DNA of 42,208 nucleotides from NCBI GenBank assembly GCA_949283535.1, contig CASDTC010000013.1, positions 1 through 42,208 on the forward strand, given 5' to 3'. Numbering within the stretch: position 1 is the first letter of the stretch; every line of letters starts with the position of its first letter. A program made the position numbers and the translations under genes. The notes under the pieces are model-generated. The model was not told where the DNA came from. It worked only from the letters and a program-made list of their open reading frames with translations, and searched no databases. The stretch is from an uncultured Pseudomonadota bacterium. Its GTDB lineage: Bacteria; Pseudomonadota; Alphaproteobacteria; Rs-D84. This document shows, in pieces, positions 1-42,208 of this stretch.

Positions 1-1
1 A

Positions 2-40
2 GCCGGCTGGGGTGACGAGTTCCAAGTCGGTATCCATTAA
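2..40 (+). CDS. C-terminal tail of an upstream gene (partial)
   Basis: Reading frame 2 gives AGWGDEFQVGIH followed by TAA at 38-40, and a terminator hairpin begins about 20 bases later, as expected at the end of a plus-strand gene. The tail alternates aromatic and small residues in a way that could be a last beta strand of an outer-membrane protein, but twelve residues are too few to identify a family. Another frame stays open further but runs into the terminator, which makes it less likely. Confidence 0.35.
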   Translation, partial: AGWGDEFQVGIH

Positions 41-59
41 CAGTAAGATGCGGAAAACA

Positions 60-98
60 AAACGCCGATGTTCATAAAACATCGGCGTTCGGTTTTTT
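60..98. terminator. Bidirectional rho-independent terminator
   Basis: An 11-bp stem (AACGCCGATGT pairing with ACATCGGCGTT) closes a short loop and is followed by a T-run on the plus strand; on the minus strand TTTTGTTTT follows. It sits between a plus-strand gene end and the minus-strand gene ending at 99, so it can serve both. Confidence 0.85.
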
Positions 99-584
99 TT
101 ATTTCTTTCTTTGTTTGCGTAATTTTGCAATTTTTGCAATCAGTTGTCTGCGCAAGCGCATTTGATAATCCATATCATGACGGGTTGCACGATTTAGGCT
201 TCTGTTTAATTCTTCTATGGTACTTATGTCTGATCGCGCCATTAATTCATTTGTCGGCAGCAATATTGCAGCCATTAAACCAAATTTATCGTTGTATTCA
301 ATAATTGTTGTTGCCAGTTTTAATTCGTGTTCATTCATAAATTCTTTATTAATTGTATAGAAACGAAGCATTTTTTTAATTGCAGAAACAGGCAGATAAA
401 TTAATTCATCATCTTTGTTTTCAATGGGCATGCCATTTAAAGTAACAATTGGCAGTGATGTAATCAAATCGAATGCTGGCGCAATTGTCAGATTTTCTGT
501 TATTTTTATGCCATATGTTGTTTTCTTTTTCTTGGTTTGTTTTGGCATATTTTGTGCCGGTTTATTTTTATCAGATTTATTCAT
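99..584 (-). CDS. Basic protein of unknown function (161 aa)
   Basis: I do not recognise this protein. The start at 584 is chosen because AAAGGA lies about 8 bases upstream; the upstream extension has no ribosome binding site. The N-terminus is rich in Lys, Asn and Gln, and the C-terminus is a strongly basic predicted helix ending in KLRKQRKK. There is no signal peptide or membrane segment, so it is probably cytoplasmic; the charge would suit nucleic-acid or ribosome binding, which is inference only. It lies downstream of parE on the same strand with a 98-base gap and ends at a terminator. Confidence 0.6.
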   Translation of the reverse strand: MNKSDKNKPAQNMPKQTKKKKTTYGIKITENLTIAPAFDLITSLPIVTLNGMPIENKDDELIYLPVSAIKKMLRFYTINKEFMNEHELKLATTIIEYNDKFGLMAAILLPTNELMARSDISTIEELNRSLNRATRHDMDYQMRLRRQLIAKIAKLRKQRKK

Positions 585-682
585 AATAAATTTCCTTTGA
601 TTTGTGCTAAATATATATAGCACAAAAAACAATGTTGTCAAGATGTTGGTACAAGGATAATATGCCTGTGTGGGTATATTTG

Positions 683-2662
683 TTAAACAAATAAATCTTT
701 AACAAATTGGGCGTGTTCAGTTATGAATTTAAACCGGAATTCTGGTTTTTTACCCATTAATTCAGATACAATTGTTCGGGTTTTTTCGGTGTCTTCGGCG
801 CCATCATCGGTGCGCGGCGGCAGGTCGACCCGTATCAAACGCCGTGTTTTTGGCGACATGGTTGTTTCTTTTAATTGATTTGGCATCATTTCGCCCAAGC
901 CCTTGAATCGTGAAATTTCAATTTTTTTATTTTTGTATTTAGTGTTTTTCAATTGTTCCAATTCCGCGTCCGTATCGACATAAACCGATTCGGTCCCGCA
1001 TGTCAGTTTATACAGTGGTGGGCATGATAAATATAAATGACCGCCATATATTAATTGGGGCATTACCTGGTAAAAAAACGCCATTAGTAATGATGCAATA
1101 TGGCTGCCGTCGACATCGGCATCGGTCATTACAATTATTTTTTCATAGCGCAGTTTACTGTCATCCCAATTCTTGGCGGTACCCGCGCCAATAATATCGA
1201 TTAATTCATTTAATTCTTTGTTGGCACTGAACCGTTCATCAGAATTTGATATAACATTTAATACCTTGCCACGCAGGGGCATTATTGCCTGGGTGGCGCG
1301 GTCGCGTGCTTGTTTCGCGGTGCCGCCGGCGGATTCACCCTCTACAATAAATAATTCCGTGCCATCAATGCCGTGTTTTGAACAATCCGCTAATTTTGCC
1401 GGCATGCGCACACGTTTTGTCGGTGTTTTGCGCGCGATTTCTTTGACCTGTTTGGTCTTTATGCGCGCATTTGCCAGATTTATGACAAAGTCCAGTACGG
1501 CATTCGCGGTTTTGGGATCGGATGCCAAAAATATTTCCCATGGATCGCGTAATGCATTTTCGGTATATCTGGCGATTTCTGGATTGGATAATTTTTCTTT
1601 TGTTTGACCCAAAAATTGTGGGGTTTTATAAAATACGGATACAATTGCCGCAACAGAATCAAATACATCATCGCTGATTATTGATGATGCAGATTTATTA
1701 TTTATTTTTTCGCCGTATGCCTTTATACCCTTGGTTATTGCGGATTTGAAACCGTTTTCATGTGTGCCGCCATCGATTGTCGCAATTGTATTGCAGTATG
1801 ATGCAAAGAATCCATCATCCGATGCCGCACCATTTTCATCGGTTAAAAATGTTAATGCCCATTCAACACGACCAGAATTATCGGGGAAATCAACCGTGCC
1901 GCTGAATATCTTTGGTAAAATACGCGGTTTATCCTTGGTCTTTTCTTCCAGAAAGTCGGCAACCCCATTTGGATAATAAAATTCTGTTTGTGCCGGGATA
2001 TTCATATCATCGGTAATTAATTCCGGATTGCATATCCATTCAACGCGAACACCACGTGACAAGAATGATTTTGCCCGTGCCATGCGATAAATCTTGACCG
2101 GTTTGAATACCGCATTTGCACCAAATATTTCATCATCAATTGTAAATCTGATTTTTGTGCCATGATTTTTTGTTGGATTGCCGCGGGTCATTTGACTGGT
2201 GGGTTTGCCGCGTGAAAATGTTTGACGCCATTCATATCCATCGCGCGAAATAACAACAATCATTTCAGATGACAGGGCGTTAACAACAGAGCTGCCAACA
2301 CCATGCAAGCCACCACTGGTTTTATACACATTATTATTAAACTTTCCGCCAGAATGCAGGGTTGTTAATATAACCTCTAATGCAGATTTCCCAGGATATT
2401 TTGGATGTTCGTCCACCGGAATACCACGACCATCATCGGTTATTTCAATTGTTTTTGAATCAATTAAATTTACAATAATTTTTTTTGCGAATCCGGCGAC
2501 AGCCTCGTCAATAGAGTTATCCATTATTTCCACAGGCAGGTGGTGCCATGCCTTTTCATCTGTGCCACCAATATACATCCCAGGACGCAGACGAACAGGT
2601 TCCAAACCTTCTAGAACCTGGATATCTGATGCATCATATGTGTGTGTATTTTGTTCAATCAT
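683..2662 (-). CDS. parE: DNA topoisomerase IV subunit B
   Basis: ATPase subunit of topoisomerase IV, which with ParC decatenates sister chromosomes. The 659 residues show the GHKL ATPase fold first (VEIMDNSIDEAV, DDGRGIPV, and GGLHGVGSSVVNAL as ATP lid), then the transducer, then the TOPRIM domain with EGESAGG, PLRGKVLNV and TDADVDGSHI, which carries the metal-binding acidic residues. The end has RFKGLGEMMP followed by QLKETTM, the form usual in ParE; GyrB is normally longer. Length is normal for ParE. No parC is in the window. The call of ParE over GyrB rests on this C-terminal form and on length. Confidence 0.93.
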   Translation of the reverse strand: MIEQNTHTYDASDIQVLEGLEPVRLRPGMYIGGTDEKAWHHLPVEIMDNSIDEAVAGFAKKIIVNLIDSKTIEITDDGRGIPVDEHPKYPGKSALEVILTTLHSGGKFNNNVYKTSGGLHGVGSSVVNALSSEMIVVISRDGYEWRQTFSRGKPTSQMTRGNPTKNHGTKIRFTIDDEIFGANAVFKPVKIYRMARAKSFLSRGVRVEWICNPELITDDMNIPAQTEFYYPNGVADFLEEKTKDKPRILPKIFSGTVDFPDNSGRVEWALTFLTDENGAASDDGFFASYCNTIATIDGGTHENGFKSAITKGIKAYGEKINNKSASSIISDDVFDSVAAIVSVFYKTPQFLGQTKEKLSNPEIARYTENALRDPWEIFLASDPKTANAVLDFVINLANARIKTKQVKEIARKTPTKRVRMPAKLADCSKHGIDGTELFIVEGESAGGTAKQARDRATQAIMPLRGKVLNVISNSDERFSANKELNELIDIIGAGTAKNWDDSKLRYEKIIVMTDADVDGSHIASLLMAFFYQVMPQLIYGGHLYLSCPPLYKLTCGTESVYVDTDAELEQLKNTKYKNKKIEISRFKGLGEMMPNQLKETTMSPKTRRLIRVDLPPRTDDGAEDTEKTRTIVSELMGKKPEFRFKFITEHAQFVKDLFV

Positions 2663-2764
2663 AGCATAATATTATTAGTACATTTCTGGGGCGCTTGCAA
2701 GCGAAAGAATTTTTACATATATATACTTGTGTGTATATTTTTTAGGAAAAGGTTTTTAATAATC

Positions 2765-2792
2765 TTGATTTTTTTAGTAATATACTTATATA
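2765..2792 (+). promoter_or_regulatory. Candidate dnaJ promoter
   Basis: TTGATT and TATATA are separated by 16 bases, about 35 bases ahead of the dnaJ start. I see no CIRCE element or clear heat-shock sigma-32 boxes. Confidence 0.45.
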
Positions 2793-2827
2793 TCTGTGGG
2801 AAATAATTTAAGATGGATAGATAGAAA

Positions 2828-3958
2828 ATGAATAAAAATCCTTATGAAGTTTTGGGTGTCGCGCGGGATGCGTCTGATGCAGATATTAAAAAGGCATATC
2901 ATGCGTTGGTTATGAAATATCATCCGGACAGAAATCCGGGTAATAAAGACGCCGAAGAAAAATTCAAGGAAATAAATAACGCGTTTGATATTTTAAAAGA
3001 CCCGCAAAAACGTGCGGCATATGATCGATTCGGTGATGCGGCGTTTGCCGGTGGTAATGCATCGGGGGCAAATCCCTTTGGCGCAGGTGGAAACCCGTTT
3101 GGTAATGGTGCATTCCACTTTAATATGGGGGGCGGTGCCGGAATGGAAGATATTTTACGCGAAGCAATGCGCGGTTTTGGCTTTGATGGATTTGGTGATG
3201 CACGTGGTGGTGCGTCAACACGGGCGGGGCGCGATTTACTGGACGAGGTTGTAATAGATTTGCGTGATGCATATTTTGGTACAACGCATACTGTAAAATT
3301 TTCCAGCAATGTTGAATGTGATAAGTGTCATGGATATGGTACCGCAGATGGTAAACCGGCACCCGTATGTTCCCGTTGTCACGGTACGGGGTATGTACAG
3401 ACCAGTCGCGGGTTTTTTGCAATGCAAACACCGTGTCCAGAATGTAATGGATTGGGGCATAAAATTGATAAAAAGTGTACGCAATGTGATGGGGCGGGTA
3501 CTGTACGGAAAAGCAGAACACTGGATGTAAAAATTCCCGCCGGGATAGAAGATGGTGCGCGTCTGCGTTTGGCAGGTCAGGGTGAAGCAGGTCAAAATGG
3601 TGCGCCCGCGGGGGATTTTTATCTGGATGTACATATTCGTCCAGATAAACGATTCGAACGCGATGGCGCGGATTTAATCACGCATGCAGATGTTCCGTTT
3701 ACAACATTGGCATTGGGCGGTGAAATAGAGGTTGAAACAATTGATGATAAAACATTGTCTGTAAAGGTTCCCGCTGGGACCCAGGTTGGTGAAAAATTGC
3801 GTGTACGCGGTCATGGTATGCCAGGACGCCGTGCGGGCAGTTTTGGTGATTTGTATATTGAAATTAAAATGCCGGTGCCAACGAAATTAACAGAAAAGCA
3901 AAAGAAATTATTAAATGAATTTGCTGGCACAAAAAGTGCAAAAAAAGGTTGGTTTTAA
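2828..3958 (+). CDS. dnaJ: Chaperone protein DnaJ
   Basis: Hsp40 co-chaperone that stimulates DnaK ATPase and delivers unfolded clients in the cytoplasm. All type I domains are present: a J domain with the HPD motif at residues 32-34, a Gly/Phe-rich linker at about 73-125, four CXXCXGXG zinc motifs beginning at about 164, 181, 203 and 217, and the C-terminal substrate-binding and dimerisation domains. The length of 376 residues is typical. The gene is alone here; dnaK and grpE are not in the window. The ribosome binding site is weak (GATAG). Confidence 0.97.
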   Translation: MNKNPYEVLGVARDASDADIKKAYHALVMKYHPDRNPGNKDAEEKFKEINNAFDILKDPQKRAAYDRFGDAAFAGGNASGANPFGAGGNPFGNGAFHFNMGGGAGMEDILREAMRGFGFDGFGDARGGASTRAGRDLLDEVVIDLRDAYFGTTHTVKFSSNVECDKCHGYGTADGKPAPVCSRCHGTGYVQTSRGFFAMQTPCPECNGLGHKIDKKCTQCDGAGTVRKSRTLDVKIPAGIEDGARLRLAGQGEAGQNGAPAGDFYLDVHIRPDKRFERDGADLITHADVPFTTLALGGEIEVETIDDKTLSVKVPAGTQVGEKLRVRGHGMPGRRAGSFGDLYIEIKMPVPTKLTEKQKKLLNEFAGTKSAKKGWF

Positions 3959-3971
3959 TTATTGATAAAAA

Positions 3972-4010
3972 TGCGCTGTGTGCAGGAAATCATGTATATA
4001 GCGCGTTTTT
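3972..4010 (+). terminator. dnaJ terminator
   Basis: A long stem with several G-U pairs joins 3973-3984 to 3993-4004 and is followed by a T-run. Confidence 0.65.
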
Positions 4011-4016
4011 TCAATT

Positions 4017-4048
4017 AAAAAAATCCCACAATTATGTGGGATTTTTTT
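4017..4048. terminator. Bidirectional terminator between dnaJ and pgsA
   Basis: ATCCCACA and its complement enclose a short loop, with an A-run on one side and a T-run on the other, so it can end transcripts from both convergent genes. Confidence 0.85.
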
Positions 4049-4058
4049 ATTGGTAATT

Positions 4059-4658
4059 TTACTTTTTTATTTGTTTTAATTTTTGTGCAAATGTAAATGT
4101 ATATTGTGTCGCCGACCATACCGATGCCAGTAAAGATAACCACATTCCCCATATGCCAATATATGGCAAGATTGTAACCAGCCACATTACCAAGCGACTG
4201 TCTGTGCCAACAACCATTGTGCTGATGGCGAATAACAGCAAGAACGCAGTTATTGTAATCATTTGCAGTGTTGTTTTTATTTTGCCCATGGAAAAGCGTG
4301 CCTTTGGTACAGGCATTTCGATTTTCTGGGTCCCCAGAAATTCACGCAGACCACTGATATATAATTCGCGGGCAATCATTAATATAACAGGAACAACAAT
4401 AAACCATACCGGTGTCATAACGGTTAACATAATCAATGTATTAACAACTAATAATTTATCACCGATATGATCCATAACACCGCCCAGTTTTGTGCAGACA
4501 TTATATTTGCGTGCCAAAAATCCATCAAACCAATCGGATAATGCACCCAACAAGAACAAAATAAATGTTGTCCAATACAGTCCAAACATTAATGTTGGTA
4601 TTATTGCAAATGCCGCAGCAATGCGAAACACAGATAAAAAGTTAACGAAAAATTTCAT
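4059..4658 (-). CDS. pgsA: CDP-diacylglycerol-glycerol-3-phosphate 3-phosphatidyltransferase
   Basis: Integral membrane enzyme that makes phosphatidylglycerophosphate from CDP-diacylglycerol and glycerol 3-phosphate, the committed step to phosphatidylglycerol and cardiolipin. The full CDP-alcohol phosphatidyltransferase signature is visible, with D42, D45, G46, A49, R50, G59, D63 and D67 in the expected spacing. Several hydrophobic helices surround it, and 199 residues is normal. AAAGGAG precedes the start. It follows uvrC by 25 bases on the same strand; uvrC and pgsA are neighbours in many proteobacteria, which supports both calls. Confidence 0.93.
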   Translation of the reverse strand: MKFFVNFLSVFRIAAAFAIIPTLMFGLYWTTFILFLLGALSDWFDGFLARKYNVCTKLGGVMDHIGDKLLVVNTLIMLTVMTPVWFIVVPVILMIARELYISGLREFLGTQKIEMPVPKARFSMGKIKTTLQMITITAFLLLFAISTMVVGTDSRLVMWLVTILPYIGIWGMWLSLLASVWSATQYTFTFAQKLKQIKK

Positions 4659-4683
4659 ATTTTTACTCCTTTATATAATGCGA

Positions 4684-6108
4684 TTATATCACTTCTGTAT
4701 GAAAATGGGCATAAATTTTTTCAGCTGCGGCATTGCCCAGACCCGGGACATGGCGCAATGCGTCCAGGCTGGCATCGGCAATTGCGCGTACAGAACCAAA
4801 ATGTGTTAATAATGCCCGCTTGCGCGTGGGACCAATGCCATCAATTTCATCCAATACAGATGATGTCATTTGTTTTGCGCGAACCGTGCGATGAAATGTT
4901 ATGACAAATCGATGTGCTTCATCACGGACAGCGCGCAATAATAAAAACAAACGCGAATCTTTTGGTATATCACGGCAAACAGTGCCATCGGGCATAATAA
5001 AGTGTTCATCGCCATTACGAACAACACCCTTGGTTACGCCCAAGATTGGTATATTTGGTGCCGTTTGGTGTGCAATATTCCATTGCGCGGGACCGCCATC
5101 AACGATTATTAAATCCAGTTTTGGACCACGCATGGTTGCCCGTTGTACAAATTCAGCCATCATCGCAATATCATTGCCGGCGCGTGCGGCGTCGCGTAAT
5201 TTAAAATGTCTGTATCCGGTCTTTATAAATCCATTTGGACCAAATGTTATCATTGCGCCAACAGGACTTTTGCCGAACAGATGTGAATTATCAAATACGC
5301 CGGTGCATTCAATTTTTAATCCCAGCCATTTTTCCATGTCGTCAAATGCGCCGGTCCAATCAAAATTCGCGCTGGATGCATGATTTCGCCGCATGCCGCG
5401 ATTTGATGTTTGTGTTAATGTTGCGATTTTATCACGAATAATTGCCGCAGATTCAAAGTCCATTGCATCAGAATATTTTTTCATTTGTTTTGTTAAATCG
5501 GCAATTATTGGTTCGCTGTCGCCGGTTAAAATTCGGCGCGCCAATGCAACATTTTCTGTATAATGTGTTTGCGGTATTGTGCATGGCGCACTGCATCGAC
5601 CAATTTGGTACAGCAGGCATGGACGCGTGCGGTTGCGCATAAAAGTATCTGTGCATGTGCGCAGTTGGCACACCTTTTGAATCGTTTTTATTGTTTCATT
5701 TAATGCATTTACCGATGGGTATGGACCGTATACATCACGGCGCTGGGATATTTTGCCGCGGAATTTCATCAGACGGGGATATTCTGATTTTGTTAATGCA
5801 ATCATTGGGTACATTTTCCCATCTGTCAGCATTATGTTATATTTTGGTTTCAGCGTCTTGATTAAATGCTGTTCCAATATTAATGCGTCTGATTCTGTTG
5901 GTGTTGTTTCCCAATCAATGCGTGCAACCATTGTCCGCATTACCTGTTTGTGCGGTTCCAGTTTGGATATATCTGTATATTGTTTTAACCGGTTGGACAG
6001 ATTTTTTGCCTTGCCAACATATAACAGGTTCCCATCGGTGTCATACATTTTGTACACGCCAGGGGCGTTGGGACTATTTTCAATTAAATCAGAAAATTGA
6101 ATATTCAT
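4684..6108 (-). CDS. uvrC: UvrABC excinuclease subunit C, short form
   Basis: Makes the two incisions around a DNA lesion in nucleotide excision repair. Order of domains: GIY-YIG nuclease (GVY near 17, YVG at 30-32), the Cys region with C152, C164, C172 and C176 that matches the iron-sulphur ligands of UvrC, the UvrB-binding UVR helix pair (about 200-232), the RNase H-like nuclease with D273 (DNSH), D337 (VDGG) and H399 (DEAHRF), and C-terminal helix-hairpin-helix motifs (about 418-470). All recognised catalytic positions are kept. At 474 residues it is well below the usual 600 or so because most of the segment between the UVR helices and the RNase H-like core is absent. No clear ribosome binding site precedes the ATG. 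Confidence 0.93.
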   Translation of the reverse strand: MNIQFSDLIENSPNAPGVYKMYDTDGNLLYVGKAKNLSNRLKQYTDISKLEPHKQVMRTMVARIDWETTPTESDALILEQHLIKTLKPKYNIMLTDGKMYPMIALTKSEYPRLMKFRGKISQRRDVYGPYPSVNALNETIKTIQKVCQLRTCTDTFMRNRTRPCLLYQIGRCSAPCTIPQTHYTENVALARRILTGDSEPIIADLTKQMKKYSDAMDFESAAIIRDKIATLTQTSNRGMRRNHASSANFDWTGAFDDMEKWLGLKIECTGVFDNSHLFGKSPVGAMITFGPNGFIKTGYRHFKLRDAARAGNDIAMMAEFVQRATMRGPKLDLIIVDGGPAQWNIAHQTAPNIPILGVTKGVVRNGDEHFIMPDGTVCRDIPKDSRLFLLLRAVRDEAHRFVITFHRTVRAKQMTSSVLDEIDGIGPTRKRALLTHFGSVRAIADASLDALRHVPGLGNAAAEKIYAHFHTEVI

Positions 6109-6158
6109 ACCAATTATGATAAAATATTAAAAACTAAATAGCAAATAGAGGATATAAA

Positions 6159-6623
6159 ATGATTCAAGAATCTGGTCGTTCGATGATTGAAATGATGGGG
6201 GTTTTGGCGATTATGGGGGTGATTACTGTTGGGGCAATCGCCGCGATTTCCAGTGCGATGAATATGCAAAAGCGCAATGAAGTTAATGACGAGGTTTTGC
6301 AAATGGTAACCCAGGTTCGTCAAATGTTCAGCGAATTTGATGACTATTCAAATATTAATAATTCAACAATATTTGGTGCAATCGGTATGACGAACAAAAA
6401 TCCATATGGTGGATCGTATGAAATTTCTGTTAATCCATCAAATACGCGTCAGTTTATAATTTCTATTAATGGTTTGTCGCAATCTGACTGTGAATATTTT
6501 ATAACCAAGGGATGGGAAGGTTCGGTTGGATACGAAATGTCAAATCGCACAGAAAGCGGTGCGGTTGGTGACTGTGATAATACAAATGGTGAAAATGTTG
6601 TTCAAATAACATATGGCGAATAA
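6159..6623 (+). CDS. Type IV prepilin-like protein
   Basis: A six-residue leader ending in Gly6 precedes RSMIEMMGVLAIMGVITVG, a prepilin N-terminus with Glu at mature position +5 and a hydrophobic helix. A prepilin peptidase would cleave after Gly6 and the mature protein would join a type IV pilus or type II secretion pseudopilus. The 154-residue protein has a C-terminal globular part with two Cys that could form a disulphide loop. AGAGGA precedes the start. No pilus ATPase, platform protein or peptidase gene is in the window, so its machine must be encoded elsewhere. It is divergent from uvrC and 17 bases upstream of the pseudouridine synthase gene. Confidence 0.8.
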   Translation: MIQESGRSMIEMMGVLAIMGVITVGAIAAISSAMNMQKRNEVNDEVLQMVTQVRQMFSEFDDYSNINNSTIFGAIGMTNKNPYGGSYEISVNPSNTRQFIISINGLSQSDCEYFITKGWEGSVGYEMSNRTESGAVGDCDNTNGENVVQITYGE

Positions 6624-6640
6624 ATCGTGAATTATATCGC

Positions 6641-7612
6641 ATGGCGGAATTAGTTAAAATTTCACAGGTTGAAGATGGAATGCGTTTGTTGCGCTGGTTC
6701 TTGCGCCGGTTCCCTGCAATGCCGCAACGCGAATTTTATAAATTGTGTCGTGGGGGGCAAATTCGTGTAAATTCATCGCGCGCGCGTGGTCAGGAAATTT
6801 TGCGTGCAGGTGATGTTGTGCGCGTGCCACCAACGCTGACCAGTTTTATAAAGCCGACAGAACATAAAACAGAAACGGGCAGTCATTTTTCTTTGGCAGA
6901 TTTGGAAAATTTGCGTCAGTGTATTATTCATAATGACGATGACATTGTTGTATTTAACAAGCCGGCTGGATTGGCGGTTCAGGGCGGAACAGGTATTCGC
7001 AAATCTGTGGATAAAATGGCGGCGGCATTGTTTCCGTATGATAAAGTTGCGCTGGTTCATCGGTTGGATCGTGAAACCAGTGGTATTCTGGTTGTGGCAA
7101 AAAATCAACGCGCAGCCCAAGCGTTGTCCAAAGAGTTCCAAGAAAAAACAGCGCATAAAGAATATTTGGCATTATTAAATGGTGATGTGACACCGCCACA
7201 TGGTGTTATTGATAACTATATGGTCAAGGGTCAGGTTTTTGACAGTCCCGCCCGAATTAATGATGGAACAGGGCAACGACCACAACGGGCAATTACAGAA
7301 TATCATGTTCTGTCCCAGGCAGGTGGACATTTGTCATGGGTTTTGTTTTCACCAAAAACGGGGCGCACGCATCAGTTGCGCATACACAGTGCATTGTGTC
7401 TGAATGCGCCAATTGTTGGTGATATGCTGTACGGGGCGGATAAACATCTGGATTCAACATTGCGTTCGATGTTGGCGACAAATAATTTATTTTTATTGGC
7501 GTATAAGTTAACATTTCGGCATCCAACAACAGGCAAGACAATAACTTTACGGGCGTCAGTTCCTGAATTTATGCGCCCAGTGATAAAATTTTTAGAATTT
7601 CAGTTGCCTTGA
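6641..7612 (+). CDS. rluC: RluA-family 23S rRNA pseudouridine synthase (RluC-like)
   Basis: Isomerises specific uridines to pseudouridine, most likely in 23S rRNA. An S4 RNA-binding domain occupies roughly residues 15-65, followed by the catalytic domain with HRLDRETSG, where D143 is the expected nucleophile, and the later RTHQLRIH segment. The length of 323 residues fits RluC or RluD; RluC is preferred from the overall N-terminal S4 form, but the exact target uridines cannot be read from sequence. It ends in TGA, showing that TGA is a stop here. No strong ribosome binding site is seen, so coupling to the prepilin gene is possible. Confidence 0.85.
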   Translation: MAELVKISQVEDGMRLLRWFLRRFPAMPQREFYKLCRGGQIRVNSSRARGQEILRAGDVVRVPPTLTSFIKPTEHKTETGSHFSLADLENLRQCIIHNDDDIVVFNKPAGLAVQGGTGIRKSVDKMAAALFPYDKVALVHRLDRETSGILVVAKNQRAAQALSKEFQEKTAHKEYLALLNGDVTPPHGVIDNYMVKGQVFDSPARINDGTGQRPQRAITEYHVLSQAGGHLSWVLFSPKTGRTHQLRIHSALCLNAPIVGDMLYGADKHLDSTLRSMLATNNLFLLAYKLTFRHPTTGKTITLRASVPEFMRPVIKFLEFQLP

Positions 7613-7640
7613 TACACAGGAGGTATAAAATAAACCCGCA

Positions 7641-9737
7641 ATGGTGAAAAAGAAAAGAAGTATTTTTTTTGCGATTATGCGTGTTATGGCCTTGTTTATT
7701 ATGGGGTTGGTGGTGGCGGTTATAATTGCATTATCCCAGATAAATCTGGAAACATTGCGTGGAAATGTATTGGCGGTATTGCGTGATGCAACAGGGTTGC
7801 CGGTGGAAATTGATGGGGCGGTGTCATGGAAATTGTCTTTGCGTCCCGTAATCGAATTAAACCAGGTACGAATCCCAAATGCAGAATGGGCATCGCATGA
7901 TGATGCGTTCAGTGCAAAAAAAATTGATGTTAAGTTAGATTTAATTTCTTTATTCCAGGACAGACCAACAATTCAAGATATAAAAGTATATGACGCAACA
8001 GTGTGTATAGAGCAAAATGACCAGGGTGAATTGTCCGTGTTGCCAAATATATTAAAGGCAGCCAGTGAAAATACAGGTAAGGCAACAGAAAGTGTACAAT
8101 CGGATTATCCATTTGTTGAACCGGGGTTGGGCGGAATTGAAATTCAGAATATAAATCTGGATTTGTTGGGTGCGCAATATTCAATCGCAGGATTTCAATT
8201 AAGATTTATTCCGCGTGATGACAGTCGTGAATACAGTGGGTGGGTAAAATCTGATACAGATGTATTTCCATTTATTATATCGTTTTCAAAATACAATGCT
8301 GAACGCAAGGTTTATCCAATGAAAATTGCATTTGCCACCGGCGGTGATGCATTGATTGCAAATGTTGCATTGGAAGGAACCAGCAAGGCGCCAATTGATT
8401 TTATTATTAAAGGTGATATTCCAGACATTGCCGCAGTTGGTGAAATATTTAACTGGGATTTGGCATCAATGCCAAACATGAATGTTAATATATCCGGTGG
8501 ATTTGATTGGCAAAAATTGACATTCAGAAATTCTTCAATCACGGTGCGTGGAACGCAAATTGGTTTTTCTGGTGGTATTGATTGGTCTGGGGCAAAGCCA
8601 ATTTTGAATGTGAATCTGGAATCAAAATCTGTAAACTTGATGGAATTGTTCCCAGATTTATATGATAATAATTGGCGGCGACCAGACAGGGAATTAAATG
8701 TTTTTCAAAATATTCCATTATTTGGGTCTGAATTTTTAAAATTTAATTTAAATCTGCATGCAATGATTGATAGTTTGGTTGTATATCGTGATATTGATAT
8801 CAAGGATATTGATTTAACGATAAAATTGACAGATGGTGTTGCGCGGGTCGATACAGCGGCGGTGTTTGCAGATGGCGATGTTAATGTGGGGGCAAATGTT
8901 AATATCGGACCAGATGGCTGTATGTATCTAAAAATGGGTGGTTCGGGGCGTAATGTGGTTATGGGTACGCTGTTAAATCAAATTAATATCAGTGATTTTA
9001 TTTCTGAATTACCAATGAACTTTGATACATATGTGGAAGCCAGCGGATCAACATTGGCAGAATGGATGCAAACAATAACTGGACCCGTTCAGGTATATTC
9101 TGTGGCGCCGGGGTATGCGCATTCGGCATTAGTTGCAAATATGTATGGAACGGATTTCTTGACAACATTGCGGCATAGCATCCAAGATTTGTTCAGCTCA
9201 GAAAAAAAGTATAACCAGATAAAAATATCGTGCGCAGTTGTTAATACAAAATTACGCGAAGGTTTGGCAGAAACGCAAAATGGCGTTGCCGCAGAAACAA
9301 ATGCAATTAATATCAGGTTAGCGGGCAGTTTGGATTTAGGCAAAGAAGATATTCAATTGGCGTTGACAACAGTGCCAGTGCGTGGATTAAAATTATCATT
9401 GACTGGTAATGTTGTAAATTCTATTGAAATAACTGGTAATTTGGCAGAACCCAGTATTCGTATCAGTGGGGCGGCGGTTGCGGGCAAGGTTGCGTCTGCA
9501 ACCGGAATTGGTTTATTGTTGGCGCCATTTACCGGGGGAATTGGTTTGGTCGCGGGTGCTGGGGTTGGATTGTTGGCTGGTGATTTACTGGAAAATTGGC
9601 TGGCGGATGATAATCCATGTGAAACAGCGCTGGAACGCGGCGCGCCCGTACGGCGTGGTGATCCAGAATGGATGAGTATGCCTGTTGCAGATTTGGCATC
9701 GGAAATAATAAATAATAAAAATAGCGAGGAAATATAA
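7641..9737 (+). CDS. AsmA-like envelope protein
   Basis: A 698-residue protein with an N-terminal membrane anchor (about residues 8-30) followed by the AsmA opening, ending near SWKLSLRPVIELNQV, and long beta-rich stretches; a glycine-rich hydrophobic segment lies near the C-terminus. AsmA-family proteins sit in the inner membrane facing the periplasm and are linked to lipid transport and outer-membrane homeostasis. AGGAGG lies at 7618-7623, an unusually long 17 bases from the ATG, yet an in-frame TAA at 7626-7628 blocks an upstream start. The stop is 2 bases before cdaA, so the two are probably translated together. Confidence 0.85.
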   Translation: MVKKKRSIFFAIMRVMALFIMGLVVAVIIALSQINLETLRGNVLAVLRDATGLPVEIDGAVSWKLSLRPVIELNQVRIPNAEWASHDDAFSAKKIDVKLDLISLFQDRPTIQDIKVYDATVCIEQNDQGELSVLPNILKAASENTGKATESVQSDYPFVEPGLGGIEIQNINLDLLGAQYSIAGFQLRFIPRDDSREYSGWVKSDTDVFPFIISFSKYNAERKVYPMKIAFATGGDALIANVALEGTSKAPIDFIIKGDIPDIAAVGEIFNWDLASMPNMNVNISGGFDWQKLTFRNSSITVRGTQIGFSGGIDWSGAKPILNVNLESKSVNLMELFPDLYDNNWRRPDRELNVFQNIPLFGSEFLKFNLNLHAMIDSLVVYRDIDIKDIDLTIKLTDGVARVDTAAVFADGDVNVGANVNIGPDGCMYLKMGGSGRNVVMGTLLNQINISDFISELPMNFDTYVEASGSTLAEWMQTITGPVQVYSVAPGYAHSALVANMYGTDFLTTLRHSIQDLFSSEKKYNQIKISCAVVNTKLREGLAETQNGVAAETNAINIRLAGSLDLGKEDIQLALTTVPVRGLKLSLTGNVVNSIEITGNLAEPSIRISGAAVAGKVASATGIGLLLAPFTGGIGLVAGAGVGLLAGDLLENWLADDNPCETALERGAPVRRGDPEWMSMPVADLASEIINNKNSEEI

Positions 9738-9739
9738 AA

Positions 9740-10498
9740 ATGTTTAATTGGATTGCATTAATTCAAATATTAATAATTGTTGTTCTGTTGTGGTTGTTTT
9801 ATAGAAGTTTTATTCAAAATACTTCATCAGAACGATTGGTGCGCGGACTGTTGGGATTGGCATTGTTATGGGGCGGCAGTTTTGTATTAACATGGGCGCA
9901 TCTGGATTTATTGGGGACTTTTTTACATTGGACAGCGTTATTCTTGTCTATCAGTTTGATTGTTGTATTTCAACCGGAATTGCGTAAGTTTATGGCGTTA
10001 ATGGGGAATATTGATGAATGGCGGCATTTGTTTAGACGCGGTGGTATCGAAAATAAAGATACTAAATCACTGGATGCGATTGTGTCGGCGGTTGAATATA
10101 TGTCTGCGAAACATACGGGGGCGTTGATTGTTTTCCCAAGTACTTTGGATGAAAGTGCAATTGAAAAGCCAGGTGTTGCGATTGATGCGATTATTTCCAG
10201 TGAATTGCTGTTGACGATATTTTTTAATAAAACACCACTGCATGATGGGGCGGTTATAATTGAAAAAAATCGTATCGCGTATGCAGGTGGTATATTGCCA
10301 TTATCCAAGAATAATTTAAATTGGAAATATGGAACGCGTCATCGTGCGGCATTGGGATTATCAGAGGTATCCAGTGCAACTGTTTTGGTTGTGTCTGAAG
10401 AAAGTGGGGATATTTCTATTGCAGAAAAAGGTAAGTTCACAAAATATGATGATATGAAAAAGTTGCGCGCGAAATTAGAAAAAGTTATGGCAAAATAA
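9740..10498 (+). CDS. cdaA: Membrane diadenylate cyclase (CdaA/DacA type)
   Basis: Synthesises cyclic di-AMP from two ATP. Three N-terminal membrane helices (about residues 4-24, 33-53 and 58-77) are followed by FQPELR and the DAC (DisA_N) domain with the hallmark DGA motif at 169-171 and RHR at 200-202, so the active site looks intact. Its 252 residues fit CdaA. GAGGA in the end of the AsmA gene acts as ribosome binding site. In Firmicutes cdaA is paired with cdaR and glmM; here the partner is an AsmA-like gene and neither of those is present. c-di-AMP synthesis is uncommon in Alphaproteobacteria. No phosphodiesterase or known c-di-AMP receptor lies in the window. Confidence 0.9.
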   Translation: MFNWIALIQILIIVVLLWLFYRSFIQNTSSERLVRGLLGLALLWGGSFVLTWAHLDLLGTFLHWTALFLSISLIVVFQPELRKFMALMGNIDEWRHLFRRGGIENKDTKSLDAIVSAVEYMSAKHTGALIVFPSTLDESAIEKPGVAIDAIISSELLLTIFFNKTPLHDGAVIIEKNRIAYAGGILPLSKNNLNWKYGTRHRAALGLSEVSSATVLVVSEESGDISIAEKGKFTKYDDMKKLRAKLEKVMAK

Positions 10499-10518
10499 GT
10501 ATTATATTTTAATGAAAG

Positions 10519-10546
10519 GTACCATCTTGTTTGATGGTACTTTTTT
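10519..10546 (+). terminator. Terminator of the AsmA-cdaA unit
   Basis: GTACCATC pairs with GATGGTAC across a 6-base loop and is followed by six T. Confidence 0.9.
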
Positions 10547-10677
10547 GTACATAATTTATTTTTGTCGTGTGAATTTGGTTTGTTTTGTCCTTGCGCCGAA
10601 TCGACATTTTTTGATAAACTGAATTGGAAAGAATAAAGAATGTAGCAGGGACGAAAATATTTATACAGGAGCATATA

Positions 10678-11796
10678 ATGGAATTTTCAGTATTTCGTCA
10701 GGTTTTAATTCGTGCGCTGGGGCATATGCAATCTATTGTTGAAAAACGCGCGACATTGCCGATTTTAATGAATGTGAAACTGGAAGTGGCGGACGATTTG
10801 GTTTTGTCGGCAACAAATGTTGATTTGGAATTGGTTGAACATGTCGCCGCAGATATAACATTGGGTGGAAAAACAACTGTCCCAGTCCAGATGTTGTATG
10901 ATATTGTGCGTAAATTGCCTGATGATGCGGAAATCAGTTTTAAACAATCTGGTGATCAATTGGTTGTATCCAGTGGACGTGCGGTATTTCGTTTGCCAAC
11001 ATTGCCGGCGGAAAATTTCCCGGCAATGGCAGGTAGCAACTTAACCACAAAATTCCAAATGACAACTGGGGATTTGGCGCATTTAATTAATCAGACTAAA
11101 TTTGCAATTCCAACAGATGATGTACGCTATCACTTGGGCGGTATTTATTTCCATATATCGGATGAAAGTAAAGAAAAAATGTTAACTGCGGTTGCCACAG
11201 ATGCCCAGCGTATGGCATTGTGTGCAATGCCGGCGCCGGCGGGCAGTGTGGAAATGCCGTCTGTAATTTTACCGCGCCGCGTTATTGGTGAACTGTCAAA
11301 ATTGTTGGAAGATGCAACCGTTGATGATGTTATGGTTGAATTGTCGGATACCAAGGCGCGTTTTGTTATTGGCGCGGCGACATTGACCAGTAAGTTGGTT
11401 GATGCGCAGTATCCAAATTATCGTGTCGTTATTCCAAAGGGAAATGATAAAATCGCGGTGTTGGACAGAAAGCAATTTTTAAATGCCGTGGACTTGGTTT
11501 CTGTTGCCAGTGTTGATAAAACAAAATCTGTTCAATTGACATTTTCAATGAATAAGTTGGTTGTTAATGCATCCAGTCCAGATGCCGGAACAGCAACCCA
11601 GGAATTAGATATTGAATATAATGGGGATAGTTCTTTTACAATTGTGTTTAATGTAAAATTCTTGATGGATGTTGCCAGCCAGGTCGAAGGTGAAAAGTTC
11701 CAAATGGAAATGCAAGATCCGCTGTCGCCAACAATTATTAAATCAACGGATAAAAATACAGATGCCTTGTTTGTGTTAATGCCAATGCGTATGTAA
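10678..11796 (+). CDS. dnaN: DNA polymerase III sliding clamp (beta subunit)
   Basis: Ring-shaped processivity clamp that holds DNA polymerase III on DNA. The product has 372 residues, as expected, with three repeated clamp domains; conserved stretches include KRATLPILMNV, the central YPNYRVVIP and the C-terminal LFVLMPMRM that closes the third domain. The start at 10678 is preferred to a longer version because AGGAG lies 7 bases upstream and the protein then begins MEFSVFRQVL. It is not next to dnaA or recF here. A terminator follows. Confidence 0.96.
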   Translation: MEFSVFRQVLIRALGHMQSIVEKRATLPILMNVKLEVADDLVLSATNVDLELVEHVAADITLGGKTTVPVQMLYDIVRKLPDDAEISFKQSGDQLVVSSGRAVFRLPTLPAENFPAMAGSNLTTKFQMTTGDLAHLINQTKFAIPTDDVRYHLGGIYFHISDESKEKMLTAVATDAQRMALCAMPAPAGSVEMPSVILPRRVIGELSKLLEDATVDDVMVELSDTKARFVIGAATLTSKLVDAQYPNYRVVIPKGNDKIAVLDRKQFLNAVDLVSVASVDKTKSVQLTFSMNKLVVNASSPDAGTATQELDIEYNGDSSFTIVFNVKFLMDVASQVEGEKFQMEMQDPLSPTIIKSTDKNTDALFVLMPMRM

Positions 11797-11821
11797 TCTG
11801 AAATCTGTGTTTTAATGATTA

Positions 11822-11845
11822 AATCCCGCAATCGCGGGATTTTTT
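11822..11845 (+). terminator. dnaN terminator
   Basis: ATCCCGC and GCGGGAT enclose a 4-base loop and are followed by a T-run. Confidence 0.88.
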
Positions 11846-11926
11846 ACATTTTTTAAAACAATATTGAATTTTATATTTTTTATGATAAGATTTGCGCCGG
11901 AAAATTATAGATTAAGGATAAAGATT

Positions 11927-12472
11927 ATGACAACACTAGAAGAAATTGCACCAGGCAAGGAACCACCAAAAAAGATGAATGCAATTATAGAGGTTCCAGA
12001 AAATGGTTATGTAAAATATGAAATAAATAAAGAAACGGGTCTGTTACGGGTTGACAGAATTTTGCATACACCAATGGCGTATCCGGCAAACTATGGATAT
12101 TTTCCGGGAACATTGGGGGATGATGGTGATCCGCTGGACTGCGTGGTTGTGTGTAATGCGCCGTTGCGACCGGGTGTTTTGATTGAAGTGCGCCCAATCG
12201 GTGCATTGTTAATGGAAGATCAAGCCGGCGGTGATGAAAAAATTATTTGTGTGCCGCGTGATAATATTGATCCGTTTTATACAAAAACAGAATATATTGA
12301 ACAGTTGCCGGCGATTTTGCGGTCTAAAATCGAATACTTTTTTCAGCATTACAAGGATTTACAGCCGAATTCATGGTCCAAGGTTACGGGTTGGGCAGAT
12401 CGTGCAACAGCGGATAAATTGATTATGGAAAGTATTGATCGTTATTGGGCGCACAAGCGTGCAGGGCAATAA
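11927..12472 (+). CDS. ppa: Inorganic pyrophosphatase
   Basis: Hydrolyses pyrophosphate released by biosynthetic reactions and so pulls them forward; a soluble cytoplasmic family I enzyme. DDGDPLDCVVV carries the signature metal-binding aspartates, and the segment from MAYPANYGYFPGT to it is typical. The start at 11927 gives 181 residues and has AAGG 9 bases upstream; the longer reading frame has no ribosome binding site. The C-terminal region with FFQHYKDL and the VTGW segment matches bacterial Ppa. Confidence 0.95.
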   Translation: MTTLEEIAPGKEPPKKMNAIIEVPENGYVKYEINKETGLLRVDRILHTPMAYPANYGYFPGTLGDDGDPLDCVVVCNAPLRPGVLIEVRPIGALLMEDQAGGDEKIICVPRDNIDPFYTKTEYIEQLPAILRSKIEYFFQHYKDLQPNSWSKVTGWADRATADKLIMESIDRYWAHKRAGQ

Positions 12473-12477
12473 ATGCC

Positions 12478-12506
12478 TTGCACATATGCGTTTATAACTT
12501 TATAAT
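12478..12506 (+). promoter_or_regulatory. efp promoter
   Basis: TTGCAC and TATAAT are separated by 17 bases; the start codon of efp follows 26 bases after the -10 box, with AGGGGG as ribosome binding site. Confidence 0.75.
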
Positions 12507-12532
12507 CTGAACAAATTACAAGGGGGTATATA

Positions 12533-13102
12533 ATGGCGTCATATATTGCAAATGATATGCGTGTGGGTTGGGTTATTTCACACAATGGTAAACGCTATTC
12601 CGTTATGTCTATTACCAAGGTTAAACCAGGCAAGGGTGGTGCGTTTGTTCAGGCGGACCTGCGCGATATTGATTCTGGGAACAAGGGTAATGATCGTTGG
12701 CGTGCCGAAGATAAGGTTGAAAAATTAATGGTCGAAGATATTGATTGTCAATATCTGTATTCTGATGGCACAGATGCATATTTCATGAATTTGACCAATT
12801 ATGAACAGTTTACTGTATCTGTTGATTCATTGGGTGAACAAATGAAATTTTTGGCACCGGAAATGATGGTCAAAGTGAATTTTGTCGAAGGGCAACCAGT
12901 ATCTGTTTCGTTGCCAAAGACGGTTGTTGCGACTGTTGAAGAAACAGAGCCGGCATTAAAGGGGCAAACCGTATCCAGCAGTGGTGGCAAGCCAGCAATC
13001 TTGGATAATGGTGTTCGTGTTCAAGTGCCGCTGTTTATCGAACAGGGCGAAAAGATAGTGGTAAATACTGAAACCCTAGAATATGTCGAACGCGCAAAAT
13101 AA
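12533..13102 (+). CDS. efp: Translation elongation factor P
   Basis: Relieves ribosome stalling at consecutive prolines by binding between the P and E sites. The three OB-like domains fit the 189-residue length. The loop KPGKGGAF places Lys34 at the tip, the residue that is beta-lysylated by EpmA in many proteobacteria, so that modification is plausible; no epmA or epmB gene is in the window. The gene has its own promoter and a strong ribosome binding site. Confidence 0.95.
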   Translation: MASYIANDMRVGWVISHNGKRYSVMSITKVKPGKGGAFVQADLRDIDSGNKGNDRWRAEDKVEKLMVEDIDCQYLYSDGTDAYFMNLTNYEQFTVSVDSLGEQMKFLAPEMMVKVNFVEGQPVSVSLPKTVVATVEETEPALKGQTVSSSGGKPAILDNGVRVQVPLFIEQGEKIVVNTETLEYVERAK

Positions 13103-13131
13103 ATAAAAATAAATTATAATAACATATCTGC

Positions 13132-13183
13132 CGACAAAAAATTTGCTCATGTATGTTTAATACACTACGCAAATTTTTTGTCG
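13132..13183. terminator. Long perfect hairpin between efp and the aldolase gene
   Basis: A perfect 15-bp inverted repeat, 13132-13146 with 13169-13183, encloses 22 bases. Lying between convergent genes and including A and T runs, it most likely acts as a bidirectional terminator, although it is longer than the other terminators here. Confidence 0.6.
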
Positions 13184-13270
13184 ACATCTATATCATTCTA
13201 ATTTATTTTGATAGTGTGTTACGCTTCGCGCCCGCCAATCTTTGCATCTACACCGTTCTAATTTATTTTA
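13184..13270. repeat. Two degenerate 26-bp direct repeats
   Basis: The stretch ending in TTCTAATTTATTTT occurs at about 13184-13209 and again at about 13245-13270, 22 of 26 positions alike. The spacer contains ACGCTTCGCG, reminiscent of the palindromic repeats near 31.7 kb. No gene is seen in this interval. Confidence 0.5.
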
Positions 13271-13279
13271 TTTTTTATA

Positions 13280-14146
13280 TTAAATCTGATTATTTGATCC
13301 CATGATATTTTTTATTTCATCAACGCAATTGTCGTAAATGTTTTGTTTGCCGGCGCCCAGGTAATCGCGCGGGTTGAATCCAGATGGCGTGTCAAATAGT
13401 GTCTTGCGCACGCCCGCGGTAAATGCCAGGCGGGAATCACTGTCGACATTTATTTTACATATATTCATTTCAACCGCACGGCGTAATTGTTGTGCTGGGA
13501 TTCCGCGGGCGTTGGACATTTTTCCGCCGTATTCATTAATTGTTTTTACATATTTTTCAGGAATACTGGATGCGCCATGTTATGCGCCATGACTGGTGCC
13601 GATTGCAATTGCCAGCGAATCAATATTTGTTGCATTTACAAAATTTACAACATCATCTGGATTTGTATAACTGGATTCGGTGCCGTGTGTATTTTCGTCT
13701 TCGATTCCCGACAGGGTACCCAGTTCTGCTTCGACAGAAGCATTATATTTATGTGCATATTCGGCAACAGTACGTGCCAGGTCAACATTTGCATCAAATG
13801 GTAATTTTGAACCATCAATCATCACACTGGAAAAGCCCAGTTTTATTGCATTTACGCATGCGTCAAATGATGCGCCATGATCCAGGTGCAGTGCAACGCC
13901 ATGTTCTGGTTTTAAATTTAATCCCCAAATCATTCCCATCAGTAATTCTGGTCCCATATATTTTAATGCAGATTCAGATACCGCCAGTATTACGGGGCTG
14001 TGCATGTCGCGCGCGGCGGAAATAATTGCCGACAATGTTTCCATGTTATAAAAATTAAATGCCGGCACTGCATAGTGATTTGCCGATGCGTGTGCAAACA
14101 TTTGCTTTGTGTTGACCAATCCAAAATCTTTGTAATCCATTTCCAA
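13280..14146 (-). pseudogene. fba: Class II fructose-bisphosphate aldolase, interrupted by an in-frame stop
   Basis: Class II aldolases are zinc enzymes that split fructose 1,6-bisphosphate in glycolysis and catalyse the reverse in gluconeogenesis. The first part (188 codons from 14146, with AAAGGA upstream) contains the family segments VPAFNFYNMET, LHLDHGAS and IGTSHGA. A TAA at 13580-13582 follows directly, and the same frame continues with HGASSIPEKY to CKINVDSDSRLAF and a normal end at 13280. Intact relatives of this type, such as the epsilonproteobacterial enzymes, carry about 27 more residues between SHGA and LHGAS; these are missing. Both His metal-ligand motifs survive, on either side of the stop. 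The downstream half could in theory start at 13519. It is probably inactive in this assembly, or the assembly has collapsed a repeat. Confidence 0.85.
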
Positions 14147-14236
14147 TCCTTTTTATTAATATCATGGTAAATTATATCACAAGAATTACTGTGCCGAATG
14201 ATAATTTTATCGGAATGTTTTCATGATAAAAAGTTG

Positions 14237-14264
14237 TTGACAAACGGCGTGTTTGTCGTATAAG
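14237..14264 (+). promoter_or_regulatory. Strong promoter with an internal palindrome
   Basis: TTGACA and TATAAG are 16 bases apart. Overlapping the -35 box and filling the spacer is a perfect 7-bp inverted repeat, GACAAAC and GTTTGTC (14239-14245 and 14251-14257), well placed for a repressor. Confidence 0.65.
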
Positions 14265-14270
14265 ATTTAA

Positions 14271-14466
14271 ATAAATGGCAAAAAACAATGTGTTTTTTTG
14301 CGGTGGGGTATAAAATGAATTGTGTGAAAATGATTTTTCTGAATTCCCCGGGTGGCGTACATCATGCGCCGCCGTGTGGTGGCGCGGGGGGAACGGGGAA
14401 TGCGTTTTCGTGCGATTTTGATGTAAAACAGGCTGAACAAAGTCCGGAATTTTTCCGGGCTTTTTT
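14271..14466 (+). ncRNA. Candidate small RNA or leader of about 195 nt
   Basis: A promoter at 14237-14264 and a rho-independent terminator at 14439-14466 bracket this stretch. Inside are an A/T-rich hairpin near 14278-14302 and a GC-rich 8-bp hairpin, 14366-14373 with 14378-14385, in a region much richer in GC than its surroundings. A 61-codon reading frame crosses it but runs through the terminator, which argues against coding. It resembles none of the SRP RNA, tmRNA or RNase P patterns I know. It could instead be an attenuated leader for the lipoprotein genes that start at 14516. Confidence 0.45.
14439..14466 (+). terminator. Terminator of the candidate small RNA
   Basis: AAAGTCCGGA pairs with TCCGGGCTTT (one T-G pair), followed by a T-run. 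Confidence 0.85.
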
Positions 14467-14515
14467 CGTTTGATACAGGAAATAAATCATATTTTCTGAA
14501 CAATGGGGGCAGCAA

Positions 14516-14992
14516 ATGAAATTTATAAAAACATTACCATATAAATTACAGCGGACATTGCCAATATTGGGAATTGCGGGTGCATCATTATTGGCGGGGT
14601 GTAACAAGGATGATGAACCAACGCCGCCCGGATTACATGATACGGTGTACACATGGACTGTTAGCGATTTGTCCAGAATTTTACCGCCAACAGATATTTG
14701 TATGTCGGCAGATTCCGCAAATGTAAATCGTGTAATTTTGCAGAATACAGATAAAAGTGGTCGGGGGTATACAGTCAATGAATTGCGGGATATTTTTGAA
14801 CATCAAATATTGGAATATGTTTCGCCAGAAAATCGGCACAAAGTACGCGGTCGGGGCGAGATAAGTGGGTATATACGGGATCTGGTACGGGATAATTATG
14901 GGGTGAACTCGTCGGATAGTGCATGGTTAGTGAAATTTGGTTTTGTCTTAAAAAATCCTGTTTATATCAATACGAATTCGAAACAACGATAA
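14516..14992 (+). CDS. Lipoprotein of unknown function, copy 1
   Basis: A 158-residue protein with an export signal and the lipobox LLAGC, so it should be lipidated on the Cys near residue 29 and anchored in the outer or inner membrane. After NKDDEPTPP the sequence is soluble, with no family I recognise. Copy 2 begins 22 bases after its stop. The first 45 or so residues are the same in both copies, and the DNA there differs almost only at silent positions; after TVYTW the two proteins diverge but keep the DICMSADSANVNRVIL segment and a similar end. GGGGGCAG lies ahead of each start. Confidence 0.75.
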   Translation: MKFIKTLPYKLQRTLPILGIAGASLLAGCNKDDEPTPPGLHDTVYTWTVSDLSRILPPTDICMSADSANVNRVILQNTDKSGRGYTVNELRDIFEHQILEYVSPENRHKVRGRGEISGYIRDLVRDNYGVNSSDSAWLVKFGFVLKNPVYINTNSKQR

Positions 14993-15014
14993 TAAATAAA
15001 AAAGGGGGCAGTAA

Positions 15015-15503
15015 ATGAAATTTATAAAAACATTACCATATAAATTACAGCGGACATTGCCAATATTGGGAATTGCGGGCGCATCGTTGTTGGCGGGATG
15101 TAATAAAGATGATGAACCAACGCCACCCGGATTACATGATACGGTGTACACATGGACAATGGATGAACTGCTTCATATACCAGTAGTGGATATTTGCATG
15201 TCGGCAGATTCTGCAAATGTAAATCGTGTTATTTTGAGATATGTTGGTGATGGTGCATGGCTTAAAGTTTCAACTTTAAAAAATTTTTTACAAAATACGA
15301 TAATATCAGAAGTTACATTGCAAAATCAGTATAAAATTCGTGGTGATGGTGAAATTCCAGAAATGGTTATGGAGGCTTATACAGATGCTGATTTAGCTAA
15401 ATCCAAGGAAGATAGTGTATGGTTGACAAATTTTGGTTTTAAGTTAACAAAACCAATATATCGTTATCTTGATCATACAGTGTATGGAAGTAAGCAGCGT
15501 TAA
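15015..15503 (+). CDS. Lipoprotein of unknown function, copy 2
   Basis: A 162-residue tandem paralogue of the gene just upstream, with the same signal peptide, LLAGC lipobox and DDEPTPPGLHDTVYTW opening. The distal half differs in most positions while ending in a comparable WLTNFGFKLTKP stretch. Near-identical 5' ends with strongly diverged 3' ends suggest either recent gene conversion of the export module or diversifying pressure on the exposed part. The two genes are probably one transcript, ended by the hairpin at 15504-15531. Function is unknown. Confidence 0.75.
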   Translation: MKFIKTLPYKLQRTLPILGIAGASLLAGCNKDDEPTPPGLHDTVYTWTMDELLHIPVVDICMSADSANVNRVILRYVGDGAWLKVSTLKNFLQNTIISEVTLQNQYKIRGDGEIPEMVMEAYTDADLAKSKEDSVWLTNFGFKLTKPIYRYLDHTVYGSKQR

Positions 15504-15531
15504 AAAAATCTGGCATTTGCCAGATTTTTTT
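15504..15531 (+). terminator. Terminator of the lipoprotein pair
   Basis: AATCTGGC and GCCAGATT enclose a 4-base loop, followed by seven T. Confidence 0.9.
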
Positions 15532-15546
15532 ATTAGCATATGTTAC

Positions 15547-16713
15547 ATGAAAATTTATAGTTATTTGTTCTCTTTTATTATTTCTTGTTTTTTTGTCTCT
15601 GGTTCATTTGCGGAAAGGTTTTATGGACCTGGTAATATTTATACAGCGCATTTTAATCAATCATTGGCAGTGTGTACAAGTCAAGGTAGTGGTGAGTGTT
15701 TAAATGGTGAAATCTGTGGGTATGGTGGTTCTAATACAACATGTATTGGAGCAATTTGCGAGCAATGTTCTGAACGCCCAGGGGATGGTTATGATTATTC
15801 TGATCCAGGGGCGCACAATAGAGAGGGGTGCTTTAAATATTGTGTGCCAGAAGATGTGATAGTTGATGGCGAAAAAGCAGGGCAGAAAGAGCCGAGTGTT
15901 TTGTCTGTTTGTTATCCATCCTCTTGTCCAGCGAATGATTTAATATACTGTAAAAATGAGTCTGATGAATGTAATGGTTATCATGCAGAAAATGGTACTT
16001 GTGTACCAAATAAGCAAGAATGTACAGGCGATCATGGTACGGGGTATAAATTCTGGGAATGTGATGAAGATGGTAATAATTGCAAATGGTCTGAATGCCG
16101 TTTAACGCAATGTGATAATAATTATCATTTGGAACCAATGGAAATAGATCCAGATGGTAATAAAGAATATGGTTTTATATGTAATACGGATACGATATAT
16201 GGAAAATGTGTAAGTAATACAGTAGAATGTGCAAGCATGTTGGGCGATTGTAAAAATGCAAATGGGGATGGTGGCAGCATAAAAGGTGATGCAGTTTGGA
16301 CGACAGAGGGGCATGAAATAGACTATGCCCCAGGTAAATGGGATTTTTCGAAATGTTCGTGTACAACATCTAATGAATCTATTGGTGGTGGAATAGGTGG
16401 TAAAGAATGTTTTTATACCAGCAGTGGTGCGTGGGGAAATTCCCCTGTTGTCTGGAATACAAATTGTGAGGTAACAGAGGTCGCTTCGTGTGATGTTGGA
16501 TATTGTCAGCCAAATGAGACAACGGGATGTACCAAAGCACCGGCGGGATATTATCATGATAATAGTTCGAGTTTTGCATGCCAGCCGTGTCCAATTGGGG
16601 CAACCAGTGCTGTTGGGGCAACGGGAATAGATCGATGCTTTATGCAGACTGGTAATACAGAATTTTGTGATAGCGTTGGGTGTTTTAAATTACCAAGTAA
16701 TGTTCCATATTAA
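15547..16713 (+). CDS. Exported cysteine-rich protein
   Basis: A 388-residue product beginning with the signal peptide MKIYSYLFSFIISCFFVSGSFA; the start at 15547 is chosen so that the signal peptide is N-terminal, although it lies just past the previous terminator and lacks a strong ribosome binding site. The mature part has more than 30 Cys spread evenly, so it should be heavily disulphide bonded outside the cytoplasm. Near the end, APAGYYHDNSSSFACQPCP followed by GATSAVGATGIDRCF resembles the short Cys repeats of GCC2/GCC3 or ephrin-receptor-like domains, a type common in eukaryotic extracellular proteins. Function is unknown; a surface or secreted role is inferred. Codon use is slightly more A/T-rich than the neighbours. 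Confidence 0.7.
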   Translation: MKIYSYLFSFIISCFFVSGSFAERFYGPGNIYTAHFNQSLAVCTSQGSGECLNGEICGYGGSNTTCIGAICEQCSERPGDGYDYSDPGAHNREGCFKYCVPEDVIVDGEKAGQKEPSVLSVCYPSSCPANDLIYCKNESDECNGYHAENGTCVPNKQECTGDHGTGYKFWECDEDGNNCKWSECRLTQCDNNYHLEPMEIDPDGNKEYGFICNTDTIYGKCVSNTVECASMLGDCKNANGDGGSIKGDAVWTTEGHEIDYAPGKWDFSKCSCTTSNESIGGGIGGKECFYTSSGAWGNSPVVWNTNCEVTEVASCDVGYCQPNETTGCTKAPAGYYHDNSSSFACQPCPIGATSAVGATGIDRCFMQTGNTEFCDSVGCFKLPSNVPY

Positions 16714-16740
16714 TTAAAAATGTTTATATCTCTATAAAAC

Positions 16741-16768
16741 TTGACAATCAATATTTTTGTGCAACAAT
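16741..16768 (+). promoter_or_regulatory. Candidate promoter of the 131-aa lipoprotein
   Basis: TTGACA and AACAAT are 16 bases apart, leaving a leader of about 50 bases before the start at 16828. Confidence 0.5.
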
Positions 16769-16827
16769 TTAAGTACGAATCGGGGAGCGGGTCAGAGAAC
16801 GGATAGAGTTTTATAAAGGATGATAAC

Positions 16828-17223
16828 ATGAAAAAAGTTCTGGTTTCTGTAATCGCATTAACTGGTTTGGCGGGGTGCGGTGCATATTATGACTATTACA
16901 AGGGTGGTGTCAGATATACCCAAGATGGTCAGGATTGTATTTATTACGCCGGTGAATATGGTCGTAATTTTTCACAATATGTCAGTGGTATTGATAATGG
17001 TAAAAAGATTGTTTATCGCAATACACGCTGTGAAGATTTATATGCGCGCGATACATTCGGTTTGCCACAGCGCAATGAACGCCAGGTTTTGGCGCCGGCT
17101 GCCCAGGAAGTGTCTGCATGCAATTCTTGCAATGCACCCGTAGAAGTTGTATCCACATGTAATTCATGTGCCAAGGCGCAACCAGTTCTGAAACGCAGAT
17201 ATGTTATCGTTCCGGCCATGTAA
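16828..17223 (+). CDS. Small lipoprotein with CNSC repeats
   Basis: A 131-residue protein with a short signal peptide and lipobox LAGC at about residues 14-17. The mature N-terminus is Tyr-rich (GAYYDYYKGGVRY). The C-terminal third carries two Cys pairs, ACNSC and TCNSC, separated by a short spacer, a pattern that could bind a metal or form disulphides. I do not recognise the family. AAAGGATG precedes the start, and it has its own promoter and terminator, so it is a single-gene unit. Confidence 0.75.
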   Translation: MKKVLVSVIALTGLAGCGAYYDYYKGGVRYTQDGQDCIYYAGEYGRNFSQYVSGIDNGKKIVYRNTRCEDLYARDTFGLPQRNERQVLAPAAQEVSACNSCNAPVEVVSTCNSCAKAQPVLKRRYVIVPAM

Positions 17224-17247
17224 TTAATTTTTGCATGGAATTTATAT

Positions 17248-17278
17248 CCGGCATTGCAACCAGCAATGCCGGTTTTTT
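17248..17278 (+). terminator. Terminator of the small lipoprotein gene
   Basis: A perfect 10-bp stem, CCGGCATTGC with GCAATGCCGG, a 5-base loop and six T. Confidence 0.92.
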
Positions 17279-17292
17279 ATGTTCCGATGATG

Positions 17293-17321
17293 CTTGAACG
17301 GGTTGTTTTTTTATGATAGAA
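17293..17321 (+). promoter_or_regulatory. Promoter of the VirB2-like gene
   Basis: TTGAAC and TAGAAT are 17 bases apart, 28 bases ahead of the start codon. Confidence 0.7.
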
Positions 17322-17349
17322 TTACAGAAAAGGACAAAAGGGGATTTCT

Positions 17350-17721
17350 ATGAAGGGATTATTAAAAAAGATTGGTTTTGCAGGTGCGGTCATTATGGCG
17401 GGCGCATCAATGCCGGCATTGGCAGCCGCGGCGGCGGGAATTAATGCCAATGGTATATGTGGGTTGATTGGTCAAATGTATGGTGTGTTTAAAATATTGC
17501 GTACATTGGCGTTCGTTGGTGCCGCGTTTATTATTGCCGGATGGGCATGGGGATATATTTCCAAAGGTGAAGTGAAATTAGATGACTTGCAAAAGAAGGG
17601 TACTGGTATGCTGGTTGGATTTGTATTATTGTTCGGTATTGGTATTGTGTTACAGGTATTCTTGTTTACAAATAACGGGTTGGCATTAATTGGTTGTCAA
17701 GATTTAATCACGAACTGGTAA
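17350..17721 (+). CDS. VirB2/TrbC-like pilin
   Basis: A 123-residue protein with a long signal peptide (cleavage probably after PALA, about residue 25), then two hydrophobic helices separated by a short polar loop (GYISKGEVKLDDLQKKG), the layout of VirB2/TrbC major pilins of type IV secretion systems. Two Cys outside the first and second helix could pair. It is a single-gene unit with its own promoter and terminator; no virB4, virB6, virD4 or other type IV secretion gene is in the window. Alternatives are another small two-helix membrane protein, so the family call is moderate. Confidence 0.65.
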   Translation: MKGLLKKIGFAGAVIMAGASMPALAAAAAGINANGICGLIGQMYGVFKILRTLAFVGAAFIIAGWAWGYISKGEVKLDDLQKKGTGMLVGFVLLFGIGIVLQVFLFTNNGLALIGCQDLITNW

Positions 17722-17734
17722 ACGGATAACGGAC

Positions 17735-17765
17735 AAAAAGACGGCAATTTATGCCGTCTTTTTTA
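17735..17765. terminator. Terminator of the VirB2-like gene
   Basis: AAAAGACGGCA and TGCCGTCTTTT enclose a 5-base loop and lead into a T-run. Confidence 0.9.
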
Positions 17766-17817
17766 TTGTTATATATCAGTCTGTCTGGATTTTATTATTA
17801 TTTAATTGTTCCCGGAA

Positions 17818-18012
17818 TTATTTGTTTTCTTCGATATTTGCCAATGAAAATAATACTGATGATATCAGCAGTTGGTATGGGACGTGTTGCTGGTCTGCCA
17901 GTTCTTTGATGCGTTCCAGTATTTGATGCGGAATGCGCATATTTATAACGCGGTCGGATTTGTTAAACGCGCGATATGCCGCGTATTCTTTTAATAACGA
18001 TTCCATGTTCAT
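17818..18012 (-). CDS. Ribbon-helix-helix DNA-binding protein
   Basis: A 64-residue protein. RVINMRIPHQILERIKELADQQHVPYQLLISSVLF fits the beta strand, helix, turn, helix pattern of Arc/CopG-type repressors, which bind DNA as dimers of dimers. The ATG at 18012 is preferred to a TTG at 18021, and there is no Shine-Dalgarno sequence; with the promoter at 18030-18057 the leader would be only about ten bases. The palindrome over its own -35 box suggests autoregulation. Such proteins are often antitoxins, but no toxin gene lies downstream, so it looks solitary. Confidence 0.7.
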   Translation of the reverse strand: MNMESLLKEYAAYRAFNKSDRVINMRIPHQILERIKELADQQHVPYQLLISSVLFSLANIEENK

Positions 18013-18029
18013 TACGAACAATTGCTGCG

Positions 18030-18062
18030 ACTATATCATTGTATTGATGTTTGTCAATACAA
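18030..18062 (-). promoter_or_regulatory. Promoter and palindromic operator of the RHH gene
   Basis: On the minus strand TTGACA (18057-18052) and TATAGT (18035-18030) are 16 bases apart. A perfect inverted repeat, TTGTATTGA at 18039-18047 and TCAATACAA at 18054-18062 with a 6-base spacer, covers the -35 box and spacer. This is a natural binding site for a dimeric RHH repressor. Confidence 0.7.
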
Positions 18063-18199
18063 ATGTATTTGTGGTCGTAAACACCGGTGTAATCACGGGT
18101 GTGTTGTATATTGTGATGGCGTTTGTGTTGTTTGTGGCTTTTGCGGATTTTTGTGGTGTTTTGGTTGGTTTTTTATGATTTTTTTCGGTGGTGGCTGGC

Positions 18200-18228
18200 T
18201 TGCATTTTTAATAATATGCATATAGAAT
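18200..18228 (+). promoter_or_regulatory. tolB promoter
   Basis: TTGCAT and TAGAAT are separated by 17 bases, 29 bases before the tolB start codon. Confidence 0.65.
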
Positions 18229-18257
18229 TACTGGATATAATTGGAAAGGAATTTTTA

Positions 18258-19577
18258 ATGCTGAAAAAAATATTATCATTATTCATTGTATTTGTGGCGC
18301 TTGTTTTGCCGGCGCATGCGGAATTGCGTGTTGATATAGTTGCCGGTGCAACCGAACCAATATCGATTGCAATTCAAAAATTGGAAACTGTTGGTAATGT
18401 GTCCAGTAAAGATGCCGAAATGATACGCGATGTGGTTGAATCTGACTTGAAATCAACAGGATTGTTCAGAATCGTTTCACGCGATGCGTTGCCTGAATTT
18501 GTCGAAATGGGTAAAATGCCAGACTTTCAATTGTGGTCGGCAATAAAAGCCCAAGTTTTAGTTCAGGCAAAATTATCGGCGCAATCCAGTGGGCGGTACA
18601 GTCTGGAATTCTATGTATGGGATGTTGCAGGTAAAGAACAGATAGAGGCACAAAGTCTGGTTGCGTCAAAAAAATCTGCGCGGCGTATGGCGCATATTAT
18701 GGCAGATGCGATATATGAACGCTTGACAGGCGAGATTGGATATTTCGATACGCAAATTGTATTTATTGCAGAAACAGGACCGGTACATAATCGCACTAAG
18801 CGCATGGCAATTATGGACCAGGACGGGTATGGATTCAGATATTTGTCTGACAAGGATACTTTTGTTATGTCGCCGCATTTTTCGCCAAATATGCAGACGA
18901 TTGTGTTCTTGTCATATTATGATGACGATCCGTCTGTCTGGACATTGGATTTGGATACTGGGGAACAGCGCCGTTTGGGGCAGTTTGGCGGGATGAATTT
19001 TGCGCCACGGTTTTCGCCCGATGGGACAAAAATTGCACTATCATTGGTGAAAAATGGTATTACGCATATTTATGAATATGATATTGAAACAAAAAAATTG
19101 CGTCAATTGACATTTGGTTATTCGCTGAATACCAGTCCGTCTTATTCCCCAGATGGTAAAAAAATGGCGTTTAATTCAGATCGCAGTGGTAATCAGCAAA
19201 TATATGTTTTGGATCTGGAAACGGGTGAGGTTGAACGCATTACATATGGGGCAGGGCGCTATGCAACGCCAGCATGGTCACCAGATGGTCAATTTATCGC
19301 ATTTACTAAAATTGCCGATGATACATTTTATATCGGTATAATGGATCCGCGCGGGAAACATGAAAAAATTTTGGCAGGAGGCTGGTATATGGAGGCCCCA
19401 TCTTGGGCGCCGGGTTCGCGTCGTGTCGTTTATTATGAAACAGAAAAGGCAATTGATGGTATCGAACGCATCAGTCATATTCGCAGTGTTGATATTACCG
19501 GGCAAAATATTTATGAAATAGAATTACCAGATGGTATAAATGGGGTTGAACCAACATGGTCGCCCAGATTGCCATAA
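18258..19577 (+). CDS. tolB: Tol-Pal system protein TolB
   Basis: Periplasmic beta-propeller protein that binds Pal and supports outer-membrane constriction at division. The start at 18258 has AAAGGA upstream and gives a clean signal peptide ending PAHA. An N-terminal domain (about 20-160) precedes a six-bladed propeller with repeated SPDG-type blades such as FSPDGTKIALS, YSPDGKKMAFNS and WSPDGQFIAFT. The 439 residues are typical. The longer open frame upstream has no ribosome binding site and is not used. tolQ, tolR and tolA are absent here; pal lies about 3.4 kb away on the other strand. Confidence 0.94.
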   Translation: MLKKILSLFIVFVALVLPAHAELRVDIVAGATEPISIAIQKLETVGNVSSKDAEMIRDVVESDLKSTGLFRIVSRDALPEFVEMGKMPDFQLWSAIKAQVLVQAKLSAQSSGRYSLEFYVWDVAGKEQIEAQSLVASKKSARRMAHIMADAIYERLTGEIGYFDTQIVFIAETGPVHNRTKRMAIMDQDGYGFRYLSDKDTFVMSPHFSPNMQTIVFLSYYDDDPSVWTLDLDTGEQRRLGQFGGMNFAPRFSPDGTKIALSLVKNGITHIYEYDIETKKLRQLTFGYSLNTSPSYSPDGKKMAFNSDRSGNQQIYVLDLETGEVERITYGAGRYATPAWSPDGQFIAFTKIADDTFYIGIMDPRGKHEKILAGGWYMEAPSWAPGSRRVVYYETEKAIDGIERISHIRSVDITGQNIYEIELPDGINGVEPTWSPRLP

Positions 19578-19583
19578 ACAAAA

Positions 19584-19994
19584 ATGTGGCGGATAATAAT
19601 CGCGATTTGTGGAATCTTTGTCGCTGGTGCCGCAATTGCGGTACCGGCAACGGTTGATTATATTATCGATGGCGATACATTTGCCGCACGCGTGAATTTA
19701 GATGATGATATAAAAATTACGGTACGCGTGCGCATATCGAATGTTGATACGCCCGAACTGCATGGAATGTGTGATTATGAAATTCGTATGGCAAATATTG
19801 CACGCGACAGGTTGGCACAATTAATTCCGATTGGCAGCACGGTTGAATTAACAGATATTCGTGATGATAAATATCTGGGGCGGATTGATGCGCGTGTATC
19901 CGATTCAGATGGCAATGATGTTGGGAAAATATTAATCACAGAAAATTTAGGGCGCGCATATAATGGCGGGCGGCGTCTGCGTTGGTGTGAATAA
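19584..19994 (+). CDS. Exported staphylococcal-nuclease-like (SNase) protein
   Basis: A 136-residue protein with an N-terminal signal peptide (MWRIIIAICGIFVAGAAIAVPA) and a thermonuclease fold. Active-site positions appear to be kept: IIDGDTF (D31), R50, D55 and E58 in VRVRISNVDTPE, and R100 in DKYLGRIDARV, matching D21, R35, D40, E43 and R87 of staphylococcal nuclease. It should hydrolyse DNA or RNA in the periplasm or outside the cell with calcium. It starts 6 bases after tolB and ends at a terminator, so it is probably in the tolB transcript. Confidence 0.82.
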   Translation: MWRIIIAICGIFVAGAAIAVPATVDYIIDGDTFAARVNLDDDIKITVRVRISNVDTPELHGMCDYEIRMANIARDRLAQLIPIGSTVELTDIRDDKYLGRIDARVSDSDGNDVGKILITENLGRAYNGGRRLRWCE

Positions 19995-20021
19995 AAAAAC
20001 GGGCATTTTTTTGCCCGTTTT
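19994..20021. terminator. Terminator between the nuclease and plsC genes
   Basis: ACGGGCA and TGCCCGT enclose a six-T loop, with A-run before and T-run after, usable from both sides. Confidence 0.85.
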
Positions 20022-20025
20022 GTCA

Positions 20026-20736
20026 TTATGCACTGTGGCGATTTATTGCATTACTGATTTCATCCAATGATGCATTGCATGGCAATAATGGTTCAAACCA
20101 TAAATTTGCCGTGCCACTGCGAATTTTGCCGTGTTTGGGCCAATATAATCCAGTATCTGTGCCAACGGGCAATATTGGTAATTTTAATTGGTGTGCCAAG
20201 AATAATAATCCGCGGCGCAATTTTATGTGTTGACCAGGTTTAGCACGCGTTCCTTCGGGAAAAATGATTAATGTTTTGCCATCGCGTATTTTCTTTTCAA
20301 CCGCATGGGTTAATTTTTGCATGTTTGTTGCACCACGGGCGCGATTTACCGGTTGCAATCCCATACGCCAAAATGCCCATCCATAAATCGGAATCCATAA
20401 TAATTCACGCTTTATTATAAAAAACGAATCGGGAATATGGGTTGTTAGAATAGCCACTTCTAGAATAGACATGTGTTTCGCGGCAATTATTGATTTACCA
20501 TCAACGCGTACATTTTCATTCGGGGCGGCAGGGATTCCGTTTTCTTCGACCAAGGGATAATGAATTATGTACTTTATCCCGCCAAATGTGCGCGCAACCC
20601 ACAATACACCACGGGCGCATGTTATAATTATAAAACGGTTTACACGGTTGGATATTATGAATCCCAACAGTATCAACGGAGTCCATAATATAAAATGTGT
20701 TGCCAGCATAAATTTAAAAATTATTGTTTTGAACAT
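20026..20736 (-). CDS. plsC: 1-acyl-sn-glycerol-3-phosphate acyltransferase
   Basis: Membrane enzyme that acylates lysophosphatidic acid to phosphatidic acid. An N-terminal hydrophobic segment is followed by the acyltransferase box KHMSILE (H-X4-E, as in alphaproteobacterial PlsC rather than the usual H-X4-D) and FPEGTRA, the phosphate-binding motif. The start at 20736 places AAAGGA 11 bases upstream; other ATG codons at 20748, 20766 and 20775 are possible, and the longer forms would overlap the DUF218 gene. It is the last gene of the ftsE-ftsX-DUF218-plsC operon, an order known in Alphaproteobacteria. Confidence 0.88.
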   Translation of the reverse strand: MFKTIIFKFMLATHFILWTPLILLGFIISNRVNRFIIITCARGVLWVARTFGGIKYIIHYPLVEENGIPAAPNENVRVDGKSIIAAKHMSILEVAILTTHIPDSFFIIKRELLWIPIYGWAFWRMGLQPVNRARGATNMQKLTHAVEKKIRDGKTLIIFPEGTRAKPGQHIKLRRGLLFLAHQLKLPILPVGTDTGLYWPKHGKIRSGTANLWFEPLLPCNASLDEISNAINRHSA

Positions 20737-20755
20737 TTTGTTTTTCATCCTTTGT

Positions 20756-21262
20756 TTAACTTTCATTAATTCCAATCATTGTGGCGATATATTTTATATA
20801 TTCCACCACCCATCGTTCAAGTCTTTTTGCGGGGGGCATTCCAGTCAATGGAACAGGGCATGCAATGATTTCTGTGTCTGGTAATTCGCGTGATATCAGG
20901 TATTTAGCACGGTTCATATGGTCTTCGGTTGTAATAATGACAATTCTGTCCAGACCAGCGCGTTGGGCAATATCACGAATTGCCAATGCGTTTTGGTATG
21001 TTGATTTCGAATCGGATTCTATCTTTACACGATTTGCAATTTCATAATTTGACGCACCAGCGCCAATAATATATAAATCTGTATCTGGGTATGCGTGCAT
21101 TTGACGCATTGCGAACGGAATTCTGCGCATGTCGCCAGTTAAAACAAATATGCTGTCATCATGTTGTATTCCATTGCATTGGCGGGGGACTGTAAATTTA
21201 AAAACCATACCGCCAATTACAAAGCATAATATTATAAATAAAGGTGTTGTTATAATTTTCAT
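20756..21262 (-). CDS. YdcF-like DUF218 membrane protein
   Basis: A 168-residue protein with one N-terminal membrane helix and a DUF218 domain: the FVLTGDMRRIPFAM opening, a central SKSTYQNALAIRD and ITTEDHMNRAKYL. DUF218 proteins such as YdcF, SanA and ElyC sit at the inner membrane and are tied to envelope and peptidoglycan precursor maintenance; the exact reaction is unknown. Its start codon abuts or overlaps the ftsX stop, and its 3' end is close to plsC, so translation is coupled within the operon. Confidence 0.85.
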   Translation of the reverse strand: MKIITTPLFIILCFVIGGMVFKFTVPRQCNGIQHDDSIFVLTGDMRRIPFAMRQMHAYPDTDLYIIGAGASNYEIANRVKIESDSKSTYQNALAIRDIAQRAGLDRIVIITTEDHMNRAKYLISRELPDTEIIACPVPLTGMPPAKRLERWVVEYIKYIATMIGINES

Positions 21263-22101
21263 TAACTATTTTGTAATATTTTTAATGTTGTGCGGCGTGT
21301 TATCCATATCGCAAATATTATTATTGCAATTGGTAATATTATCAGTAATAACCAGCCGCCACCAGATATATCCAGCATTGCCATTAATCCAACGCGTGCG
21401 CTGTGTGCCGCCCCAAGAATTAATAATAATACAGGTGCGGCAACAATAAAACCGGCACCAGATGCAATTGTACAGATTTTGGCGACAATAACCTGCATCT
21501 GGTGGGCAACATATGAATCGCGCGCGCCAATTTGATTTAATATTTCCAGTTCGCGTCTGTGCAACATTGCCGTATTGCGGGCAATATATGAAATACAAAC
21601 ACCAATTGTGCCCAGTACTAAAACCAAAACAAATGCAGATATTAATATCATTTTCCAGCCCGCAGATGTTGGATTTTCCAGTGCCTGGGCATGTGTCAGA
21701 AAACGGGCGTGTGGTGATATCTGGACGCCAACAGATTTTAAATCATCAACTGTTTTGAATTCCAATTCATACATTTTTGGTAAATAGTTTTCCAGTGCGC
21801 CCCCGCCAGATATCCATGGACGCATTAAATCGTGCATTTGTTGGGTTGTTATTTCATTTACAGTTGTTATTTTATCAGTATTATTATCAATTATTTCTGT
21901 AACGGTATTTGTATTTTTTGGATTTGTTATTTGAACCGTTGCAAATAAATCCCATTGTGTATTCCAACGCATTACGCCCGTGCCAATTGCCAGCGCAATA
22001 CCCAATGCCAATACCGACAGAAATGTCAGTAATGACATAATTGCTGTCATAAATATAGATTGTTCGCGCACCAATGAAAATACAATCGGTTTTTTTGTCA
22101 T
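21262..22101 (-). CDS. ftsX: Cell division protein FtsX
   Basis: Membrane partner of FtsE, controlling septal peptidoglycan hydrolases through its periplasmic loop. Four hydrophobic helices are seen: one near residues 17-42, then a long extracytoplasmic region, and three in the second half (around MILISAFVLVLVLG, GFIVAAPVLLLIL and GGWLLLIILPIAIIIFAIW). The HRRELEILNQIGA segment is typical of FtsX. The 279 residues fit the family. It directly follows ftsE with no gap. Confidence 0.92.
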   Translation of the reverse strand: MTKKPIVFSLVREQSIFMTAIMSLLTFLSVLALGIALAIGTGVMRWNTQWDLFATVQITNPKNTNTVTEIIDNNTDKITTVNEITTQQMHDLMRPWISGGGALENYLPKMYELEFKTVDDLKSVGVQISPHARFLTHAQALENPTSAGWKMILISAFVLVLVLGTIGVCISYIARNTAMLHRRELEILNQIGARDSYVAHQMQVIVAKICTIASGAGFIVAAPVLLLILGAAHSARVGLMAMLDISGGGWLLLIILPIAIIIFAIWITRRTTLKILQNS

Positions 22102-22890
22102 TTATGCATTTCCAATATCGTCAAATTGTTTTGATAATTCTGTAAAATAACTTTGTGGTTTGGGACCGCGCCATATTTTTTTGTTATCTGTGTTTGAATT
22201 TTGTGTCGTTTGACCACCAATAAAATTGACACGATGATTTTCAACGCGTATCACAGGAAATTTATATGTTTCCATTAATTTAGTACTGTGCGTTGCCAGA
22301 ATAATTGTTGTACCAAATGTCTTATTCATTTGTACAAACAATTCCATTAAACGCGATGCGTTTTCATCATCTAAATTTCCTGTGGGTTCGTCAGCTAATA
22401 ATATCGCCGGTTGGATTATAATCGCGCGTGCCACAGATACGCGTTGCTGTTGCCCCCCAGACAATGTTTTTGGATTTGCATCGGCGTATTTTGCCAATCC
22501 AACCCATTCCAGAACCTTTATTACTAATTTTTTTATTTTTGATTCTGACAGACCGCGTACACGCAATGGTAATGCAACATTATCAAATACAGACATATGT
22601 GACAGTAATGAATATTCTTGGAATACGATTGCCATTTTGTGTCGCAGTGTGGCAATTTCATCACGGGTCATATCATTTGTTATTCGACCAAATAATTTTA
22701 TTTGACCACGACACGGCTTGTGCAATTGATATATTAAACGCAATAATGTTGTTTTCCCCGCGCCTGATGCCCCCGACAGAAAATAAAAACCGCCCGCACT
22801 GATATTAAATGAAACATCAGATAAAACTTCGCGTGCATTATCGTATCGCGCGCCAACATTTGCAAAAGATATTGCGGTGTTATCGTCCAT
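22102..22890 (-). CDS. ftsE: Cell division ATP-binding protein FtsE
   Basis: ABC ATPase that energises FtsX at the septum. Walker A is GASGAGKT at residues 40-47, the signature is LSGGQQQR, and Walker B is ILLADEPTG. The start at 22890 is chosen because the protein then begins just ahead of the ABC domain; the longer frame crosses the promoter. With 262 residues it is about 40 longer than usual, the extra being a polar C-terminal tail. There is no ribosome binding site; the mRNA probably begins at or a few bases before the ATG. Confidence 0.92.
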   Translation of the reverse strand: MDDNTAISFANVGARYDNAREVLSDVSFNISAGGFYFLSGASGAGKTTLLRLIYQLHKPCRGQIKLFGRITNDMTRDEIATLRHKMAIVFQEYSLLSHMSVFDNVALPLRVRGLSESKIKKLVIKVLEWVGLAKYADANPKTLSGGQQQRVSVARAIIIQPAILLADEPTGNLDDENASRLMELFVQMNKTFGTTIILATHSTKLMETYKFPVIRVENHRVNFIGGQTTQNSNTDNKKIWRGPKPQSYFTELSKQFDDIGNA

Positions 22891-22899
22891 GTAAAAAAT

Positions 22900-22926
22900 A
22901 GTATAAAAAAAACCAATAATGGTCAA
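22900..22926 (-). promoter_or_regulatory. ftsE promoter, probably giving a leaderless mRNA
   Basis: On the minus strand TTGACC (22926-22921) and TATACT (22905-22900) are 15 bases apart. Only 9 bases separate the -10 box from the ATG at 22890, which places the transcription start within about three bases of the start codon. Confidence 0.6.
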
Positions 22927-22940
22927 GCATACATAAAAAT

Positions 22941-22970
22941 AAAAAATGCGCCATTGGCGCACTTTTTTTT
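22941..22970. terminator. pal terminator
   Basis: TGCGCC and GGCGCA form a tight hairpin with a T-run on both strands. It ends the minus-strand pal transcript directly upstream of the ftsE promoter. Confidence 0.82.
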
Positions 22971-23370
22971 ATTCGGCATCAACAACCTTGGTCGTTGAAT
23001 TTCTGTTTAAAGCCCATACTTCTTCCCCAGTGCCAGGATATTGTGGGCGTTCTTTGCCATATGAAATTGTTTTTATTCTTTCTGGTTCAATCCCATCGGC
23101 GATTAATACATGTGCAGCATTCCCAGCGCGTAATGCACCCAATGCCAGATTGTATTCTGTGGATCCGCGTTCGTCACAATGTCCTTCGAGTATAACATTT
23201 ATATCTGGATTTTTTTTCATATATAATGATTGGCTTTCCAGTTCTGTGCGTGAATCATCAGAAATTGCCGCAGAATCAAATGCAAAGAAAACCTTGTTAT
23301 CGTCAATATGATTTGGACCCGCGCATGCGACCATGCCTAATGCAATAACCATTAGTAAAAATTTGTTCAT
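22969..23370 (-). CDS. pal: Peptidoglycan-associated lipoprotein Pal
   Basis: Outer-membrane lipoprotein that binds peptidoglycan and TolB. From the start at 23370 (AGGAAG upstream) it has 133 residues: a signal peptide with lipobox MVAC, then an OmpA_C domain with GHCDERGSTEYNLALGALRA, the peptidoglycan-binding core. The linker is shorter than in many Pal proteins. It is a separate minus-strand unit between ftsE and the barrel protein gene. Confidence 0.93.
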   Translation of the reverse strand: MNKFLLMVIALGMVACAGPNHIDDNKVFFAFDSAAISDDSRTELESQSLYMKKNPDINVILEGHCDERGSTEYNLALGALRAGNAAHVLIADGIEPERIKTISYGKERPQYPGTGEEVWALNRNSTTKVVDAE

Positions 23371-23506
23371 GTTTCTTCCTTTCTTTTTTACTTTACATTT
23401 TAAATTTAGCAAATTTTATAAAAAGTTGTCAATATGTGATTTTTATGCTTTTCGTGCATGGGTATTTTATGATATAATAATTTCGAAATAATAAAGGAAG
23501 GAATAT

Positions 23507-24223
23507 ATGAAAAAAGTTTTATCTTTGATTGTTTTAGCAGGATTGACCACCCCGGTGGTTGCTGCGCCAAGTTATTTGACACGAACTGGTGATGGCGGAT
23601 ATCGCGTAACATATGATTACACGGACAAGGCAAAAACAGGTTGGTATGTCGGGGGACGTGCAGAACTAGGTTTCTGGAATTGGGAAAATAAATATTCATC
23701 TGATGATGATTTGCTGGTAAATTCAGATTATAGTTCTGATAAATATTCTTTTGAACCGGTATTCGGTGGCAGTATATTTGGTGGACGGCGTTTTTCATAC
23801 TTTTGGCGTGCAGAATTAGAGGCGGGCTATCTGGGGTATTTTGAAGATGCCGATGCGGCAGCAAAATTTACAATGCAGATTCCATATTTAATGGCGAATT
23901 TGTATTATGATTTTTCAAATGGTTTGTATGTTGGGGCTGGTGTTGGTGCGGCAATGCCAATAACAACAATTGACATGGTTTATTCTGATGGTGGCGATCG
24001 TCGTGAATATGGTATTGCGGCGATGGGCGGCATTATGTTGGGATATTCATATGAACTGGATTATAACCTGGTGCTGGATTTGCGTTATCGTTTATCTGCA
24101 ATGACTGGGTTAGATCAGCGTATCGGAATGCTGGATGATGCGGGCGCATCGCATTGGTTCCAGAATGATATCGATTTCATTATGGATAATTCTATATCGA
24201 TTGGTATCAGATATGAATTTTAA
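23507..24223 (+). CDS. Outer-membrane beta-barrel protein
   Basis: A 238-residue protein with a signal peptide (cleavage after VVAA, about residue 20), many alternating amphipathic strands such as TGWYVGGRAELGFW, LYVGAGVGAAMP and LVLDLRYRLSAM, and a C-terminal Phe (GIRYEF), the signal for BAM-assisted insertion. It resembles the eight-stranded OmpA-like or Omp25-like barrels of Alphaproteobacteria. A -10 box TATAAT at 23473-23478 and AAGGAAGG precede it. Function may be structural or adhesive; this cannot be read from sequence. Confidence 0.8.
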   Translation: MKKVLSLIVLAGLTTPVVAAPSYLTRTGDGGYRVTYDYTDKAKTGWYVGGRAELGFWNWENKYSSDDDLLVNSDYSSDKYSFEPVFGGSIFGGRRFSYFWRAELEAGYLGYFEDADAAAKFTMQIPYLMANLYYDFSNGLYVGAGVGAAMPITTIDMVYSDGGDRREYGIAAMGGIMLGYSYELDYNLVLDLRYRLSAMTGLDQRIGMLDDAGASHWFQNDIDFIMDNSISIGIRYEF

Positions 24224-24235
24224 CATAAAATGCTG

Positions 24236-24265
24236 TTGACCCGATTCGGGTAAATATGGTATTAT
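24236..24265 (+). promoter_or_regulatory. Promoter of the fibre gene cluster
   Basis: TTGACC and TATTAT are 18 bases apart, ahead of AAGGAAGAGAG and a GTG start codon at 24288. Confidence 0.65.
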
Positions 24266-24287
24266 TGGTTAAGGAAGAGAGAGTACT

Positions 24288-26780
24288 GTGAAAAAAGACC
24301 TGAAAATTTCAACATTGGCAATTATTTGTGTTTTGTGTACGGCTGTATCTGGTGCGTACGCGGCGTCATCTGTTCGCAGTTTGGGGGGCAGTGGTACATA
24401 TTCCAGTGTGTCCAGTGCTGCATCTGCGGGCGATGGCGGAAGTGCGTCTGTGCGTGGTGGTTCGTTGCGTGTAACACCGTCTGCGGGGCAGTCGGGGGCC
24501 AGTACAACAATTGATGCAGGAACGACAACAACGGGGCGTGTTGCGACATCGCCGCGTTTGTCAATTGGGCATTATTTGGGTGGTGCAACATCTGTCAGTG
24601 GGGGCAGTTCGTTGCGTCCGCAAACACCAGGCAGTGGTTCTTCGTCGGGCGGTTCGTCTGGTGGCGGTATCAGTGATGGCGATTTGACGGGCTTGCGTGA
24701 TCAGATTGATCAGTTGGGGCGTGATGTTGAAGATTTGCGTACTGCGGATGATAATATTAATGATGCGTTGTCGGACAAACAGGATACGCTGTACCCGGGT
24801 GAAGATGGTTTTATTATAATTGATGACAATACGAATGAAATCTTTGTTGATGTCGATGCGCTGGAACAAGAATTAGAAATGATTGCGGGCAAGGATGGTC
24901 GCGAAGTTGAATTGGGTTCTGATGATACGGATTTGTTGTGGCGCTATGTCGGCGAAAATGATTGGAATATTTTGATTTCCAAGGCGGAAATTACCGGACC
25001 CCAGGGACCCCAAGGTGAAAAGGGTGAGCCGGGTGATGCGGCAAATCTGGATGCGTATTCCACGACCGAGCAAATGAATCAGGCGATTGGAAATGCAATT
25101 GCTGCGCTGGCGGATGTTTATGCGACCAAGGATGATTTAACCCGTGGTTTGGCAGCCAAGGCAAATGCAGCCGATGTTTACACCAAGGCAGAGGTTTATA
25201 ACAAGACAGAAGTTGATGAAAAAGTTGCCGATATTGTTGCAGGCGATATGGACGAAGCGCTGGCGAACAAGGCAGATAAAACATATGTTGATGAACAATT
25301 GGCGACCAAGGCTGACAAGACAGAATTGGCGAACAAGGCAGACGCCAGTGCTGTTTCAGCATTAGAGACCGAAGTTGGTGAAATTAATGATTTGGCAAGT
25401 GATGCTGCATTGGCGGCGGCAAATGCAATCAGTGGTCTGGATGCCAAAGAAAATATTTCAAATAAAACGCAAACTGTAACAAACAGCGCAACGGAATATC
25501 CGTCTGGTGCGGCGGTGACAACGGCATTGGCGGATAAAGCGGATAAATCCGAATTGGCGAATTATGCAACGAATGATTCTGTTGATACAAAATTAGAAAA
25601 TTACTATACGATTTCAGAAGTTGATGACAAGGTTGCAGATGTTGTTGCCGGTGATATGGGCGAAGCGTTGATTGGTAAAGAAGATAAATCGAATAAAATA
25701 CAGACGATTGACGCATCTTCAACAGCGGATCAGTATCCGTCGGCAGCTGCTGTTTATGGTGCTTTGGAACAAAAGGCAGATACCACGACTGTTGAGCAGA
25801 TTGAACAAAATGTTACCAATGTAACGGAACAGGTTACAAATTTAGGTGATACGATTAATAATGCGGATACCGGTCTGAAAAAGCAAGTCGAAGATGCTGT
25901 AAATACTGCAAATGCTGCGCAACAGGCGGTCGCCGGCAAGCAAGATGCATTGGGTTTCACACCAGAAGATGCGGCGAACAAGAGTCAGACGGTTGTTGAT
26001 GACGAAACAAAATATCCATCGTCTGCGGCGGTTTATGGTGAATTAGAAACCAAGGCAAATGTATCTGATTTGGCGAATTATGCGACGACGGAAACGGTAA
26101 ATCAGATTGAACAAAATGTTACCAATGTAACGGAACAGGTTACAAATTTAGGCGATACAATTAATAACGAAGACACCGGTCTGAAAAAGCAGGTTGAAGA
26201 TGCGGTTTCTGCTGCTGAAGAAGCCAAGACCAATGCGGATGCGGCAAAGACAACCGCGGATGAAGCCAAGGCAGGTTTGGATGCCAAAGAAGATAAATCG
26301 AACAAGGCGACATCCATTACTGCTGAAAATCAATCATCTGGAACGGCGTATCCAACAGTTGGTGCAATTACGCAATGGACAAACACAAAAATAAATGAAT
26401 TGTCTGAAACAGGATTACCGGTTAATCCAGATAATATTGGTGCCGGTTCAATTGATACAGAAAAATTGGCTGATGGTGCGGTGACAACGCCGAAAATTGC
26501 AGACAATGCGGTTACCGAAGATAAACTGAGTGATGAATTAAATGCGGAAATTGATGGCAAAGAAGATAAAGCAAATCTGAAAGCGTTGGCATATAAAGAT
26601 CAAATCACAAATGCTGATGTTGCAGATGATGCGGCGATTGAAAAATCAAAACTGGCGTTGGATGTACAAACAGCGTTGGATAATGCGGCGGATGCGGTCA
26701 GTATGTCTGGGGCAACACCGAACAGTGTGCTGGGGGCGGATGATACAGGTAACCCAGTGTGGTATGAAATTGCAATGTAA
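24288..26780 (+). CDS. Exported repetitive fibre-like protein 1 (830 aa)
   Basis: Starts with GTG. After a signal peptide (cleavage near AYA, about residue 25) comes a Gly/Ser/Thr-rich stretch (to about 130), a short coiled-coil segment, a small collagen-like run (GPQGPQGEKGEPG), and then many repeats with KADK, TKAEVY and YPSxAAVyxAL patterns typical of phage tail-fibre and trimeric stalk regions. Two copies of a module starting EQIEQNVTNVTEQV are 102 residues apart. It ends in a DGxxTxxKIA region and GNPVWYEIAM. No membrane anchor, sortase signal or barrel is seen. A trimeric surface fibre or adhesin is inferred. It is the first gene of a three-gene run. Confidence 0.75.
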   Translation: MKKDLKISTLAIICVLCTAVSGAYAASSVRSLGGSGTYSSVSSAASAGDGGSASVRGGSLRVTPSAGQSGASTTIDAGTTTTGRVATSPRLSIGHYLGGATSVSGGSSLRPQTPGSGSSSGGSSGGGISDGDLTGLRDQIDQLGRDVEDLRTADDNINDALSDKQDTLYPGEDGFIIIDDNTNEIFVDVDALEQELEMIAGKDGREVELGSDDTDLLWRYVGENDWNILISKAEITGPQGPQGEKGEPGDAANLDAYSTTEQMNQAIGNAIAALADVYATKDDLTRGLAAKANAADVYTKAEVYNKTEVDEKVADIVAGDMDEALANKADKTYVDEQLATKADKTELANKADASAVSALETEVGEINDLASDAALAAANAISGLDAKENISNKTQTVTNSATEYPSGAAVTTALADKADKSELANYATNDSVDTKLENYYTISEVDDKVADVVAGDMGEALIGKEDKSNKIQTIDASSTADQYPSAAAVYGALEQKADTTTVEQIEQNVTNVTEQVTNLGDTINNADTGLKKQVEDAVNTANAAQQAVAGKQDALGFTPEDAANKSQTVVDDETKYPSSAAVYGELETKANVSDLANYATTETVNQIEQNVTNVTEQVTNLGDTINNEDTGLKKQVEDAVSAAEEAKTNADAAKTTADEAKAGLDAKEDKSNKATSITAENQSSGTAYPTVGAITQWTNTKINELSETGLPVNPDNIGAGSIDTEKLADGAVTTPKIADNAVTEDKLSDELNAEIDGKEDKANLKALAYKDQITNADVADDAAIEKSKLALDVQTALDNAADAVSMSGATPNSVLGADDTGNPVWYEIAM
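25797..26206 (+). repeat. Direct repeat of about 104 bp inside fibre gene 1
   Basis: The stretches 25797-25900 and 26103-26206 are nearly identical and 306 bp (102 codons) apart, in frame. Confidence 0.85.
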
Positions 26781-28360
26781 AGGAATATAACAAATGAAAA
26801 AAAGAAATATTGTTTTTTCTGGGTTTATGGCAGCAATTTTGTTCAGTGCGGGTGCTGCGAATGCGGCAACGGCGCGTATCGCCAGCCAGCAGTATGTTGA
26901 TAACAAAGAAACATCAATTCTGGAAACAGTCAGCAATACATATGAAACCAAAGAAAATGTTCAAAATCTGACGACCCAGGTTACGCAGTTGGGTGATACG
27001 ATTAATAATGCTGAAACAGGATTGGCAACAACGGTTGACAGTTTGACCGAAACGGTTGGGCAATTGGATTCAGAAATGGATTCTAAATTGGACAGCGCGA
27101 CCGCAGATGGCAAGTATGAGGTTTTAACCAACAAGGCAACAGAAATTAATGCTGGAAATCAGTCTTCGGCAACGGTGTATCCATCGGTTGGTGCAATTAC
27201 CCAGTGGACTAATACAAAGATAAGTGAATTGTCCGAAACGGGATTGCCGGTAAATCCGGATAACATTGGCGCCGGTTCAATTAACACAGAAAAATTGGCT
27301 GATGGTGCGGTATCCACGGATAAAATCGCAAATGATGCCGTAACATCGGATAAAATTGCGGATGATGCGGTTGGTTCTGAACATATCCAGACGGGCGCGG
27401 TTGGAACCGATGAAATTGCCGATGGCGCGGTTGGTAATGCAGATTTGGCGGCAGATTCCGTAACAACAGATAAAATCAAAGATGGTACAATTTCATCGGC
27501 TGATTTGGATACGGCATTAAATGCCGAAATTGATGGCAAGGAAGATAAAACAAATAAAGTAACCGCCATTACGGGCAGTGAAGGCGAAGAAGCAAATAGG
27601 GTATATCCAACTGTTGGTGCGGTTACTGCATGGACGCAACAGCAAATTGAAAATGTTGAATTTGATCCGTCTGAATTGGCACCGGGGTCAATAAATGGTG
27701 ATGCAATCCAAGATGGCACAATTACATCAGACCAGATTGCCGATGGTACGGTTGGCACGGGTGATATCGCCGATGGTGCAATCACGGGCGATAAATTGGA
27801 TGAAACATTGGCGGGGCAAATTGCCGATATCGATGGGAAACAAGACATTGCAATGGGTGTCGGTCACGAAAATCATATCGTGACAACTGATGCGTCTGGT
27901 AATATTACATCCGCTGCGACAATTGGTCAGGACAAGGTTACAGGTTTGACCACAGCGTTGGAGGGCAAGGCGTCAATTGAGGATATTCCAACAACTGTTG
28001 CGGAATTAACCGATGCATCAAATTATGCAACAACGACGGCATTGACGTCTGGATTGGCGGGCAAAGAAGATGCAGGGAATAAAACAAATGTTATTAATGA
28101 TGGCAATGAAGCATCTGATACGCAGTTCCCGACCGTTGGTGCGATGACATCATGGGTATCGTCAGAAATATCGAATTTAAGTGAATTGCCTGTTAACCCT
28201 GGGTTGATTGAAGATGGTACATTGGCGGGGTCTAAATTGCAAAACGGTGCGGTAACCAGTGAAAAAATTGCTGATGGTGCGGTGACAACGCCGAAAATTG
28301 CAGACAATGCGGTTACCGAAGATAAACTGAGTGACGAATTAAATGCGGAAATTGATGGCA
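26462..28360 (+). repeat. Shared near-identical segment of fibre genes 1 and 2
   Basis: About 100 bp at 26462-26560 recur almost unchanged at 28262-28360, covering the LADGAVTTPKIADNAV part to AEIDGK. A related longer module is shared near 26319 and 27145. The entry spans both copies; only the named segments are repeated. Confidence 0.8.
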
Positions 28361-28530
28361 AGGCAAATGCCGCAGATGTTTATACCAAATTGGAAACAGA
28401 CGGCAAAATTGTTGAATTGGCGGTACCGCAGCCAGACGCAGATTGTCAGGCAGAATCAGGATTGTGTGTATTGTCGGTTACAACAGGCGGTGATTTAGCA
28501 TGGGTAAATGTTACTGCCCCGGCAGAATAA
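26794..28530 (+). CDS. Exported repetitive fibre-like protein 2 (578 aa)
   Basis: Begins 13 bases after fibre 1 with AAAGGAA as ribosome binding site. A signal peptide ending NAA is followed by ARIASQQYVD, a motif shared with fibres 3 and 4, then a coiled-coil-like part, and a long run of short repeats of the form xIADGAVTxDKI (about residues 165-260, 310-350 and 450-500), known from tail-fibre proteins. Segments of about 100 bp are nearly identical in DNA to fibre 1. It ends GGDLAWVNVTAPAE, similar in layout to the ends of fibres 1 and 3. Two Cys occur near the C-terminus. Function as a surface fibre is inferred. Confidence 0.75.
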   Translation: MKKRNIVFSGFMAAILFSAGAANAATARIASQQYVDNKETSILETVSNTYETKENVQNLTTQVTQLGDTINNAETGLATTVDSLTETVGQLDSEMDSKLDSATADGKYEVLTNKATEINAGNQSSATVYPSVGAITQWTNTKISELSETGLPVNPDNIGAGSINTEKLADGAVSTDKIANDAVTSDKIADDAVGSEHIQTGAVGTDEIADGAVGNADLAADSVTTDKIKDGTISSADLDTALNAEIDGKEDKTNKVTAITGSEGEEANRVYPTVGAVTAWTQQQIENVEFDPSELAPGSINGDAIQDGTITSDQIADGTVGTGDIADGAITGDKLDETLAGQIADIDGKQDIAMGVGHENHIVTTDASGNITSAATIGQDKVTGLTTALEGKASIEDIPTTVAELTDASNYATTTALTSGLAGKEDAGNKTNVINDGNEASDTQFPTVGAMTSWVSSEISNLSELPVNPGLIEDGTLAGSKLQNGAVTSEKIADGAVTTPKIADNAVTEDKLSDELNAEIDGKANAADVYTKLETDGKIVELAVPQPDADCQAESGLCVLSVTTGGDLAWVNVTAPAE

Positions 28531-28584
28531 GATAATAATCGGAATTTTAGAAAAAAATAAAAAAAAGAAAGAAAGGAAGGAAAA

Positions 28585-30015
28585 ATGAAAAAATTAACAG
28601 CAGGTATTTTTGCAACATTATTGGCGGTTGTATCAACAGGCGCCGCAAACGCGAAAATTGCATCACAAGCATATGTTGATGAGAAAGATGCGGAAAGGGT
28701 TGCTGTTCAACAAGAGACCAATAATGGAATCTTGACGACAAGTGCAACAGGTGCCGTTCAGGTTTCTAGTTCAATCCCACAAGCCCGTGTTGATGGCTTG
28801 GATACTGCATTAGCGGGCAAGGCAGATAAAGCAACTACATTGGAGGGATATGGTATTACAGATGGCGCCACAAAAACGGATTTGACATCTGGCTTGGCTG
28901 GTAAAGTTGATAATGAAGATATTGCAGATATGCAGGTAACGACAAATTTAACAACAACATCAGGATGGGGAACAGATAAAGCATCAGAAACCAAATATCC
29001 ATCAAATGCGGCGGTTGATGCAGCAATTAAAACGGCAACATCTGGATTACCCACAAGTGGTAAAATCACAGAAATAGAAGGCGATATTACAACCATTGAA
29101 GGTAATATCACAGATATCCAAGGTGATGTAACACAATTGCAAACGAATGTTTCGGCGAAACAAGATAAAAATATGGGGGCAGGGGCAGCAAACCATATCG
29201 TAACAACGGATGACAGTGGTAATATTACATCCAGTGCGACAATTACGCAAGCGCAGGTTTCTGGTTTGGGTTCTGCATTGGCGGGCAAGGCAGATGCAGC
29301 GGATTTGGATGCGAAATTAGATGCAAATGAGGCAATTACTGCGGGGACAGGTACAAAAATTACATACGATGCCAAAGGTTTGGTAACGGGCAGCTCTAAT
29401 TTAACAGCAGCGGATATCCCAGCGTTGACAACAGATAAAATTACTGGATTGGATACAGAATTGGATTCAAAGGCATCACAAACGGATTTAACCGCATTAA
29501 CAGATCGTGTTACAACCGCAGAAGGGGATATTGACGCATTACAGGCACCAAAAGCCCAGGTTGCCGAGGGTGTAACGGGTCCTGTTTCTGGTGGTACAGT
29601 ATATACTGCAATTGAAAATGTTACAGGTAATGTAGGTACTGTAACCGGTCGTGTAGATACATTAGAAGGTGAAATGGATACGGCACAATCTGATATTGCA
29701 GAATTACAGACAGGTAAGCAGAATAAATTAACAGGTCCAGTTGGTAGTGCAACCCAGCCAGTGTATGTTAATGCAGAAGGTAATGTAGTTGCAGGAACCG
29801 CATATGGTTCATTGGCGACCAAAAATCAGGTTGCAAATGCGGATGTTGCAGATAATGCCGCAATCGCGCAAAGCAAGATTGCAAACTTGGTAACTGATTT
29901 GGCGGCAAAAATTACGGCGCCAGCAACATCTGAAACCGGTGACACTGGTACATGGGTTTTGACATATGACGGAACCAATTTCCAATGGGAAGATATTGCC
30001 CGTGCAGGTGAATAA
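28585..30015 (+). CDS. Exported repetitive fibre-like protein 3 (476 aa)
   Basis: A strong AGGAAGG ribosome binding site precedes the start. The signal peptide ends GAANA and is followed by KIASQAYVDEKDAERV, the shared N-terminal motif. The rest is made of coiled-coil heptad-like stretches (ITEIEGDITTIEGNITDIQGDV), ALAGKADxxxL repeats and a terminal NADVADNAAIAQSKI part, ending NFQWEDIARAGE. No anchor is visible. It follows fibre 2 by 54 bases and probably shares its transcript. The role as a surface or secreted fibre is inferred from repeat type only. Confidence 0.75.
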   Translation: MKKLTAGIFATLLAVVSTGAANAKIASQAYVDEKDAERVAVQQETNNGILTTSATGAVQVSSSIPQARVDGLDTALAGKADKATTLEGYGITDGATKTDLTSGLAGKVDNEDIADMQVTTNLTTTSGWGTDKASETKYPSNAAVDAAIKTATSGLPTSGKITEIEGDITTIEGNITDIQGDVTQLQTNVSAKQDKNMGAGAANHIVTTDDSGNITSSATITQAQVSGLGSALAGKADAADLDAKLDANEAITAGTGTKITYDAKGLVTGSSNLTAADIPALTTDKITGLDTELDSKASQTDLTALTDRVTTAEGDIDALQAPKAQVAEGVTGPVSGGTVYTAIENVTGNVGTVTGRVDTLEGEMDTAQSDIAELQTGKQNKLTGPVGSATQPVYVNAEGNVVAGTAYGSLATKNQVANADVADNAAIAQSKIANLVTDLAAKITAPATSETGDTGTWVLTYDGTNFQWEDIARAGE

Positions 30016-30032
30016 TCTGTGATAAAATAATA

Positions 30033-30060
30033 TGTGCGGTGTTAAAATGTGCACCGCACA
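30033..30060. other. Hairpin after fibre gene 3
   Basis: TGTGCGGTG and CACCGCACA form a perfect 9-bp stem with a 10-base loop. There is no T-run on the plus strand but an A-run follows, so it would work as an intrinsic terminator only on the minus strand; it may still stabilise the 3' end. Confidence 0.5.
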
Positions 30061-30131
30061 CAGGTAAAAAAAAACAGATTGCGATAAACGGACAGTGGAA
30101 CGAAACAGTTTTTTTTAGGTAGAATACGGAT

Positions 30132-31585
30132 ATGATAAAGTCAAAGGGCATTTTCGCAGTTTCATTTATAGCTATGATGGTGGTGGGGGGCGCATATGCA
30201 AATATTGCATCCCAGGAAATGCCAGCACCGCCGTAAAAGTTGCCACCGCCGGGACCGCGGTGGGGGATGCGACGCATCCGGTCTATGTTAATTCCAGTGG
30301 CGTTGCAACAAGAATAGACAAGGTTGCCGCCGCAGCAAGCGCGGATACTGCAACCAGTGCAACCAAGGCAACGCAAGATGGCAATGGGGCAAATATTGCC
30401 AATACATATGCCAAAAAGACCGAATTGCCAACGGTGAATAATGCCACGCTGACCATTCAGAAAAATGGCGCAACAGTTGATACATTTACGGCAAATGCGT
30501 CAGCAAACAAGACGATTAATATTACTGTGCCGACCACAACCAGTGGATTAACAAATGACAGTGGTTTTATTACCGCTGATGATTTGCCAAAAGATTATAC
30601 TTTGCCGGTTGCAACGACATCTGCGTTGGGTGGTGTGAAATCCGGTGGTAATATTACGGTCAGTTCAACTGGTGCCGTTACCGTGAACAGTGCCACCAAG
30701 GCGACCCAGGACGCGTCAGGAAATGTGATTACAACCACATATGCGACAAAATCTGAATTAACGAACGGTTTGTCCGGGAAACAGGCGACTTTGTCGGGTG
30801 CGCAATTGAATGCGGTGAATTCTGGGATTACGTCGACCAAGGTATCAACCTATGACGGATACAATGCGAAAATAACCGCCGCACAAACAGCGGCAGAATC
30901 AGCACAAAGTGCCGCGACAGCTGCACAGAATGCTGCGAATGCCAAGGTTGCCACCGCGCAGGGTTCCGCTGCCGCGAACAAGGCCGTGATTACCAATTCG
31001 TCTGGTAATATCACAACGGGGACAATTGCATCAGGGATGATTGCGAATGATGCGGTTACCAGTGCGAAAATTGCAACAGGCGCGGTTGATGCGACTGCGT
31101 TGGCGTCGGGTGCGGTGACGTCTGCGAAAATTGCAGATGGCACGATTGTAAATGCAGATATTGCATCTAATGCGGCGATTGCTGCGTCAAAAATTTCGGG
31201 ATTGGCGACGGTTGCGACATCGGGATCTTATGATGATTTAACGGACAAGCCGACAATTCCAGCGGCGATAACGGTTGATTCTGCGTTAAGTTCAACTAGT
31301 ACAAATCCAGTTCAGAACAAGGTTGTTAATGCCGCATTGGCAGGTAAGTTAAGCACAACTGGGACAGCAGCCAAGGCAACAGCAGATGCAAAAGGTAATA
31401 ATATCGCCAATACTTATGCGACCAAGGCACAATTAACGGCGTTGGACAGCACATCGTCTGGTACGGGGGCAGTGGTTACAAATGTGTCCCAGACGGGTGG
31501 TAAAGTATCCGTGACCAAGGGAAATGTTAAAATCCCAGTGGGCAGTGCAAATGCAACAACATATGCCACAATTTGGGTTCAATAA
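30132..31585 (+). pseudogene. Exported fibre-like protein 4, frameshifted
   Basis: The ATG at 30132 opens a signal peptide (MIKSKGIFAVSFIAMMVVGG, then AYA) and NIASQ, the same motif as in fibres 2 and 3, but the frame then ends at a TAA at 30234-30236. Another frame, open from about 30209, reads NASTAVKVATAGTAVGD and continues to 31585 with tail-fibre-like repeats. One extra G at about 30215 would give SQGNASTAV and join the two, yielding about 485 residues. The -10 box TAGAAT at 30120-30125 lies 6 bases before the ATG, so the mRNA would be leaderless. As it stands only a 34-residue peptide is made from the first start; a GTG at 30260 would give an unexported product. Confidence 0.78.
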
Positions 31586-31627
31586 AGAGTGCAGATGTTG
31601 TTACAGTGCAGGAGAGAGAACGAATTT

Positions 31628-31650
31628 CGCGGGTCTTTGCCCGCGTTTTT
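31628..31650 (+). terminator. Terminator of fibre gene 4
   Basis: CGCGGG and CCCGCG form the stem and five T follow. Confidence 0.85.
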
Positions 31651-31730
31651 GTTTCTTGTCATTCTGGTGTGTGGGGGCAGGGCGACCGTGGCGATCCAGT
31701 CATAATAGAGTCGCGCATACGCGCGTGCAT

Positions 31731-31905
31731 TATTTACTGGATTGCTTCGCTATGCTCGCAATGACAAGTTAGTGATGTGGGGTATAATTGACTGGATTGC
31801 TTCGCTATGCTCGCAATGACAAGTTAGTGATGTGGGGCATAATTTACTGGATTGCTTCGCTGCGCCGCGCATGACAAGAGAGTGTGTGGGCGTGGTAATA
31901 TTTTC
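31731..31905. repeat. 55-bp tandem repeat, about three copies
   Basis: ACTGGATTGCTTCGCT begins at 31736, 31791 and 31846, exactly 55 bp apart. The first two copies are almost identical, including GCAATGACAAGTTAGTGATG; the third is diverged. Each unit contains ATTGC and GCAAT arms, as in the palindromic intergenic repeats seen in many bacterial genomes. Confidence 0.85.
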
Positions 31906-31925
31906 TTGAATTCTCTGACCACCCC

Positions 31926-31956
31926 GCCGCTGCGCGGCACCCCTCCAACGGAGGGG
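31926..31956. repeat. Two adjacent GC-rich palindromes
   Basis: GCCGC-TGC-GCGGC (31926-31938) and CCCCTCC-AAC-GGAGGGG (31940-31956) are perfect hairpins side by side. They look like a second palindromic repeat family rather than a terminator, as no T-run follows. Confidence 0.65.
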
Positions 31957-32047
31957 AACTGGGTGTGGTGCTTTTTATCATCGCGGGGGAACGCAGTGAC
32001 CGTGGCGATTCAGTGAATGCGATATGTGTCGCGTTCGCGACGACATT

Positions 32048-32150
32048 ATTTACTGGATTGTTTCGCTGCGCCGCGCATGACAAGTGTGTGGATTTTATGC
32101 CGCGGTCCGCAATGACAGATTGTGGATTGCGCCACGCATGACAATGGGAA
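32048..32150. repeat. Further degenerate palindromic repeats
   Basis: ACTGGATTGTTTCGCTGCGCC starts at 32052 as a fourth copy of the repeat at 31736, and shorter relics with GCAATGACA and GGATTGCG follow up to about 32145. Confidence 0.7.
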
Positions 32151-32197
32151 ATGGGCAAATTATAATATACGAATTACCAATCTCAATTAAAGACCTA

Positions 32198-32773
32198 TTA
32201 AAACAGCGATATTAACCCAACACCCAGACCAGCGGCGATGATTGCACCGATTGTTAATGGCCAAAAGTATTTCTTGACAATCGCATTTGCGCGTTCTTGG
32301 AAAAAATACAGCAATGTTGCGATTATTGCAAAGCGACCCGTGCGGAATATCGCCGATACGGCAACAAATATCCACAATGGATATCCGATAAAGCCCAACC
32401 ATATTGCCAATAATTTATATGGAATTGGTGTCACAGCCGTCAGAACAATTATCAGTATCCCATATTTGCTGAACATCGGCTTTATCGCGGTTTCAATTAA
32501 TTCAGGGTTTGTAAATGTGTTTATTATCCATTGGCCCAATGAATCCCACAGCCATGCGCCAATCATATATGCCAATATGCCGCCGACAATCGAACCCAAT
32601 GATGCGGCAATCGTTATTGGTACCGCGCGCTTTTTATTCGCAATAATTGGGGGGGTCATGAATACTTCGGGTGGAATAAATAAAAATATCGATTCGCAGA
32701 TTGTTAATATGAATACTATCCAAGAATACGCGCGACTTTCTGATTTGCTGAGTATATATTCTGCGAATTTCAT
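32198..32773 (-). CDS. YqaA-like VTT-domain (DedA superfamily) membrane protein
   Basis: A 191-residue integral membrane protein with four or five hydrophobic helices and the VTT-type central part (SLGSIVGGILAYMIGAW, then a loop with FSKYGILIIVLTAVTPIPYKLLAIWLGF). Relatives of the DedA superfamily are linked to lipid flipping and membrane-potential homeostasis; the short YqaA branch is less studied. AAAGGAAG precedes the start. It is divergent from rbfA with about 70 bases between them. Confidence 0.82.
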   Translation of the reverse strand: MKFAEYILSKSESRAYSWIVFILTICESIFLFIPPEVFMTPPIIANKKRAVPITIAASLGSIVGGILAYMIGAWLWDSLGQWIINTFTNPELIETAIKPMFSKYGILIIVLTAVTPIPYKLLAIWLGFIGYPLWIFVAVSAIFRTGRFAIIATLLYFFQERANAIVKKYFWPLTIGAIIAAGLGVGLISLF

Positions 32774-32843
32774 GTATTTCTTCCTTTCATTATCAAAAAA
32801 TTTACTTGATTCTAAATTAATATCTTATAATTTACAATATATA

Positions 32844-33200
32844 ATGATGAAACGACAAAATAATTCTAATCGGGGTGCGCGGGTCGCCAGCAAAGTTCAA
32901 ACACTGGTGGCGGAAATTTTGCGCGATAATTATTCGGATGATAAATTGGTTTCTGGGGTATCGCTGGTCGGGGCGGTGGCACATGGGGGACTGCAATTCG
33001 TGCGGTTGTTCTATTATTCGCGTAATACAGATATTGTCGCCGTCCAGCGCCGATTAGGTGAAATTACAAAATCTGTACGATATGAACTGGGGGCGCGTAT
33101 GAATCAAAAGTATGTCCCGGATATCCGTTTCGAATATGATGATACTTTGGACAGGGCAGAGAGAATAGATAAACTGCTGAATAAATTGGATGAAAAATGA
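32844..33200 (+). CDS. rbfA: Ribosome-binding factor A
   Basis: Small KH-domain protein that assists 30S subunit maturation near the 5' end of 16S rRNA. The 118-residue product from 32844 fits the family: RVASKVQTLVAEILRD at the start, a central strand region and YVPDIRFEYDDTLDRAERIDKLL, the typical C-terminal signature. A TATAAT at 32826-32831 lies 12 bases ahead and there is no ribosome binding site, so the leader is very short. It overlaps the next gene by ATGA. Confidence 0.88.
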   Translation: MMKRQNNSNRGARVASKVQTLVAEILRDNYSDDKLVSGVSLVGAVAHGGLQFVRLFYYSRNTDIVAVQRRLGEITKSVRYELGARMNQKYVPDIRFEYDDTLDRAERIDKLLNKLDEK

Positions 33201-33664
33201 AAACAGGAATACAACAAATTTTTAATGTATCAGATGAATTGCTGAAAGATTGTTATATGATTACTGATCAAACCAGACCGGGTGAAGCAGTGGCGTTGTA
33301 TCACACGCTGCGCGATGATGTGGAAAAGCGCGGGAATATTATGTTTGTGTTTAATGGCGCAGCATTTCCGTTGGGTTTTATAAAGGGGAAAATCTTGCAA
33401 ACCCCAGATTTTAAACTGTATACACCATATGGCATCCAGGCAAAAATTGAAAATCTGTATGTCGATAAAAAATATCAGCGGGCAGGTATCGGATATGAAC
33501 TGTTGCGGGCGTATGAAGATTATTGCCGTGATAACAATGTATCAGAAATTATTCTGTATGGGGCGCCAACGGTTCAGGCATCTAGTTTTTATGCGAAAAA
33601 TGGTTTTCATAAGGTAAATGCAAATTTGCTGATGGTGAAGTCATTAAATATCAAATCGCGTTAA
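33197..33664 (+). CDS. GNAT-family acetyltransferase
   Basis: A 155-residue protein with the acetyl-CoA binding signature of GNAT enzymes: ENLYVDKKYQRAGIGYELLRAYEDY, where Q/R-X-X-G-X-G binds the pyrophosphate, then IILYGAPTVQASSFYAKNGFHKV. The acceptor is unknown; a protein N-terminus, amine or antibiotic are all possible. It overlaps the rbfA stop by four bases (ATGA), which indicates translational coupling. Confidence 0.82.
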   Translation: MKTGIQQIFNVSDELLKDCYMITDQTRPGEAVALYHTLRDDVEKRGNIMFVFNGAAFPLGFIKGKILQTPDFKLYTPYGIQAKIENLYVDKKYQRAGIGYELLRAYEDYCRDNNVSEIILYGAPTVQASSFYAKNGFHKVNANLLMVKSLNIKSR

Positions 33665-33734
33665 TTTTTAATAAAAAACTGATTGCAAGTTCTGATATAC
33701 TGGTGTATTATTGCCGCATAGTGTTGGGGTTTAT

Positions 33735-35534
33735 ATGAATCAGAAGAATATCAGAAACTTTGCAATTGTTGCCCACATTGATCATGGTAAGTCAACGCTG
33801 TCAGACAGGTTGATTGAATATACTGGTGGACTGCAATCGCGCGAGATGAAAGCCCAAGTTCTGGATTCTATGGATATTGAACGCGAACGCGGAATTACTA
33901 TCAAGGCACAAACTGTGCGTTTGAATTATACTGCCAAAGATGGTCAGGTATATCAGTTGAACTTGATGGATACGCCGGGGCATGTTGATTTTTCGTACGA
34001 AGTGTCGCGGTCGCTGGCGGCGTGTGAAGGGGCGCTGATTTTAGTCGATGCAACCCAGGGGGTTCAAGCGCAAACACTGGCAAATGCATATCTGGCGTTG
34101 GATAATGATTTGGAAATGTTGCCAGTGTTAAACAAAATTGATTTACCGTCCAGTGATGTTGATGGCGCGCGCGCCCAAATCGCGGATGTTATTGGTTTGG
34201 ATGCAAAAGGGGCATTGTGTGTGTCTGGTAAAACAGGGGCAGGGGTGCCGGAACTGTTGGAAGAAATTGTTCATAAATTACCAGCCCCAGATGGTGATGA
34301 AAATGCCCCGGCGCGCGCGCTGTTGGTTGATTCGTGGTATGATTCTTATTTAGGGGTGGTTATTTTAGTTCGCGTTGTTGATGGGTGTTTGTCGCGTGGG
34401 CAGAAAATCAGGTTTATGGCAACAACCGCAGAGTATACAATTGAGAAAATTGGATATTTTACACCAAAAATGGTTGATGCGGATTCACTGAATACTGGTG
34501 AAATCGGATTCATTATTACTGGTATGAAAACAATTCATGATTGCAAGGTTGGTGATACAATTGTGGATAGCCGCGGTGGCGCAAATTGTGAACCGTTGCC
34601 GGGGTTTAAGCCATCGGTGCCGGTGGTGTTTTCGTCATTCTTTCCGGTGGTGGCAGATGATTATCCAAATCTGCGCGATGGGGCAGAAAAGTTGGCGTTA
34701 AATGATGCGTCTTTTATGTTTACGGTTGAAAAATCATCGGCGTTGGGGTTTGGCTTGCGATGCGGATTCTTGGGTTTGTTGCATATGGAAATTATCAGTG
34801 AACGGTTGCGGCGCGAATTTAATTTGAATTTAATTAATACAATTCCCAGTGTGTTATACAAGGTATATTTACGTGATGGCAGTGTTATCGATTTAGAAAA
34901 TCCCGCAGATATGCCAGATGTTACAAAAATTGCATCAATCGAAGAACCGTGGGTACGTGCAACAATTATGATGCCAGATAAATATATTGGCGGTATTATG
35001 AATTTATGTTCAGAACGGCGTGGTATCCAAGAAAATATTTCTTATGTTGGTAATCGCGCGGTATTGGTCTATCAATTACCACTGGCGGAAATTGTATTTG
35101 ATTTTTATGATAGGGTTAAATCATTGTCGTCTGGGTATGCATCGTTTGATTATGTTGTCCAGGGCTATCAACAGTCTGATTTGGTAAAAGTATCGATACT
35201 GGTTAATGAAGAAAATGTAGAACCATTATCGTTTATGTGTCATCGCAGTGCGGCTGAAAAACGCGGGCGACAAATTGTTGAAAAATTGAAAGATTTAATC
35301 CCGCGACATCAATTTAAAATACCATTACAGGCGGCAATCGGTGGCAAGATTATTGCCCGTGAAACAATCGCAGCGTATCGCAAGGATGTAACCGCAAAAT
35401 GCTATGGCGGGGATATAACGCGTAAACGCAAGTTATTGGAGAAGCAGAAAGAGGGAAAAAAACGAATGCGGACATTTGGAAATGTTGAAATTCCGCAATC
35501 CGCGTTTATAAATGCACTGAAGGTGTCGAATTAG
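33735..35534 (+). CDS. lepA: Elongation factor 4 (back-translocating GTPase)
   Basis: Ribosome-associated GTPase. The start at 33735 gives [22 protein letters not shown] and 599 residues, the normal size; an upstream in-frame start at 33711 lacks support. G motifs are AHIDHGKST (P-loop), DTPGHVDF and [12 protein letters not shown]-like domains II, III and V and the LepA-specific C-terminal domain ([25 protein letters not shown]) are present. A likely -10 box TATACT lies near 33697. The next gene begins 30 bases after its stop without a visible terminator. Confidence 0.96.
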
Positions 35535-35564
35535 AAATGAACACAATAAAAACAGGAGTTGCCA

Positions 35565-35972
35565 ATGTTTGATGTTATACAATATTTATTAAATAACAAT
35601 ATCAATTCAATTCGCAGTGATTTTGCAGAATATAAAGCACTGCAGCAAAAGTATAAATCTTTAAAAGCGCGAAAGAAAACCGCGTATGCAAAATTGAAAG
35701 AATTTGGTGCCTGTGTGTCGAATTACAAAACGTGTCAAAAATATGATTTGGTTATAGATAATGGTTGTCCACCCGTCATAGAAAACGAAGTTATTGAAGC
35801 TTACACGGAAACATTACATGCATGCGATAATTGGTCTGAAACACCATGTCTTGACGAGAGTTGTCCGCATTTTGCTGAAAATAAAAATTATATTCACATA
35901 TTACAGGATTATAAAGAAGTATGTGATATGAAAAAGCGCTTTTGGCGCGAGAAGTTTAACCGTACCAAATAA
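35565..35972 (+). CDS. Cys/FW tandem family, member 1 (135 aa)
   Basis: Unrecognised family; four members lie in tandem here. Shared features are an N-terminal YLLxxx(I) segment followed by DFAEY, a basic coiled-coil-like helix, scattered Cys, a CLDESCPHF motif (C-X4-CP) near residue 100 and a basic end with FWREKF. The start at 35565 is set by AGGAG 7 bases upstream. There is no signal peptide, so a cytoplasmic location is likely, and the Cys pattern suits metal binding. It may be in the lepA transcript. Function is unknown. Confidence 0.7.
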   Translation: MFDVIQYLLNNNINSIRSDFAEYKALQQKYKSLKARKKTAYAKLKEFGACVSNYKTCQKYDLVIDNGCPPVIENEVIEAYTETLHACDNWSETPCLDESCPHFAENKNYIHILQDYKEVCDMKKRFWREKFNRTK

Positions 35973-36089
35973 AAACGGATTGTGTATTTATGCGTTTGGA
36001 TGCTGTTTGTTGTGTTCTGAAAACACGCCTTTGTCAATTTTGGCAGAATTTATAAATGCACGGAATTTATCTGATTAAAGGAAGTAAAA

Positions 36090-36512
36090 ATGTTTAAAAA
36101 AATTATAAAGTATATTTTTTTAAATCCATTAACAAAAATTAGCAAGGATATGGAAGAATATGATGTAGTTAAACAAAAATATACAGATATTGAATACAAA
36201 TTAAGTGATGCGCGGCGGGTATTGATACGACCATATGTTTCAAATGCAAAAGAAATAACATCTTGTATTAGAAGAGAAATTAATTTCCCGTCAATAAATA
36301 TGGATTTGCAAAATAATCAACCTGTTGTTATAGAGCATTTTTGCAGTAATTTTAACGAGAATTCGTTAATGTATGGTGATACATGTTTTTGTGAAACATG
36401 CCCATCATATCAGAAATACAAAAAGTATGCGGAATTGTTACGGCGACACGCTGAATTGGCAAATGAAAAGAAAGTGTTTTGGAAAAATGCATTGTTGGCG
36501 CATCAGAAATAA
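36090..36512 (+). CDS. Cys/FW tandem family, member 2 (140 aa)
   Basis: Begins MFKKIIKYIFLNPL and then DMEEYDVVKQKY, matching the DFAEY position of member 1. CFCETCPSY near residue 110 is the C-X3-CP motif, and the end carries VFWKNALL in place of FW-X2-KF. AAAGGAAG is 5 bases upstream. A gap of about 117 bases separates it from member 1, without a clear terminator. Sequence identity between members outside the motifs is low, so the family has diverged. Function is unknown. Confidence 0.7.
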   Translation: MFKKIIKYIFLNPLTKISKDMEEYDVVKQKYTDIEYKLSDARRVLIRPYVSNAKEITSCIRREINFPSINMDLQNNQPVVIEHFCSNFNENSLMYGDTCFCETCPSYQKYKKYAELLRRHAELANEKKVFWKNALLAHQK

Positions 36513-36523
36513 AAGAGTGTTTT

Positions 36524-36937
36524 ATGATAATATTAAAATATTTTATTAAAACTCCAATCGTGGATATGAAACGAGATTTTAATGAATATATATCTTTGCG
36601 TAAGAATGAAAGAAATGCATATAATAGATATCAGGATGCTTATGAGGGGTTGGTCGTTGATCTAGGCGAGCAAAATTATGATGCAACTGTTTCAACCGAA
36701 GGCTGTATTGTAGAATGTGTACAAGTATACAATGATATGTGGTGTGATAGTTGTCCTGATGTGCGTTTTTGTCGTTCAGAATGCGCGCAATTTAATGTTA
36801 ATACGCCATGTAATAATTCTGAATGTCCGTATGAATTGTGTAATAGCAGATTTTTTATGTTAAAAGAAAAATATGATATTATTAAAAATAAAAGAAAAAA
36901 TTTTTGGAAAAACAAGTTTAATGAAAAGCAGAGATAG
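36524..36937 (+). CDS. Cys/FW tandem family, member 3 (137 aa)
   Basis: Starts MIILKYFIKTPIV with DFNEY following. It has the most Cys of the four (about ten), including WCDSCPDVRFC and CNNSECPYELC, and ends NFWKNKFNEKQR. The start at 36524 is preferred, 11 bases after member 2; a longer frame would overlap that gene. The ribosome binding site is weak (AGAG), so coupling to the gene before is possible. Function is unknown. Confidence 0.7.
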   Translation: MIILKYFIKTPIVDMKRDFNEYISLRKNERNAYNRYQDAYEGLVVDLGEQNYDATVSTEGCIVECVQVYNDMWCDSCPDVRFCRSECAQFNVNTPCNNSECPYELCNSRFFMLKEKYDIIKNKRKNFWKNKFNEKQR

Positions 36938-36940
36938 CAT

Positions 36941-37324
36941 ATGTTGGTTGCCGCAATAAAATATTTTTTGAACAGTCGTGTATGTGATGTTTATGCGGAT
37001 TTCGCAGAATACAAGTCTTTGTTTGCAGAATGTCGACAAAGAAAGAATGTATGCAAATATTATAAAAAATTAATGGATAATGGGGCGGGGTGTATTTGTA
37101 AAAACAGGGTGTTAAAAAATACTTCATATTATAATATTGCTGATGCATGGGTATACAGGATTGTACAGCCATGTAAAACGGTATTAAATGGTGGTAATTG
37201 CATTGGTGTTGGGTGTGATGGATATGCGATAAACCAAAAGTATATAACAGCATGTGAAGATTACAGATGTATTCGTATACAAAGAAATAAATTTTGGGTA
37301 TCTAAATTTCAGGATGCAAAATAG
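36941..37324 (+). CDS. Cys/FW tandem family, member 4 (127 aa)
   Basis: Starts three bases after the stop of member 3, a coupled arrangement. It shows AIKYFLNSRV, DFAEYKSLF, several Cys including CIGVGCDGY in the place of the C-X3/4-CP motif (with Asp for Pro), and KFWVSKF at the end. It is the shortest member. A gene for an integrase-like protein follows after 23 bases and may be co-transcribed. Function is unknown. Confidence 0.7.
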   Translation: MLVAAIKYFLNSRVCDVYADFAEYKSLFAECRQRKNVCKYYKKLMDNGAGCICKNRVLKNTSYYNIADAWVYRIVQPCKTVLNGGNCIGVGCDGYAINQKYITACEDYRCIRIQRNKFWVSKFQDAK

Positions 37325-37347
37325 AAATACAAAAAAGGAGTGTGTAA

Positions 37348-38346
37348 ATGGCACACCAGTTCTTTTTTAATCCATTTATACTGGACAATTTGCCAGCCCC
37401 TGCGATTGGATTCGATGTTGTCCAAGATTTATCAGAACCGCGTTTGCGGATGTATATAACCAGTCGTGGTGTTAAAACATTTTTTGTTCGAAAACGGGTT
37501 CATGGTCGTGATCGGCGCATTATTATTGGCAATTATCCAGACGTTGATATAGAAACTGCGCGTGGCATGGTGCCAGAAATTCTGGCACGCGCAATGCAAA
37601 AGCCACCACAGCATCGTCGTAAAATAACATTTCAAAAATTTTTAAATATATATATGGCAAATCGCGTGCGGCGCAGTGGTTATTCGCGCGATAAATTGGA
37701 ACGCGCTGTACAGCGTCATTTATCACCATTGTTTGACAAGAATTTATCAGATATAAAATCTGAAGATATCGTTGCGGTGATTGCACAAATAAATGGTCAT
37801 GCAATTGCTGCCCGTATGCAAGAATTTTTACAAAGTGTTTTTAAGTATGCAATTGAAACAGGGTATATAAAATCTAATCCTGTTGCGGGGCTGCCTAAAA
37901 TACAACAGATGCGGCGTGTTCGACCATTAAATAAATCAGGATTTCAACGACTGATTCGTGCAATCAAATGTGATACATCACCAGTATTGCAGGCGGCGTT
38001 TTTAATGTTGGTGTACGGTTTTGCACCAAAATCCCAAGTGTTTTCAATGCAATGGCGGGATTTGGATTTCAACCATTATACATGGTGCGACAGGCCTTTG
38101 TCTGATGCGGCAGTGGTATTATTGCAAGATTTACCGCAAAACGGTCGTTGGGTCTTTCCTGGCCGTGGCCGTGGACATTTGGCAGACCCGCGTGTCGCAT
38201 GGCGGCGCGTGGCGGCAGCAGCAGGTATTCCAAATCTGACGATGGACGATGTGTATAAATTCTTGATGCGCCAAGTTGTCTGGACATCAGACAGGGAAGA
38301 ATTCCGCACAAATATGAATAATTTGTTGATAGAGATGATGTCATAA
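37348..38346 (+). CDS. Integrase-like protein lacking catalytic residues
   Basis: A 332-residue relative of P4-type tyrosine recombinases: an N-terminal arm-binding part (RLRMYITSRGVKTFFVRKRVHGRDRRIIIGNYPDVDIETAR), a SAM-like core-binding domain (about 90-185), and the start of a catalytic domain. The usual TGxRxxE is YGFAPKSQ, the HxLRxT box is DDVYKFLM, and the protein stops without the LGH box or the nucleophilic Tyr. It should bind DNA but not recombine it. AAGGAG precedes the start. It could be a domesticated DNA-binding protein or a decayed integrase, although the reading frame is intact. Confidence 0.72.
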   Translation: MAHQFFFNPFILDNLPAPAIGFDVVQDLSEPRLRMYITSRGVKTFFVRKRVHGRDRRIIIGNYPDVDIETARGMVPEILARAMQKPPQHRRKITFQKFLNIYMANRVRRSGYSRDKLERAVQRHLSPLFDKNLSDIKSEDIVAVIAQINGHAIAARMQEFLQSVFKYAIETGYIKSNPVAGLPKIQQMRRVRPLNKSGFQRLIRAIKCDTSPVLQAAFLMLVYGFAPKSQVFSMQWRDLDFNHYTWCDRPLSDAAVVLLQDLPQNGRWVFPGRGRGHLADPRVAWRRVAAAAGIPNLTMDDVYKFLMRQVVWTSDREEFRTNMNNLLIEMMS

Positions 38347-38396
38347 ACATATATTTTTGCATTTGTCAAGTGTTTGTTATTGTTTGTTATAATTCC

Positions 38397-38425
38397 TTGA
38401 CACTGTTGGCATAAAATGATAGTTT
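38397..38425 (+). promoter_or_regulatory. acpP promoter
   Basis: TTGACA is followed after 17 bases by TAGTTT, with TAAAAT just after as an alternative -10. The leader then holds a small GCCCA-TGGT-TGGGC hairpin before the ribosome binding site AAAGGA. Confidence 0.55.
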
Positions 38426-38480
38426 AAAATAATGACGCCCATGGTTGGGCCACAAATTTAACTGAAACAAAGGATAAAAA

Positions 38481-38714
38481 ATGACAACTTTTGAAAAAGT
38501 AAGAAAAATCGTAGCCGACAAATTGGGTGTTCAGGAAGCGAAAGTCGAAGAAACATCTTCGTTTGTGAACGATTTGGGTGCAGATTCTTTGGATGTTGTT
38601 GAATTCGTTATGGAAGTTGAAAAAGAATTCGATATCACAATCCCAGATGAAGAAGCAGCAAAATTAACAACGGTTGGTGATGCTGTTAAATATATCGAAG
38701 CGCATAAAAAATAA
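38481..38714 (+). CDS. acpP: Acyl carrier protein
   Basis: Carries growing fatty acids on a 4'-phosphopantetheine arm. The 77-residue acidic protein has the four-helix pattern and the GADSLDVVE motif, in which Ser36 is the attachment site. It is directly upstream of fabF, a common arrangement, but a terminator and about 137 bases separate the two, so each can be made independently. Confidence 0.97.
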
Positions 38715-38742
38715 TTCTGGGACAGAATGATTTAATTAATTA

Positions 38743-38784
38743 AATCCGTTGCAGTGATTTGTTTGGCTGTGACGGATTTTTTTC
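38743..38784 (+). terminator. acpP terminator
   Basis: AAATCCGT and ACGGATTT form the outer stem, with a short inner pairing of TGCAG and CTGTG, followed by a T-run. Confidence 0.8.
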
Positions 38785-38851
38785 TGTACCCGCGGTAAAA
38801 AACAGGGTATCATGTCAATGTTGTGTTAAACACTTATAAAGGGTATAAGGT

Positions 38852-40105
38852 ATGAAAAGAGTTGTTATTACCGGTATGGGAATCGTATCGCCGGTTGGAA
38901 CAGGTATTGAATATGCATGGAAAAATATTGTAAACGGTGTTTCAGGGGTGCGCAAGATTGACACTTTTGATGCGTCTGATTTAACATCACAAATTGCAGG
39001 ATTGCCAATCATTGGTACGGAACCCGGACAATATAATCCAGATGCGGTTGTTGATGTGCGTGAACAGCGTAAAATGGATAAATCAATTGTATATGGTGTC
39101 GTTGCCGCAGATGAAGCGATTCGTGATGCTGGATTAATTGATTATGATGGGGATAAAAATCGTATGGGGGTATCAATTGGTGCCGGTATTGGTGGATTAA
39201 ATACAATTTATGATAATTGTGTTGAATTGTATGCAAATGGTCCACGGCATATCAGTCCGTTTTTTATCCCAAAGGTTATTATTAATATGACCGCGGGGCA
39301 TGTTTCGATTCGTTATGGGTTAAAGGGGCCAAATATTTCTGTGGTGACAGCATGTGCATCAGCAGCGCATTCCATTGGCGAAGCGGTGCGGTTAATTCAG
39401 CATGGGGATGCCGATATTATGGTTGCCGGTGGTGCCGAAGGTGCGGTTGGAAAAATCGGTGTTGCAGGCTTTTGTGCAATGAAGGCATTAAGTACACGTA
39501 ATGATGCGCCGGAAAAAGCATCACGGCCATGGGATAAAGACCGCGATGGTTTTGTTATGGCCGAAGGTGCGGGTATTCTGGTTTTGGAAGAATATGAACA
39601 TGCGGTTGCGCGCGGTGCAAAAATTTATGCCGAGGTTGCTGGATATGGTCTGTCGGGTGATGCATATCATATTACTGCCCCGGCACCGGGTGGCGAAGGT
39701 GGCATGCGTGCGATGCAGGCGGCGTTAAAAGATGCCGGTATGCAACCGGGTGATGTTGATTATATTAATGCACATGGTACATCAACCGGATTGGGTGATT
39801 TGGGCGAATTAAGTGCAGTTCAAACATTGTTCGCGGGTACAAATGTTTCGATGTCATCAACAAAATCGATGACAGGGCATTTGTTGGGTGCCGCCGGTGG
39901 GGTAGAGGCAATATTCTGTGTCATGGCGATCCGTGATGGTATTGTTCCACCGACAATCAATCTGGAAAATCCCGAAGATGCAGTTGGTGATTTCGACCTG
40001 GTGCCGAATGTTGCAAAACAGCGTCCGGTAAATGTCGCGTTAAGCAATTCTTTTGGATTTGGTGGTACAAACGCCAGTTTAGTTATCAAGCGATTTGAAA
40101 AATAA
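38852..40105 (+). CDS. fabF: 3-oxoacyl-[acyl-carrier-protein] synthase II
   Basis: Condensing enzyme that elongates acyl-ACP with malonyl-ACP. The Cys-His-His triad is visible: C168 in TACASA, H308 in NAHGTST and H343 in TGHLLGAAGG; the GFGGTN loop near the end is also present. Length 417 matches FabF rather than FabB. No strong ribosome binding site other than AAGGG. It ends at a bidirectional terminator. Confidence 0.96.
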   Translation: MKRVVITGMGIVSPVGTGIEYAWKNIVNGVSGVRKIDTFDASDLTSQIAGLPIIGTEPGQYNPDAVVDVREQRKMDKSIVYGVVAADEAIRDAGLIDYDGDKNRMGVSIGAGIGGLNTIYDNCVELYANGPRHISPFFIPKVIINMTAGHVSIRYGLKGPNISVVTACASAAHSIGEAVRLIQHGDADIMVAGGAEGAVGKIGVAGFCAMKALSTRNDAPEKASRPWDKDRDGFVMAEGAGILVLEEYEHAVARGAKIYAEVAGYGLSGDAYHITAPAPGGEGGMRAMQAALKDAGMQPGDVDYINAHGTSTGLGDLGELSAVQTLFAGTNVSMSSTKSMTGHLLGAAGGVEAIFCVMAIRDGIVPPTINLENPEDAVGDFDLVPNVAKQRPVNVALSNSFGFGGTNASLVIKRFEK

Positions 40106-40132
40106 AAAACACGGGGCGAATGCCCCGTGTTT
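40106..40132. terminator. Bidirectional terminator between fabF and the BspA-like gene
   Basis: An 11-bp stem (40107-40117 with 40122-40132) with a 4-base loop, A-run before and T-run after. Confidence 0.9.
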
Positions 40133-42021
40133 TATTTCCAATTATCTGGTATTTGATCATAGTCATCTAAATGCCTTGAACTCGCATATGTATTCATATC
40201 ATTGATAACATCGGGCCATATTTCATACAGATATTGTCCATTTATTCGTGCCGACGGCCCGGTTAATGAATAGCAAAAAGCAAATGTTTGGTTAAACATA
40301 TCGTCTGCTGCCGGTCCCGATATGCCGGCAAACAGGTTTTCCGGAATACTTTGTAATTGGTCGCACATTCTAAATGTGCTGTCAAACATCCTTTCTGCTG
40401 GGGCGCCCTGTACCCCCGCGAATAAATCGGCGGGGATTTCTGTTAGTGCCGTGTTGTTAAATGTATAGCTAAACATCCTCTCTGCCGGGGTACCTTCTAT
40501 CGTGGTCAGGTTGGCACAATTGTTAAATGTACTACTAAACATGCCCATCGCGCCATCACCGTTTAATTCACCAAACAAATTTGCGGGGACACTGGTTATA
40601 TCGGTATTGCTAAATGTACTGCTAAACATATAATCTGCCGGCGCACCACGGATGCCGGCAAATAAATTCGCAGGAACACTGCTTATTGCGGTATTGCTAA
40701 ATGTACTGCTAAACATATAATCTGCCGGCGCACCACGGATGCCGGCAAATAAATTCGCAGGAACACTGCTTATTGCGGTATTGTAAAATGTACTGCTAAA
40801 CATCCTCTCTGCTGGGGCGCCTTGTATCCCTGCAAATAAATCGGCTGGAATTTCTGTTAGTTTGGTGCTGTAAAATGTATAGTCAAACATACTCTCTGCT
40901 GGGGCGCCACGGATTCCCGCGAATAAATCTGCGGGGATTTCTGTTAATGACGAGTCGAAAAATGTACGGTAAAACATATTATATGCCGGGGTTATTGTAC
41001 CGCTGAACAATGGTCCATCAGCCGTGGTCAGGTTTTTGCAATTATAAAATGTCCGCTCAAACATACTCGGTGCGCCATCACCGTTTAATGTACCAAACAA
41101 AGTCAATGTTCCACTGAACAATGGACCTTCTATCGTGGTCAGGTTTGCACAATCGCTAAATGTACTGCTAAACATACCCATCGCGCCATCACCGGTCAGA
41201 TTGCCAAACAAATATGCTGGTACTTCTGTTATTTGGGTACTCATAAAAGTACCGATAAACATATACTCTGCTGGTGCGCCATGTATACCATCAAATAAAT
41301 CCGCGGGGATTTCCGTTATTGGCGCAAGTGCAAATGCGCCATAAAAATTCGGGTTGGATCCGTCATCCATTGTTGGGAACACACGACCCAGCCCACCAGA
41401 TATCTTGGCAACATTGGTCGCCATAAAAGACCCACTAATCATATCAGTCAATGCAAATGCTGGTACCAAACCAGCACCGGTATCTGGATCTATGACTGCA
41501 TCGCTGTAATCTGTTGCGCGACCGGTCAGGTTTATTTCGTATTCACCGGATGCAGTATATTTATGGGAATATGTTGTTGCGCCAACCGGTTTGTCTGCAA
41601 TAACATCACGCTTGCCATCGCCCCAATCAATTATAAAATTACCCGCTGCACCAATTATCATACTAAAACTGGATGTATCCGGTGTTGTCGTTATTGTAAA
41701 TGTTGGCGCTTTGACCAATGTATCAATCGCCGTATTTGTGGCAATTGTATCCGCCGCCGCCAGTGTCGCGTATTCGCCATTACCATAATCTGTGGTCTGT
41801 TCATCATTTAAAAATTCATTTGCGATATCAACAACGGTCAGCAGGTATTTCATATTCGCCGCAACGCGCGGGTTGGTTAATTCTGGGCTGTATGGTAAAT
41901 CAATGCCCCAGCGGGTGTTCAGATATTGGTGAATATATTCCACATTTACCATTTCTGCACCGCGTGCCATTGGTAAAAACATAAACATTACAAATAAAAC
42001 TGATAATATTTTACGAAACAT
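40132..42021 (-). CDS. Exported surface protein with PKD-like domain and BspA-type repeats
   Basis: A 629-residue protein from the ATG at 42021 (GGGGGAC upstream). A signal peptide ends near ARGA; a region of about 100 residues follows, then a PKD-like beta domain (FIIDWGDGKRDV to YSHKYTASGEYEINLTG), then a chain of about 29-residue repeats of the form ITxIPAxLFAGIxGAPAexMFsxTFxNT, close to BspA/DUF285-type leucine-rich repeats found in surface proteins. The gene order of units is irregular and one unit is shortened (TTIEGTPAERMF). The end, LDDYDQIPDNWK, shows no anchor. A surface or adhesive role is inferred from the repeat type. The 101-base inverted-repeat region lies 18 bases upstream of the start. 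Confidence 0.78.
   Translation of the reverse strand: MFRKILSVLFVMFMFLPMARGAEMVNVEYIHQYLNTRWGIDLPYSPELTNPRVAANMKYLLTVVDIANEFLNDEQTTDYGNGEYATLAAADTIATNTAIDTLVKAPTFTITTTPDTSSFSMIIGAAGNFIIDWGDGKRDVIADKPVGATTYSHKYTASGEYEINLTGRATDYSDAVIDPDTGAGLVPAFALTDMISGSFMATNVAKISGGLGRVFPTMDDGSNPNFYGAFALAPITEIPADLFDGIHGAPAEYMFIGTFMSTQITEVPAYLFGNLTGDGAMGMFSSTFSDCANLTTIEGPLFSGTLTLFGTLNGDGAPSMFERTFYNCKNLTTADGPLFSGTITPAYNMFYRTFFDSSLTEIPADLFAGIRGAPAESMFDYTFYSTKLTEIPADLFAGIQGAPAERMFSSTFYNTAISSVPANLFAGIRGAPADYMFSSTFSNTAISSVPANLFAGIRGAPADYMFSSTFSNTDITSVPANLFGELNGDGAMGMFSSTFNNCANLTTIEGTPAERMFSYTFNNTALTEIPADLFAGVQGAPAERMFDSTFRMCDQLQSIPENLFAGISGPAADDMFNQTFAFCYSLTGPSARINGQYLYEIWPDVINDMNTYASSRHLDDYDQIPDNWK
40624..40797 (-). 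repeat. Two adjacent, almost identical 87-bp units in the BspA-like gene
   Basis: The unit starting at 40624 recurs at 40711, exactly 87 bp (29 codons) later, with near-perfect identity, whereas other units differ. This points to recent duplication within the array. Confidence 0.88.
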
Positions 42022-42039
42022 CTGTCCCCCCATGATGAT

Positions 42040-42140
42040 AATAAACCACCGTTTAAATTCGGCAAAAAACCAGATTAAAAATTCGCGGGAATTGGGGATT
42101 TTTATAAATAAAAATTGCCGAATTTAAACGGTGGTTTATT
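42040..42140. repeat. Perfect 26-bp inverted repeat with 49-bp spacer
   Basis: 42040-42065 and 42115-42140 are exact reverse complements; both contain CCACCGTTTAAATTCGG. The spacer is AT-rich with TATAAA-like stretches on both strands. It could be a long RNA hairpin in the leader of the BspA-like gene, a miniature mobile element, or an invertible segment. Confidence 0.92.
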
Positions 42141-42152
42141 TTCGGCATATGT

Positions 42153-42180
42153 TTTATATTAATTCTATTGGTTTGCACAA
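42153..42180 (-). promoter_or_regulatory. Candidate promoter of the BspA-like gene
   Basis: On the minus strand TTGTGC (42180-42175) and TATAAA (42158-42153) are 16 bases apart. A transcript from here would carry the whole inverted repeat in its leader. Confidence 0.45.
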
Positions 42181-42208
42181 AATCTTGCAAGAGAAAAATC
42201 ATATATGG

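Follow-up and report, generated by a model that had tools for sequence, protein, structure and literature searches.

A very likely inversion switch ahead of a surface-protein gene, and its genus-wide family, in gut Alphaproteobacteria

What does a perfect inverted repeat do when it stands directly ahead of a surface-protein gene in a small-genome gut bacterium? The stretch of DNA analysed here (the window) is one entire contig of 42,208 bp (G000:C13) from an assembly of 0.83 Mb in 23 contigs, and the repeat lies at its end. A preliminary description had reported arms of 26 bp around a 49-bp spacer, and we found the arms (42040-42065 and 42115-42140) to match at 26 of 26 positions, with a match that stretches to 34 nt at 91% identity. 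By a simple calculation, the chance of a 26-bp perfect pair at most 100 bp apart in 42 kb is about 1e-9 and negligible. The reported distance of 18 bases between arm and gene start was also borne out, the likely ATG being at 42021 and its GGGGGGA at 42031-42025. The label of BspA-like product fared less well: the protein matches no Pfam family at cut-off and finds loose support in a sub-threshold match to the PARCEL/Liste_lipo_26 surface repeats. What the earlier account had missed is that the promoter-side arm and its outer bases (42116-42147) form a near-palindrome by themselves, with an asymmetric CACC centre and a predicted leader hairpin of -12.0 kcal/mol (Table 1). Elsewhere in the window, positions 13103-13212 hold a second inverted repeat, with 44-nt arms at 84% and a 22-nt loop, of a sequence unrelated to the switch.

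Table 1. Positions of the switch features in the window and of the candidate invertase in the same genome
Feature	Position	Strand	Details
Surface-protein gene	40132..42021	(-)	629 aa; signal peptide MFRKILSVLFVMFMFLPMARGA; PARCEL-like repeats below cut-off; putative switch target
Shine-Dalgarno of surface gene	42025..42031	(-)	GGGGGGA; outside the element
Gene-side recombination site	42040..42065	(+)	26-bp arm; core AC at 42048-42049
Invertible spacer	42066..42114	(.)	49 bp; without conserved start codon in the window copy
Promoter-side recombination site	42116..42147	(-)	32-bp near-palindrome TGCCGAAAATAAAC-CACC-GTTTAAATTCGGCA; arm 42115-42140 plus outer half; doubles as leader hairpin
Asymmetric core dinucleotide of promoter-side site	42131..42132	AC on (-)	putative crossover point, from left/right identity over 95 copies
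Fixed sigma-70-like promoter	42162..42190	(-)	TTGCAA-17-TAGAAT; outside the invertible segment
Mpi-family serine invertase	G000:C1:52782-53414		211 aa; adjoins rpsB; unlinked to the window element

The search for other arm copies that the preliminary description proposed returned further copies of both the arm and the full 138-bp stretch, elsewhere in this genome and in other genomes of the genus. A profile built from 29 copies and searched against 59 genomes of the genus matched 47 of them. The median number of element hits was 15 where the matching invertase was present versus 1 in the other genomes; because hits were counted on both strands of a palindrome, loci number about half of the hits. 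We estimate roughly 10-20 switches per genome in this bacterium. The named relatives reached through the invertase are gut alphaproteobacterial MAGs, including Candidatus Enterousia, and the compared genomes are mostly or all metagenome assemblies (MAGs as far as named). The window element is one member of a family that occurs in multiple copies across this genus of gut Alphaproteobacteria, relatives of Candidatus Enterousia.

Several contig ends carry the same leaders. The final 99 nt of the window (42110-42208) are the first 99 nt of C15 and of C19, and C12 and C17 end in a common 99 nt of a similar leader. The breaks at these four contigs look like assembler k-mer breaks at repeated leaders, and further switch copies are therefore probably missing from the assembly; this sharing of contig ends was kept out of the evidence for inversion. 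Dispersed repeats (GTGGCGATCCAGTCATAATA...ACTGGATTGCTTCGC and GACCACCCCGCCGCTGCGCGGCACCCCTCC) were seen at window 31673-32150 and at the ends of the same four contigs (C12, C15, C17 and C19), and they also lie beside several copies of the switch leader.

Evidence that the spacer inverts comes from orthologous loci, in which ON and OFF denote the orientations predicted to allow or to silence expression of the gene. A paralogue of the window gene with the same MFRKILSV start (G000:C2) has a counterpart in another genome (G081:C6) whose flank is 98.7% identical over 1,195 bp. Promoter and gene sides are collinear, and the segment between the sites matches on the opposite strand (94.9%). When the spacer was inverted in silico, the number of identical columns in the 283-column alignment rose from 195 to 219; the gain falls within the spacer, where the two loci then became nearly identical. 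A second orthologous locus is ON in three genomes (L057, L069 and L198) and OFF in two more (L123 and L174) and in a remnant (L041); at a third, L070 has the ON orientation, while L175 and L194 are OFF. Both flanks of these two loci align over hundreds of bases to more than 1 kb. Within the window's own genome, the spacers at C13 and C2 lie, relative to the paralogous genes, opposite to that of C4:70186. The flipped orthologous loci, whose orientation differs between species, support inversion of the spacer, and together with a co-occurring Mpi-family invertase they uphold the earlier suggestion of site-specific inversion ahead of a surface gene. We infer that both orientations coexist within one population.

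One copy has decayed and one paralogous gene is split. The remnant L041 (G000:C3:4789-4890) retains the gene side and the spacer in the OFF orientation; its promoter-side site is gone, with a terminator-like hairpin in its place that would lock the gene OFF. On C4, a paralogue of the window gene (L148, 4496-6174) is split into two overlapping ORFs, as if frameshifted within the repeats.

Most sister copies differ from that of the window in carrying a translation start. Their spacers hold a Shine-Dalgarno sequence, an ATG and codons such as MQKSGIFTKIK (MQKSGIFxKIK...), and the repeat that follows, the gene-side site, is itself coding (TAIINGGLFSA, ..NGGL(F/D)SA..) and leads into a signal peptide. 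For the window gene, Shine-Dalgarno and ATG both lie outside the segment, and no part of the ORF falls on the spacer. We examined 60 loci with a conserved ATG in both orientations for an ORF of at least 100 aa, with the +1 and +2 frames as control. Frame 0 gave such an ORF in 52 of the 60, the control frames in 0 and 3. The long ORF was present in exactly one orientation at 48 loci, of which 12 are ON and 36 OFF as assembled; four further loci had it in both orientations and eight in neither. The OFF copies retain an intact Shine-Dalgarno, ATG and frame, which is all that the ON state needs once they are inverted. Products of the sister loci tested matched no Pfam family above cut-off.

The promoter stays in place. 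A scan of the window found no promoter-like site in the spacer and one outside it, on the gene-distal side ((-) 42190-42162). Among 48 ATG-type loci, 38 have a promoter-like pair (at least 9 of 12 positions) on the side away from the gene, against 8.4 in shuffled sequences (maximum 15), often 58-59 bases ahead of the core. What changes with orientation is the sequence behind the promoter-side hairpin: a T-tract, defined as at least 5 T in 8, follows it in 45 of the 48 loci when OFF and in 0 of 48 when ON. The same asymmetry was found at loci whose genes have their own start, as in the window, and at the four loci of the window gene's family. In the window as assembled, the spacer puts the T-tract AATTTTTATTTA immediately behind the promoter-side hairpin when the gene is transcribed, so that the hairpin is followed by GCAATTTTTATTTA (7 T of 8), versus 0 and no T-tract after inversion; its assembled state is therefore predicted to be OFF. 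The scanner did not flag the proposed window terminator. Equilibrium RNA folding of window-type loci showed no orientation-dependent change in access to the Shine-Dalgarno, and the idea of an anti-Shine-Dalgarno in the window copy (CCCC or GGGG depending on orientation) was rejected since accessibility is equal both ways. The effect of orientation at the window is predicted to lie wholly in the hairpin and its T-tract, and we would expect termination in the OFF orientation.

Which enzyme might flip these segments? Over 95 copies, left and right sites are 95-97% identical in the core ACCG (offsets 0-3), falling to 61% at -1 and 71% at +4. The centre of the palindrome is an AC dinucleotide, inverted between left and right sites, which is presumably the crossover point and would suit a serine recombinase, with its 2-bp overlap, more than a tyrosine enzyme. 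Tyrosine recombinases usually need an overlap of 6-8 bp; since the left/right identity covers 4 bp, we judged such an enzyme unlikely, and the genome has a single PF00589 match. The window's integrase-like ORF (37348-38346, +) has no catalytic PF00589 match. It comprises arm-binding and central domains and lies downstream of large ORFs without Pfam families (24288-31585, +), with which it may form a prophage remnant.

The same genome encodes a serine recombinase that scores 308 bits against the cut-off of 272 for the NCBIfam equivalog of the Mpi master invertase (NF009949). It has the Resolvase N-terminal domain (PF00239, 3.6e-32) with a catalytic Ser near residue 9, and its RVST aligns with the RVST of a solved DNA-invertase chain, 4m6f. 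The gene is near rpsB in 13 of the 15 loci of named relatives. An orthologue of at least 75% identity is present in 24 genomes, and six or more element hits were found in 23 of these versus 5 of the 35 genomes without an orthologue (Fisher p = 2.6e-10, uncorrected for shared ancestry). The exception with an orthologue (G017) has its invertase gene at a contig edge and one element hit. Those with elements and no orthologue at 75% are G006, G023, G026, G031 and G069; G006 has a 68% homologue above the Mpi cut-off, and the homologue of G023 has stop codons. Co-occurrence and core pattern make this Mpi-family invertase the probable enzyme for the elements. Homologues about 62-68% identical in Bacteroidales and other gut phyla suggest a horizontal origin. 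Other Mpi-like serine recombinases, about 50% identical, occur in many of the genomes that lack this element family (for example G015:C6, G006:C2 and G014:C37), and these may have related inversion systems with different sites.

Other explanations of the repeat were considered. The preliminary description had proposed an invertible promoter. In such a switch, of the fimS or Bacteroides capsule type, a promoter on the spacer faces the gene in one orientation; the spacer is AT-rich, as this would have it, and Mpi of Bacteroides fragilis does invert promoters (PMC4747536). The proposal found no support, however: the scan gave no promoter-like site in the window spacer, the sigma-70-like promoter is fixed outside on the gene-distal side, sister loci likewise have theirs outside at a fixed distance (38 of 48), and most spacers are coding, with Shine-Dalgarno and ATG. 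An invertible promoter is thus quite unlikely, and the alternative raised at the same time, a hairpin leader behind a fixed promoter, describes the locus better and combines with the idea of inversion.

The tens of copies per genus, the pair of inverted hairpins with cores about 84 bp apart and the contig breaks at copies could also befit a non-autonomous mobile palindrome (of the MITE, REPIN or Rickettsia-palindromic-element type) that was transposed and came to lie near gene starts by chance. Against this stand the constant polarity of the copies, promoter on one side and gene on the other, the reading frame that continues through the repeat, the opposite orientation at collinear orthologous loci and the complementary cores. 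The RAYT transposase (PF01797) was found in 0 of 21 genomes, controls being positive, and a REPIN/RAYT system was rejected on this ground. Dispersed copies had been named beforehand as the mark of a transposable element, but the copies are themselves invertible loci of one system, and we consider chance transposition very improbable. Least credible to us, and highly improbable, is a static RNA leader (an attenuator or thermometer) common to paralogous genes, with orientation differences fixed long ago. The stable arm-arm stem in the leader and the conserved promoter-leader-gene layout would suit it, yet orientation differs between loci with 98.7% identical flanks, and the intact Shine-Dalgarno, ATG and frame of OFF copies would decay if inversion were not recurrent. 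Nor does the leader match an Rfam family at gathering score: the search gave chance matches of the long hairpin to microRNA-type families and one sRNA, all far below gathering scores, and a known RNA family was rejected.

The repeats, their copy number, the opposite orientation of orthologues, coding in one orientation, the promoter position, the T-tract asymmetry and the co-occurrence of the invertase can be read from the sequences themselves. The reading that we favour, and hold to be very likely, is that the element acts as a very small switch based on site-specific inversion. It would belong to a family of about 10-20 per genome under one unlinked Mpi-family serine invertase, with a fixed promoter and a terminator that sets OFF or ON. 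Transcripts would begin at the fixed promoter beyond the repeats and cross the promoter-side site, the spacer and the gene-side site before reaching the surface gene. In the OFF orientation, a T-tract comes right behind the promoter-side hairpin, and transcripts should end there; in the ON orientation, A-rich sequence would take the place of the T-tract and the gene would be read. At most sister loci inversion would, in addition, remove or supply the translation start, since the Shine-Dalgarno and start codon, along with the first signal-peptide residues, are on the spacer. The window copy, which lacks a spacer ATG because its gene has its own start, is predicted to work by the terminator alone and to be assembled OFF. 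It is also likely, with somewhat less confidence, that in these gut alphaproteobacteria of reduced genome one master invertase phase-varies the secreted-protein repertoire genome-wide by flipping cassettes of about 84 bp with Shine-Dalgarno, start codon and signal-peptide N-terminus, read in frame across the recombination site, and with a terminator in OFF, most loci being OFF at any time.

The closest parallel to the window copy is cwpV of Clostridioides difficile, a phase-variable surface protein with a fixed upstream promoter, inverted repeats in the leader and a proposed intrinsic terminator in the OFF orientation only; it has an unlinked recombinase, RecV, a single 195-bp spacer and 21-bp imperfect repeats, and its inversion region is stated to hold no part of the open reading frame (PMC2784873). 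The window copy likewise has its promoter outside and upstream, repeats in the leader, the gene's own start downstream and a predicted hairpin with T-tract in OFF only, and its putative enzyme is also unlinked to the elements. We infer that it works like the cwpV leader-terminator switch, assembled in the OFF state. Unlike cwpV, the present system has a 49-bp spacer, an Mpi-type serine invertase and many loci, and in most of its copies the segment that flips includes the Shine-Dalgarno, the start codon and codons of the signal peptide. The Mpi master invertase of B. fragilis acts on many distant loci that alter the surface, its described targets being mainly promoters, of capsule loci (PMC4747536, citing Coyne 2003). 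The invertase here is a serine invertase of the same NCBIfam equivalog and would have a similar multi-locus role at the surface; the promoters, in contrast, are fixed, and the leader or translation start flips, in an alphaproteobacterial host whose genome measures about 0.83 Mb. In intragenic invertons, reportedly described by Chanin et al. in 2024, inversion is said to alter the coding sequence inside a gene or at its edge, whereas in the present case many different secreted proteins obtain their start codon and N-terminus from a single repeated element. Within the literature available outside subscription, a search for inversion of a start codon or signal peptide gave only cwpV and related C. 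difficile switches.

The best-known cases of phase variation through inversion involve promoters that flip. In the present family the promoter does not move, and termination and the start of translation appear to be switched jointly by a very small cassette whose recombination site doubles as part of the signal peptide. The hosts are uncultured Alphaproteobacteria of the gut whose genomes do not exceed about 1 Mb; in them, a large set of secreted proteins, mostly silent and governed by a single invertase, would point to strong selection for a variable surface. Ordinary metagenomes could show for every locus whether it is ON or OFF.
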